A DNA stretch of 52,102 nucleotides from Peptococcaceae bacterium (GTDB lineage Bacteria; Bacillota; Desulfitobacteriia; Desulfitobacteriales; Syntrophobotulaceae). Below are positions 1 to 52,102 of the stretch, in pieces. How positions within the stretch are numbered: the stretch's first letter is position 1; the number at the start of each line of letters is the position of its first letter. The position numbers were made by a program, and so were the translations under genes. The notes beneath the pieces were generated by a model. The model worked only from the letters and a program-made list of their open reading frames with translations. It was not told the DNA's origin and searched no databases. Location of the stretch: contig JAAYUV010000059.1 of NCBI GenBank assembly GCA_012517475.1, forward strand, positions 1 to 52,102, read 5' to 3'.

Positions 1-172
1 CATAGATGACGCAACAGCCGAAAAGCGATATTGTGCCCCTCAGACCAAACCTAAAAGATTGAGATTTTAAACATACGGAGAATTACGCTTGACAAATTTG
101 CGTAAGATTACTGCCTAGCTGTCTTCATCACGGATTCAGGTATGGATTTAATTTGAAAGGGGTTATTACTGA

Positions 173-1453
<1,281 letters not shown>

Positions 1454-1500
1454 TTGATTTGTCCAGTTGTCTGTTAACTTAAGCATGTATAAACGTAAAC

Positions 1501-1545
1501 AAAGAAGAGGGTGTTTTTAAAGACATCCTCTTCTTTCATTTTTTC
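1501..1545 (+). terminator. Rho-independent terminator of metY
   Basis: A 14-bp stem with one G-T wobble pairs 1501-1514 with 1523-1536 and is followed by a T-rich tract (1537-1544). It lies 48 nt after the metY stop. Confidence 0.85.
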
Positions 1546-1676
1546 TTAAAAACAATAAATTTTATATTTATCACACAAAATTATAGCAAGAAAAGTTTAT
1601 TTCTACCCGAATAATAAACATTAATATTTACTGATGGTGTTCTGGCCATAGGTTTTTTGGCCTATCTTAGGAATCT

Positions 1677-1943
1677 TTACTTCTCTAACTCACTTTTCCG
1701 GGTATGGAATTCTTCCTGATCAATTTCTCCCTTGGCATATCTTTCTCTCAGGATAGTCATCGCCCGGTCTTCCGGTTTACTGGGAGTATTCTCTCTGCCC
1801 AAATAACTTTTTATTAGTCTTACTGCCAGAAAAATAATTGCTAACCAGAAAAGCAGTTGAAGGATCATGGCAATTAATCCCATCCAAGAATAACTTCCTC
1901 CCATCATCCATCCGTCTCCCGGACCATACCAACCACGCATCAT
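1677..1943 (-). CDS. SHOCT-domain small membrane protein
   Basis: An 88-residue protein. A Gly/Met/Trp-rich start precedes one hydrophobic segment (about residues 20-45, MGLIAMILQLLFWLAIIFLA). The C-terminal half is a SHOCT domain: about 25 residues with the pattern ILRERYAKGEID-EEF-K-L. SHOCT segments are thought to mediate oligomerisation, and no enzymatic role is known. The first of two adjacent ATG codons lies 9 nt after a GGGGG ribosome site on the minus strand. It sits 85 nt downstream of helD on the same strand and may be cotranscribed, but a palindrome in the gap suggests its own promoter. Confidence 0.75.
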   Translation of the reverse strand: MMRGWYGPGDGWMMGGSYSWMGLIAMILQLLFWLAIIFLAVRLIKSYLGRENTPSKPEDRAMTILRERYAKGEIDQEEFHTRKSELEK

Positions 1944-1969
1944 TGTAAAATACCCCCTAAAAAAACATT

Positions 1970-1984
1970 ATAATGAATCATTAT
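1970..1984. promoter_or_regulatory. 15-nt perfect palindrome between helD and the SHOCT gene
   Basis: ATAATGAATCATTAT is a 7-1-7 perfect palindrome 27 nt upstream of the SHOCT gene start. On the minus strand it abuts a TATAAT (1968-1973). It resembles half-sites of Fur/PerR-like operators but its centre is two bases shorter than the classic 19-mer, so the regulator is unknown. Confidence 0.35.
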
Positions 1985-2028
1985 GCCCCACTTGTTACGG
2001 ATATATGAACAAATCATGAAACTTTAGC

Positions 2029-4266
2029 TCAAAGAAGAGGGCTTTTTTCTCCTGAGTAGTAAATTACCAGTTCATGCAATGCGCGGGTGCAGGAAATGTA
2101 CAACAGCTTTCTGTCAAGCTCCGTGGAATATAAATCATTCCCGGCTCCATACAGGATAACAACGTCATACTCAAGGCCTTTCGCCATATAAGAGGAGATC
2201 ACTACCGGACCCTTGACATAATCTTTATCATGGGGGCGGATCAGATAAATATCCAACAATTTCCTTAATTTTGAATAGACGGTCTCTGCTTGTCTTTGGG
2301 TCCTGCACATCACTGCAATCGTTTTATATCCTTTTTGAAGGAAGTCGGAAATTTCCCGGGCTATTGCTTTATCCATCTCATCCGCTGTTTCAATCGGTAC
2401 GATTCTTGGTTTATGGCCGTGGCGTTCAAAAGGGAGGATATCAGGCTGATTTGTACGCTCTTTCCCCAAAAATCTTTGGGAGAATTGATTGATTTCCACA
2501 GTAGAACGATAACTTTTTTGTAAAAAAAGCCGTGTGGTTTTCTTTTTGTTCATGATGTCTGAAATCTCATCGTAAATGGAATATCCCGGGTTTTTATCAA
2601 TGGATTGATGGATGTCGCCAAGCACAGTATAGGTTGCGTGCCTGAAGAGAATATTGAAAACTTCATATTGCAGCGGGGAATAGTCCTGTGCTTCATCAAT
2701 AACAACATGACGGATATCGGAATACAAATCATTTCCGTGAATTTTGAGCTTAAGAAAAAGCAATGGAGCATAGTCGCCGTAGGCAATGTGCCCGTTTTGC
2801 AGGTTGGTATGGGTCAATTTGATAATCTCTTCGATTTCTTCCGGAAGAGCCAAATCCTTTGCCAGAAGGTAAATATATTTGGGGTCTGAAAAAAACTTTT
2901 GATAGACCTGGAAATAATCTACTGATGTAAACCTTCGGAGGTTTCTCCGAAAGGATTCCGATTCCTTAATGGCGAGCAGTCTGCTGAACTGTTTGATTTC
3001 CAAATCGCGGCCTTCGCTTTTCGCAACGATCTTTTCGATTCTTTCCAGCCGTTCTTCTTTAAAGGGGTGGGTTTTAGGCAGCAGCATATTTTCTATCCGC
3101 TCAAGCTGTTTGGCCATCGGGATATCAATTTCATTACGAAGAAAACGATCCTTTAAAAGCTGCTTGTTTTCTAAGATAACTCCATGGAAATAGACATCTT
3201 CAAAGGGAATAAGTTTTCGGCCGAAATATTGGATCCAACGGTTAAGGATTTCTATGAAGATTTTGGACCCTTTGAATAAATCACTTTTTCTTTTGATTTC
3301 AGCTTCCGGGGAATCATAGTTGCCAATCAGGTTTTCTAAATAGGTTTCCCTGTCGTGAAGTGTGAATCTGTCCCCCAGTAATTTTGCCGCAAGATCATCG
3401 AAGGTGGCTTGAACAACATTTTCCTCCCCCAGCTCCGGTAAAACACCGGAGATATATTGGCTGAAGACATCATTGGGGGAGATGATCAGAATATTATTGG
3501 AACGAATTTTACGGAGGCCTTCATACAGGAGAAAAGCAATGCGATGCAGGGCAATGGAAGTTTTTCCGCTCCCGGCGGTACCTTGAACCAACAATAGTTC
3601 ATTATCCGTATCCCGGATAATGATATCCTGTTCTTTTTGAATGGTTTCCACAATATTTTTCATCTGGGGCGAAGCATTTTGCCCCAGGATCTCTTGAAGG
3701 ATCTCGTCTGTAATCCGTATATCGCAATCAAAGAAGTATTGAAGGATTGATTTTTTGATTTTATACTGCCTCTTCAGGATGACTTCACCGGAACTGATGC
3801 CGGTCGGAGTTGCATAATCCGCTTTTCCTTTTTCATATCTGTAAAATATACTGGAGATCGGTGCCCGCCAGTCATAGACATACACTTCGTGGGTTTGGCG
3901 ATCCATCACATTGGCCGGACCAATATAAATCTTTTCTCTCATCCCAAACCCGTCTTCGATAAAATCAAAACGTCCGAAATAAGGTGAGTCAATTAATTTT
4001 TTGTAGCGGGTTACGTTTTGAGCCATATTGGTATAACCTATCGTTTGGCTGTTTACTTCAGAAAGAAATTGGACGATCTCCGTTAATCGCTCAAAATCAG
4101 TGGAAAAAGGGGTGGTGTTTTCCACCATGTCTTTCCTGGCTTCGATCAGATCTTTGCGGTGGGCAAGGGTATCTTCCAGCAGGGCATGTAATGTTTTTCT
4201 CAGAAACGAAAGGGTACTCTCCAAATAGTTCTTTTCTTCTTCCAGTTGTCCGCTTGGATCCGGCAT
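2029..4266 (-). CDS. helD: HelD-type UvrD/Rep superfamily-1 ATPase (RNA polymerase-recycling factor)
   Basis: A superfamily-1 helicase-like ATPase. The N-terminus is a long charged coiled coil (about residues 5-65), the arm that in Gram-positive HelD enters the RNA polymerase secondary channel. The Walker A motif is GTAGSGKTSIALHR, the Walker B region is VVIDEAQDYSPLQ, and late motifs include KSYRSTVEI and SSYMAKGLEYDVV. HelD releases stalled polymerase from nucleic acid using ATP. The frame is open from a TTG at 4275, but that codon directly abuts the AGGAG ribosome site (4276-4280). The ATG at 4266 has ideal 9-nt spacing and is chosen, giving 745 residues, close to the roughly 770 of Bacillus HelD. 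A classical DNA helicase IV role is less likely. Confidence 0.88.
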   Translation of the reverse strand: MPDPSGQLEEEKNYLESTLSFLRKTLHALLEDTLAHRKDLIEARKDMVENTTPFSTDFERLTEIVQFLSEVNSQTIGYTNMAQNVTRYKKLIDSPYFGRFDFIEDGFGMREKIYIGPANVMDRQTHEVYVYDWRAPISSIFYRYEKGKADYATPTGISSGEVILKRQYKIKKSILQYFFDCDIRITDEILQEILGQNASPQMKNIVETIQKEQDIIIRDTDNELLLVQGTAGSGKTSIALHRIAFLLYEGLRKIRSNNILIISPNDVFSQYISGVLPELGEENVVQATFDDLAAKLLGDRFTLHDRETYLENLIGNYDSPEAEIKRKSDLFKGSKIFIEILNRWIQYFGRKLIPFEDVYFHGVILENKQLLKDRFLRNEIDIPMAKQLERIENMLLPKTHPFKEERLERIEKIVAKSEGRDLEIKQFSRLLAIKESESFRRNLRRFTSVDYFQVYQKFFSDPKYIYLLAKDLALPEEIEEIIKLTHTNLQNGHIAYGDYAPLLFLKLKIHGNDLYSDIRHVVIDEAQDYSPLQYEVFNILFRHATYTVLGDIHQSIDKNPGYSIYDEISDIMNKKKTTRLFLQKSYRSTVEINQFSQRFLGKERTNQPDILPFERHGHKPRIVPIETADEMDKAIAREISDFLQKGYKTIAVMCRTQRQAETVYSKLRKLLDIYLIRPHDKDYVKGPVVISSYMAKGLEYDVVILYGAGNDLYSTELDRKLLYISCTRALHELVIYYSGEKSPLL

Positions 4267-4293
4267 ATTAACCAACTCCTTTCCTTAATACAG

Positions 4294-4323
4294 TTGACAA
4301 CATACTTCCGAATGTGCTATAAT
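4294..4323 (+). promoter_or_regulatory. Consensus sigma-A promoter upstream of copA
   Basis: A perfect TTGACA (4294-4299) and perfect TATAAT (4318-4323) are separated by 18 bp. It reads toward copA with a leader of about 240 nt and is divergent from helD. I found no convincing copper-repressor operator in the leader. Confidence 0.75.
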
Positions 4324-4570
4324 CCTGAATGGATAGCTGTAATAAAATAGGTTATTTGTGACCAATATTTTTAGTATATCTCAAAAAAGGTATTCCGTAA
4401 AGGTTATCTTTTTTTTGTTATTTAAATTTATAACCCATAAAAACTATGTATGTACGGGGATATATGTTAAAATGTACTTATTATTATAATATAAGTCATG
4501 AACAACTGCGTGCATGGGCAATCTTTTTTGGAGAACAATAGTAACTGATGGTGAACAAGGGGATGAAACA

Positions 4571-6994
4571 ATGAATAGAAAAGAAACTTTTGAGATAACC
4601 GGCATGTCCTGTGCTGCTTGCGCAGCCAGAATTGAAAAGAAAATCAACAGGCTTGAGGGAATTAAGCAGGGAAATGTCAATTTGGCCATGGAGAGAGCCG
4701 TAGTAGAATATGATGATACTGTCCTGAATCGGGAGAAAATAGCTGAAGCAGTGAAAAGCCTCGGATATGATGTCAAAGAAGAACCTGTGGACAAGGCAAA
4801 TAAAGTAAGCCTGGCAATTTCCGGGATGTCCTGTGCGGCTTGTGCCGCCAAAATTGAAAAGAAGCTGAATAAGCTGGAAGGGGTTTCCCAGGCTGCGGTT
4901 AACCTTGCTGCAGAAAAAGCCGTGGTTCAATATGAAGCATCTAAAATTACAGCATCTCAATTAATTAATACGATTGAAGGTTTGGGGTATCACGCCGAGC
5001 AGATTGAAGAAACAGGTAAGGACCGGGAAAAGGAACAGAGAGAAAAGGAAATTAACAGGCTGAAAAAAGAACTTGTCATCTCAGCCGTCCTTAGTTCTCC
5101 CCTCATCCTGGCCATGGTGCTCACCCTTATCAACCTGAATATCGCATTTTTGCATAATGAATATTTCCAGTTTCTGATCGCTACACCGATACAGTTTATT
5201 ATCGGTTTCAGATTTTATAAAAATGCGTATTATGCCCTGAAGTCAAAGGGCGCAAATATGGATGTTCTGGTTGCCATGGGAACCTCAGCAGCTTATTTCT
5301 TTAGTGTTTATAACGCTTTCTTCGTACCCGCGGGTCACGAGGGGATGATGAAGAATCTATATTTTGAAGCATCGGCAGTTATTATCACGTTAATTTTGTT
5401 TGGAAAATACCTGGAAGCGGTAGCCAAAGGCAAAACTTCAGAAGCGATCAAGAAACTCATGGGTCTTCAGGCCAAGACCGCAAGGGTGATACGGGACGGA
5501 AAAGAAACGGATATCCCGATTGCTGAAGTAGAAGTGGGAGATCTTGTCATCGTCAGACCCGGTGAAAAGATTCCTGTGGACGGCACGATCACAGAAGGCA
5601 GCTCCTCTGTGGATGAATCCATGCTGACAGGGGAAAGTCTTCCGGTGGAGAAGTACACCGGAGATATGGTAATAGGAGCGACCATTAACAAGTTCGGCAC
5701 TTTTACCTTTAGAGCGACCAAAGTGGGTAAAGATACGGCATTATCTCAGATTATTCAGATGGTTGAGGATGCCCAGGGATCTAAAGCCCCCATTCAGAAG
5801 ATTGCAGACCAGGTTGCCGGGGTTTTTGTACCGGTAGTACTCCTGATTGCCCTGGTTACTTTTCTGGCATGGTATTTCGGTGTAAGTGGAGGAACGGAAG
5901 TTACGCCGGCTATTATCAGTGCTGTAGCCGTTCTGGTCATAGCTTGTCCCTGTGCCCTGGGATTGGCAACGCCAACTGCCATTATGGTTGGGACAGGAAA
6001 AGGAGCAGAGAACGGAATTCTTTTTAAAGGCGGAGAGCATCTGGAGAGAACTTACAAGATCAATACCGTTGTTCTGGACAAGACCGGTACCATTACCAAA
6101 GGGCAGCCGGAAGTCACAGATATACTTCCCATCGGAACGATGACAGCAGAGGAGATTTTAAGTCTCGCTGCTATTACCGAAAAAAAATCGGAACATCCTC
6201 TTGGAGCAGCCATCTATGAAAATGCCAAGAAGCATTTTTCGAACATTCCTGATCCTGATCATTTTGAAGCGCTTCCGGGTAGGGGAGTCGAGGCCTCGAT
6301 CGGAGATAAGAGGGTAAGTATTGGGACCAGAAAACTCATGAGAGAAAAGAACCTTGACATAGAAGCAATAGAAACGGTGATTCAAAAACTGGAGGATGAA
6401 GGAAAAACCGCAATGTTGCTTGCTGCTAACCAAGTTATAGAAGCTGTGATTGCGGTTGCCGACACGGTAAAGGAGAATTCCCGGGAAGCGATCAATGAAC
6501 TCAAGAAAATGGGAATAGATGTTTATATGATTACGGGAGATAATCTGCGGACTGCCAATGCGATTGCTGCACAAGTCGGAATCACTCATGTTCTGGCCGA
6601 GGTTCTTCCTGAGAATAAAGCGGAAGAAGTGGAAAAACTGAAAAAACAAGGTCAAGTTGTGGCGATGGTAGGAGACGGTATTAATGATGCTCCTGCCCTG
6701 GCAACAGCGGATATCGGGATGGCAATAGGAACGGGTACGGATGTAGCGATAGAAGCAGCGGATGTAACCTTGATGAGAGGGGATCTGAGGTCTATCCCGG
6801 CAGCCATTCGCTTATCCAAAAAAACAATGAACAAGATTAAACAAAATCTTTTCTGGGCTTTTATTTATAACATTATTGGCATTCCTTTCGCTGCTTTGGG
6901 ATTTTTAAGTCCAATCATTGCGGGGGGAGCTATGGCTTTCAGCTCGGTTTCGGTTGTCACGAATTCCCTTAGTTTAAAGAGGTTCAAACCATAA
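4571..6994 (+). CDS. copA: Copper-translocating P1B-type ATPase
   Basis: A copper-exporting P-type ATPase of 807 residues. Two N-terminal heavy-metal-binding domains each carry GMSCAAC (cysteines near 14/17 and 88/91). They are followed by eight predicted membrane segments with the CPC ion-binding motif (C459-P-C461), the phosphorylation site DKTGT (D503), the SEHPLG motif and the [10 protein letters not shown] hinge. The late-helix YN and GxxSSVSVVxNSL motifs fit the Cu(I) subclass. The longer open frame starts at 4514, but ATG 4571 follows an AAGGGG ribosome site at sensible spacing and gives the family's usual N-terminus. With copZ downstream it forms a copper-detoxification pair at the cell membrane. 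Confidence 0.96.
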
Positions 6995-7102
6995 TTTTAG
7001 AGGATTAATCATTTACTATCTGAAATTGAAGCGTAAGCTTAAATTAAATCTTCAATAATATAATTCGGAGAATTAGAAAAAAAATTGGAGGTATCATTGA
7101 TT

Positions 7103-7309
7103 ATGGAAAAAACTGTTTTAAATGTGGAAGGAATGTCTTGCAACCATTGTGTAAACAGTATTCAAAAAGCAGTCGGTGCTTTAGAGGGTGTATCGAAGGT
7201 AGATGTTGATCTTGCAGGTAAAACGGTCAGTGTAGAATATGAAAAAGAGAAGATCACTGTAGAAACCATTAAGGAAACAATTGATGATCAGGGTTACGAG
7301 GTAAAATAG
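7103..7309 (+). CDS. copZ: Copper chaperone CopZ
   Basis: A single heavy-metal-associated domain of 68 residues with the GMSCNHC copper-binding motif near the N-terminus. It carries Cu(I) through the cytoplasm to CopA. An in-frame TTG lies at 7085, but it would put the GGAGGT ribosome site (7087-7092) inside the gene. ATG 7103, 10 nt after that site, is the real start. It lies 108 nt after copA, probably in the same transcript. Confidence 0.94.
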   Translation: MEKTVLNVEGMSCNHCVNSIQKAVGALEGVSKVDVDLAGKTVSVEYEKEKITVETIKETIDDQGYEVK

Positions 7310-7335
7310 TACAAAGGATAAGGAATAAAACAAAT

Positions 7336-8103
7336 ATGCAGCATCAGTTTTCACGAACAGAATTATTAATAGGAGAAGAAGGTTTAAAAAAACTCAGCCG
7401 GAGTAAAGTAACAATTTTTGGCCTTGGCGGAGTTGGTTCATACACGGCGGAAGCTTTAGCACGAGCCGGGATTGGCAGTCTTTTGCTGGTGGATTTTGAT
7501 GAGATCTGCCTGACAAATATCAACAGGCAGCTCCATGCTCTTCATTCTACAGTCGGCCGCTCCAAAGTTGAAGTCATGAAAGAAAGACTTTTGGATATCA
7601 ACCCTAAGCTCAAAATAGAGGTTTTTCATACGTTTTATACTTCGGAAGAAGCAGATTTTTTTCTGTCCAATCATCCCGATTATGTCGTTGATGCTATCGA
7701 TACCGTAAAAAGCAAGGTTAGTCTTGCCAAGGAGTGTTACGAGCGAAAGATCCCGTTTATTTCCTGTATGGGCGCCGGAAACCGGCTGAATGCCCTGAGC
7801 TTTAAGGTAACGGATATTTCCAAAACCAAAGGGTGCCCTTTGGCTAAGGCAGTCCGGAAACTTCTTAAGCAGGAAGGGATTACCCAAGGGTTTAAAGTTG
7901 TATTTTCGCCCGAACCTGCCCTAAAACCCCTTAAGCAGGAAACAAGCTGCGCTACCAACTGTATTTGTCCCAGTGGGGACGCGCATTGTTCTAAGAAGCG
8001 CCAAATTCCGGGAAGTGTTTCCTTTGTCCCTTCTGTTGCAGGGCTGCTTATGGCGGGAGAGGTTATCAAAGATATCCTGGAAATGAATCATCAAAACCCG
8101 TAA
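7336..8103 (+). CDS. tcdA: tRNA threonylcarbamoyladenosine dehydratase (ThiF/MoeB/HesA family)
   Basis: A 255-residue E1-like adenylating enzyme. It has the nucleotide-binding GLGGVGSYTAEALARAG, the DFDEICLTNINRQLHA segment and DAIDTVKSK. These features and the length match TcdA/YgdL, which cyclises t6A at tRNA position 37 to ct6A using ATP. Cys-rich stretches near residues 195-225 may be structural. It starts 26 nt after copZ and may be cotranscribed, although no functional link to copper is implied. A terminator follows. A MoeB/ThiF role is less likely because no ThiS/MoaD partner is nearby. Confidence 0.88.
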   Translation: MQHQFSRTELLIGEEGLKKLSRSKVTIFGLGGVGSYTAEALARAGIGSLLLVDFDEICLTNINRQLHALHSTVGRSKVEVMKERLLDINPKLKIEVFHTFYTSEEADFFLSNHPDYVVDAIDTVKSKVSLAKECYERKIPFISCMGAGNRLNALSFKVTDISKTKGCPLAKAVRKLLKQEGITQGFKVVFSPEPALKPLKQETSCATNCICPSGDAHCSKKRQIPGSVSFVPSVAGLLMAGEVIKDILEMNHQNP

Positions 8104-8136
8104 GTTTCCGGAATATTAAGTATAACGGGCATAATA

Positions 8137-8167
8137 GATGCGGTCTAGGCAGAACCGTATCTTTTTA
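8137..8167 (+). terminator. Terminator after tcdA
   Basis: An 8-bp stem pairs 8137-8144 with 8154-8161 (one G-T) and is followed by TTTTTATT. Confidence 0.75.
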
Positions 8168-8308
8168 TTATGCTAAAGAAATATACGGACAGAAAAATAT
8201 CAGATTTAATTTGAAATTGTTTCTATTTTTTTAGAATTAAAAGTTTTATAATTTATCCAATAGTACATATGAAATATTTCCCCTAGAAAACATTCGAGGA
8301 GAATGAAA

Positions 8309-9733
8309 ATGGATGAGGAAAATAAAAATGCACAGAGTACAGGAGTATTTAAAGATAAACTAACTGAAGAAATCATTGATTTTTTGCCCGATCCAACATT
8401 TGTAGTCGATAAGGATGGCCGGATTACTGCCTGGAATAAAGCAATAGAAGAAATGACAGGCATGCCTGCCCAACAAATGTTGGGCAAGGGGAATTACCAG
8501 TATGCGTTGCCTTTTTTTGGCGAACGCCGGCCGATGCTGGTCGATTTGATCATGGACAAGACAGATATTGTTGCAGGGTTTTATCCAAACGTGATGACTG
8601 AGGGAAAAGCAAAAGCGCACGAAGGATTGGTTCCTGCTTTAAAAGGGAAGAAGGTCTTTATCCGGTGTAAAGCAACTCCCCTCCTGGATAAAGAAGGCAA
8701 TATTATCGGGGCAATTGAATCAATAAGGGACATTACCGAAAGTAAAATCTCCCAGGAGCAAATGGAACGTTATAATATTCTTTTCAACCAGACGAGGGAT
8801 ATTGTACTTTATGTTATGTTGGACGGAAAGATTGTGGAAGCGAATCAAGCCGCACTGGATGCGTATGGTTACTCAAAGGAAGAACTTCTGTCTTTGACGG
8901 TGTTTGATCTTAGGCCTAAGGAAACCCATCCTATGGCCATGGCGCAACTGGAGAAAGCTAATGCTTCGGGAACCAGGTTCGAGACCATCCATCAGCGGAA
9001 GGATGGCAGCAAGTTTTATGTAGAAGTAAGTTCCAGAGGAGTGGATTTGAATCATCAACGCGTGCTCTTAAGCACTATAAGAGATATTACCGAGCGAAAA
9101 AAGGCAGAACAAGCGCTGTTTCAAAGCATTTTGGAATTGAAAGAAACGTTGGAAGGTACAGTTCATGCTTTGGCAACAGTCACGGAGAAAAGGGATCTAT
9201 ATACAGCCGGTCACCAAAAAAGGGTAGCCGATCTGGCAGTAATAATAGGAAAAGAAATGGGATTAGACCGGGAAACCCTGGATAACATCAAAATTGCCGG
9301 TATACTTCACGATATTGGGAAAATAAACCTGCCTGCAGAAATATTAATCAAACCGGCTAAGCTGACTGATCTGGAAACCGCTTTGGTTCGTACTCACTCC
9401 CGAAGCGGATACGAGATCATTAAAAATATCCCTTTTAAATCGAACATTGCCTCTATTATTCTTCAACATCACGAAAGAATAGATGGGTCTGGTTATCCCG
9501 ATGGGCTAAGAGGAGAAGAAATTCTGATTGAGGCCAGGATATTGGCCGTTGCGGATGTAATAGAAGCCATGGCTTCTCATAGGCCTTATCGGGCTTCCCT
9601 TGGAATTCACAGGGCTATTGCTGAAATAATCGGAAATAGAGGGGTACTTTATGATTGCGCGGTAGTTGATGCTTGCCTGGCGATCTACCGACAAAACATA
9701 CTGAACATGCTTCTTCAAACAAATGATGAGTGA
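8309..9733 (+). CDS. PAS-PAS-HD-GYP protein, probable cyclic-di-GMP phosphodiesterase
   Basis: A cytoplasmic signalling protein of about 474 residues. Two PAS domains (about residues 20-145 and 150-265) precede a short helical linker and an HD-GYP domain (about 290-460). The HD-GYP metal and active-site motifs are intact: HDIGK, HHERIDGSGYP and the following RILAVADVIEA. Active HD-GYP domains hydrolyse cyclic-di-GMP. No membrane segment is visible, so the PAS domains probably sense a soluble ligand or redox state. Of two ATGs (8303, 8309) the second has the better spacing from GAGGAG. It is the first gene of a tight run with the DUF342 and MFS genes. Confidence 0.9.
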   Translation: MDEENKNAQSTGVFKDKLTEEIIDFLPDPTFVVDKDGRITAWNKAIEEMTGMPAQQMLGKGNYQYALPFFGERRPMLVDLIMDKTDIVAGFYPNVMTEGKAKAHEGLVPALKGKKVFIRCKATPLLDKEGNIIGAIESIRDITESKISQEQMERYNILFNQTRDIVLYVMLDGKIVEANQAALDAYGYSKEELLSLTVFDLRPKETHPMAMAQLEKANASGTRFETIHQRKDGSKFYVEVSSRGVDLNHQRVLLSTIRDITERKKAEQALFQSILELKETLEGTVHALATVTEKRDLYTAGHQKRVADLAVIIGKEMGLDRETLDNIKIAGILHDIGKINLPAEILIKPAKLTDLETALVRTHSRSGYEIIKNIPFKSNIASIILQHHERIDGSGYPDGLRGEEILIEARILAVADVIEAMASHRPYRASLGIHRAIAEIIGNRGVLYDCAVVDACLAIYRQNILNMLLQTNDE

Positions 9734-9760
9734 CATTCGGTCCCGAGAAAGGATGATATC

Positions 9761-11713
9761 ATGAAAGAAATCATTGCTAAAGGGAAATCACTGGACGAAC
9801 TCCGCAAGAACTGGGCAAAAAAATGGGAGTGTCTACCGGAAGAATTAGAAATGGCAATCCTTGAAAAACCAGGGTTTGTCAATAAGAATTGGACTGTTCG
9901 CATTACATTGAGGAACTCATTTCCCGAGAAATTCGGAGAAACCAGAATCGTCTGGGACGGAATGAAGTACCTTATTTTTCCGGGAGATGAGGTGGAAACA
10001 GTCGTACCGTTTCCAATGGCCGGAAAGTTGAAATACCATGATAAAGAATTATTTGAGGAATTTAAAATTTCCAAAGATGAGAGCCTGGAGTTTTATCCGG
10101 TGGTCAATAACGGAGAATTTTCCTGGGAAATAAAAGTAGATGAAAATGGAGAGCGTGCCATCGCTAAGGTGACACAGGAGAGGCCAGGACGTTTTGTCCT
10201 TAATGAGGAGTTAACCTGGAAAAAGAAATGGTTTTTAGAAAGGAATGTCTACTGGGAAGACTTACCCTGGTGTATTATCAAACCGGAAACGGAGCAGCTC
10301 TTTCGGAATGCACTGAAGGAACACGGCATTGTTTCCGGAATATTGCCGGACTTCTGGGAAAAAGTCCTGAATGTTGATGGAACGGAAGAAATCCTGATTG
10401 CCGAATATAGGTTACCCGTAGAATCTATTCATGCAGTACTGGAGGATTTTGAGACCAGGGTCAACAATGATGATCAAATAAGGGATCGAATTGATTATTT
10501 TGCCTCTAAGATCCACATATTGGAAAAGGATGAACTCGTCGCCAGGAGAATACCGGGCAGAGAGGGAATTCCGGGAAAGGATATCTTTGGGAAAGATATT
10601 CCAGTTCAAAAAATGAAGGATTTTCAGTTAAAGGCCTTGAAGAATACCTACATCACTGAAGATGGTCTCGAAGTCAGGGCCGCTTGTGCGGGGGCGCCAA
10701 TTCGGTTAAAGAATTATACTTACGCCATCGAAGAAGTATACTTACACAATAAAGACGTTGATTTAAGTACGGGAAGCATAGAATTTCCGGGGGATGTGAT
10801 TATTTCCAAGGATGTTTTGGATGGTTTTCACGTTTTTTCAGGCGGCAGAATCAATATCAAAGGACTTGTATCCGGAGCCAAGCTTAAGGCAGAAGGCGGA
10901 ATGAGTATAGGGAGTAATGTCTTTAACAGTCACATTGCGGTTGGCGAAAAACATTATCTCCGTTCGCGATTTTTAAAAAAACTGAGCGAAATGGAAGAAA
11001 GACTAAATCAATTTCTTGATCAACTGGACATGATCCAAAAAACCGCAGCAAAAACCAACATTAGTTTTAAACAGCTCTTTCGAACTGTCCTGGAGAAAAA
11101 ATATAATGATATCACAATTAAGGCCAGGGAGTTAAGCAATCTCACTCAAGTCGAAGACGAGGAATTCTTTACGAGGGAGATCATTACGGCTGTGCATACG
11201 GTTAAATATTTCGTCGCAGGAATAGGCCCGTTTGAAATAAAAGATAATACCTATCTTGTAGCTTCATTACGAGAAATTCATAAATTCCTTTTGGATAAAG
11301 GGACCATTGTTCCGGAGAATGTTACCTTTGTTGCGGGGTATGTTCAGAACTCAGACATCAAGTGTTCCGGTGACTTTGTCTGCCGGAGTGACATTTATAA
11401 CTCCAATGTCAGGGTGGAAGGGAATATCAAGATTTACGGGGCCTGCAGGGGCAGTAGTCTTGTAAGTGAGAATAAAATCTTTGCACATGAATTAGGAAGT
11501 TCGGAAGGCGGGGGAAATACGGTAGTAAGAATTCCCTCAACAGGACATCTTACTGCGGAATATTGTCATCCGAACGTCAAGATCTTTATCGGGAAAGAGT
11601 ATGTTCCGATAGAACAGACAGTCCGTAAATTAGATATTTATATTGAAAAAGGTAAACTTTGGGTAGACAAAATCAAATGGCTTGATACCAATACGGAAAA
11701 TAATAAGTTATGA
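9761..11713 (+). CDS. DUF342 / FapA-family protein
   Basis: A 650-residue protein. The N-terminus (about 1-45) resembles the Jag-N/FapA small domain. The middle and C-terminal regions carry the Gly-rich, repetitive beta segments typical of DUF342/FapA (IEFPGDVIISKDVLDGF, SDIKCSGDFVCRSDIYNS, GACRGSS). A coiled coil lies near residues 400-450. DUF342 proteins are linked to flagellar polymorphism (FapA) or polymer/envelope functions, but no biochemical activity is established. No flagellar genes are present here. It starts 27 nt after the HD-GYP gene and ends 14 nt before the MFS gene, so an operon is likely. The start follows AAAGGATGATATC. Confidence 0.82.
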   Translation: MKEIIAKGKSLDELRKNWAKKWECLPEELEMAILEKPGFVNKNWTVRITLRNSFPEKFGETRIVWDGMKYLIFPGDEVETVVPFPMAGKLKYHDKELFEEFKISKDESLEFYPVVNNGEFSWEIKVDENGERAIAKVTQERPGRFVLNEELTWKKKWFLERNVYWEDLPWCIIKPETEQLFRNALKEHGIVSGILPDFWEKVLNVDGTEEILIAEYRLPVESIHAVLEDFETRVNNDDQIRDRIDYFASKIHILEKDELVARRIPGREGIPGKDIFGKDIPVQKMKDFQLKALKNTYITEDGLEVRAACAGAPIRLKNYTYAIEEVYLHNKDVDLSTGSIEFPGDVIISKDVLDGFHVFSGGRINIKGLVSGAKLKAEGGMSIGSNVFNSHIAVGEKHYLRSRFLKKLSEMEERLNQFLDQLDMIQKTAAKTNISFKQLFRTVLEKKYNDITIKARELSNLTQVEDEEFFTREIITAVHTVKYFVAGIGPFEIKDNTYLVASLREIHKFLLDKGTIVPENVTFVAGYVQNSDIKCSGDFVCRSDIYNSNVRVEGNIKIYGACRGSSLVSENKIFAHELGSSEGGGNTVVRIPSTGHLTAEYCHPNVKIFIGKEYVPIEQTVRKLDIYIEKGKLWVDKIKWLDTNTENNKL

Positions 11714-11727
11714 AAGAAGAATAAATC

Positions 11728-12933
11728 ATGAAAACAATTGCAGCAAAATTAAAAGAAACAGACAGGGATTTTTTGTTATTCTTGCTCGTAGGGATATTGG
11801 TTGGAATCGGTCAAAGTATTGATGGATCAACGCTGAATAATTTTCTTAAAGAAAAGTTCGACTTTCTTATTATGCAGAGGACTTTGCTGGAAATCCCGAG
11901 AGAGATGCCGGGCCTTTTGGCGTTCCTCTTTACCGCCTTTTTATTTGCCCTGGGAGATATCTGGATTGCAGCTGTAGCCAACTTAGCTGCAGCCGTCGGC
12001 ATGTTCTTGTTGGGAATAATCCCTTATAATTACTTCATCATGTTACTCGTAGTCTTTATTTACAGTACAGGACAGCACCTTTTCATGCCGTTATTTAATA
12101 CCATTGGGATGACATTTGCTCAGGGGGGGCAATATGGCAGAAAGCTCGGTCAGATCAGCGCCGCCAATACCGCTTCACTTGTCGTTAGCAGTGCTGTTCT
12201 CTGGCTGTTATTCAAATATTGTCATATCAGTTATACCTTTTCGTTTACATTGGGGGGATTAGCTTTCCTGGCAGCCGCTATTGTCCTCACACGCATGAAT
12301 CATCGGCGTACGGTTCAGTTACACAACCGATTCGTCTTTCGGAGAGAATATAAGCTCTATTACTGGTTAAGTATCCTATATGGCGCCAGGAAACAAATAT
12401 TTATCACCTTTGCACCCTGGGTGCTGGTAGACGTGTTTAAACAAAAGGTAACAATTATGACCATGCTGTTTTTTATGATCTCTGTTCTTGGGATTTTTGT
12501 TAAACCCTTGATCGGGAGGTTAATTGATAAGGTGGGAGAGAGGTTTGTCCTTGCTGGGGAAGCAGCATTATTGTTTGTTATCTGCCTGTTTTATGCCTTT
12601 GCTGAAGATCTGTTCCCGGGGACCTGGGCGGTAGTAGTCGTGTGTATTTGCTATGTCATGGATCAAACCATGAATTCTGTCAGTATGGCCAGGGCTACTT
12701 ATATACGCAAGATTGCTGTCAAACCGGAGGATGTATCTCCAACCCTTTCGTTAGGACTTAGCATAGATCATATTGTATCCATGTTTGTTCCGGCTTTAGG
12801 GGGCTTAGTTTGGTATTCCAGCGGTCCGGAGGGATACAAATATGTTTTTCTGGGGGGCGCGGTAATAGCCTTACTAAATCTTTTTTCGACCAGGAAGATT
12901 GTCATCGGGAAAGAGGAAGAAGCAGCAAGATAA
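11728..12933 (+). CDS. MFS-type transporter
   Basis: A 401-residue integral membrane protein with about 12 hydrophobic segments and short loops. A charged central loop follows segment 6 (RMNHRRTVQLHNR), as in major-facilitator permeases. The substrate cannot be read from sequence. It is the third gene of the HD-GYP/DUF342 run, with a 14-nt gap upstream. There is no strong ribosome site, so translational coupling is possible. Confidence 0.8.
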   Translation: MKTIAAKLKETDRDFLLFLLVGILVGIGQSIDGSTLNNFLKEKFDFLIMQRTLLEIPREMPGLLAFLFTAFLFALGDIWIAAVANLAAAVGMFLLGIIPYNYFIMLLVVFIYSTGQHLFMPLFNTIGMTFAQGGQYGRKLGQISAANTASLVVSSAVLWLLFKYCHISYTFSFTLGGLAFLAAAIVLTRMNHRRTVQLHNRFVFRREYKLYYWLSILYGARKQIFITFAPWVLVDVFKQKVTIMTMLFFMISVLGIFVKPLIGRLIDKVGERFVLAGEAALLFVICLFYAFAEDLFPGTWAVVVVCICYVMDQTMNSVSMARATYIRKIAVKPEDVSPTLSLGLSIDHIVSMFVPALGGLVWYSSGPEGYKYVFLGGAVIALLNLFSTRKIVIGKEEEAAR

Positions 12934-12975
12934 GAGTTTCATATTGCTTAAAAATGAGGTTTAGGATCAAATACC

Positions 12976-13221
12976 ATGTTTTTTGTTTATATTGTTGAGT
13001 GCAAAGACGGAACACTCTATACAGGATGGACAATCGATATTGATAAACGGCTTTCAGAGCATAATCAGGGGAAAGGCGCAAAATATACCCGTTCCAGGTA
13101 CCCTGTTGTCCTTAAATATCTCGAAAAGCTTGAAAGTAAACAGCAAGCTTGCAGAAGGGAATATCGTATTAAGCAAATGACAAGGGCAGAAAAAATAGCG
13201 TTGATCCGGAGAACACTATGA
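12976..13221 (+). CDS. GIY-YIG nuclease-superfamily protein (UPF0213)
   Basis: An 81-residue single-domain protein. The GIY-YIG core appears as FVYIVECKDGTLYTGWT, with the conserved Arg in the helix DIDKRLSEHN and a late Glu in RREYRIK. Free-standing UPF0213 members such as B. subtilis YazA are of unclear function, and nuclease activity is only inferred from the fold. It is 42 nt after the MFS gene. Its stop codon lies inside the loop of the terminator hairpin. Confidence 0.85.
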   Translation: MFFVYIVECKDGTLYTGWTIDIDKRLSEHNQGKGAKYTRSRYPVVLKYLEKLESKQQACRREYRIKQMTRAEKIALIRRTL

Positions 13222-13247
13222 TACAGGTGTTCTTAATTTTTTTTCAA
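13210..13247 (+). terminator. Terminator overlapping the end of the GIY-YIG gene
   Basis: AGAACAC (13210-13216) pairs with GTGTTCT (13227-13233), followed by AATTTTTTTTC. The loop contains the TGA stop. Confidence 0.75.
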
Positions 13248-13325
13248 TGAACAAATAATAACAAGTATAAAACATTCCGGGAGGAAGATAATAATATTGA
13301 AATTTTTTAAAGGAGGTTACATGTA

Positions 13326-13493
13326 ATGAAAGCAAATAAAATGCAGGGTCCTAATACGGGTATAAAATGCGTGGTGAATACTTGCTATTATTATATGAAT
13401 GGCGACCACTGCACAGCGGAAAAAATTCAGGTTGAACCGCGTGATGCTTCTAACTCAGATCAGACTGATTGCGCTACTTTTATAAAGAAGTAA
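13326..13493 (+). CDS. DUF1540 Cys-rich small protein
   Basis: A 55-residue protein after a perfect AAAGGAGG ribosome site. It has the DUF1540 pattern: C-VNTC-YY-NGD-C-AEKIQV followed by TDCATF, with four cysteines (C15, C20, C29, C49) that probably bind metal. DUF1540 proteins are common in spore-forming Clostridia and Bacilli and their function is unknown. An ATG-TAA sits immediately upstream (13321-13326) and is not used. It is monocistronic. Confidence 0.85.
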   Translation: MKANKMQGPNTGIKCVVNTCYYYMNGDHCTAEKIQVEPRDASNSDQTDCATFIKK

Positions 13494-13522
13494 AGTTACC
13501 AATCCGAGGTCTGAATTCAGGA

Positions 13523-13549
13523 AAGCCGTTTAAGAATCTTAGACGGCTT
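13523..13549 (+). terminator. Hairpin after the DUF1540 gene
   Basis: A 12-bp stem with one G-T pairs 13523-13534 with 13538-13549 around a 3-nt loop. The T tract is poor, so it may act as an mRNA 3' stabiliser or weak terminator. Confidence 0.5.
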
Positions 13550-13619
13550 CTTCAATGTTGAATTAAAAAGTCTTATGATAAAAAATGAAAGTAATAAAAT
13601 GGTTAACGAAAAGTCTTTT

Positions 13620-13649
13620 AGGCCTAATAAAGGGCCTTTTATTTTTTTT
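13620..13649 (+). terminator. Probable second terminator
   Basis: AGGCC (13620-13624) pairs with GGCCT (13633-13637) and is followed by TTTATTTTTTTT. The stem is short but GC-rich with an excellent T tract. Confidence 0.5.
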
Positions 13650-13775
13650 CATTTCCATTAATATTTGTCTTTCTAATTATAGAATAATAAGATATTATTC
13701 AATTGGGATAATTCTGTTTGCGATAATCCTTAAAGAAAAATGTGTTTTTTTAGCAAACTAGAAAAGAGATGGAAC

Positions 13776-14699
13776 ATGGCTAAAAAGTTTTATTATTTAT
13801 TTTTCCTATTATTAATGATAATAGGTTTTGTTGCCTGGAATGATTTGCCCCAGAGTTATGCTGTATCGGGGCAGATTTCTCTTCATTCCCAGCTGTTAAT
13901 TCCCCATGCCGGAAATAACAGGTGGGAGAATTCCGCGAACCGTATTCAAAATAATGGAATCGTTCAGGCGGTCATTCAGGATTCGCAGAAAAGGCCCGGA
14001 GGTATTCCCGTTTCTAACTCCGATTCCGGGATAATTCTTACGTTTGATGATAAAAGTGTAGATGACTGGTACTCATTTTTGGTATTAAATAATAAATACG
14101 GAGTAAGAGCCACCTTTTATGTAAGTTCCTTCCATACGCTTGACCTGGATAAATTAATCAAGTTAAAACTGCTGCAGGATGCCCATAATGAAATTGGTTA
14201 TCATACCACCAACCATATTAATGCCTTAAGGTTTTTGAAACAAAATTCAATGGATGATTATATGAAATCCGAAATCTTTCCTGACTTTAACCTCATGAAG
14301 GAAAAAGGCTTTCATGTGCAAAGTATGGCTTACCCGTATGGAGCCGGTAACGGAGACTTAGATAAAGAACTGCTTAAATATTTTAAGAATGTCAGATATA
14401 CGTCTTACCCCCAAAAGGATAAGAGGATTGCAGACCTCGATTCGGTATATTTAAAGAATAAACATCAAAAGGTAGTCAGCGCTGTTGGAATAGATAACGG
14501 GTACGGGCATAGCTTGGAAGAGATTTTTCAGGGAATAGACCGCGCGTACAACAATCACGAGATATTAGTCTTATATGGCCATGTTTTATCTAATAAACCC
14601 GGAAGTCTGAATACAAATATGGATAGATTGGAAACAATTATCCAATATGCCCAGAAAAAAGGCATGAAATTTCATACCATATCCGACTTAGATAATTAA
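13776..14699 (+). CDS. Polysaccharide deacetylase-family protein (NodB fold)
   Basis: A secreted or membrane-anchored protein of 307 residues. The N-terminus is a signal/anchor segment (FYYLFFLLLMIIGFVAW). The NodB homology motifs are visible: ILTFDDKS (motif 1 aspartates), HTTNH (metal-binding histidines) and MAYPYGAGNGD (motif 3). Such enzymes remove acetyl groups from peptidoglycan or other envelope polysaccharides outside the cell. The frame is open from 13740, but ATG 13776 puts the signal segment at the N-terminus. It is flanked by terminators, so monocistronic. Confidence 0.85.
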   Translation: MAKKFYYLFFLLLMIIGFVAWNDLPQSYAVSGQISLHSQLLIPHAGNNRWENSANRIQNNGIVQAVIQDSQKRPGGIPVSNSDSGIILTFDDKSVDDWYSFLVLNNKYGVRATFYVSSFHTLDLDKLIKLKLLQDAHNEIGYHTTNHINALRFLKQNSMDDYMKSEIFPDFNLMKEKGFHVQSMAYPYGAGNGDLDKELLKYFKNVRYTSYPQKDKRIADLDSVYLKNKHQKVVSAVGIDNGYGHSLEEIFQGIDRAYNNHEILVLYGHVLSNKPGSLNTNMDRLETIIQYAQKKGMKFHTISDLDN

Positions 14700-14726
14700 A
14701 CGCTAAATTTTTTCTTGAAGATCAAG

Positions 14727-15041
14727 TTACTGTAAGGGCATTCCGGAATCATTTTCATATCTTTGGATTAATGGATGCAGGATTACTGCCGTAGAAAGGC
14801 CAAGATAGGCGGAAATGAAACCAAAGCTCAAAAAGCTGATGACATCTGACCAACAAAGGTGAAAAGAATGAAAATAAAGAAACGCGCCTAACCCGCACCA
14901 GAAACCCTGACAGAATGGACAATTTAAAAGTTTACGGAAGAAGTAACCTTTTTGCTTTAGAAATTCCCTTATTTTCTTAAATAAAACAAAATCAAAAAAG
15001 AAAAAGCGGATGCTTAACGCCAGCAAAAGCTCATAGATCAT
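14727..15041 (-). CDS. DUF1360-like small membrane protein
   Basis: A 104-residue hydrophobic protein with about three membrane segments and the signature NCPFCQGFWCG, matching DUF1360-type proteins. The function is unknown. ATG 15041 follows AGGTGA with good spacing. It lies downstream of typA on the same strand but beyond the typA terminator. Confidence 0.7.
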   Translation of the reverse strand: MIYELLLALSIRFFFFDFVLFKKIREFLKQKGYFFRKLLNCPFCQGFWCGLGAFLYFHSFHLCWSDVISFLSFGFISAYLGLSTAVILHPLIQRYENDSGMPLQ

Positions 15042-15110
15042 AATTCGTCACCTATAAACAAATAATTTGGATATTCCATATTATGGGAAATTTAAATTAT
15101 TTGTTACTAT

Positions 15111-15147
15111 AAAAAGAGACCATTTCAAAATGTCTTTTGAAACGGTC
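15111..15147 (-). terminator. Terminator of typA
   Basis: 13-nt arms (15135-15147 and 15118-15130) are fully paired on the minus-strand RNA with one G-U. The plus strand would have an A-C mismatch at that place. The T tract on the minus strand is TCTCTTTTT. Confidence 0.8.
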
Positions 15148-15160
15148 TTTTTGTTTATTA

Positions 15161-16990
15161 TTATTTTCCGCCTAAAGCCCTGTTCTTTTCAAAACGGACT
15201 CTGGCGTTTTTGTCCAGATACTTCTTGCGCAGCCGTATATTTGTCGGGGTTACTTCCACATATTCGTCATCATTGATATATTCCAGTGCTTCTTCCAGGC
15301 CAAGGATTCTAGGGGGTTCCAACCTTAGGCTTTCATCTGCGCCGCTTGCCCGCATATTGGTAAGTTGTTTCTTGCGGGTAACATTAATGTCAATATCCTG
15401 TTCTCTTGAATTTTCCCCCACAATCATTCCTTCATAGACTTTGGTTCCCGGTTCAACAAACATCCTGCCGCGATCCTGCAATTGAAACAGAGCATATGCT
15501 GTTGCTTCGCCAGGATCTGAAGCGATCAGGGCTCCACGGTTTCTTCCCTGAATTTCCCCTTTGTATGGCTGATAGGAGTGGAAAACATGAGCCATAATTC
15601 CTTCTCCCCTGGTTTCAGTAAGAAAATCGCCCCTGAAACCAATCAGACCACGGGCCGGAATCAGAAATTCCAAGCGGGTGACTCCTCCGGGCATATTAAT
15701 CATATTCAGCATTTCAGCTTTTCTGGAACCAAGTAATTCGATGACCGTTCCGGTTGCCGATTCCGGAATATCACAGGTGAGATGTTCATAGGGTTCACAT
15801 CTTACACCGTTCACTTCTTTAATAATAACCTCCGGCTTTGAAACCTGGAGTTCGAAACCCTCCCGGCGCATATTCTCGATCAGGATGGAAAGGTGAAGTT
15901 CTCCTCTCCCCGATACCTGGAAAGAATCGGTATTGTCCGTTTCTTCCACGCGCAGGCTTACATTGGTTTCTATTTCTTTAAACAATCTTTCCCGAAGTTT
16001 CCGGGATGTGACGTGTTTTCCTTCCGTCCCTGCAAAAGGACTGGTATTGACCATAAACATCATGGTCAGAGTAGGTTCGTCAATTTCAATGGTTGGCAGA
16101 GCCTCCGGATTAAGGGCACAGGTAACCGTTTCACCGATATTAATGTTGGGAATCCCGCTGATGGCTACAATATCGCCCGCACTTGCCTCAAGGACATCGA
16201 CTCTGTTCAGGCCTTCAAAAGTAAAAATCTTGCCTACTTTTACTTTTTCCAGAGAAAGATCGCGTTTAATTACACCTACCGGAGAATTGGCGGTCATTTT
16301 TCCCCGGAAGATTCGGCCTATTGCAATTTTACCCAGATAATCATTGTAATCGAGGGTAGTAACCAGCATTTGCAATGGACTGTCAGGGTCGCACTCCGGA
16401 GCAGGAATTTCTTTTAAAATGGTTTCAAATAAAGGAACCAAATCGCTGGTCATTTGTCCGGGTTCATAACCGGCATTTCCCTGGCGGGCAGAGGTATAAA
16501 CAACCGGAAAATCTAATTGTTCTTCCGTGGCACCGAGCTGAAGAAACAGTTCTAAAACCTCATCGACTACTTCGTAAGCCCTGGCTTCAGGGCGATCTAT
16601 CTTATTGATAACCACAATGGGTTTGAGATTCAGTTCCAGGGCTTTCCGCAGAACAAATTTGGTTTGCGGCATCGGACCTTCGAAAGCGTCTACCACCAAA
16701 AGGACCCCGTCCACCATTTTCAGAACACGCTCCACTTCGCCTCCGAAATCGGCGTGCCCCGGTGTGTCCACAATATTGATCTTGATTCCTTGCCAATTGA
16801 CAGCGGTGTTTTTGGCTAAAATCGTAATACCCCGTTCTTTTTCCAAATCATTGGAGTCCATTACACGCTCTTCAACTTGTTCATTCGCCCTGAACACGCC
16901 GCTTTGTTTCAACATCACGTCAACCAGACTGGTCTTACCGTGGTCTACATGGGCAATAATCGCTAGGTTCCTTAAATTTACTGCTTGCAT
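15161..16990 (-). CDS. typA: Translational GTPase TypA/BipA
   Basis: A 609-residue ribosome-associated GTPase related to EF-G/LepA. It has G1 [11 protein letters not shown]3 [14 protein letters not shown] and G4 NKIDRPEA, then the EF-G-like domains and the TypA-specific C-terminus. The [20 protein letters not shown] and RGLIGFRG motifs are diagnostic. TypA supports ribosome assembly and stress growth. The frame extends to 17020, but ATG 16990 has a GGGAG ribosome site 8 nt upstream and gives the family's standard N-terminus. It is divergent from the CHAP gene. Confidence 0.96.
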
Positions 16991-17209
16991 CAAATTTTCT
17001 CCCGTCAAAAAAGTTTTCATAATTTCATATTATTCAAAATAGAATATATCGAAAATACAACTATTAAATCTCTCACCTGGAGTTACATAAGGCACAACCT
17101 TTAATATTATAATACTTTTCAATAATTTTTCAAATTAATATGTGTTCAATAATCCCTATTTCTTAATTGTTACCATTTGTCTGTTCAATTTCATAGAAGT
17201 CCTGATTTC

Positions 17210-17238
17210 TTGCTTATCTGAATGAAGAAAGATATAAT
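17210..17238 (+). promoter_or_regulatory. Promoter of the CHAP gene
   Basis: TTGCTT (17210-17215), a 17-bp spacer and a perfect TATAAT (17233-17238) lie 54 nt upstream of the ATG. Confidence 0.65.
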
Positions 17239-17291
17239 TCTTTTTGTGTAATCCCGGTTAGATAGGTTCGGAATGCAATTAGGGGGAACAT

Positions 17292-18059
17292 ATGAAACAC
17301 TGGCGTAAAAGTAAGAACTATTCCGCAAATAATGATCCGGTGCTGGATAAAATCCGGTATTGGACTGTTGAGGATCGCACAAAACCGGGGCGAAGAAGAA
17401 AGAGCGGCAGTCATCCCTTTTCAATGGGTCTAATCCTGATTATCTTTGCCTTATTGATTGTTACAGGTTCTAAAATGATTTTTGGCAAGGAACAAATTGC
17501 ACCGAGCTATGGTTCTCAACCATCGGTTGCCGTAAACAACCTAGGAAAACAAACCCTGGCAGTCCGCCAAAGCGAATTTGCGCCAGGGACTAAGATTGAT
17601 GAATATAAAGGGGTTGCGGTCTATTCCAATGGATCAAACTATATGTCGAGTCATGGACTGAGTTACAGCATTGACGGGTATTACTACGGCTATAAATGGC
17701 AATGTGTTGAGTTTGTAAAGCGGTTTTACTTTGAACGATTTGGACACCGGATGCCTGATGGAGCCGGCAACGCGAAGTATTTTTTTAATCCCATGTTAGG
17801 ACAAGGAGAACGCAATGAACAAAGAGGTCTGGTCCAGTATTTGAACGGCGGAGACATGAAACCCAAAGAAGATGACTTAATTGTATTTTCAGATGGTGCT
17901 TACGGCCATGTAGCACTAATCTGTGAAGTCGGAAAGGATTGGGTGGAAATAATCCAGCAAAACTCGGAAGTGACCAGGGAAAAATACACGCTTCAGGTTA
18001 AGGACGGAAAATATTATATCCTTGGGGAAAGAAAACCTGCAGGTTGGTTAAGAATATAG
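17292..18059 (+). CDS. Membrane-anchored CHAP-domain amidase/peptidase
   Basis: A 255-residue protein. A positively charged cytoplasmic head (about 1-45) precedes one membrane anchor (about 46-65, MGLILIIFALLIVTG) and an extracellular CHAP domain (about 110-250). The catalytic Cys is in YKWQCVEF and the His in YGHVALI. An Asn (QQNSE) is in the expected third position. CHAP domains cut peptidoglycan amide bonds or glutathionyl-spermidine; here the anchor favours a cell-wall role. The start follows AGGGGGAACAT. It is monocistronic with its own promoter and terminator. Confidence 0.85.
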   Translation: MKHWRKSKNYSANNDPVLDKIRYWTVEDRTKPGRRRKSGSHPFSMGLILIIFALLIVTGSKMIFGKEQIAPSYGSQPSVAVNNLGKQTLAVRQSEFAPGTKIDEYKGVAVYSNGSNYMSSHGLSYSIDGYYYGYKWQCVEFVKRFYFERFGHRMPDGAGNAKYFFNPMLGQGERNEQRGLVQYLNGGDMKPKEDDLIVFSDGAYGHVALICEVGKDWVEIIQQNSEVTREKYTLQVKDGKYYILGERKPAGWLRI

Positions 18060-18093
18060 TCCGGAATTTATATGTTAGCTTATCCTTATTCAC

Positions 18094-18123
18094 ATGCTTT
18101 TATTTTTGATAAAAGCATTTTTT
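18094..18123 (+). terminator. Terminator of the CHAP gene
   Basis: A perfect 10-bp stem pairs 18094-18103 with 18109-18118 and is followed by TTTTTTC. Confidence 0.85.
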
Positions 18124-18198
18124 CTTATTAAAGTAATATTTTTGAACATTTGTTGGAAATAATAAACATATAAAGTCTAGCTTAAAGGAGCATCTTAC

Positions 18199-18840
18199 AT
18201 GAGGATTCCCAAACATATCGGTTTGATACCGGATGGCAATCGAAGATGGGCAGTCGGAAAAGGCATGTCCAAAGAGATGGGATATCGGGAGGGGCTGGAG
18301 CCCGGATTAAGAGTTTTAAAATTATGCCAAGAAGTTGGAGTCAAGGAACTAACTTATTATGGATTTACGGTAGACAACACCAAAAGGCCTGTAACAGAAA
18401 CCAAGGCTTTTGTGCAAGCTTGTATTGATGCCATAGAATTGATCGCGAATGAGGATGTTTCTCTTCTCGTAATCGGAAATACAGAGTCCAAGGTCTTTCC
18501 TAAAGAACTCCTGCCTTATACCAGCAGGACTGATTTCGGAAAAGGCGGAATAAAGGTTAATTTTCTTGTTAATTATGGCTGGGAGTGGGATCTGGGAAAT
18601 TTACTCGCCAGTGAACAAAAGAGAACCCAAATTTTAAAATCCATCAAGTCCAACGATGTTTCCAGAGTGGATCTTCTTATTCGGTGGGGAGGAAGAAGGC
18701 GTCTAAGCGGTTTTCTGCCGGCCCAGTGCGTATATGCTGATTTTTATGTAATCGATGATTACTGGCCGGATTTTAAGGACGATCATTTCTATGCCGCATT
18801 AAATTGGTACGATAACCAGGATATTACTCTGGGGGGCTAA
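18199..18840 (+). CDS. Short cis-prenyltransferase (undecaprenyl diphosphate synthase-like)
   Basis: 213 residues, shorter than typical UppS (about 240-260). The catalytic region reads HIGLIPDGNRRWA, keeping the key Asp and the Asn/Arg around it. The C-terminal substrate-binding block is LLIRWGGRRRLSGFLP, ending in a conserved-like YADFYVID-YWPDF. The family condenses isopentenyl diphosphate units in cis to make lipid carriers. The altered motifs (LIPDGNRR rather than IMDGNGR) suggest a divergent paralogue with another chain length or substrate, and no cdsA/dxr/rpsB neighbours are present. The start follows AAAGGAG. The catalytic fold is clear but the exact product is not. Confidence 0.8.
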   Translation: MRIPKHIGLIPDGNRRWAVGKGMSKEMGYREGLEPGLRVLKLCQEVGVKELTYYGFTVDNTKRPVTETKAFVQACIDAIELIANEDVSLLVIGNTESKVFPKELLPYTSRTDFGKGGIKVNFLVNYGWEWDLGNLLASEQKRTQILKSIKSNDVSRVDLLIRWGGRRRLSGFLPAQCVYADFYVIDDYWPDFKDDHFYAALNWYDNQDITLGG

Positions 18841-18870
18841 GAAAAGCTTAGTTTATTAAATCATAAATGG

Positions 18871-18901
18871 AACAGGAACCGGCGGACTGCCGGTTCCTGT
18901 T
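18871..18901 (+). terminator. Hairpin between the prenyltransferase gene and ymaF
   Basis: A perfect 13-bp GC-rich stem pairs 18871-18883 with 18889-18901. It sits between convergent genes and could end both transcripts. T tracts are weak on both sides. Confidence 0.65.
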
Positions 18902-18941
18902 ATTTATCCGGGTAATTGTTTTGGAATTAGTAATTGAAAAA

Positions 18942-19259
18942 TTAATAAAAATGCTTGAAAAGACGGGAATGTTCCGCATAATCCATTAAAGCGGAATAAT
19001 GATGCTGATGCTGTCTGTTAACGGAAGTCATACCGGTGTATTGATGAGTATGCCCCCCTCGGAGTAAGGGTACAGACGGACCGCTTATCCCGTGAAAAAA
19101 ATGGGTATGGCCGTCATCAAGAGTGGTAAATCCTTGATATTCGTGAACATGGCTTCCGCCCGAGGGGATTTCAGGGCCTGAACTGCCGAACATCCTATGG
19201 GTATGACCATGATCAAATGAAGTTATATTGCCAAACCTGTGAACATGAAACGGATCCAA
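18942..19259 (-). CDS. YmaF-family His-rich repeat protein
   Basis: A 105-residue protein. The longer frame reaches 19337, but an AGGAGG ribosome site 7 nt before the TTG at 19259 shows the start; the upstream part is not YmaF-like. The protein is built from degenerate repeats of about 18-20 residues with an HxHxxxGxT core (FHVHRFGNIT, GHTHRMFGSSGP, HVHEYQGFT, GHTHFFHGISGP, GHTHQYTGMT). It has about 19 histidines. YmaF proteins are poorly characterised; a metal-binding beta-repeat fold is my inference from the HxH pairs. Confidence 0.75.
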   Translation of the reverse strand: MDPFHVHRFGNITSFDHGHTHRMFGSSGPEIPSGGSHVHEYQGFTTLDDGHTHFFHGISGPSVPLLRGGHTHQYTGMTSVNRQHQHHYSALMDYAEHSRLFKHFY

Positions 19260-19305
19260 TAAAACACCTCCTAAAAAAGAAATAGAAGGAACAAAATGGA
19301 AACAG

Positions 19306-19515
19306 ATGGATATGCTATTATATGATAACCATGGCAATGATGTCCCCTTAACAACCGAAGGTATGGTTGAGCTGGCTAATGATGAGAAAGCGATATTATG
19401 ATTGGCAGAAGCCCAAAATCACTTCGGGATAAATTATGGGTGTAAAGAACATCTGTTCTCAGAAAATAAAAAAGAAGGAAATTTATTTTTGTTTTCGAAT
19501 ATTGAAAGGGAGTAA
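19306..19515 (+). other. Small reading frame interrupted by one in-frame TGA (doubtful)
   Basis: ATG 19306 opens 31 codons ending at TGA 19399-19401. The same frame then stays open for 37 more codons to TAA at 19513. The composition (DNHGNDVPLTTEGMVELAND) looks protein-like, but the ribosome site is weak and I recognise no family. It could be chance, a decayed gene, or UGA read-through. No convincing SECIS-like hairpin follows the TGA. Confidence 0.2.
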
Positions 19516-19558
19516 TGGTTTTAAATCTATGTTTATATAGCTGAAGATTAGGTGGAAA

Positions 19559-20293
19559 ATGAAGAAAAAAATCGGATGTCTTCTTATTCATGGGTTTGGG
19601 GGAAATATTCAGGAAGTAATTCCGTTAGCCCAAAGTTTACAGGCTCAGGGCTATGATGTGCTCTGTCCCGCTCTGAAAGGGCATAACGGAAAACGTCAGG
19701 ATTTTATAGGAGTAAAACATCAGGACTGGATATCCTCTGCTGAAGAGGAACTCCAACAGCTCATGGCCAGGAACGAAGGTGTTTTTGTTATCGGATTTTC
19801 AATGGGGGGTCTTATCGCCCTAAATTTGGGCGTTAGGTATCAATTGAGAGGGATAGTCACGTTGAATTCACCCATTTATTACTGGGACTTGAAAAGAATT
19901 GCCCTTAATCTTATGGAAGATATAAAGATAAGAAGATTGGTAAATACCAAAAGATACCTTCAGTCCAGTATAAAATTCCCGTTATCTGCACTTGTCCATT
20001 TCAGAATATTATTGGGTAAAACAAAAAAACTGCTAAATCAGGTACAGTGTCCGGTGTTTGTCGCCCAGGCCCTAGAAGATGATACCGTAAGAAAAAACAG
20101 TGCTCACTATCTTTATACCCATATCGCATCTTCAAATAAAGCCTTGAAATTTTATCCGAAATCCGGCCATTTGATCCTTTGGAGCGAGGCAGCATCTCAG
20201 GTCATAGAAGATGTAAAGGGATTTATCCATGACGAGCTGACTGATGCAGAGCAGCCGGATCCCAAAGAATTAAGAGATTATTGGAATGAATAA
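19559..20293 (+). CDS. Alpha/beta-hydrolase (Est30-like carboxylesterase)
   Basis: A cytoplasmic hydrolase of 244 residues. The oxyanion-hole segment is LLIHGFGGN, the nucleophile elbow is GFSMGG (catalytic Ser), the acid is in EDDTV, and the His is in SGHLIL. Length and motif arrangement match the monoacylglycerol-lipase/Est30 carboxylesterase group. The natural substrate is unknown. A terminator shared with speD follows. Confidence 0.85.
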   Translation: MKKKIGCLLIHGFGGNIQEVIPLAQSLQAQGYDVLCPALKGHNGKRQDFIGVKHQDWISSAEEELQQLMARNEGVFVIGFSMGGLIALNLGVRYQLRGIVTLNSPIYYWDLKRIALNLMEDIKIRRLVNTKRYLQSSIKFPLSALVHFRILLGKTKKLLNQVQCPVFVAQALEDDTVRKNSAHYLYTHIASSNKALKFYPKSGHLILWSEAASQVIEDVKGFIHDELTDAEQPDPKELRDYWNE

Positions 20294-20315
20294 AAGTTGC
20301 CTTGCGGCAACCTTT
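20292..20315. terminator. Bidirectional terminator between the hydrolase gene and speD
   Basis: GTTGCC and GGCAAC (about 20296-20311) form the core stem with A/T-rich flanks on both sides. The minus-strand tract (TTTTATT) serves speD. Confidence 0.7.
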
Positions 20316-20334
20316 ACAATGATAATCCATTATT

Positions 20335-21150
20335 CTAGAAAACATTTCTTCCCGAGAAAATCTCCAGCATTTCATGCTTAATCCTTTGTTTGATTCTTCG
20401 CCTTTTGCTTGGAGACAGTTCTTCCTTTTCTGTTCCAAACAGGTAATGATCCAAATCGAATTCCTTTAAAAGCATCTTTGTATGAAAGATATTATCCTGG
20501 TAGACGTTGACATCGATCATCTGATATTTATTGCGGGTATCCTCAGAAATAAAGTTCTGAATCGAGTTGATCTTGTGGTCTATGAAGTACTTGCGACCGT
20601 TAACGTCACGGGTAAAGCCCCGTACCCGGTAATCAATGATAGCGATATCCGGTTCGAAACTGGTAATAAGATAATTCAGGGCTTTAAGCGGAGAGATTTG
20701 GCCGCAGGTTGAAACATCGATATCTGCCCTGAAAGTACTGATCCCTTTGTCGGGATGGTTCTCCGGATAGGTATGTACAGTAATGTGGCTCTTGTCCAAA
20801 TGACCAACAATTGCATCGGAGGTTGGACCAGGTGTTTCGTTTTCTTGTATTTCCATCGGACTATTGTTAATGACCTCATTTTCAGCAACAAGCATGGTTA
20901 CACTTGCTCCCTGAGGGTCATAGTCTTGATTAGCAACATTAAGGATGTTGGCTTCGATGATTTCTGCTACCGAGGTTAAAATTTTAACCAGGCGATCAGC
21001 ATTATATTCCTCATCAATATAAGCAATATATTTTTTATGTTGGTCCTGGCTGAGTGCATAGCAGATATCATAAAAGTTAAAGCTCAGGGTTTTGGTCAGG
21101 TTATTAAATCCATATAGTTTAAGTTTTTTATTAATGGGCTGGATTCTCAT
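20335..21150 (-). CDS. speD: S-adenosylmethionine decarboxylase proenzyme (E. coli-type)
   Basis: About 271 residues, the long SpeD class seen in E. coli rather than the short Bacillus/Thermotoga class. Autocleavage at the Lys-Ser bond in [14 protein letters not shown] would create the pyruvoyl group. [19 protein letters not shown] and [10 protein letters not shown] are conserved. The product, decarboxylated SAM, donates aminopropyl for spermidine. No speE is present nearby. The frame extends to 21195 (GTG) with further ATGs at 21165 and 21156. ATG 21150 gives the family-like N-terminus, but the exact start is uncertain because no strong ribosome site is seen. Confidence 0.9.
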
Positions 21151-21358
21151 GGTCATCACATCCATATAGTTTTTACTAATCACATTGTCTAACACAATAA
21201 GAAATTATATACTTTTATGCTTGATCTTTCAACTTTGTTTGACAATTAATGTAAAAAGATGGTAATAATACAGGGGACAGATTTTTTAAACCAAATTGGA
21301 GAAAACAGATAAATAGGATATAATGATAATCGAAAAAACCTTTGCCAGCGAGGAAGTT

Positions 21359-22135
21359 ATGAGAATAGGGTTCTTTGATTCCGGAGTAGGGGGAATCTCC
21401 GTACTCCATGAAGCGTTAAGGCAGCTTCCGAATGAGAATTATATATATTATGCCGATACTGATCATGTTCCCTACGGGACAAAGAGTAAAGAGGAAGTCA
21501 AACAGTATGTTTTTCAAGCAGTTGAGGTAATGGCCCGGGTTGGAATGAAAGCGCTGGTTGTGGCCTGTAACACTGCAACAAGTATTGCGATTAACGAGCT
21601 TCGCCAACAGTATAGTTTTCCGATACTGGGAATGGAACCCGCTGTAAAACCTGCAGTAGAAAAAAACTGTTCCAAACGAATATTGGTTACGGCAACCCCG
21701 TTAACACTAAAAGAAGAAAAGTATCAAGATCTCGTATCGAGATTGGATCATGCCCATATTGTAGATGGGGTTGCGCTTCCCGAGCTGGTGGATTATGCTG
21801 AAAAATTTGTTTTCGATCAAAATGAAATCCTGGAGTACCTTAAGGCAAAACTATCCGGGTTTGAATTAAACCAGTATGGAACGGTTGTTTTAGGGTGTAC
21901 TCATTTTCAATTTTATCGAAGTTATTTCCAGAAGTTATTTTCCGGTGATACAGATATTATTGACGGAAGTACCGGAACAATCAATTATCTTAGAAAAACA
22001 CTCAGCGAAAGGGAAATAACCAATTCTAACGGAAAAAGTGAGATTTGTTTTTTTTCATCAGGCAAGAAAGTAGAACAGGATCATCGGTATAGAAAATACC
22101 TGAATTATTTGGACAAGAAAACAGACCTCTCCTAA
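21359..22135 (+). CDS. murI: Glutamate racemase
   Basis: A 258-residue enzyme that makes D-glutamate for peptidoglycan. The catalytic cysteines are in VACNTATS and LGCTHF. The N-terminal IGFFDSGVGG and the YYADTDHVPYG motif are classical. The frame starts at 21323, but ATG 21359, just after GCGAGGAAG, gives the normal N-terminus. It is divergent from speD. A loose TTGACA (21239-21244) with TAATAA 18 bp later may be its promoter. Confidence 0.94.
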   Translation: MRIGFFDSGVGGISVLHEALRQLPNENYIYYADTDHVPYGTKSKEEVKQYVFQAVEVMARVGMKALVVACNTATSIAINELRQQYSFPILGMEPAVKPAVEKNCSKRILVTATPLTLKEEKYQDLVSRLDHAHIVDGVALPELVDYAEKFVFDQNEILEYLKAKLSGFELNQYGTVVLGCTHFQFYRSYFQKLFSGDTDIIDGSTGTINYLRKTLSEREITNSNGKSEICFFSSGKKVEQDHRYRKYLNYLDKKTDLS

Positions 22136-22187
22136 TATATCATCTTCATTGTATCATTTTTTTCTATTATTATATTATGTGCTTTTT

Positions 22188-22221
22188 AAAATGAACCTTT
22201 TTTTGAGGTTCATTTATTTTT
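22188..22221 (+). terminator. Terminator of murI
   Basis: AAATGAACC (22189-22197) pairs perfectly with GGTTCATTT (22207-22215) and is followed by ATTTTTG. Confidence 0.7.
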
Positions 22222-22333
22222 GGCGCAAAATACCGGGCCCCTATATTCTATTTTGCTGATGATTAAACATCTTGCAACATCCTTACATAGAATAACATCA
22301 GGAAAATATTTCCATGCGGAAAGGGGGATATTC

Positions 22334-22555
22334 ATGTCTCTTCTTGGAGGACCCGGAGCATATTACGGTGGTGTCGGCGGTGTCGACGGAGTTGGCTACG
22401 GCAGCTATGGTGGTGGCTGGGGCTGGGGTTGGGGCTGGTGGTGGATTATCCTCATCATCATCTTCTTCTTTTTCTTCTGGTTCTGGGGATGGGGTGGCTG
22501 CGGCTGGGGTGGCTGTGGCTTTGGCCCAGGTTATGGCCCGGGTTGGGGTTTCTAG
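22334..22555 (+). CDS. Gly/Trp-rich small membrane-like protein
   Basis: A 73-residue protein starting 10 nt after AAGGGGG. A Gly/Tyr/Trp-rich head precedes an extreme hydrophobic core of Ile and Phe (about residues 38-51), followed by a tail of GWGGCGWGGCGFGPGYGPGWGF with two cysteines. It resembles the short glycine-rich, single-membrane-helix proteins of sporulating Firmicutes, but I do not recognise a named family. The overlapping frame ending at 22559 is a compositional shadow. Confidence 0.6.
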   Translation: MSLLGGPGAYYGGVGGVDGVGYGSYGGGWGWGWGWWWIILIIIFFFFFWFWGWGGCGWGGCGFGPGYGPGWGF

Positions 22556-22570
22556 TTAGTCAGATGAATA

Positions 22571-22627
22571 AAAAGGCCTCTCATTAATGCAAATTTAAAC
22601 TTAATTACGCACTATGAGAGGTCTTTT
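22571..22627. terminator. Bidirectional terminator-like palindrome
   Basis: 14-nt arms (22571-22584 and 22614-22627) pair with one G-T around a 29-nt A/T-rich loop between convergent genes. Both strands end in a T-rich tract, the better one on the minus strand after uspA. Confidence 0.65.
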
Positions 22628-22655
22628 GCAGTATAAAAGCTAATTCATAGAAGAA

Positions 22656-23111
22656 TTACATTTCTTCGTCCACACTGTTTGAATCTTTTACTACCATAAC
22701 CGGACAGGCAGTCTTGGATAAAACCCTTTGTGAAACGCTTCCCAAAAAGGCGCCGGAAAAAGGTCCGTGCCCGTGGCTTCCCATAATGATAAGATCAACA
22801 TTGCTGTCTTTCGCTATTTTGATAATGGTAGGTGCCGGGGAACCGAAGACGATCTTAGAAATGATTTTAACATTCCCAATATCCATATTTTTCATAGTTT
22901 CCTGAATGATTTCATTCCCGAGATTCAGGAGTTCGTCCTCACTGATGGATACACCATAAGCAAGATTATTTCCCCAATAAGCCTGAGGTGTAAATGTTAC
23001 ATGAATGAGAAAAATCTCTGCTCCTGTAATCTTAGCTATCTCCAAGGCGTTCAAAAAGGCAAGTCTTGAGGATTCCGAACCATCAGAGGGTACAAGTATA
23101 CGTTTATACAT
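22656..23111 (-). CDS. Universal stress protein (UspA family)
   Basis: A 151-residue single Usp domain. It begins YKRILVPSDGSESS, and the ATP-binding loop is GSHGHGPFSGAFLGSVSQRV, matching the G-x2-G-x9-G-S pattern of ATP-binding members. ATG 23111 follows AAGGGAG at 8 nt; the upstream in-frame ATG (23129) is not preceded by a ribosome site. The physiological role is general stress or dormancy. Confidence 0.9.
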   Translation of the reverse strand: MYKRILVPSDGSESSRLAFLNALEIAKITGAEIFLIHVTFTPQAYWGNNLAYGVSISEDELLNLGNEIIQETMKNMDIGNVKIISKIVFGSPAPTIIKIAKDSNVDLIIMGSHGHGPFSGAFLGSVSQRVLSKTACPVMVVKDSNSVDEEM

Positions 23112-23218
23112 GGGTTCACTCCCTTTCAACAGGTCATATTGATTTCATCATAGTACTTTCTTCCATATTTGTCTATGTAAGAAGAACCTATTCAGATCTT
23201 GTTTTCAAAATATCCTAT

Positions 23219-23527
23219 TCAATTGATACCATACTGTCCTTCCTGTTCAGGAGCATCCTGTTTTTTGGATATGTAGAGTTTGCCCGCAGGATCCATACCT
23301 GCATAGAATACTTCTTGGACGTGATTTATCCCGTAAGATCGAAGCTGGTTCATAAACACTTCTTTTTCAATACGTGCGCCCTGCAAATTCTCTTCTAATA
23401 TGCTGCCATCCATGATAAGATCTCTGGTTAATCCTTTGTAGGATGAAAAAAGATTCAGATCGGAAATGGTAACAGGTTGTTTTTCGGCTTTGGGAAGAAT
23501 TATTTTGCATGCAGGGGGAAATATTCT
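23219..23527 (-). pseudogene. Truncated DUF421 (YetF-like) C-terminal domain
   Basis: The minus-strand frame is open from an in-frame stop at 23528-23530 to the end at 23219. It encodes about 102 residues that match only the cytoplasmic C-terminal domain of DUF421 membrane proteins: PVTISDLNLFSSYKGLTRDL, then IMDGSILEENL, FMNQLRSYGI and VFYAGMDPAGKLYI. The N-terminal membrane helices are absent, and no ATG precedes the domain; the only ATG (23413) falls in its middle. It is therefore a decayed remnant rather than a functional gene. The feo promoter region adjoins the truncation. Confidence 0.7.
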
Positions 23528-23560
23528 TTAAAAAAATATAAAACGGATAGATTAAAATTA

Positions 23561-23588
23561 TTGACTTATCCTTAAAAATGAGTATAGT
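23561..23588 (+). promoter_or_regulatory. Promoter of feoA
   Basis: TTGACT (23561-23566), a 16-bp spacer and TATAGT (23583-23588). The Fur box begins 12 nt downstream, over the expected transcription start. Confidence 0.65.
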
Positions 23589-23600
23589 TAAATATGAAGG

Positions 23601-23615
23601 TGATAATCATTATCA
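23601..23615. promoter_or_regulatory. Fur box upstream of feoA
   Basis: TGATAATCATTATCA is a perfect 7-1-7 Fur inverted repeat, placed to block transcription start when iron is plentiful. Confidence 0.9.
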
Positions 23616-23632
23616 ATAGAGGTGAATAACAA

Positions 23633-23866
23633 ATGAAATATGTAAGTATGGATCAAATTCCTATTCATGCCAATGGACGTATTATTAATATCAATATTGA
23701 TAATGTATTGAAGAAAAAATTGACAGACATGGGGCTGGTCAAGGGCACGGAGTTTCGGGTAGATGGTCAGGCGCCATTGGGGGATCCGATTAAAATTAAC
23801 CTTCGAGGATATAATCTTACAATTCGAAGAAGCGATGCAAAAAATATTATGGTTGAACAATTGTAA
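23633..23866 (+). CDS. feoA: Ferrous iron transport protein A
   Basis: A 77-residue SH3-like FeoA domain with KKKLTDMGLVKGTEFRV and a Gly-rich RGYNLTIRRSDA ending. It assists the FeoB ferrous-iron permease at the membrane. The start follows AGAGGTGA. It is under a Fur box with its own promoter. Confidence 0.92.
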   Translation: MKYVSMDQIPIHANGRIININIDNVLKKKLTDMGLVKGTEFRVDGQAPLGDPIKINLRGYNLTIRRSDAKNIMVEQL

Positions 23867-23901
23867 TCAGGGACCACCCTGAAAAATTTTTCAAGATCTG
23901 A

Positions 23902-23916
23902 TGATAATTATTATCA
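23902..23916. promoter_or_regulatory. Second Fur box, upstream of feoB
   Basis: TGATAATTATTATCA is a perfect 7-1-7 palindrome between feoA and feoB. It implies a second Fur-regulated start for feoB, although no clear -35/-10 pair was found there. Confidence 0.85.
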
Positions 23917-24031
23917 ATACAACTAAAGCAGAGTAGATGGACAAGCTTTGTTGAATGATATGATAAACAGCAATTTTTTTCAACCATAGGGAATAGAAAA
24001 AATTGTAGAATCTTAGAAAGGGCTGGAGAAG

Positions 24032-26059
24032 ATGGACAGAGAGTTTACAATTGCCCTGGTGGGAAATCCCAACTGCGGGAAAACGAGTCTCTTTAACGTA
24101 TTAACCGGATCCAGACAGCATGTCGGAAATTGGCCGGGAGTTACAGTTGAACGAAAAGAAGGTTTTGTAAAATACAATCAAAAAAATATTAAAGTAATAG
24201 ATCTGCCCGGCACGTACAGCTTTTCGGCTTCTTCAGAAGATGAGGTGATTGCTGTAAATTATATTTTGAAAGAAAAACCGGATGTGGTTGTTAACGTGAT
24301 TGATTCCGGAAATATAGAACGAAACCTGTACCTGACTTTACAGCTGCTGGAAATGAACAGCAGGATACTTCTGGCACTGAACATGACGGATGAAGCTGAG
24401 AAACGGCATATTTTCATCGATAGGAAAAAACTGTCGGAGGTTTTATCAGTTCCGGTTGTTTCAACGGTAGCCACCAAAAACAGCGGGGTGCAGGAACTGG
24501 TAAGCACTGCAATTCAAATAGAGGAAAAGACAAAACCTTTCCGGCTCGATTATGGACAGGCTGTCAACGAACTGCTCGTTCGTCTGGCCAATGTTCTTGT
24601 AGTGGAAGGGGCTTGTGAAGAGGAAACATCCCACCTGCTGGCTGTCAAACTGCTGGAAGATGACGGGTATGCCCAGGAGGTTGTCCGGCTGCGCCAACAC
24701 ACAACAGTCAAGGAACTTGTGACAGATGCCAGAAAACAAATAAAAGAAGAATTTGGTTTTGAAGCTGAAATCTATCTTGCAGATCAAAGATATCAATTTA
24801 TAAATAAAATCATTAGACAATGTGTTAGGAAAGAAATTCCTCAGGCCGGGGATATGACAGAAAAAATTGACCGGATTGTGACGAATAAATGGTTAGGCAT
24901 TCCCTTCTTCTTCTTCGTCATGTTTCTCCTGTATCAGATTACGATGGGGTTTGGAAATGAATTTCTCGGAGGGTATGTTGAGAGTGCTTTTGCACTTCTG
25001 GGAGGATACGTGTCAGGGTTAATGGCATATTCTCCGCCTTTGATCAAATCATTTGTAACGGATGCGATCATTGGCGGTGTCGGTTCGGTGCTGGTTTTTG
25101 TTCCTTTAATGTTGACCATGTATTTTCTGATCTCTTTCCTTGAAGACAGCGGGTATATGGCCAGAGCCGCTTACGTTATGGACCGGTTGATGAATGCGGT
25201 AGGGCTGCACGGCAAGACTGCTGTAGCTATGATTGTGGGCAGCGGCTGCAATGTTGCGGGAATTATGTCTACACGAACCTTGGATACCAAAAAAGACAGG
25301 ATGATCGGGATTCTTATCAGCCCTTTTATTTCGTGCAGTGCAAGGCTGCCGGTATACGCACTCTTCGCAGGAGTGTTTTTTAAGGATAAAAAAGTTGGAA
25401 TCTTTCCTGCTTCCGGACTGGTTTTCTTTTCCCTCTATTTACTCGGGATCGTTGTAGCAGTCATTGTTGGAAAAATTTTGAGCAAAACAGTCTTTAAACA
25501 GGAGAAGTCTTATTTTATTATGGAGTTACCTCCCTATCGGATTCCGACTTTAAAAAGCCTCTTGATTCATATGTGGGAAAAGACGGAATCATTTGTCAAG
25601 AAAGCTGGTACCATTGTATTTGGTATGGTTGTTGTAATCTGGGTTTTGTCTGTTTTCCCTATGGGCGTTGAGCCGGGAAGCGCTGCGAGCATCCTTGGGA
25701 GAATAGGTGCTCTGATTGCCCCTGTTCTTTCGCCGGCAGGCTTTGGAACCTGGGAAGCAGCGGTAGCCCTGATTGTAGGAGTTGTAGCGAAAGAGGCGAT
25801 TGTCGCCACATTTGGAATGGTCTATGCGACAGGGGCTGATACACTGACGACAATCCTCAGCCAGTATTTTACAGCTCTTTCGGCTTACGCTTTTATGGTA
25901 ATGACCCTGCTCTATTCGCCCTGTGCCGCTACTTTTGCCATTATCAGAAAGGAAACTAACTCCGTAAAATGGGCTTTGTTTTCAGTAGGATATTCACTGG
26001 CAATTGGCTGGGGAACCGCCGTATTGGTCTACCAGGCAGGGAAACTGCTTGGTTTGTAA
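24032..26059 (+). CDS. feoB: Ferrous iron permease FeoB
   Basis: A 675-residue Fe(II) transporter. The N-terminal G domain has GNPNCGKTS (G1), GNWPGVTVE (G2), DLPGTYS (G3) and NMTDEA (G4). A helical linker leads to two Gate regions of about four to five membrane segments each, with conserved VGSGCNVAGIMSTRTL and SPFISCSARLPVYALFAG. It imports ferrous iron under anaerobic conditions. ATG 24032 follows GGAGAAG. The next gene begins 24 nt downstream. Confidence 0.96.
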   Translation: MDREFTIALVGNPNCGKTSLFNVLTGSRQHVGNWPGVTVERKEGFVKYNQKNIKVIDLPGTYSFSASSEDEVIAVNYILKEKPDVVVNVIDSGNIERNLYLTLQLLEMNSRILLALNMTDEAEKRHIFIDRKKLSEVLSVPVVSTVATKNSGVQELVSTAIQIEEKTKPFRLDYGQAVNELLVRLANVLVVEGACEEETSHLLAVKLLEDDGYAQEVVRLRQHTTVKELVTDARKQIKEEFGFEAEIYLADQRYQFINKIIRQCVRKEIPQAGDMTEKIDRIVTNKWLGIPFFFFVMFLLYQITMGFGNEFLGGYVESAFALLGGYVSGLMAYSPPLIKSFVTDAIIGGVGSVLVFVPLMLTMYFLISFLEDSGYMARAAYVMDRLMNAVGLHGKTAVAMIVGSGCNVAGIMSTRTLDTKKDRMIGILISPFISCSARLPVYALFAGVFFKDKKVGIFPASGLVFFSLYLLGIVVAVIVGKILSKTVFKQEKSYFIMELPPYRIPTLKSLLIHMWEKTESFVKKAGTIVFGMVVVIWVLSVFPMGVEPGSAASILGRIGALIAPVLSPAGFGTWEAAVALIVGVVAKEAIVATFGMVYATGADTLTTILSQYFTALSAYAFMVMTLLYSPCAATFAIIRKETNSVKWALFSVGYSLAIGWGTAVLVYQAGKLLGL

Positions 26060-26083
26060 TACTAAAATAAGGGGATATAAAAA

Positions 26084-26389
26084 ATGTTAATGGATATATT
26101 GAGAGAAATAGCCGCTACGAGTACTCATTCATATGCTTCATTGGCTAAATCGCTGAACCTTGATCAGGAAATGGTCAAACAAATGTTTTTCCACCTCCGG
26201 AGTATGGGCTATATTATTACGGATAATCCGGCCTGCGGAGATGACCGGTGTGATGAATGCGGAGTTTGCTGTACGAAGAAAAAGAGCAGAGGGATTCAAC
26301 AGAATAAGACCAATACCGCAGGAGTCAGGTGGAAGCTGACTGAAAAGGGCAAGAAAGCCGTACTGGATCAGGAAGGAAAAATAGAATGA
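26084..26389 (+). CDS. feoC: FeoC-like winged-helix protein with a Cys cluster
   Basis: A 101-residue protein directly after feoB. The N-terminal winged helix (residues about 3-50, LREIAATSTHSYASLAKSLN) is followed by a cysteine cluster CGDDRCDECGVCC of the type proposed to bind a [4Fe-4S] cluster in FeoC. It may tune FeoB stability or sense iron or oxygen. An in-frame ATG at 26090 is a possible alternative start. The assignment rests on position, fold pattern and cysteines. Confidence 0.75.
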   Translation: MLMDILREIAATSTHSYASLAKSLNLDQEMVKQMFFHLRSMGYIITDNPACGDDRCDECGVCCTKKKSRGIQQNKTNTAGVRWKLTEKGKKAVLDQEGKIE

Positions 26390-26408
26390 ACTTTTTCGGG
26401 GTGATCAA

Positions 26409-27455
26409 ATGCCTGATATTCTTACACACCTCATAATGGGGGAAAGTGTTCATGAATATTTGCATGAAATAGGACGTGAAGGAGAAAGCTTGGCCCAATT
26501 CTCTTTTACAACAATAGCTGATAATCATGAGATTTTTCTTTTTGGAACACAGGGACCGGATGTTTTCTACTATCATAACTTCTGGCCCTGGTTAAGAAGA
26601 AATAGTCTCAGTAAGCTGGGCAACAGGTTGCACGTGGAGAAAACGGGTGTTTTTTTCACGGAAGGGTTCAAAAAACTGAAAGCGACGAATACCTGTGACG
26701 AAGACTATGGGGCAATATTTACTTACCTGTGCGGTTGTCTCTGTCATTTTGCTTTAGACAAAAACGCTCACCCCTATATTTACCGGCTTACTGGATATTC
26801 ATTTGAAAAAGGAGAAGAAAAAGGGTATAACTCCTATGCGCATCAGAAGCTTGAAGCTTTAATTGATTGTCTTCTTATGAAGAAATTTAGAAACAGGGAA
26901 GCTTGTTACGAGCCAATCCACCTGTCGCTGAAGATTAATCGGAAATTTCCCGGGAGCCTGGACAGGTTTTACCGGGAGATGATTCAAAAATTATTTGATT
27001 GGGAACTGAAGGAGAATTCCCTCAGGAAAGCGTTTCGGGATATGACCCTGGGCGTAAGATTGATCTTTGATCCGGATCATCATAAGAAAAAGCTGTTTGC
27101 AGCTTTGGCAAAAATGAGGGGAAAAGAGATAAGACTTCCCCGTCCTTTATATCCGTGTTCCCCTGAGCTTGATGAGGATTACTTAAACGAAAGAAAAACC
27201 CCCTGGTCTCACCCCTTGGATGAAGAAGAGGAATTCGTCAGTTCCTTTTTGGATATTTTCCAGGAAAGCAAGATGGAAGCTTGTGCATATATTTTGAAGG
27301 CTGCTGCCTTCCTGAAGGGAGAACTAGAATCAATCGAAGAAGTATTTAAAGACTATTCCTATCTGACCAATAAAGAGTGGGGAACTGAAGCAGCCGGGAA
27401 AAAGGCTGAAGGAGAAGGAATTCTTGCTGGTTTAGAAAGCATTTTTCGATACTGA
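26409..27455 (+). CDS. Zinc-dependent phospholipase C-like protein
   Basis: A 348-residue member of the PF00882-type family. It begins MPDILTHLIMG, with GPDVFYYHNFWPW, CHFALDKNAHPYIY and HQKLEALID carrying the His/Asp zinc ligands. No signal peptide is visible, so it is likely cytoplasmic and its substrate is unknown. It starts 19 nt after the feoC-like gene with a GGGGTGAT ribosome site, so it is probably the last gene of the Fur-controlled operon. Confidence 0.8.
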   Translation: MPDILTHLIMGESVHEYLHEIGREGESLAQFSFTTIADNHEIFLFGTQGPDVFYYHNFWPWLRRNSLSKLGNRLHVEKTGVFFTEGFKKLKATNTCDEDYGAIFTYLCGCLCHFALDKNAHPYIYRLTGYSFEKGEEKGYNSYAHQKLEALIDCLLMKKFRNREACYEPIHLSLKINRKFPGSLDRFYREMIQKLFDWELKENSLRKAFRDMTLGVRLIFDPDHHKKKLFAALAKMRGKEIRLPRPLYPCSPELDEDYLNERKTPWSHPLDEEEEFVSSFLDIFQESKMEACAYILKAAAFLKGELESIEEVFKDYSYLTNKEWGTEAAGKKAEGEGILAGLESIFRY

Positions 27456-27503
27456 AATTTTACTTTATTATTAAAAACCGGTTCTAATATTTTAGATTGA
27501 TCC

Positions 27504-27545
27504 GGGGCATCCTACTCTTTAGAATTTATCAAAAAAGGAGGCCCC
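27504..27545 (+). promoter_or_regulatory. Hairpin sequestering the ribosome site of the thiamine-binding gene
   Basis: GGGGCATCCT (27504-27513) can pair with AGGAGGCCCC (27536-27545), nine of ten positions. The second arm contains the AGGAGG ribosome site of the gene starting at 27549. The loop is 22 nt. Closing the hairpin would block translation. No TPP-riboswitch core was seen. Confidence 0.45.
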
Positions 27546-27548
27546 AAA

Positions 27549-27785
27549 ATGCTAAGTGCGGAAGTTTCGATCTATCCTTTAAAGAGCAATAATGCTACCC
27601 AGGTTATTGATGGCGCAATTCAGAGATTGGGTCAGGAAAACGTTCAATATAAGGTTGGATCTATCAGCACCCATATTAATGGGAACGATGAACAAGTGTG
27701 GTCAGGGATAAAAAAGGTTTTTGACGAAGCTACAAAGGCCGGTGAAGTAAACATGGTAGTAACTTTTTCGAACGCGGCACATTGA
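27549..27785 (+). CDS. Thiamine-binding-family protein (YkoF/MTH1187 type)
   Basis: A 78-residue single ferredoxin-like domain: AEVSIYPLKSNN at the start, VGSISTHINGN in the middle and VNMVVTFSNAA at the end. This is the PF01910-type pattern of proteins shown in some cases to bind thiamine or hydroxymethylpyrimidine. No transporter genes lie beside it. A second, longer family member is at 34243. Confidence 0.75.
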   Translation: MLSAEVSIYPLKSNNATQVIDGAIQRLGQENVQYKVGSISTHINGNDEQVWSGIKKVFDEATKAGEVNMVVTFSNAAH

Positions 27786-27819
27786 AAGTTAGGAAATAAC
27801 AAATAAATTTTTATTGGAG

Positions 27820-27863
27820 AAGGGGCAGCCGAAAATGGTCTTGGCTGCCCCCTTTTCTTTTTT
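27820..27863. terminator. Terminator between convergent genes
   Basis: AAGGGGCAGCC (27820-27830) pairs with GGCTGCCCC plus TT (27843-27854), followed by TTCTTTTTT on the plus strand. The stem could also stop the minus-strand lipoprotein transcript. Confidence 0.85.
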
Positions 27864-27882
27864 ATTATTACTAAAAATACTT

Positions 27883-28218
27883 TTAGGGTTTTTTTGTGCC
27901 TGAATTCTGCATCAAGGCGTTGAGATCCATTACTTGTATTCCCTGGGGAAGAGTAAACGTGTCACTGGGAACGGAACCTGCCCCGGTTTTGATATTCTTC
28001 ACCATGGTATAGGTCATCTCCTGAATATTTTTACCCTTTTGGATAAGCTGGGTAACCACTTCTTTGTCATCAGGAACCTTTTTGTTTTCGTTTGAACTGG
28101 CGGGGGTTTGTCCGGCAGTTCCTTTTTGTGTTTTATCAGCACCACACCCTGACAACGCCAGCGAAAGAACAATGCACAGAACAGCAAAGATAAATAGGCT
28201 CTTATTCCAAATTTTCAT
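27883..28218 (-). CDS. Small putative lipoprotein
   Basis: A 111-residue protein with a lipoprotein signal: basic start, hydrophobic stretch and the lipobox LALSGC (Cys near residue 25). The mature part is hydrophilic and Lys/Gln/Ser-rich with no domain I recognise. ATG 28218 follows GGGGGGAG. It would be anchored on the outer face of the membrane. Confidence 0.7.
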   Translation of the reverse strand: MKIWNKSLFIFAVLCIVLSLALSGCGADKTQKGTAGQTPASSNENKKVPDDKEVVTQLIQKGKNIQEMTYTMVKNIKTGAGSVPSDTFTLPQGIQVMDLNALMQNSGTKKP

Positions 28219-28352
28219 GATGCTCCCCCCTGATGGTTAAAATATATTTATTACCTTTATATCGAACATCGGTTGCTTTTTTATTAGCTTTTTGTCCACT
28301 ACATGGTATAATATGAAAAGTCAAAATATAATTGGAAATGGGAGGGTTGGTA

Positions 28353-30221
28353 ATGACGAATAACCATGTTGAAACACGGGAATTTCAAACAGAGATCAGG
28401 CAGCTGCTGGATATTGTTATTAATTCTCTCTATACAGACCGGGATATTTTTTTGAGAGAACTTATATCGAATGCGGCCGATGCTACCGAAAAACTCCGTT
28501 ACCTGAAGCTTTCCGGAAATGAGGTCAATGATCCGGATTTGCCGTTGGAGATTTTCATTAATACGGATGAAACTGCAAATACCCTGACGATCTCGGATAA
28601 TGGAATCGGCATGACGAAGGAGGAGTTGATTGAAAACCTCGGGACAATCGCACATTCCGGTTCTAAAGAATTTATCCGTCATTTGGCCGAAGCAAGGAAA
28701 GAAGGATCCTCAGGGATTGATTTGAGCCTGATTGGCCAGTTCGGAGTTGGATTTTACTCTGCTTTTATGGTTGCTGAACGCGTAACCTTATACACCCGAT
28801 CTTACACACCTGGTGCAGAAAGCTGGATTTGGACATCAGATGGCAGCGGCAATTATTCCATTGAAAAGAGTGAAGAGACCAGGCGAGGGACAAGGATTGT
28901 TTTAAGCCTAAAGGAAGATGCCAAAAGTTACGGTAAAGGTGAGGATATCAAAAGGATTATCAAACAATATTCCAGTTTTGTTCCTTACCCCGTAAACGTC
29001 AATGGCGAAAAGGCCAATACGGTCGAAGCCATCTGGACAAAAAATACTTCCCAGATCAGCGACCAGGAATATACTGATTTTTATAAATATATCGCCAATG
29101 CTTTTGAGGAACCTTTTTACCGGCTTCATTTCTCTTCGGATGCGCCGCTGTCAATTAAGGCCCTGCTGTTTGTACCGGGGGAAAATTACGAACGTTTTGG
29201 TTTCAGCAGGATGGAGAGAGGGGTTAACCTTTTCTGCAAAAAAGTCCTTATTCAGGAAAAATCCGAAGCAATCGTGCCCGAATGGATGAGGTTTGTCCGC
29301 GGTGTCATTGACAGCGAGGAATTACCCTTAAATATTTCGAGAGAGACTCTTCAGGATAATGCCCTGGTCTCCAAGTTAAACAAAGTGGTTACAGGCCGTT
29401 TCCTCAAGTTTTTGGATGAACAGGCGAAGGATGATCCGGCAAAATACAAGGAGTTTTGGGAAAAATTCGGCAACTTTATCAAAGAAGGCGCAGCCACTGA
29501 TTTTGTTCATAAGGATGCCCTGGTCAAGCTTTTACGGTTTGAGTCTAATCAATCAGGCCAAGGAGAGGTCATTTCTCTGGAAAGTTATGTAGAACGGATG
29601 AAAGAGGATCAGAAAGCAATTTATTATATCAGTGGTTCCAGTCGTGAGGTCATTGAATCCGGACCCTATTTGGAAATTTTCAGGGATAAGGGTATCGAAG
29701 TTCTTTATTCCTATGAAACGGTTGACGACTATATCCTGGATAACCTGCATGAATTTAAAGGGAAGAAGATCGTTGCTGCAGAACAGGACAGCGAGGATCT
29801 GCCGGAAGCTGATCTCCGGCAGGGTGAGGATGAAGAAATACCTCTGGAAGAACAAAAACCCTTTTTGGATTGGTTCAAGGAGACTTTGGGGACCAAGGTT
29901 ACGGAGGTGCGTTCTTCCAAAAGGCTGGTCGATAGCCCCGCTGTTGTGTTAAGTTCTTATGGAACCCACAGTATGCAGAAAATGATGCAGTTAATGAATA
30001 AGGATTTTGGGAATGTGCCCGCGGGAATACTGGAAGTCAACACAAGATCCCCGATTATTAAAGGGATTAACGAATTGCGCAAAGCCAATGATCCGTTTGC
30101 CGCTGCGGCAGCTCAGCAGGTTCTGGAAACCGCCCAAATTGCGGCCGGACTTATCTTAGATCCCAGAAGTATGGTTAACAGACTTTACAGCATTTTAGAA
30201 AGGGCGGTTACGACCAAATAA
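28353..30221 (+). CDS. htpG: Chaperone HtpG (Hsp90)
   Basis: A 622-residue Hsp90. The N-terminal GHKL ATPase has LISNAADATEKLRYL, SDNGIGMTKEEL, GTIAHSGSKEF and GQFGVGFYSAFMV. The middle domain has the catalytic-loop SREXLQ-like SRETLQDN, and the C-terminal dimerisation domain is complete. The frame begins at 28332, but ATG 28353 lies 6 nt after GGAGGG and gives the usual N-terminus. A TATAAT at 28307-28312 could be the -10, although the -35 is weak. It is monocistronic. Confidence 0.96.
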   Translation: MTNNHVETREFQTEIRQLLDIVINSLYTDRDIFLRELISNAADATEKLRYLKLSGNEVNDPDLPLEIFINTDETANTLTISDNGIGMTKEELIENLGTIAHSGSKEFIRHLAEARKEGSSGIDLSLIGQFGVGFYSAFMVAERVTLYTRSYTPGAESWIWTSDGSGNYSIEKSEETRRGTRIVLSLKEDAKSYGKGEDIKRIIKQYSSFVPYPVNVNGEKANTVEAIWTKNTSQISDQEYTDFYKYIANAFEEPFYRLHFSSDAPLSIKALLFVPGENYERFGFSRMERGVNLFCKKVLIQEKSEAIVPEWMRFVRGVIDSEELPLNISRETLQDNALVSKLNKVVTGRFLKFLDEQAKDDPAKYKEFWEKFGNFIKEGAATDFVHKDALVKLLRFESNQSGQGEVISLESYVERMKEDQKAIYYISGSSREVIESGPYLEIFRDKGIEVLYSYETVDDYILDNLHEFKGKKIVAAEQDSEDLPEADLRQGEDEEIPLEEQKPFLDWFKETLGTKVTEVRSSKRLVDSPAVVLSSYGTHSMQKMMQLMNKDFGNVPAGILEVNTRSPIIKGINELRKANDPFAAAAAQQVLETAQIAAGLILDPRSMVNRLYSILERAVTTK

Positions 30222-30296
30222 TACAAGAATCGCAGGAGGTGTTGCAAAACTACTCAATTAGTTAACGATGCCAAAGTAGCGTTATTATCCAGGTAG

Positions 30297-30401
30297 GTCT
30301 CCGAAACGTATAGCCGCTTTCGGCAGATTGCGCCATCCATGGCGCAATCTGCCGCGCTCCGCATCGTGCTCCGCTTAACGCGATCCATACATTTCGGAGA
30401 C
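30297..30401. repeat. Nested palindromic element (REP/MITE-like)
   Basis: Outer arms of 15 nt (30297-30311 and 30387-30401, one mismatch) enclose a perfect 16-bp inverted repeat (30321-30336 and 30339-30354) with a 2-nt loop. Between them lies GC-rich sequence with a short direct repeat (GCTCCGC twice). It is non-coding, more GC-rich than its surroundings, and lies 75 nt after htpG. The structure resembles a palindromic intergenic repeat; other genomic copies cannot be tested here. Confidence 0.6.
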
Positions 30402-30435
30402 TTAATCTGTGGTCTTTTTAAGTATTTCCTGGCAT

Positions 30436-30492
30436 AAAAAGGAGCCGTTGCCTACGAATTTTTATGATTCATTGTGCAACGGCCTCTTTTTT
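30436..30492 (+). terminator. Hairpin with T tract downstream of the palindromic element
   Basis: GCCGTTGC (30444-30451) pairs with GCAACGGC (30476-30483), with AAAAAGG upstream and CTCTTTTTT downstream. It probably terminates long htpG transcripts. The rest of the 30222-30562 gap holds the palindromic element and nothing else recognisable. Confidence 0.7.
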
Positions 30493-30562
30493 GCAGATGT
30501 CCACTCTAAAAAGACACTTGTTATTATTTTCTAATAATGTTATGATGTAGAACGCCAAAATA

Positions 30563-31291
30563 ATGGGGACGGAGGTGATGGTTATTTCAATCATCGTTTT
30601 AGGGCTTATTGCCGGTATCGTAACAGGAGCCGGCGCCGTTATTTCCATATTAATCGGTAACATTACCCCGAAAATATTATCGGTTTCTCTGGGGTTTGCC
30701 TCGGGTGTAATGATCGGGATTTCAACATTAGGGCTAATTCCTGCCAGTTTGAAGCTTGGGAATACCTATATCTGTATAGTAGGTTTTGTCATCGGTGCTT
30801 TATTCCTCTTTCTGGTGGATATCACCATGCCGCATATTCATAAGGCAGAGACAGGTGGCAATCAGTATACGAAGATGGGATATTTCATTGCCTTAGGAAT
30901 AGCTCTGCACAATCTGCCCGAAGGAATAGCAATTGGGGCTACGAATGAGGTATCCCGCCAGATGGGAATGATGACTGCTATTACCATAGGCATTCATAAT
31001 ATAGCAGAAGGTCTTTGTGTGGCAATGCCTCTTTGCATGGGGAATGTGCGCAGGGGCAGGACCATTTTGATAACAACCATGACCGGATTATCCACTCTTC
31101 TGGGTACCTGGATGGGGATGATTTTCGGCCAGATTTCATCGTTGTTTATTGCATTGGCTCTTTCTTTTGCCGCAGGTGCTATGATTTATATCAGCAGTGA
31201 TGAACTGATCCCTCAAAGTCATAGTACGCACAGCGAATTTGCCAATGTTGGGATTATTATAGGATTCATTATTTCTCTGTTTTTATCGTAA
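30563..31291 (+). CDS. ZIP-family metal transporter
   Basis: About 242 residues with eight predicted membrane segments. The metal-site signatures HNLPEG (segment 4) and HNIAEG (segment 5) are present, with a short His-containing loop (MPHIHKAE). ZIP proteins bring zinc or other divalent metals into the cytoplasm. The start is uncertain: ATG 30563 has a weak ribosome site, while a perfect GGAGGTGAT (30572-30580) overlaps a second in-frame ATG at 30578. The zinc preference is only inferred from the family. Confidence 0.85.
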   Translation: MGTEVMVISIIVLGLIAGIVTGAGAVISILIGNITPKILSVSLGFASGVMIGISTLGLIPASLKLGNTYICIVGFVIGALFLFLVDITMPHIHKAETGGNQYTKMGYFIALGIALHNLPEGIAIGATNEVSRQMGMMTAITIGIHNIAEGLCVAMPLCMGNVRRGRTILITTMTGLSTLLGTWMGMIFGQISSLFIALALSFAAGAMIYISSDELIPQSHSTHSEFANVGIIIGFIISLFLS

Positions 31292-31373
31292 TAATATATT
31301 TGACTCAAATCCAAAATCAGTAAATATTCATTTCTTTTCTTGAACAGACTATAAGCGGAAGGTGAAATGAATA

Positions 31374-31804
31374 TTGAGTACGATATTTTGGGTTTTGTTT
31401 TTGGTACTGGGCTTTATGAGCAACAACCGGACCTTATGGGGCGGTTTCGTGATACAAAACCCGGAGAAAAAATCTATTTTGCCGGGGATACCGGGTTTGA
31501 CGAGCTGTTTAATGAAATAAAAAAGAGGTTCGGCAAATTTTGCTTAACCCTCCTTCCAATAGGTTCCTATGAAAAAAGATGGTATATGGAAACACAACAT
31601 ATGGATGCGGAAGATGCGGTAAAAGTCCATATGCTTCTGGAATCGGGGCAAAGTATCGGTTTTCATTATGCTACCTTTGCGGATAATCCTGAACAAACGA
31701 TTGATGCCCACGAAAAGGATCTGGCGGCTGCTTTAAGAAAATATCACATCACGGAATCTGATTTTTGGGTGCTGAAATTTGGTGAGGGAAGATATGTGTC
31801 ATAG
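31374..31804 (+). pseudogene. Decayed metallo-beta-lactamase-fold (NAPE-PLD-like) hydrolase
   Basis: The C-terminal half matches MBL-fold hydrolases of the NAPE-PLD type: KIYFAGDTGF, LLPIGSYE, QHMDAEDAVKVH and SIGFHYATF. Upstream, another frame encodes a hydrophobic start and the family motif NNRTLWGGFVIQNPEK. The two frames meet at an A6 run (31467-31472), where one added A would restore a continuous protein. The N-terminal half with the HxHxDH metal site is missing: the membrane start jumps directly to NRTLWGGF. So there is both an internal deletion and a frameshift. A shorter intact frame from ATG 31367 exists, but its first 30 residues are not family-like. The end overlaps the histidine kinase gene by 6 nt on the opposite strand. 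Confidence 0.75.
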
Positions 31805-33388
31805 CGGCATTTGCGAAGCCTGAGATGCCGGGAAAATTACCGTGAAGGCAGTACCTTGTCCTAATTGGCTTTCAACTTTGATTTCTCCCCCGCGCAGCTT
31901 GACCAGTTCCGAGACAATTGCCAAACCCAAGCCGGCTCCCTGGCCTTTAACCCTGGCTCGGGAGCGGTCTCCCCGGAAAAACCTTTCGAAAATTCTCGGT
32001 ACATCTTCTGAGGGAATTCCCTTCCCATTGTCTTTCACGGAAAGGATAATTCTTGAGTCTTCTTCCGAAGTGGATATCTCGATGACTCCTTCTGTTTCGG
32101 TATGCTGTATCGCATTATTCAAAAGGTTATAAAGGATTTGTTTTAGCTCATCGGGTTTAAAAGGAAAAACAGGGGTATTCAGTGACAGCGGGATGGACAA
32201 ATTTCCATCTGTTATGATTTGTTCGTTTATTCTAAATGTACGGTTTTCCAACAGCGGTAAAATTAACGGTATTAAATCAGGAAGGACATCCTTGAGGGTT
32301 GCGTTTTTGGATTCTGCGCCCTCGATATCATCAACTTCTTCGGAAATACGGTTCAGGGTGAGAAGCCCCTCCGTTAAACGGATAAGGCGTTCCGTTTCAA
32401 TCAACATGGTCTGATGGGCGGAGTCCAGTGTTTCTTTATCGGTAGTGCCGCTTCGCTTAAGAATTTCCAAAAAACCTCTTATGGAGGTCAGGGGGGTCCG
32501 CAGTTCATGGGATGCGTCAGCAATAAATTGAGCCATCCGGTCTTTGGCGGTTCGCTCCGTATTTAAGGCTTGTTCAATCTGCCCAAGCATATGGTTTAAG
32601 GCTTCCCGCAATTGTTCAATCTCAGAGGCCGTTTTCATAAAAGGAATCCTTAAATTATATCGTCCGTCGGCAATTTTGCGGGCGGTCGATGAAATATTCA
32701 AGAGCGGCTCAAGGGGCTTTTGCAAGGCATAAGCCGTTAAAAGCGTACTCAGCAAAAAGATAATAAGAGCATTAAAAACATACTCCCTAAGGTTTTTTTC
32801 TAATAATTGATTTTGCTCTGCCAATGGTTGTCCAATCACGGCATAGCCGATTAAAGGTAAATCAGTGCTTTGAGTAACGGAACCCGGCTGGTAAGTTGGA
32901 GGCTGGCCATTGAAGGTGGGGGGGATACCGGCGGCCAGGATCGGCTTTACAAGGATCATACAGTTATCGTCCTTGGATTTACCGACGATAAACGGCTGAG
33001 AACTCAATGCTTTGTCGTAAAGGCTAAAGTTCAGGGTTCCCTTTAAAAAATCGGGGATTGTTGTATTTGTTTTGCCATAGCTGTAAACCATAAAACTAAG
33101 CTTCCCGTTCGTTTCATAAAAAGCTACAAAATTACCCGGACGAAGCTCGGCGAACCTGCCCGGGCGCAGGTCGTTGGAAAGCCAGTTTAGCATACTGTTT
33201 CGGATAGACTGATAGTCAGAAACAAGGTTTTGCTGGGCACTTTGATAGAGGGAAGTCTGCAAGGAGTGATACTGGATCGAGCCAATCACCGTGAAAAAAA
33301 TGATATGGCAAACCCAAAAACGGAGCAGGAGCTGCCCGATAAGGGAATTTTTCCATTGATGTAGATTGAACTTGAAAAAACCTTTCAT
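31799..33388 (-). CDS. Sensor histidine kinase (two-component system)
   Basis: A 529-residue membrane kinase. Two membrane segments (about 20-40 and 215-235) flank an extracytoplasmic sensor of about 170 residues. HAMP (about 235-285), HisKA with DASHELRTPLTSIRG (phospho-acceptor His) and a HATPase domain with the N box LLNNAIQHTE, VKDNGKGIP and GAGLGLAIV follow. It lies 27 nt downstream of its response regulator. The stimulus is unknown; the sensor region matches no motif I can name. Confidence 0.92.
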   Translation of the reverse strand: MKGFFKFNLHQWKNSLIGQLLLRFWVCHIIFFTVIGSIQYHSLQTSLYQSAQQNLVSDYQSIRNSMLNWLSNDLRPGRFAELRPGNFVAFYETNGKLSFMVYSYGKTNTTIPDFLKGTLNFSLYDKALSSQPFIVGKSKDDNCMILVKPILAAGIPPTFNGQPPTYQPGSVTQSTDLPLIGYAVIGQPLAEQNQLLEKNLREYVFNALIIFLLSTLLTAYALQKPLEPLLNISSTARKIADGRYNLRIPFMKTASEIEQLREALNHMLGQIEQALNTERTAKDRMAQFIADASHELRTPLTSIRGFLEILKRSGTTDKETLDSAHQTMLIETERLIRLTEGLLTLNRISEEVDDIEGAESKNATLKDVLPDLIPLILPLLENRTFRINEQIITDGNLSIPLSLNTPVFPFKPDELKQILYNLLNNAIQHTETEGVIEISTSEEDSRIILSVKDNGKGIPSEDVPRIFERFFRGDRSRARVKGQGAGLGLAIVSELVKLRGGEIKVESQLGQGTAFTVIFPASQASQMPL

Positions 33389-33415
33389 AAAATGATCTCC
33401 AGTATTGCATAATTA

Positions 33416-34096
33416 TTATTCGGCTTGCAGACGATACCCGAGTCCTCTCATCGTCGTAATTAAATCGTGGTCGGAGTCACCAAGCTTTTCTCTGAGATAA
33501 CGGATGTAAACCTCCACAATATTATCCTCGCCATCAAAATCATAACCCCAGACATGAAGCAGAATCTTTTCTTTGCTTAACGTTTGGTTGGCATTCCAGA
33601 GAAAATAGGATAAAAGTTTATACTCTGTCGGGGAAAGATGAAGAACATGATCATCCAGGGAGATGGTTTTTTTCATTTCATCCATAGTGAAACGGCCGAT
33701 CCTTCTTTGGCCGGAGAGATCAGGAAAACGGCTGCGCAGTTGGACTTCAATGCGGGCAAGCAGTTCTTCAAAGTGGAACGGTTTAACCAGATAATCATTG
33801 GCCCCCAGTTTTAATCCCTTGACAATATCTTTGGAGGTATCTTTCGCCGTCAGCATAATCATGGAAGCTCCGGATATTTCCGGAATCGCTTCGCATAATT
33901 CATAGCCGTCCATGACCGGCATCATAATATCAAGGATGATCACATGAGGTTCAAAAACCGGAATGATTTTTAAAGCTGCTTCACCATTTTCTGCAGTTTG
34001 AACTTCATATCCTTCCTGCCGGAGCCCCAGACTGAGCATCTGACGGATAGAGATATCATCATCAACGACCAGAATTTTAAACCGGATTCCTGACAT
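33416..34096 (-). CDS. OmpR/PhoB-family response regulator
   Basis: A 226-residue regulator. The receiver domain has VVDDD at the N-terminus and ILDIMMPVMDG with the phospho-acceptor Asp. The C-terminal winged helix has LSPTEYKLLSYFL, VWGYDFDGEDNIVEVYIRYLREKLGD and RGLGYRL. The frame runs to 34147, but ATG 34096 is 6 nt after GGAGGG. It is the first gene of a two-gene operon with the kinase. Confidence 0.93.
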   Translation of the reverse strand: MSGIRFKILVVDDDISIRQMLSLGLRQEGYEVQTAENGEAALKIIPVFEPHVIILDIMMPVMDGYELCEAIPEISGASMIMLTAKDTSKDIVKGLKLGANDYLVKPFHFEELLARIEVQLRSRFPDLSGQRRIGRFTMDEMKKTISLDDHVLHLSPTEYKLLSYFLWNANQTLSKEKILLHVWGYDFDGEDNIVEVYIRYLREKLGDSDHDLITTMRGLGYRLQAE

Positions 34097-34177
34097 GTTT
34101 AACCCTCCGAATCTGATTTGGATTTGGATATAAATTAGCATAATCAATCAAGCTGAAAGGAAACTTAAAAAAGATTG

Positions 34178-34186
34178 TGATATAAT
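34178..34186 (+). promoter_or_regulatory. Extended -10 promoter of the MTH1187-like gene
   Basis: TGATATAAT is an extended -10 element about 57 nt upstream of the start at 34243. The -35 is weak. Confidence 0.5.
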
Positions 34187-34242
34187 TTAACATAAATAGT
34201 TATTATAGCTATTATTACATATTTTAAGAAAGGATGATACAG

Positions 34243-34551
34243 ATGGCAATTGTAGCAGTCAACATGGTACCTCTCGGCATGGGGTCAAGCGTAAGCAAAT
34301 ATGTTGCAGCGGCAGAAAAAGTTATTGTAGATCGTCCAGGGATTAAACGCCAGGTGGGACCTATGTTTACCACTTTAGAAGGGGATCTGGACGAAATTAT
34401 GAAAGCCATCCGGGAAATGCAGGAATCTGTATTTGCTACGGGTGTAGACAGGGTGATCACAACCATCAAGATTGATGACCGCCGGGACAAAAATGCTACT
34501 ATGGAAGCCAAACTTGCTTCGCTGAATGCCAAGCTGGAAGGCAAAGAATAG
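34243..34551 (+). CDS. MTH1187-family thiamine-binding-like protein
   Basis: A 102-residue protein of the same superfamily as the gene at 27549: IVAVNMVPLGMGSSVSKYVA, MFTTLEGDLDEIM and RVITTIKIDDR. MTH1187 members form ferredoxin-like oligomers and some bind thiamine; the physiological role is unsettled. ATG 34243 lies 8 nt after AAAGGA; the in-frame ATG at 34234 overlaps the ribosome site. It has its own promoter and terminator. Confidence 0.82.
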   Translation: MAIVAVNMVPLGMGSSVSKYVAAAEKVIVDRPGIKRQVGPMFTTLEGDLDEIMKAIREMQESVFATGVDRVITTIKIDDRRDKNATMEAKLASLNAKLEGKE

Positions 34552-34572
34552 AACAAGATGATCAGGACAACC

Positions 34573-34607
34573 GGGGCAGTCCAATTTTTATTGGGCATGC
34601 CCCTTTT
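34573..34607 (+). terminator. Terminator of the MTH1187-like gene
   Basis: GGGGCA (34573-34578) pairs with TGCCCC (34598-34603) with an inner CCAA/TTGG stem, then TTTT. Confidence 0.8.
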
Positions 34608-34739
34608 CATTAGCTGTTTTTTTACAATTACCTTTTATGATGCCTTTTATGCCGGGAACAGTTAATTATTCCCGGGATTTATGATAAAATATTATGATTA
34701 ACATCGTAATGTGATTATTTTAGAAGAAGCGGTGAGTTC

Positions 34740-37700
34740 ATGCACAAGAAGAATTTTTATGATGAGTTAACCAGGAAGATACTGATCCTGGATGGAGCAA
34801 TGGGAACCATGCTCCAGCAGAAGGGCCTTACTGCAGAGGATTTTGGGGGGACGGAATGGGAAGGATGCAACGAGATTCTCAATATAACCCGTCCTGAACT
34901 TGTCAGCTCCATTCATGAAGCTTACCTGGATGCCGGAGCTGATATTATCGAAACCAATTCCTTCGGGGCGACTCAGGTTGTGCTGCGGGAATACAATCTG
35001 GAAGACCGGGATATCGAGTTAAACAAAATCGCTGCAGAGCTGGCCAGAAAAGCTGCTGATGCGTGGTCCACCCCTGACAAACCCCGTTTTGTGGCAGGAT
35101 CTATGGGACCGACTACCAAAATGCTGGCGCTTACAGGTGGGATTACCTTTGCTGAATTGGAAGAGGCCTACTACAGACAAGCAAAAGGTTTAGCAGAAGG
35201 CGGCGTGGATCTCCTTTTAATAGAAACCTGCCAGGATACCCTTAATGTCAAAGCAGCCGGAAGCGGAATCATGAAAGCATTAAAGGAACTGGGGAAGAAT
35301 ATCCCGGTTATGGTTTCCTGCACCATCGAATCCTCGGGGACCATGCTGGCGGGGCAGAGTATTGAGGCTTTTTACGTATCAATCCGGCATTTAAATCCTG
35401 TTGCTGTAGGTTTAAACTGTGGGACGGGTGCAAGTCTGATGAACGATCATATCCGGACTTTGGAGAAAATTGCTTCCTGTGCTGTCAGCTGTTATCCCAA
35501 TGCCGGGCTGCCGGATGAAGAGGGAATTTACAGGGAGACCCCGGAAGAATTCGCACAAAAAATGAAAAAGTATGCGGAAAACGGATGGCTCAATATTGCC
35601 GGAGGATGCTGCGGGACAACAGACGGTCATATCCGGGCTTTAGCAGCGGCCTTATCCGGAATTCGTCCGAGGAACAGAAAGAATGATACTGAAAGTTCGG
35701 TTTCAGGAATAGAAGTGGTATGGCTGGAAGAAGAAAACAGACCGCTTTTGGTCGGAGAACGCTCCAATGTGATTGGTTCCCGCAAGTTCAAGGATTTGAT
35801 CGTAGAGGGACGTTTCGAGGAGGGCTCTGAAATTGCCAGGGCGCAGGTAAAAAAAGGTGCACAGATCGTTGATATCTGTGTAGCCAATCCGGATCGTGAC
35901 GAATTAAAGGACATGACCGGCTTTCTTCCCCATGTGGTCAATAAAGTCAAGGCGCCTCTCATGCTGGATTCAACTGATCCGGCGGTAATAGAGGCCGGGC
36001 TTCGCCTGGTTCAGGGAAAAACGATTATTAATTCTATTAACCTGGAAAACGGGTTGGAACGGTTTGAAGAGGTTGTTCCTCTGATTCATAAATACGGCGC
36101 TGCGGTAGTGGTGGGAGTTATCGATGAACAGGGGATGGCCCTTACCCGGGAACGCAAGCTGGCTGTGGCAGAGCGTTCTTATGATCTGCTGGTTCACCAA
36201 TACGGGTTGGACCCGCGGGACATTATTTTCGATCCCCTGACTTTTCCGGTTGGAACAGGGGATGCCAAATATTTGGGATCTGCTGTTGAGACGATAGAGG
36301 GTCTAAGGCTTATTAAACAAAAGATGCCCGAATGCAAGACGATCCTGGGGATCAGCAATGTTTCTTTCGGATTGCCGGCAGCCGGCAGGGAAGTGCTGAA
36401 CGCTGTTTTCGTTTACATGAATACATTGGCGGGACTCGATTATGCCATTGTCAATGCGGAGAAGCTGGAACGCTATCCGTCTATTCCGGCGGAAGAGAAA
36501 AAGCTGGCCGAGGACCTGCTCCTTCATACCAATGACCAAACCTTAAAAGCTTTTACTGATTTTTATCGGGAGAAAAAAGTGGCTGACAAAAAACAGCTGT
36601 CCCATCAATCTTTGGAGGACCGGCTGGCGGGATATATTATTGAAGGATCTAAAGAAGGCTTGGAGGACGATCTGAAGGAAGCCTTGACAAAATATACTCC
36701 CCTTGGGCTGATTAATGGCCCGCTGATGAAGGGGATGGAGGAAGTGGGGAAACTCTTTAACCAGAATCAGCTTATTGTAGCCGAGGTCCTTCAAAGCGCA
36801 GAAGTCATGAAAGCAGCTGTGGGTTTCTTAGAACCGTATATGGAAAAGAAAGACCAGGCGCTTAAAGGAAAGATTATCCTGGCAACGGTGAAGGGGGATG
36901 TCCATGATATCGGCAAGAACCTTGTGGAGATTATCCTGGTTAACAACGGTTACCAGGTAGTTAACCTGGGAGTAAAGGTTAGTTCCGAACAACTAATCGA
37001 AGCCTGTATCCGTGAAAAACCAGATGTCATCGGACTATCCGGCCTTTTGGTCAAATCCGTGCAGCAGATGCTCCTCACTGCTGAGGATTTGCGCGATGCG
37101 GGGATCAGTATTCCCTTGATCCTCGGAGGGGCAGCCCTAAGCAGAAAATTTACCGAGGAAAAAATCGCTCCTGTCTATAAAGGAGAGGTTTTATATGCCA
37201 AAGATGCAATGGACAGCCTGGGACTTTTGCATAACCTTCTAAAGAAAAAAGAAAGCACCGCAAAGGGGAAGGCAGAAGTCATCGGGATTCCGGGGGAAAA
37301 GAATCTCTTGGATGCTCCAGGTTATGAAACGATTCACAGCAGCCCAAATCCCATGTCCGGCCCGTTGATTTCATGGGATATTCCTTGTTACCGCCCGGAA
37401 CAGGCGGAGAGGCAGCTTCTTGTGGATTATCCGTTGGAAGAGATTATTCCATATATCCATATTCCCAGGTTGATGAGCCGTCATCTTGGAGTTAGCAGAG
37501 AGGTAGAAAAATACAAGGATAAAGCGGAAGAATTCCGTAAAATAGTCCAGAATTTCATAGACGAGATCCGGGAGAAAAAACTGGTAAAAGCTAACGGCGT
37601 ATATGGATTCTTTCCGGCTTGCGCCAAGGGGAACAGCATCCTGATCCTTGATCCGGGGAATACGGAAGCTGTGCTCGAAGAATTCGCTTTTCCGCGGCAA

Positions 37701-38129
37701 CCAAAGGAAAACGGCCTTTGTTTGGCCGATTTTGTCCGGCCTAAGGAAGACGATAAGACGGACTATGTTGGAATGTTTGTCCTTACAACCGGTCTGGGAA
37801 TCCGGGAAAAAGCCGCAGTCTTCCAGGAAAAAGGCGAATACTTGAAAGCCTTTCTCCTTCAGGTCCTAGCCTTGGAACTTGCTGAGGCCTTGGCCGAAAA
37901 ATTGCACGAGAGCATGCGCGGGATTTGGGGTATTCCGGATCAGGGTATCCGGGTTTCACCGGGATATCCGGTTTGCCCCTCTCTGGAGGATCAAGGTAAG
38001 ATTTTCAGGCTGCTGAATCCCCGGGATGCCGGGATTATCCTGACGGAGAACTTTATGATGGACCCCGAAGCTTCCGTTTCTGCTTTGGTTTTCTCGCATC
38101 CTCAGGCCAGGATCTTCAGCATGCGGTGA
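34740..38129 (+). CDS. metH: Cobalamin-dependent methionine synthase, full length
   Basis: 1129 residues with all four modules. The homocysteine-binding domain (about 1-310) has zinc ligands in GLNCGTG and GGCCGTT. The pterin-binding domain (about 335-600) has the IGSRKFKDL and DSTDPAVIEAGL segments. The B12-binding module (about 630-850) has GDVHDIGKN with the cobalt-ligand His. The SAM-dependent reactivation domain (about 900-1129) has RVSPGYPVCPSLEDQ. It transfers the methyl of methyltetrahydrofolate to homocysteine via cobalamin. The start is ATG 34740; the upstream GGTGAG is a modest ribosome site. No B12 or SAM riboswitch was seen in the 130-nt leader. It is followed closely by an EamA permease gene. 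Confidence 0.96.
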   Translation: MHKKNFYDELTRKILILDGAMGTMLQQKGLTAEDFGGTEWEGCNEILNITRPELVSSIHEAYLDAGADIIETNSFGATQVVLREYNLEDRDIELNKIAAELARKAADAWSTPDKPRFVAGSMGPTTKMLALTGGITFAELEEAYYRQAKGLAEGGVDLLLIETCQDTLNVKAAGSGIMKALKELGKNIPVMVSCTIESSGTMLAGQSIEAFYVSIRHLNPVAVGLNCGTGASLMNDHIRTLEKIASCAVSCYPNAGLPDEEGIYRETPEEFAQKMKKYAENGWLNIAGGCCGTTDGHIRALAAALSGIRPRNRKNDTESSVSGIEVVWLEEENRPLLVGERSNVIGSRKFKDLIVEGRFEEGSEIARAQVKKGAQIVDICVANPDRDELKDMTGFLPHVVNKVKAPLMLDSTDPAVIEAGLRLVQGKTIINSINLENGLERFEEVVPLIHKYGAAVVVGVIDEQGMALTRERKLAVAERSYDLLVHQYGLDPRDIIFDPLTFPVGTGDAKYLGSAVETIEGLRLIKQKMPECKTILGISNVSFGLPAAGREVLNAVFVYMNTLAGLDYAIVNAEKLERYPSIPAEEKKLAEDLLLHTNDQTLKAFTDFYREKKVADKKQLSHQSLEDRLAGYIIEGSKEGLEDDLKEALTKYTPLGLINGPLMKGMEEVGKLFNQNQLIVAEVLQSAEVMKAAVGFLEPYMEKKDQALKGKIILATVKGDVHDIGKNLVEIILVNNGYQVVNLGVKVSSEQLIEACIREKPDVIGLSGLLVKSVQQMLLTAEDLRDAGISIPLILGGAALSRKFTEEKIAPVYKGEVLYAKDAMDSLGLLHNLLKKKESTAKGKAEVIGIPGEKNLLDAPGYETIHSSPNPMSGPLISWDIPCYRPEQAERQLLVDYPLEEIIPYIHIPRLMSRHLGVSREVEKYKDKAEEFRKIVQNFIDEIREKKLVKANGVYGFFPACAKGNSILILDPGNTEAVLEEFAFPRQPKENGLCLADFVRPKEDDKTDYVGMFVLTTGLGIREKAAVFQEKGEYLKAFLLQVLALELAEALAEKLHESMRGIWGIPDQGIRVSPGYPVCPSLEDQGKIFRLLNPRDAGIILTENFMMDPEASVSALVFSHPQARIFSMR

Positions 38130-38174
38130 TTTTCTATTGCGTCTGCCGAACTGAGAAAAGAAGGAAATTTACAA

Positions 38175-39092
38175 ATGAAAACAGGTTTTCTTTCGGATAA
38201 ATATGGGGTAGCTTTGGTTGCGATATTTTGCTCGGTTCTTTGGGGGAGTGCGTTTCCTGTTTTGAAGGTTACCTACCAGGAGATGGCCATTTTGCCCGGT
38301 GATTACGGGTCCCGCATCATTCTTGCGGCAATGAGATTTATGTTAGCCGGGATTGCGCTTCTGGTCCTGGTCCGGTTCGGGATGAAATCTTCCTTCAAGG
38401 TGGAACGAAGATATTGGCCGGCAGTAGTCGTTTCCGGAATACTTCAAATTTCTCTTCAGTATTTCTTTTTCTATAACGGGTTGGCAAATACCACCGGGAT
38501 GAAGGGAGCAGTCCTGCAATCCTGTTGTACCTTTTTTGTTGTCATTTTTGCTCATCTATTTCTTCAAAATGACAAGCTAAACTGGAAAAAGGGATTTGGT
38601 CTGGTTACGGGATTTGGCGGGATTATTCTGGTTAACTGGGGACAGAAGTTTAACCTCGAATTTTCCCTGGCAGGTGAAGGATTTCTCATTTTAGCGGGAA
38701 TTGCCAGTGCCGCAGCCATGATCCAGGCCAAAAATCTTACCCAAAATATCAATGCGTTCGCCTTAACAGGCTGGCAAATGGTTATCGGCTCCGCTTTTCT
38801 TTTTTGCGCAGGGTTCCTGACCAAAGGGACAGTGGTACTGGATTTGACCCCTCTGGCCGGGGGACTTTTAATATACTCCGCCTTTCTTTCCGCAGCATCA
38901 TTTTCGCTCTGGTATGCCATTTTAAAATATAATAAAGCCGGGGAGATAGAAATCTACCGGTTTATGATTCCGGTGTCTGGCGCACTTCTCTCGGCTTTCT
39001 TCATCCCCGGAGAAGATTTGAATATCATGATGATTGGAGCCCTGTTTATGGTAGCGGTTGGAATTTTTGCCGTTAACCGTTCGCCGCAGTAA
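38175..39092 (+). CDS. EamA/DMT-family permease
   Basis: A 305-residue membrane protein with ten predicted segments in two EamA repeats. The first starts VALVAIFCSVLWGSAFPVLK and the second is near residues 160-295. The family exports metabolites or amino acids; the substrate is unknown. It lies 45 nt after metH on the same strand with an AAGGAAA ribosome site, so cotranscription is likely and a link with methionine or related solutes is possible. Confidence 0.85.
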   Translation: MKTGFLSDKYGVALVAIFCSVLWGSAFPVLKVTYQEMAILPGDYGSRIILAAMRFMLAGIALLVLVRFGMKSSFKVERRYWPAVVVSGILQISLQYFFFYNGLANTTGMKGAVLQSCCTFFVVIFAHLFLQNDKLNWKKGFGLVTGFGGIILVNWGQKFNLEFSLAGEGFLILAGIASAAAMIQAKNLTQNINAFALTGWQMVIGSAFLFCAGFLTKGTVVLDLTPLAGGLLIYSAFLSAASFSLWYAILKYNKAGEIEIYRFMIPVSGALLSAFFIPGEDLNIMMIGALFMVAVGIFAVNRSPQ

Positions 39093-39131
39093 TATGTAAT
39101 ATCTATAGGCAGCTAATGGCTTATGAGAAAT

Positions 39132-39170
39132 TATCAGAAAGAGATCCCGTTTTGGGATCTCTTTCTGATA
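39132..39170. terminator. Bidirectional hairpin terminator
   Basis: A perfect 17-bp stem pairs 39132-39148 with 39154-39170 around a 5-nt loop between convergent genes. T tracts are poor, but the stem is very stable. Confidence 0.7.
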
Positions 39171-39251
39171 TATATTCAAAATTGCATAAGGAATTGCGAA
39201 AGGGAATGGAACAATGAATTGCATTTTGCTTTTTTGAATCTGCGCTTTTTG

Positions 39252-39848
39252 CTACTCGGAATAATAACCGTAGTTTTGTCTTCTTCTGTTAAATAAAGTA
39301 CCGTAGTACATATTGGAGTTATCATTGGGATTGGTTTGTTCCTGCAAGGTATTTGAGACAACCTGGGGAGTCTGAACAGGGGTTGAAGCCGGGAACTGGG
39401 GAGTAAATTGATTCGCCGGTACAGAAACCACCGGAGTTACAGCAGGAGCGGTATTGGGTACAATGTTTTGATTTTTCTTCTGTTTCCTTGAAGCAAACAG
39501 GTTTTTAATACTGAATGAATTTTTCTTTGGTTCAACTGCAGGGTTAACGGAAGCAGCTTGAACTTGTTGAGCAGGCAAAACAGTTTTTAACGGACTGCTG
39601 CTGGGAGTATCCAAATTTAATTTAAAGAGCATTTTGTTGATTAACGGATAACCAACTTTATTAAAAAGGAGCATACCTGTTCTGCGGGCTATGGGAATAC
39701 CTATTCTTCTTGCAATCGGGAGACCTACCTTTTTGGCGAGAGGGATACCGACCTTTTCAGCAAAGAGAGGTCCTACCCTTGGACCAAGTTCCCTCATGAC
39801 AAGAGGGGCAACTTTTTGCAAAAGATAGGAGGTTTGGGTTGCGTCCAT
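39252..39848 (-). CDS. Octapeptide-repeat protein of unknown function
   Basis: 198 residues from ATG 39848, which is 8 nt after AAGGAGG; the longer frame to 39932 has no ribosome site. Residues about 30-75 form near-perfect eight-residue repeats of the type K(V/I)G(I/L)P(I/L)A(K/R): EKVGIPLA, KKVGLPIA, RRIGIPIA, RRTGMLLF, NKVGYPLI. The rest is low-complexity, rich in Pro, Gln, Ser, Thr and Asn, ending in YYGTLFNRRRQNYGYYSE. No membrane segment or known domain is visible. It lies 87 nt downstream of adhE on the same strand. The pattern suggests a structural, surface or spore-associated protein, but this is a guess. Confidence 0.65.
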   Translation of the reverse strand: MDATQTSYLLQKVAPLVMRELGPRVGPLFAEKVGIPLAKKVGLPIARRIGIPIARRTGMLLFNKVGYPLINKMLFKLNLDTPSSSPLKTVLPAQQVQAASVNPAVEPKKNSFSIKNLFASRKQKKNQNIVPNTAPAVTPVVSVPANQFTPQFPASTPVQTPQVVSNTLQEQTNPNDNSNMYYGTLFNRRRQNYGYYSE

Positions 39849-39935
39849 ATCGATTACCTCCTTATGGTTTTTGTGGGAATTAATTACATTAAAAAGATAT
39901 GCGATTAATTTCAATTGGTGTTTGTACCCCAAAAA

Positions 39936-42506
39936 TTAAAAAGCTTTGCGGTAGATCTCTTCCAGTTCAGAAATCAGCGGCATACGGGGATTTGTCGTAG
40001 TGGTTTGATCCTGATAAGCTTCCTGGGCCAGCTTTTTTATTTTGCTCTCAAATTCTTCCGCTTTAACACCGGTTTGGGAAATAGAACGGGGAATATGGAG
40101 CTGTTCAAGAAGGGCAAGTATTGAAGCAGTCAGTTGTTCGACCCCTTCGGAAATCGTTTTAAAACGCAGGCCAAGGGCTTCGGCAATTTCGGAGTACTTT
40201 TTATGGGCAATATAGTATTTGTATTTGGGGAAGACCGTGATTTTGCCGGGAACTTCGCTGTTAAACCGGATCACATGAGGCAAAAGAATAGCATTCGCTC
40301 TTCCGTGCGGGATATTAAATTCTCCCCCCAACTTGTGGGCCAAAGCGTGGTTTATGCCGAGAAAAGCATTGGTAAAAGCCATTCCGGCAATACAGGACGC
40401 ATTATGCATTTTCTCCCTGGCCTCCCGGTCCCCGCCATTTGCATAGGCCCTGGGCAAATACTGAAAGACCAACTGGATTGCTTTGATCGCCAGCGCATCG
40501 GTATAGTCCGAGGCCATAATCGAGACATAGGCTTCTATGGCATGAGTCAGCACATCCAATCCTGTGTCCGCGGTTACGGCGGGCGGGATGGTGATGGTGA
40601 ATTCGGGATCGATGATCGCAACATCCGGAGTGAGTTCATAATCCGCGATGGGGTACTTTATATTCCTTTTTTTATCTGTGATGACGGCAAAGGATGTAAC
40701 TTCAGATCCCGTTCCCGAGGTGGTGGGAATTGCAATAAACTTGGCTTTTTGGCTTGTGCGGGGAATTTTATAGATCCTTTTGCGGATATCCATAAATTTA
40801 TAGGTCAGCGCTTCAAAGTTAACCTCCGGATGTTCATAAAACATCCACATGGCTTTGGCGGCATCGATTGGGGATCCCCCTCCCAAGGCAATTATGGCAT
40901 CCGGCTTGAAAGTCTGCATGACGGCAAGCCCTTTTTCTACGGTATCCAGGGATGGGTCCGGTTCTACTTCGGCAAAAACTTCACTGTGTACATATTGCGG
41001 CCGTTTGCGAAGATAATAGAGTACTTTATCCACGTATCCGCTTTTTTGCATGACCATGTCGGTGATAATAACTGCCCTTGAGATGTCCGGCATTTTCTCA
41101 AGATATTTGGTGGAACCGTATTCGAAGTAAATCCGGTCGGGAACCTTGAACCACTGCATATTGACAGTTCTTCGGGCCATCCTTTTCTTATTGATCAGAT
41201 TGACGGCGGTGATGTTGGCGGTGGTGGAGTTGCTGCCGAAGGAACCGCAGCCCAGAGTCAGAGAAGGAATATTTGTATTATAAAGATCTCCAATGGCTCC
41301 ATGGGTAGACGGGGAATTAATGATCAGTCTTCCGGTTTTGATCGCCTTGCCAAAAAGATCAATGACTTCCTGGTTGTTGGAGTGGATAACCGCTGAGTGA
41401 CCGAGCCCGCCGTAACGGACGATCTTGTCGGCCAGCTCAATCCCCTTTTTATAATCCGGCACTTTATAATAAGCCAGGATTGGACTCAGCTTTTCCCCGG
41501 ACAACGGATACTTATGCCCTACGCCCTGAAGCGGGGCAATAAGAATTTTCGTATTGGGGTCGACTTCCAGTCCGGCCGTCCTGGCGATGGTTGAAGCGCT
41601 TTTCCCTACGATAAAAGGATTTAAGGCGCCTTTTTCAGAATTAAAAACTGCTTTTTCCAGTTGGAGAATTTCTTCCGGACTGAGGAAATGACATTTTAAT
41701 TCTTTCATATAAGTTTCTACCATCTCGGCAACAGACTGATCGACGATGACAGCCTGCTCTGAAGCGCAGATCAAGCCGTTATCAAAGGTTTTAGAGATAA
41801 TAATATCTGTGACCGCTGTTTTAATATCGGCGGTTTTTTCTATATAACAGGGCACATTGCCCGGTCCCACTCCCAAGGCCGGCTTTCCCGAGGAATACGC
41901 AGCTTTGACCATGGCAGAACCGCCGGTAGCCAGAATCAGTGAGACCTGGGAATGATTCATCAGAGAATTTGTCTTTTCAATGGAGGGCTCATCAATCCAC
42001 TGAATGCAATAGGCCGGAGCGCCCGCTTTCACAGCGGCATCCCGGACGATCCGGGCCGCTTCGGAACTGCTTCGCTGGGAGTGGGGGTGAAAAGCAAACA
42101 CGATGGGATTGCGCGTTTTGACAGCAATGATGGATTTGAACATGGTGGTAGAGGTAGGATTTGTGGACGGGGTAATCCCGGCTATGATTCCTACCGGTTC
42201 TGCGATTTCGGCATAATTCTCATATTCATTCTCATCTACCACTCCCACGGTCTTCTCATATTTAATACTGTGATAAATATATTCCGTTGCAAAAATGTTT
42301 TTGGAAACCTTGTCTTCTGCAATGCCCATTCCGGTTTCCTCTACAGCCAGTTGGGCAAGATATAGTTGATTTTCCAATCCTGCCAAAGACATCGCCCTTA
42401 CTATTTCATCGATCTGGTCCTGGGTCATTTGCATGTACTGGGCAAGGGCTTCCTGAGCATTGTCCAAGAGAATGTCTATTGATGAATTTCTTTTGGTTAT
42501 TTCCAT
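39936..42506 (-). CDS. adhE: Bifunctional acetaldehyde-CoA/alcohol dehydrogenase
   Basis: 856 residues, standard AdhE length. The N-terminal aldehyde dehydrogenase (about 1-430) contains the catalytic-Cys segment [13 protein letters not shown] linker leads to an iron-dependent alcohol dehydrogenase (about 450-856) with [13 protein letters not shown] for NAD and iron-ligand histidines in [22 protein letters not shown]. It reduces acetyl-CoA to ethanol, regenerating NAD in fermentation, and usually forms spirosomes. ATG 42506 lies after GGGAGG. No clear Rex operator was found in the upstream region. Confidence 0.96.
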
Positions 42507-42752
42507 GTTGTCCTCCCAAATATTTGGATTTCATTACGTTTATTTTTCGAATCGCAAATATTTTTTATACCACCAGACTGAATTTCGTTCATGCAAATTT
42601 GAAAGGATACTTTAATCATAGAGAAGTTCATGCTATAATGCGAACATACGTTCAAATATTCTTTGGTAATAACGGTCATAGAACGGAAGGGAAAGTTCTT
42701 TAGGACCTAAGTAGGAATTTGCGGATAATTTCATGAAAGCGAGAATTGACTC

Positions 42753-42781
42753 TTGCTTACCATATATAGTGTTGGTAAAAT
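42753..42781 (+). promoter_or_regulatory. Promoter of nrdR
   Basis: TTGCTT (42753-42758), a 17-bp spacer and TAAAAT (42776-42781). One NrdR box fills the spacer. The rest of the 42507-42814 gap holds no recognisable gene. Confidence 0.55.
42757..42772. promoter_or_regulatory. NrdR box 1
   Basis: TTACCATATATAGTGT matches 13 of 16 positions of the NrdR consensus ACACWATATATWGTGT and lies between the -35 and -10. Confidence 0.65.
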
Positions 42782-42787
42782 ATATCC

Positions 42788-42803
42788 ATACAATATCTAG
42801 AAT
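42788..42803. promoter_or_regulatory. NrdR box 2
   Basis: ATACAATATCTAGAAT matches 12 of 16 consensus positions. It starts exactly 31 bp after box 1, about three helical turns, the arrangement known for NrdR operators. Confidence 0.6.
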
Positions 42804-42814
42804 GGAGGGAGATC

Positions 42815-43273
42815 GTGCGCTGTCCTTTTTGTCAAAGTGATGAAACAAAGGTTCTTGACTCCCGCCAAATTGAGGGCGGAACAGCCATCAGGCGCAGGCG
42901 GGAATGTGATGTCTGTTCCAAGCGGTTTACCACCTATGAGAAGTATGAGGAATTCCAGCTTATTGTTGTGAAGAAGGATGGCAGGAGAGAACCGTTTTCC
43001 CGCCAGAAGCTGCTGGCCGGTTTGTTAAAGGCTTGTGAAAAGCGTCCCGTTTCAACGGAGCAATTAGAGACCATTGTATCGGATATTGAGAGACAGCTGC
43101 GGGATATCAATGAAAGAGAAATCCCAAGTGAACTGATTGGGGAAGCTGTCATCAATAAATTGTTTGAGACGGACGAAATTGCTTATATTCGTTTTGCTTC
43201 GGTCTACAGGCAATTTAAAGATATTCAGAAGTTTATGGAAGAATTAAATGAAATAGTTAAGCGCCGCAAGTAG
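42815..43273 (+). CDS. nrdR: Transcriptional repressor NrdR
   Basis: A 152-residue regulator of ribonucleotide reductase genes. An N-terminal zinc ribbon (MRCPFCQSDETKVLDSR with a second pair CDVC) precedes an ATP-cone domain (VVKKDGRREPFSRQKLLAGL). It senses ATP/dATP and represses nrd operons. The start codon is GTG, 6 nt after GGAGG. Tandem NrdR boxes in its own promoter imply autoregulation; it precedes nrdD. Confidence 0.95.
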   Translation: MRCPFCQSDETKVLDSRQIEGGTAIRRRRECDVCSKRFTTYEKYEEFQLIVVKKDGRREPFSRQKLLAGLLKACEKRPVSTEQLETIVSDIERQLRDINEREIPSELIGEAVINKLFETDEIAYIRFASVYRQFKDIQKFMEELNEIVKRRK

Positions 43274-43448
43274 ATTCTACCTGTGATTCTTAGAAAGTTG
43301 TTTTTGTGTGGTTGAAAAATATCTAACCATTAATTAAAATATAAATATAAAAGGAAGAATAACTAATTAATAATCAATTTATAAGAATAATTATTATAAA
43401 GAGTATTATTTTTTACATATATGATTAAGGTTTAAGGAGGATCACGAA

Positions 43449-45572
43449 ATGTATGTAGTGAAAAGAGACGGCAGACGTGAGTTATTTGACCAGGAAAAGA
43501 TTTTGCAAGCGGTGGAAAAGGCTTTCATTGCCACAGAAACGCCTAATGTCCAGCAATGGGCTAAAATTGTCACTGACAAAGTGGTAGTGGAGCTTGAAGA
43601 CCGTTATGGGATAAATGAAGGATTTGAGATCGAGCAAATTCAGGACATTGTAGAAGATGCCCTGATGAAAACGGGAAACACCAATGTAGCCAGGGCGTAT
43701 ATCCGTTATCGTTTCCAGCACGAAATTATTCGTAATCAGGAAAATGCCAAAAATGACAATAATAAATTGTTTTCCGAATACCTTGGACTCGGTACCTGGG
43801 AAATCAAAGAAAACTCCAATATGGGTTTCTCAGTTCAGGGGTTAAACAGGTTTGTAACCAGTAAAGCGACCAATGCCTTTTGGTCATCCATGCTTCCGGC
43901 TGAAGTGGGTAAAGCCCATGATTCCGGGGCTCTACATAATCACGATATGGGTGACCTCGCTCCTTACTGCGTAGGGTGGGATCTCAGGGACCTTTTACTG
44001 GTAGGGTTCAGGGGAGCGGAAGGGAAGACGACTTCCAAGCCTGCCAAGCATTTTCGTTCAGCCCTCGGCCAGATCGTTAACTTCGTATATACCCTGCAAG
44101 GAGAAGCGGCCGGAGCTCAGGCCCTTTCCAGCTTTGATACCTACCTCGCGCCGTTTGTCAGGGTGGACAAGCTGGATTACAAACAAGTAAAACAGGGAAT
44201 CCAGGAATTCATCTTCAATGTCAATGTCCCGACCAGGGTTGGATTCCAGTCCCCCTTCTTCAATATCACCCTGGATGTGCGGGCTGATGAATCCGCCATC
44301 AAAGATGAACCGGTTATTGTAGACGGAAAGTATTTGGATACTGCTTATCGCGATTACCAGGCTGAAATGGACACCATCAATCTTGCCTTCTGTGAAGTTA
44401 TGCTGGAAGGTGATGCGGACGGCAATATTTTCAGCTTCCCAATCCCTACCTATAACATTACCAAAGGTTTTGACTGGAACAGCGAGGTATCCAGAGCCAT
44501 CTTCAAGATGACAGACAAATATGGGATTCCTTACTTTGCGAACTTTATCAACTCCGACATGAACCCTGAAGATGCCAGAAGCATGTGCTGCAGGCTCCGC
44601 CTGGATAACAGGGAACTCAGAAAGCGCGGGGGCGGTCTCTTCGGCGCTAATCCGCTGACCGGAAGCATTGGAGTTGTAACTTTGAATCTTCCGCTTTACG
44701 GATATCTGTCTAAAGGGAACTGGGAACAGTTTATTGCCCTGATAGACCACCACATGAATATCGCCCGGGCCTCTTTGCAGACAAAACGCAAAACCCTGGA
44801 AAGGCTTACGGATAACGGACTGTATCCTTACACCAAGTTTTATCTGAGAGATATCAAAAAGCGTTTCGGCAAGTACTGGATGAATCACTTTTCCACTATC
44901 GGTCTGGTCGGGATGAACGAAGCGATTCGCAATTTTACTTCCGATGCGGATGATATTACCACGGAATTCGGTCAGAATTTTGCCAAGGAAACCCTGAACT
45001 ATATGCGGGATCGGATTCAGGAGTTCCAGGAAGAAGACGGGGACCTCTATAATCTGGAAGCTACTCCGGCGGAAGCAACCAGCTACCGTTTAGCGAGAAT
45101 CAATAAAAAGCATTATCCCGATATTATAACAGCAGGTGAAAACGAACCTTACTATACCAACTCCACCCACTTGCCGGTTGGATATACCAGCGACTTGTTT
45201 AAAGCGGTTGAACTGCAGAATGATCTCCAAACCCTCTATACCGGCGGTACCGTTCTTCACGGTTATCTCGCAGAAAGCCTGGACGATCTGGCGGTGGCCA
45301 AAGCAGTCGTTCGCAGGGTATTTGAAAACTTTGAACTTCCATACTTTACCCTTACCCCGACCTTCAGTATCTGCGAAGATCATAAATACATCAAGGGTGA
45401 GCATTTTACCTGCCCGATATGCGGCAGAGAGACTTTGGTCATGACCAGAGTAACCGGCTTCTACAGACCGATTTCAGCTATGAACCCCGGAAAACAGGAA
45501 GAAAAGAGAGAAACCGTCAAGTACGAGATACAAGGTGTAACGCCCAGTTTGTTTGACGGGGTAGCGAAGTAG
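43449..45572 (+). CDS. nrdD: Anaerobic (class III) ribonucleoside-triphosphate reductase
   Basis: 707 residues. An N-terminal ATP cone (VVKRDGRRELFDQEKILQAV) precedes the catalytic glycyl-radical barrel. The C-terminal zinc-binding CPICG is followed by the glycyl-radical loop RVTGFYRP. It reduces nucleoside triphosphates to deoxynucleotides in anaerobic growth after activation by NrdG. The start follows a perfect GGAGG at 8 nt. The 175-nt A/T-rich gap after nrdR probably holds its own promoter, but no clear NrdR box was found there. Confidence 0.95.
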   Translation: MYVVKRDGRRELFDQEKILQAVEKAFIATETPNVQQWAKIVTDKVVVELEDRYGINEGFEIEQIQDIVEDALMKTGNTNVARAYIRYRFQHEIIRNQENAKNDNNKLFSEYLGLGTWEIKENSNMGFSVQGLNRFVTSKATNAFWSSMLPAEVGKAHDSGALHNHDMGDLAPYCVGWDLRDLLLVGFRGAEGKTTSKPAKHFRSALGQIVNFVYTLQGEAAGAQALSSFDTYLAPFVRVDKLDYKQVKQGIQEFIFNVNVPTRVGFQSPFFNITLDVRADESAIKDEPVIVDGKYLDTAYRDYQAEMDTINLAFCEVMLEGDADGNIFSFPIPTYNITKGFDWNSEVSRAIFKMTDKYGIPYFANFINSDMNPEDARSMCCRLRLDNRELRKRGGGLFGANPLTGSIGVVTLNLPLYGYLSKGNWEQFIALIDHHMNIARASLQTKRKTLERLTDNGLYPYTKFYLRDIKKRFGKYWMNHFSTIGLVGMNEAIRNFTSDADDITTEFGQNFAKETLNYMRDRIQEFQEEDGDLYNLEATPAEATSYRLARINKKHYPDIITAGENEPYYTNSTHLPVGYTSDLFKAVELQNDLQTLYTGGTVLHGYLAESLDDLAVAKAVVRRVFENFELPYFTLTPTFSICEDHKYIKGEHFTCPICGRETLVMTRVTGFYRPISAMNPGKQEEKRETVKYEIQGVTPSLFDGVAK

Positions 45573-45719
45573 ATAAACCAATCGGACTAGAGTAATAGGG
45601 CTGGAGTAAATAATTTGTTGCTTATAGAAGAAATGTATGGAAGTAACCCACAAGAAGTTCTTTTAACCGGTCAATTACTTATGAGATGAGGATGTATAAA
45701 AAATCGGCGGTGATAAACG

Positions 45720-46397
45720 ATGCTAATGGCTATGGAACCTTTTTCCCTGGTTGATTATCCCGGCCATATTGCAGCTACCATCTTTTTCGGCGGATGTAAC
45801 TTCCGCTGCGGCTACTGCCAGAATCCGGCCCTCGCTAATATGAGTGTAGAGGAGAAGTCGCTGACTTCTCCTTCTGGTATCCTGGACTTCCTCCAAACCA
45901 GAAAGGGACTGCTGGATGGGGTATGCTTAACAGGAGGAGAACCCCTTTTGTCCAGGGATATGTCTCCTCTGGCGGAGAAAATCAAGGAACATGGGTTTAA
46001 GGTAAAGCTTGATACCAACGGCAGTAATCTGGAAAGACTGAAAGATGCAGCTCCTTATCTGGACTATATCGCGATGGATATTAAGGCTTCCCCGGATAAG
46101 TATGATGCGCTTACAGGTTGCAAGAACAGCTGGGAGAGGGTAAGTGAAACGGTTGACTGGATTAAGCAGGGCAGGATTCCCTTTGAATTCCGGACGACTG
46201 TCATGCCTGTTTGGCATACCTACGAGGACTTGACGGCCATTCGAGAGCTGCTGGGGCAAGAAACTGCCTGGATTCTGCAACAGTTTCACCATCCCCCGGA
46301 AGGCGTCCTGGACGGGCAAAAGTATGAGGCGTATCCGGATTCCTGGCTGAAAGAGATGGGAAACAGACTAAATTGTCAGGTGAGGGGGCTGCGTTAA
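45720..46397 (+). CDS. nrdG: Anaerobic ribonucleotide reductase-activating protein (radical SAM)
   Basis: 225 residues. The radical-SAM cluster motif is CNFRCGYC (CxxxCxxC), with GGEPLL for SAM binding and KLDTNG-type strands. It generates the glycyl radical on NrdD using a reduced [4Fe-4S] cluster and SAM. The size fits the longer NrdG2 type. The first ATG follows GGCGGTGAT; an in-frame ATG lies at 45726. It is 147 nt after nrdD on the same strand. Confidence 0.92.
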   Translation: MLMAMEPFSLVDYPGHIAATIFFGGCNFRCGYCQNPALANMSVEEKSLTSPSGILDFLQTRKGLLDGVCLTGGEPLLSRDMSPLAEKIKEHGFKVKLDTNGSNLERLKDAAPYLDYIAMDIKASPDKYDALTGCKNSWERVSETVDWIKQGRIPFEFRTTVMPVWHTYEDLTAIRELLGQETAWILQQFHHPPEGVLDGQKYEAYPDSWLKEMGNRLNCQVRGLR

Positions 46398-46488
46398 TAC
46401 AAATATATATGTAAATAAATGTAAGGGAAGGAATATTTGGGAATCTGTCGAATAAAAAAGTTATGGGCAAGCACAAAGGGGAGTAATA

Positions 46489-47589
46489 ATGAGTATTGAG
46501 GTTATTAGCGGTGACAATACCGAAATGCTGTTTGTAACTTTTACTTTTTCCAGGGAAAACGTGCAAAAAATAAAATTGATTTCAGGCAGCCGATGGGATC
46601 CGGTAAAAAAATATTGGGTTGTTCCCAAAAACAAAAGAACGATAAGAAATCTTTATAAAATTTTCGGTGAAAAATTAATTCTGGATTTGCCAAGCAGGAT
46701 CTGGCTGGATTCGATTGCCGAAAACGCTGTTCACATTCCTGATATTATCAGGAAGATGGAAGAAGAACTGATTTTAAAAGGATACAGTATCAATACAAGA
46801 AAAAATTATCTCGGACATATTCAAAGGTTTCTCTTGGACATTGGGAAAGACTATCGCGTGGTGGGGCCAGAGGATATCCGAACCTATGTACATAGGCTTC
46901 TGGAACCAAATTCTTATTCTCATTCGTTTATAAACCAATGCATCAGTGCGATAAATTTTTTATTTTTCCATGTTCTAAAAAGAGGAAATATACGCATATA
47001 TCTGCCCAGGCCCCAAAAAGAAGATAAACTTCCCGACGTGTTAAGTCAGGCTGAAATAGTCAGTATTTTCAAAACCGTAGAGAATGTAAAACATCGCGCA
47101 ATACTATTTCTTATATATTCGGCAGGATTACGCGTCAGCGAAGTGACAAATCTTAAAGTCCAAGACATAGATAAAGATAGGATGCTCATTCATATCAGAC
47201 AGGCAAAAGGAAGAAAAGACCGGTTTACAGTCCTTTCAGAATCTGCGCTCGATGCTCTGAGATTATATGTGAAACAATATAAGGTGAATGCCTGGCTATT
47301 CCCCGGAGAACAGGAAGGAAGTCATATATCGGAGCGATCTGTACAGAGTATATTTAAAGCTTCTTGCATAAAAGCAAAAATCAAGAAGAATGTGTCCGTG
47401 CACTCCCTAAGACATTCCTTCGCGACACATCTATTGGAAGGCGGAACCGATCTAAGATATATACAAGAACTTCTTGGACATAAAAATTTGAAGACCACAG
47501 AAATATATACACATGTAAGCAAAAAGGATATAGCCAGAATCCGAAGTCCGCTTGATTCCTTGAATTTTGAAACTGAAAAACCGGAGTAA
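46489..47589 (+). CDS. Tyrosine recombinase of the cassette array (non-canonical, Xer-like)
   Basis: 366 residues. Residues about 1-66 form an unusual N-terminal extension (SRENVQKIKLISGSRWDPVK, then YWVVP) resembling the small HARP-like modules of some Xer-type recombinases. A SAM-like core-binding domain (about 80-170) precedes the catalytic domain with Arg215 (SAGLRVSE), Lys240 (AKGRKDR), His305/Arg308 (HSLRHSF), His331 (GHKNLKTT) and nucleophile Tyr340 (IYTHVS). The tail IRSPLDSL matches the ending of IntI proteins. Only 93 residues separate Arg215 from Arg308; IntI1 has about 134 because of its extra IntI-specific segment. So it is closer to XerC/D in length. The start follows AAAGGGGAG. 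It probably acts on the array just downstream. Confidence 0.9.
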   Translation: MSIEVISGDNTEMLFVTFTFSRENVQKIKLISGSRWDPVKKYWVVPKNKRTIRNLYKIFGEKLILDLPSRIWLDSIAENAVHIPDIIRKMEEELILKGYSINTRKNYLGHIQRFLLDIGKDYRVVGPEDIRTYVHRLLEPNSYSHSFINQCISAINFLFFHVLKRGNIRIYLPRPQKEDKLPDVLSQAEIVSIFKTVENVKHRAILFLIYSAGLRVSEVTNLKVQDIDKDRMLIHIRQAKGRKDRFTVLSESALDALRLYVKQYKVNAWLFPGEQEGSHISERSVQSIFKASCIKAKIKKNVSVHSLRHSFATHLLEGGTDLRYIQELLGHKNLKTTEIYTHVSKKDIARIRSPLDSLNFETEKPE

Positions 47590-47609
47590 TCCAAGTGTCT
47601 AAAGAAAAT

Positions 47610-47685
47610 TTACCCGCAACACATGCGGAATAAATACCATAATTTGGATTTAATCCGCAACTGATGCGGGTAAGAACTGTTCTCT
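47610..47685 (+). other. attI-like site between the recombinase and cassette 1
   Basis: Two nested imperfect inverted repeats (47610-47618 with 47665-47673; 47624-47635 with 47648-47659) are followed by GTTCTCT (47679-47685), the insertion core. That core pairs perfectly with AGAGAAC (48311-48317) at the end of cassette 1, placing the junction at G47679/T47680. No matching left core is seen upstream, as expected for an attI rather than an attC. Confidence 0.6.
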
Positions 47686-47702
47686 GAAATCAGACGCAAA
47701 GA

Positions 47703-47727
47703 GAAGCGCATCCATGCGCTTCGGTTT
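47703..47727 (+). terminator. Hairpin at the start of cassette 1
   Basis: GAAGCGCA (47703-47710) pairs perfectly with TGCGCTTC (47715-47722), then GGTTTTG. It probably stops read-through from outside the cassette. Confidence 0.55.
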
Positions 47728-47823
47728 TGAATGAAGGGCTTCGAAGAGTTTATTTATTAGATGACATTATTTTTTCTGTTTGTGGTAAAATTAGATATAA
47801 AGTTAGTTTGGAGAGTGATTAGC

Positions 47824-48033
47824 ATGGTCCACAAAGTAACTGTCATTGTTCAGAAAGATGATGACTGGTATGTTGCAAAGTGCTTGGAGAACAGTGTAGC
47901 TTCACAGGGAAAGACGGTTGAAGAAGCAATTGCTAATCTTAAAGAAGCTTTAGAATTATATTATGAAGATATTCCTTCAGAAATTGTGGAACCAAGGCAG
48001 ACATTTGTTACCACATTGGAGGTAACTGTTTAA
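47824..48033 (+). CDS. hicB: HicB-family antitoxin (cassette 1)
   Basis: A 69-residue partial-RNase-H-fold antitoxin: VTVIVQKDDDWYVAKCLENS, VASQGKTVEEAIANLKEALE and LYYED are typical. The frame starts at 47761, but ATG 47824 is 8 nt after GGAGAG. The stop overlaps the hicA start (TAATG). ATGACA (47761-47766), 19 bp and TAAAAT (47786-47791) may form a cassette-borne promoter. It neutralises the HicA toxin. Confidence 0.88.
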   Translation: MVHKVTVIVQKDDDWYVAKCLENSVASQGKTVEEAIANLKEALELYYEDIPSEIVEPRQTFVTTLEVTV

Positions 48034-48260
48034 TGGGTTCGAAATATCCTGTTCTTAAACCGAATGAAATCATAAAAGCCTTGAATGATTTTGGTTTTAG
48101 AGTTATTTCTCAGAAGGGAAGTCATATTAAACTTCGTAGAGAAGGTTCGGACGCAAAAACGGTTATTGTTCCTAATCATTATGAAGTTGCAAGGGGTACG
48201 TTACAGAGCATACTTGAACAAGCTGGAATAACACTTGAAGAATTTTTGACTAAATTGTAA
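48033..48260 (+). CDS. hicA: HicA-family mRNA interferase toxin (cassette 1)
   Basis: A 75-residue dsRBD-like toxin with the catalytic His in QKGSHIKLRR and the conserved end VIVPNHYEVARGTLQSILEQ. HicA cuts mRNA when HicB is lost. Its ATG overlaps the hicB stop by one base. Together they form a complete toxin-antitoxin unit inside one cassette. Confidence 0.9.
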   Translation: MGSKYPVLKPNEIIKALNDFGFRVISQKGSHIKLRREGSDAKTVIVPNHYEVARGTLQSILEQAGITLEEFLTKL

Positions 48261-48265
48261 TTCAA

Positions 48266-48287
48266 GGGCCGCCATCCGTGGCGGCTC
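48266..48287 (+). terminator. Hairpin after hicA
   Basis: GCCGCCA (48268-48274) pairs with TGGCGGC (48279-48285), extended by G-T and G-C pairs. A near-identical hairpin ends cassette 5 (51908-51931). Confidence 0.55.
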
Positions 48288-48310
48288 TCAGTATAGGGGC
48301 GTCTGACATC

Positions 48311-48387
48311 AGAGAACAGCACGTTCCCGCCACTTGGAGGATGATGCATGCGGTTAGGGCGCGGCGGGAACCTGCGGGACGTTATGT
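48311..48387 (+). other. attC-like site of cassette 1
   Basis: R'' AGAGAAC (48311-48317), L'' (48319-48331), L' (48363-48375), spacer GGGAC and R' GTTATGT (48381-48387). L'' and L' pair at 12 of 13 positions. The length is 77 nt. Confidence 0.8.
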
Positions 48388-48432
48388 GTAATGTCCGTTT
48401 TCGAAGTTGTTTTTCGGGTCGTTAAAATAGAA

Positions 48433-48457
48433 ATAGGGCATCCATTTGGAGCCCTAT
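48433..48457 (-). terminator. Terminator of the cassette 2 toxin operon
   Basis: ATAGGGC (48433-48439) pairs with GCCCTAT (48451-48457). On the minus strand a TTTCTATTTT tract follows. Confidence 0.6.
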
Positions 48458-48460
48458 GCG

Positions 48461-48796
48461 TCAGTTATTCTGATTAACAAACTGTATAAATGCTTCTTGA
48501 ATATTTGCAAAATCGACAGGATGAAGAGATCCGATCTTGAAGTCAAGCTGTGAGGGGTTTAATATTATAGCTTTCGATACTCTGGCGGTAGATTTAAATC
48601 TTAAGTTAGCATATTGCCAATAATTTATTGGAATATCATATTTGTCATTTTCACGGGGTTGGGTTTTTGTTACTTTGATTACTAAGACCTCAAGATGTTC
48701 GAAGTTTAGAATTATAACCGGTCGGGGGAGGAATTGAGAAGCATCTTCTTCAAGAGGAAACTTTGCAAACCAGACGTCACCATTATTAATAATCAT
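48461..48796 (-). CDS. PemK/MazF-like toxin (cassette 2)
   Basis: A 111-residue SH3-like mRNA interferase candidate: GDVWFAKFPLEED at the start, RPVIILNFEHLEVLVIKVT and IILNPSQLDFKIGSL match the PemK/MazF pattern. The gene is reversed relative to the array and overlaps the upstream small gene by 4 nt (ATGA). It probably cleaves cellular RNA when unchecked. Confidence 0.8.
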   Translation of the reverse strand: MIINNGDVWFAKFPLEEDASQFLPRPVIILNFEHLEVLVIKVTKTQPRENDKYDIPINYWQYANLRFKSTARVSKAIILNPSQLDFKIGSLHPVDFANIQEAFIQFVNQNN

Positions 48797-49020
48797 TTGT
48801 TTTTCAGGTCTTTATACATCTCATCCCATTCTGTTTCGTCAAGCCAGGTATCATCTTTTGAGATTACAGTAAGACCGGATTTATTAATTTTGGTATTTGA
48901 TTTGGCAATCTTATCAATAACATCTTTGTTTTTGCTTATAAAGTCAGTAAAGGTTGTGTCCTCTTTTTTTTGAGGTATTGGCATATTATCCATCTCCTCG
49001 CGATTATACTTCTTATCCAT
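48793..49020 (-). CDS. Putative antitoxin partner (cassette 2)
   Basis: A 75-residue charged protein (KKYNREEMDNMPIPQKK and DDTWLDETEWDEMYKDLKNK). I do not recognise a family. Its small size, acidic C-terminus and 4-nt overlap with the PemK/MazF-like gene are typical of an antitoxin preceding its toxin. Confidence 0.7.
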   Translation of the reverse strand: MDKKYNREEMDNMPIPQKKEDTTFTDFISKNKDVIDKIAKSNTKINKSGLTVISKDDTWLDETEWDEMYKDLKNK

Positions 49021-49138
49021 ATCATACCATCCCTAACAAGTTAGTTTCAATAAATATTATGTCCATTTTTTAGAATATAGAAGGTTATTGTCGGATGTGC
49101 ATGGAATTAATTGTAATTATTTGGGGCACGGACACTAC

Positions 49139-49215
49139 ACATAACAGCGCATTCCCAAAATCTGAGAGAATATGGGAGTAGTAACCAGACTTCGGGAATA
49201 CGCGGGACGTTATAC
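49139..49215 (+). other. attC-like site of cassette 2
   Basis: R'' ACATAAC (49139-49145), L'' GCGCATTCCC (49147-49156), L' GGGAATACGC (49194-49203), spacer GGGAC and R' GTTATAC (49209-49215). The length is 77 nt. The single L mismatch is C-A on the top strand and G-T on the bottom strand. Confidence 0.85.
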
Positions 49216-49257
49216 GCAATCCACCTTGAAAGCTATCTTATAAGGAAGGTAAAAGGA

Positions 49258-50145
49258 ATGTTTCAAGGGAATACGGTTAATCACCAGACTTGCAGCAAAT
49301 GCGGTTTTTGCATTGAAGTATGTCCTAACAAAATTATCGAAATGGGTCAAGCTAGTGAGGTTATAATTAATTCCGATAAACAAAGTTTATGTGTCAAATG
49401 TGGACATTGTATGGCGATGTGTCCTACAAAATCTATTAAGGTTGCAGATCTGACTTATGAAGAAAACTTTTTTAAGTTGCCGGAAATACCTGTTGATGAA
49501 AATAGTTTTTTTAGCTTTTTATCCACTCGAAGGTCCATTAGGTTGTTTCAAGACAAACCGGTTCCAAGGGAATTACTTGAGAAAATAATTCATGCCATAT
49601 CAATGGCTCCGATGGGGTTCCCGCCCCATAAAACTGAAATTACAGTAGCCCAAAATAAAAGTGTGGTTAAAGAAGCATTGAAATACATGGTTAAATCGTA
49701 TCAGGATTTGGAAAGAGGAATGAGGAATCCAATGATTCGCTCAATAATTCGATTAAGTGTAAACCGTGAAACTTTTAATTCCATCAAGAACCACGTTTTG
49801 CCAATAATGAAGTTCGGATTACCTTATATGGAGAAAACCGGAGACGATATAATTACAAGAGGGGCACCGGCAATGCTCATTTTTCATGCGGATAAAGCAT
49901 CAGAGTCCCATACTGAGGATTTATATATTTGCCTTGCTTATGGATTACTGGCTGCACACTCGTTGGGACTTGGTGCTACGGCAATAGGGCTTGTTCCTCC
50001 CGTAATCGAAAGGAATAAATTATTGCGTAAAATGTTTCAGATTCCTTCGGAAAACGAGGTTCTGGCTGCAATGGTCGTAGGCTATCCTAGGCATAGTTTT
50101 AAATGTGGAATCCGACGGGAATTAAGAAATGTAAATTGGATTTAA
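49258..50145 (+). CDS. Ferredoxin-nitroreductase fusion protein (cassette 3)
   Basis: 295 residues. Two [4Fe-4S] motifs (C12-C15-C18-C22 and C45-C48-C51-C55) form an N-terminal ferredoxin. A nitroreductase-family FMN domain (about 80-295) starts STRRSIRLFQDKPVP, with RGAPAMLIFHAD and CLAYGLLAAHSLGLGATAIG. Such fusions occur in anaerobes and pass electrons from the clusters to FMN; the substrate is unknown. The start follows AAGGAAGG. It is the only clearly metabolic gene among the cassettes and lies in the array's direction. Confidence 0.88.
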   Translation: MFQGNTVNHQTCSKCGFCIEVCPNKIIEMGQASEVIINSDKQSLCVKCGHCMAMCPTKSIKVADLTYEENFFKLPEIPVDENSFFSFLSTRRSIRLFQDKPVPRELLEKIIHAISMAPMGFPPHKTEITVAQNKSVVKEALKYMVKSYQDLERGMRNPMIRSIIRLSVNRETFNSIKNHVLPIMKFGLPYMEKTGDDIITRGAPAMLIFHADKASESHTEDLYICLAYGLLAAHSLGLGATAIGLVPPVIERNKLLRKMFQIPSENEVLAAMVVGYPRHSFKCGIRRELRNVNWI

Positions 50146-50192
50146 GTACCGAAAAAAGGGTTGTTGAAGCAAATTCACAAGAGGTGGACTGC

Positions 50193-50268
50193 GTATAACA
50201 GCGTATTCCCAACACTTAGTTAGGATGAAAGTGGTTGGGACGCGTCGGGATTACGCAGAACGTTATAC
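50193..50268 (+). other. attC-like site of cassette 3
   Basis: R'' GTATAAC (50193-50199), L'' GCGTATTCCC (50201-50210), L' GGGATTACGC (50247-50256), spacer AGAAC and R' GTTATAC (50262-50268). R'' and R' are perfectly complementary. An inner CCCAACACTT/AAGTGGTTGGG stem extends the hairpin. The length is 76 nt. Confidence 0.88.
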
Positions 50269-50300
50269 GCCATAACGATATAAAAGGAAGTAGTAGAGAG

Positions 50301-51185
50301 ATGTTTGATTTAGGCAAGATATTAAGAGATTTGGAAATAAGCCAAGATTATATGGCTTCAAAGCTAGGAGTCTCTAGTGACTACCTAGATGACGTTATCA
50401 AATCGGATAATGAGGAGCTTCAGTCAGAGTTATATGGGCAATTCATCCAGATTGAGACCAATGAGCAACTACTTCCTGAGCTTATTCAATTTTATCAGGA
50501 GTTTACTGAAGACCAAACGGAATTGGAAAGTTTCCTAAGAGAAGCGCTTTTCTATCAGGCTACTAATATCCCCCGAAGAATGGTAAACATAGTTGAGTGG
50601 CTTGTCACCCTTGCGGACGATATTGAACAGATTAGAAAGGGCAAGGATGGCTTGAAGATTTTCTTCTTGGTAGTTTGTATTGAGACATTAAACGTACTAG
50701 CCAACCCAGAAGAGGGCAAAAGTAAACTTGAAATGATTATCGACTTTTTCAAGAACCAAATATATCAAGAAGATAAAGTGCATATTTTAGGAAACATTAA
50801 GAGAAGTTTAGCCGATTCTCGATTTAACGTTTTCCGTGAAGAGTACGAAACTCAGGAGGAACATAAAAGTAGAATTGCCGAGGAAATCGACTGGAGTTTC
50901 AATACGGAGATTAGTATCGAAACATTTGCCAGGATGATAAATGAAGTTAGGAATATATTTGTTCATGAAGGAAACTTTTGGGAGTTTCATTTTTCTGATG
51001 GAGATGTTCCATTGATGAATATCCTAAGGCTTGCGGAGAATTTTCAGGAATTTAAACGTAAACGTAGAGAAGAGAGAATTTACGATATTAATCTGACTTA
51101 CAAAGAGTTTCGTCGAATTTGCGTTAGAGGGTATATCAATTTTATTTGTAAGTATATAGCATCAATCAAAAAGGAAACGCTTTAG
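50301..51185 (+). CDS. Unknown protein with HTH-like N-terminus and HEPN-like Rx4H motif (cassette 4)
   Basis: 294 residues from ATG 50301, preceded by AAGGAAG and AGAGAG; the frame start at 50235 lies inside the attC and is rejected. Residues about 1-35 resemble a Cro/XRE helix-turn-helix (LEISQDYMASKLGVSSDYLD). The rest is helical and charged. Near 217-222 the sequence RNIFVH fits the Rx4-6H signature of HEPN ribonucleases, preceded by helices as in that fold. I recognise no named family. An RNase toxin or defence protein is an inference from this motif and the toxin-rich array. Confidence 0.6.
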   Translation: MFDLGKILRDLEISQDYMASKLGVSSDYLDDVIKSDNEELQSELYGQFIQIETNEQLLPELIQFYQEFTEDQTELESFLREALFYQATNIPRRMVNIVEWLVTLADDIEQIRKGKDGLKIFFLVVCIETLNVLANPEEGKSKLEMIIDFFKNQIYQEDKVHILGNIKRSLADSRFNVFREEYETQEEHKSRIAEEIDWSFNTEISIETFARMINEVRNIFVHEGNFWEFHFSDGDVPLMNILRLAENFQEFKRKRREERIYDINLTYKEFRRICVRGYINFICKYIASIKKETL

Positions 51186-51209
51186 CTGTCTATGGGGCAT
51201 CGTTACGGC

Positions 51210-51283
51210 GTATAACACGCCTTTCCCGAAACTTAGAATATATGAATGAAGTAAGACGCTTCGGGAACGGCTGAACGTTCTAC
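51210..51283 (+). other. attC-like site of cassette 4
   Basis: R'' GTATAAC (51210-51216), L'' (51218-51230), L' TTCGGGAACGGC (51260-51271), spacer TGAAC and R' GTTCTAC (51277-51283). The length is 74 nt. Confidence 0.8.
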
Positions 51284-51299
51284 GAAACCTACGCATTGG

Positions 51300-51323
51300 C
51301 CGCGCCTCCATGCGCGGATTTTT
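51300..51323 (+). terminator. Terminator at the start of cassette 5
   Basis: CCGCGC (51300-51305) pairs with GCGCGG (51312-51317), then ATTTTT. Like the hairpin opening cassette 1, it may insulate the cassette from upstream transcription. Confidence 0.6.
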
Positions 51324-51392
51324 CCCAGTTGTGCTATGGTGGTTTCTCTTTTAAGATTGAACTAGAATATAATTTAATTGTATTACAGAAAC

Positions 51393-51401
51393 TGGTATAA
51401 T
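51393..51401 (+). promoter_or_regulatory. Extended -10 promoter of the cassette 5 hicAB genes
   Basis: TGGTATAAT is an extended -10 element 24 nt upstream of the hicA GTG start. The -35 (TTTAAT, 17 bp upstream) is weak. Confidence 0.6.
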
Positions 51402-51424
51402 GGTTTTGTAGGAGGCTCGGATAA

Positions 51425-51685
51425 GTGGGTCAATTTGAAAAGATATTAATAAAAATATTATGTGGAACAAAAGATAAAGATATTGATTTTGACAATATCT
51501 GTAAAGTGTTGCATCATTTTGGATTTGAGGAGCGTATTAGTGGTAGTCATCATATCTTTCATAAAGACGGTATAGATGAAATCATTAATATTCAACCCAA
51601 TGGCTCAAAAGCAAAGCCGTATCAAGTCAAACAGGTAAGACACATTCTTTTGAAATATAAACTTGGAGGTGGTATTGATGCATAA
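51425..51685 (+). CDS. HicA-family toxin (cassette 5)
   Basis: An 86-residue HicA-like protein: FDNICKVLHHFGFEERISGS, catalytic-type His in GSHHIFHKDG, and AKPYQVKQVRHILLKY. It starts with GTG 9 nt after GGAGG. Its end overlaps the antitoxin gene by 8 nt. Gene order (toxin first) is the reverse of cassette 1. Confidence 0.85.
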   Translation: MGQFEKILIKILCGTKDKDIDFDNICKVLHHFGFEERISGSHHIFHKDGIDEIINIQPNGSKAKPYQVKQVRHILLKYKLGGGIDA

Positions 51686-51887
51686 GTATGAAATAATCAT
51701 ATATTGGAGCGATGAAGACGAGGCATATATTGCAGAAGTGCCAGAATTACCAGGATGTTGTGCCGATGGCAAAACGCATCAAGAAGTTTTAAAGAATGTT
51801 GAAGTTGTTATTAATGAATGGATAGAAACTGCAAAATCTTTAGGAAGATTAGTTCCAAAACCCAAAGGTAGATTATTATTTGCATAA
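51678..51887 (+). CDS. HicB-family antitoxin (cassette 5)
   Basis: A 69-residue HicB-type antitoxin: YEIIIYWSDEDEAYIAEVPE, LPGCCADGKTHQEVLKNVE and EWIETAKSLGR. ATG 51678 is 8 nt after GGAGG; the frame start at 51663 overlaps that site. It pairs with the upstream HicA. Confidence 0.88.
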   Translation: MHKYEIIIYWSDEDEAYIAEVPELPGCCADGKTHQEVLKNVEVVINEWIETAKSLGRLVPKPKGRLLFA

Positions 51888-51907
51888 GCTTTGCTCTTTA
51901 GTTTAAA

Positions 51908-51931
51908 GGGGCCGCCATCCGTGGCGGCCTC
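51908..51931 (+). terminator. Hairpin after the cassette 5 hicAB genes
   Basis: GGCCGCCA (51910-51917) pairs perfectly with TGGCGGCC (51922-51929). It is homologous to the hairpin ending cassette 1. Confidence 0.55.
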
Positions 51932-51954
51932 TGAATCTAGGGGCGTACGGCTTC

Positions 51955-52069
51955 GTATAACGTAAGCGTAAACTCCACAGGCGTAAAAAAGGAACCCACT
52001 GTAAACCAGCAGGCCCCGTCGAATAAAAATCATTCGTCCTATTTGCTCTGTGGATCCGGTACGCGGCAC
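51955..52069 (+). other. Partial or degenerate attC-like site of cassette 5
   Basis: R'' GTATAAC (51955-51961) is followed by a long stem, GCGTA/TACGC (51966-51970 with 52060-52064) and TCCACAG/CTGTGGA (51974-51980 with 52048-52054). A GGCAC spacer follows at the expected place, but no GTT core comes after it. The expected length would be about 122 nt. The array may end here or the core may be mutated. Confidence 0.55.
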
Positions 52070-52102
52070 TGCTCCGGAGCATTTGCCGGCAACAGCTGAG
52101 TC

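Follow-up and report, generated by a model that had tools for sequence, protein, structure and literature searches.

The stretch of DNA analyzed here (the window, 52,102 nucleotides from a Peptococcaceae bacterium) contains an ORF encoding a tyrosine recombinase of 366 amino acids, and directly downstream of this gene lie four complete attC-bounded cassettes as well as a fifth one with an interrupted site. The individual features of the gene, of the region following its stop codon and of the array are given below.

46489..47589, plus strand: HARP-domain tyrosine recombinase, the proposed array integrase, 366 aa (ORF, domains, alignment, homologues adjoining arrays)
46489..46686, plus strand: N-terminal HARP-like domain, about residues 1-66, strand-strand-helix-strand-strand-helix (Pfam HARP match of the family, 4o66 profile match, AF2)
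46747..46983, plus strand: core-binding (SAM-like) domain, residues 87-165 (Pfam PF13495, E 3e-13)
47038..47523, plus strand: catalytic domain without I2 insert, residues 184-345 (Pfam PF00589, E 1e-41; R-R distance 93; alignment)
47614..47628, plus strand: putative attI palindrome 1, CCGCAACACATGCGG (lineage-specific pair of palindromes, also located here in relatives)
47655..47669, plus strand: putative attI palindrome 2, CCGCAACTGATGCGG (same evidence as palindrome 1)
47679..47680, plus strand: inferred attI crossover G^TT, 89 bp past the stop codon (start of cassette 1 complementary to its own end)
47680..48381, plus strand: cassette 1, HicB-like and HicA genes
48311..48388, plus strand: attC 1 (covariance model, folding)
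48382..49209, plus strand: cassette 2, PemK/MazF-like toxin and partner ORF, both encoded on the minus strand (copies in other genera stop near the cassette boundaries)
49139..49216, plus strand: attC 2 (covariance model)
49210..50262, plus strand: cassette 3, ferredoxin-nitroreductase gene (49258-50145)
50193..50269, plus strand: attC 3 (covariance model)
50263..51277, plus strand: cassette 4, ORF of unknown function ending at 51185
51210..51284, plus strand: attC 4 (covariance model)
51278..51961, plus strand: cassette 5, HicA/HicB pair, with a repeat interrupting its attC behind the R'' box

The first crossover, 89 bp behind the integrase gene in a layout shared with relatives, satisfies the criterion of an attI adjoining the gene; the site remains a putative attI with an inferred function. 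Similarly, attC-bounded cassettes with R'' and R' boxes and a G^TT crossover satisfy the criterion of an array, and the crossover point was identical in every cassette of the window. The starts of cassettes 1-4 were complementary to the ends of the same cassettes (47679/48315, 48381/49143, 49209/50197 and 50262/51214) and far less so to the end of the following cassette. Judged from sequence, this complementarity of a start to its own end is the mark of units that would circularize and recombine at one point. An attC search with Rfam yielded no match, and a hand-made scanner for arm pairs was too weak to tell sites from chance, so that a covariance model and the complementarity of cassette ends were used instead. 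Parts of the array matched DNA of other genera at 72-92%, with the strong matches stopping close to cassette boundaries (genome G029, window 48413-49212; G066, 48392-49217; G007, 47779-48335) and attC sites being located at or near the ends of the matching stretches. This supports a movement of cassettes one by one, with insertion and excision themselves being inferred.

Toxin-antitoxin-like pairs were present in three of the five cassettes (HicAB 47761-48260, PemK/MazF 48461-49020 and HicAB 51425-51887). The repeat at 51959-52102, which reaches the contig end and has 99% identical copies in three contigs of the same genome (C45, C53 and C54), is probably the end of an insertion sequence. Further attC-like sites in this genome (G000; contigs C33, C49, C50, C53, C66 and C88) indicate more cassettes outside the array of the window. 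Additional hairpins frame many cassettes: a variable stem with a (G/A)TCC(T/A/G) loop occurred shortly before R'' in 21 of 38 cassettes, often followed by CTCTGA..GGGGC, and a similar hairpin was found just past the crossover in 19 of 38; the background rate is 8% per 70 nt. Such hairpins are located at 48266-48285 and 51296-51313 in the window as well as in many relatives.

Alignment with IntI1, IntI2, a Vibrio IntI and Xer proteins identified R215, K243, H305, R308, H331 and Y340 as the catalytic residues of the window integrase, which bears out the original prediction that all of them are present and satisfies the R-K-H-R-H-Y criterion for a tyrosine recombinase. The distance between the two catalytic arginines, estimated earlier at about 93 residues, is exactly 93 (R215 to R308) and ranged from 93 to 97 in the array-linked relatives measured, while a motif search gave 134-135 for nearly all sampled canonical IntI, two of which yielded no reliable value. 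The gap in the alignment spans I2 together with the proline and histidines that hold the extrahelical bases, and the IntI model TIGR02249 was covered by the HARP integrase family at positions 1-180 and 232-315 only. With a spacing of 93 versus 134-135 and the insert unmatched by the model, the enzyme lacks the IntI-specific additional domain with its I2 helix, as had been claimed; an IntI-insert match, which would have refuted this claim, was sought with IntI and Xer models, arginine spacing and alignment, and was absent.

The window integrase scored 215.8 bits against TIGR02249, under the curated cut-off of 265, and 215.6 bits against the XerA-type model XerA_Arch (NF040815), narrowly missing the cut-off of 220. 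The XerC and XerD models (TIGR02224/TIGR02225) gave 183 and 189 bits (188.6 for XerD) and were both missed at cut-offs of 335 and 330. The earlier description of the arginine spacing as close to that of XerD and about 40 residues shorter than in IntI1 is right in its figures, but the enzyme is no nearer to XerD than to IntI. An identity as XerD was dropped on the basis of the model cut-offs and the tree; other Xer-like genes are present in the same genome (L003 and L004). The top Foldseek match was IntI4, and VIA-align, which covered mainly the recombinase part, was uninformative on the HARP domain. The C-terminal tail had been regarded as an IntI-like mark, a reading that could not be kept, since SPLD also ends recombinases not adjoining attC sites and array-less relatives share it.

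In the phylogenetic tree, in which the Xer rows were drawn as the deepest group, canonical IntI formed one group (support 100/99), and the HARP integrases together with IS91-linked and viral relatives formed a separate group beside it (99/97). The window integrase does not satisfy the criterion of membership in the IntI clade. The search with IntI and Xer models and the phylogeny that the original prediction had proposed as checks thus ended with no model cut-off reached and with the enzyme outside the IntI clade. Because the IntI group and the HARP-containing group are separate, the absence of I2 cannot be taken as a demonstrated loss, and the label of an IntI that lost I2 was dropped on account of the tree. 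The tree included few Xer rows, and the backbone inside the HARP clade was unresolved. Among the HARP-less relatives, L028 (4311-5009, on contig C53 of the same genome) and L027 are each followed by a zinc-finger transposase gene in an IS91-like element.

The N-terminal extension noticed earlier proved to be real and conserved, consisting of a domain of about 65 aa ahead of a core-binding domain that starts near residue 87, and it is kept in relatives across many genera. Pfam HARP (PF07443) was matched by 15 of 23 family members (best E 4.9e-9), and comparison of the family profile with solved structures gave the HARP domain of SMARCAL1 (4o66, E 0.004) as the best match. By itself, the window integrase remained below the threshold of PF07443, which only the family reaches, and its HARP assignment therefore rests on the family. 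The N-terminal domain was predicted by AF2 with a pLDDT of 91.6, and Foldseek of the isolated domain returned weak matches to N-terminal parts of XPB (prob 0.84) and to SMARCAL1 HARP 4o66 (prob 0.44). A structural relationship between the HARP domain and the damage-recognition domain of XPB has been reported. By its sequence matches, the extension would belong to a family related to HARP, the branched-DNA reader of SMARCAL1. The SMARCAL1 protein binds branched and not linear DNA, with forks, ss/ds junctions, bubbles and Holliday junctions as its targets (PMC4035279). The proposal that the N-terminus replaces I2 gains support from this, because the domain is HARP-like and the SMARCAL1 protein binds forks and ss/ds junctions; the replacement itself remains an inference.

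Homologues carrying the extension were gathered from the order, the phylum, Bacteroidota plasmids and one spirochaete, while the window integrase alone, used to search genome contigs, retrieved only two distant loci. The assignment of the relatives to Bacillota was inferred from gene content and group structure. Association with an array was scored when a cassette began 40-350 bp past the stop codon, had ends complementary to each other and carried an attC-like stem. This strict test was passed by 16 of 28 HARP-group loci versus none of 14 HARP-less relatives (Fisher p 2e-4); shuffles predict 0.10 passing loci, and reading upstream gave 0/37. A few of the 28 loci are truncated by contig ends or decayed, and since loci are related, the counts are not independent. 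Passing loci span six family codes as well as two Bacteroidota plasmids, with a distance between gene and array of mostly 80-150 bp, and many of them have two palindromes about 40 bp apart between the gene and the first crossover, the sequence of which varies by lineage and is matched within each locus. The locus L109 (12908-13726), in which the array begins 83 bp behind the integrase, passed and was counted in the HARP group; no HARP domain was detectable in its integrase, though the close relative L105 has one. Several of the 12 failing loci contained attC sites by covariance model (L019, L088, L091 and L106), with at least 14 in L019, and no clear array was seen at some HARP loci (L101, L102 and L103). 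On the basis of this test, the reading of the integrase as a chance neighbor of the array was dropped.

Canonical IntI was absent from the genome of the window and from all 74 genomes of the order searched (0/74), and was found in 2 of 398 genomes of the phylum sample; the same search was positive in 27 of 247 spirochaete genomes, showing that it works. The original prediction would have been refuted by homologues never found beside attC arrays with another integrase next to this one, and neither holds: homologues adjoin arrays, and no other integron integrase was found in the genome. Elsewhere among the relatives, L026 (about 3982-5900) has an attC, interrupted by an apparent insertion sequence, next to a decayed integrase of the HARP family, and the array of the Chryseobacterium plasmid locus L120 (13053-20879) contains, between cassettes, four copies of a 282-nt unit that holds a long hairpin attC-like site.

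The attC sites of the HARP-integrase kind differ from those described for IntI. Published work describes two to three extrahelical bases as a feature of every known attC that governs which strand is chosen, and attC x attC recombination by IntI is lost in their absence (PMC2727003); one of these bases is contacted in trans by I2 (PMC3053210). Because unconstrained folding missed the known fold of the VCR controls, arms were compared by alignment. The two arms aligned gap-free in 53 of 56 sites, while gaps, which correspond to the extrahelical bases, were present in 18 of 18 VCR sites; the criterion of extrahelical bases in a folded bottom-strand attC is therefore not satisfied. Instead, the sites have a one-sided bulge, with spacers that differ in length by 4 nt at 32 distinct sites and by 3 nt at 16, and the standard pairs other than Watson-Crick among the first 14 stem pairs comprised 79 cells with bottom-strand G.T versus 3 with top-strand G.T. 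The bottom strand folded better in 46 of 56 sites. Cassette ends paired over about 17 bp, compared to about 9 bp in VCR cassettes, and in 37 of 39 cassettes, which were selected independently of complementarity, position 11 of the ends had a conserved A/G substitution; the resulting pair is a T.G wobble in the bottom strand but an A.C mismatch in the top strand. These site and cell counts come from related loci, are not independent and are quoted as patterns. A search of canonical spirochaete integrons for long cassette-end complementarity found none, because canonical ends pair over a shorter stretch, as is seen in the VCR control. With no extrahelical bases in attC and I2 as their reader, enzyme and site therefore differ from IntI integrons in a matching way.

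Taken together, the locus is probably a complete integron consisting of integrase gene, attI and array, with an integrase from a separate HARP branch that never had or does not use I2, and with recombination itself being inferred. In the proposed working, the enzyme would cut attI as double-stranded DNA at G^TT, the cut attI would recombine with the folded bottom strand of the attC of a cassette, and cassettes would leave by attC x attC. That the window enzyme performs this recombination and that the bottom strand is its substrate are both inferences, as are a strand choice set by wobbles and bulge instead of extrahelical bases and the recognition, by HARP rather than I2, of the branched ss/ds hairpin or of the Holliday junction. 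More tentatively, and at somewhat below even chances, we consider a second integron lineage beside the IntI clade, in which folded single-stranded attC would be recombined without I2 or extrahelical bases by means of HARP and a wobble-and-bulge strand code, with cassette capture predating I2 or arising twice.

The rival explanations concern the enzyme, its extra domain and its origin. The array could be a CALIN-like cluster kept by a canonical IntI in trans, with the neighboring recombinase being an unrelated Xer- or phage-type enzyme adjacent by chance; CALINs occur commonly in genomes that have no intI (PMC9668308), and tyrosine recombinases are numerous. We regard this as very improbable, since the adjacency recurs in six family codes and on two Bacteroidota plasmids at mostly 80-150 bp, in many cases with the paired palindromes, no canonical IntI was found in the 74 genomes of the order, and the extrahelical bases without which IntI cannot perform attC x attC (PMC2727003) are missing from attC sites of this kind. 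Descent from a canonical integron, in which the integrase lost I2 and attC then lost the extrahelical bases, would account for core sites (R''/R' boxes and G^TT) that are the same as in integrons, and the loss of a 40-residue insert is simple. The tree, however, places IntI (100/99) outside the HARP-containing group (99/97) and not as its parent, and deletion of I2 inactivates IntI1 (PMC7790495), so that this origin appears improbable as well.

An alternative that is unlikely but carries appreciable weight accepts the enzyme as array integrase and has HARP bind the two attI palindromes in the style of arm binding, or autoregulate, instead of reading attC. The N-terminal domains of other integrases bind arm sites, as that of lambda Int does, and the two palindromes, spaced by about 40 bp, change in sequence between lineages but stay matched to each other. 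Against this, the known HARP protein binds branched and not linear DNA (PMC4035279). Palindromes and hairpins could both be targets of HARP, and binding at attI does not exclude the main reading of a complete integron with an integrase of the HARP branch.

The I2 domain is described as a requirement for cassette capture that occurs in no other protein, and missing intermediates are a named obstacle to reconstructing the origin of integrons (PMC7790495). The origin of single-strand cassette recombination would become directly testable with a widespread lineage that lacks the insert and has correspondingly altered DNA sites, and this lineage also brings to light a pool of cassettes that surveys based on the insert would overlook; one survey filtered IntI by the I2 insert (PMC2426708). 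Integrons have been regarded as nearly absent from Firmicutes, where IntegronFinder 2 reported one complete integron (PMC9024848). No description of HARP-domain integrases or of attC without extrahelical bases was found in the literature searched, with most subscription papers being outside its scope, and the novelty of HARP-integrase integrons is likely, not proven. A classification of recombinases states, in the part available to us, that conservation of the IntI insertion is incomplete in an integron-like subgroup (PMC8138268), which may include some insert-less relatives; that part mentions no HARP domain and gives no cassette arrays or attC features for insert-less members.

Compared to known systems, the window integrase resembles XerA/XerC/XerD in the spacing of its catalytic motifs (93 vs 92-104) and in having no insert, but differs by its position on a different branch of the tree (99/98), its link to arrays and its N-terminal HARP domain. 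The IS91-linked recombinases (L027 and L028 type) are the nearest HARP-less relatives and have the same SPLD tail and R-R distance, but no HARP and no attI or cassette directly behind the gene (0/14). The likeness to SMARCAL1/HARP (PF07443, 4o66) consists of the sequence family match and the predicted order of strands and helices, with HARP being fused to an SNF2 motor there and to a tyrosine recombinase here. With canonical integrons (IntI1, VchIntIA; PDB 2a3v) the locus shares an attI by the integrase gene, tandem cassettes, the G^TT crossover, attC with R''/L''/L'/R' boxes, toxin-antitoxin and other accessory cargo, and the nearest Foldseek match. In contrast to canonical IntI, its integrase has neither I2 nor the residues holding extrahelical bases and carries an extra HARP domain, while HARP-type attC have a one-sided bulge and bottom-strand wobbles in place of extrahelical bases, and the complementarity of the cassette ends extends over about 17 bp, compared to about 9. 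The layout differs as well: intI is usually oriented divergently from its array, whereas in the HARP type attI lies behind the stop codon and the integrase gene points in the direction of the array.
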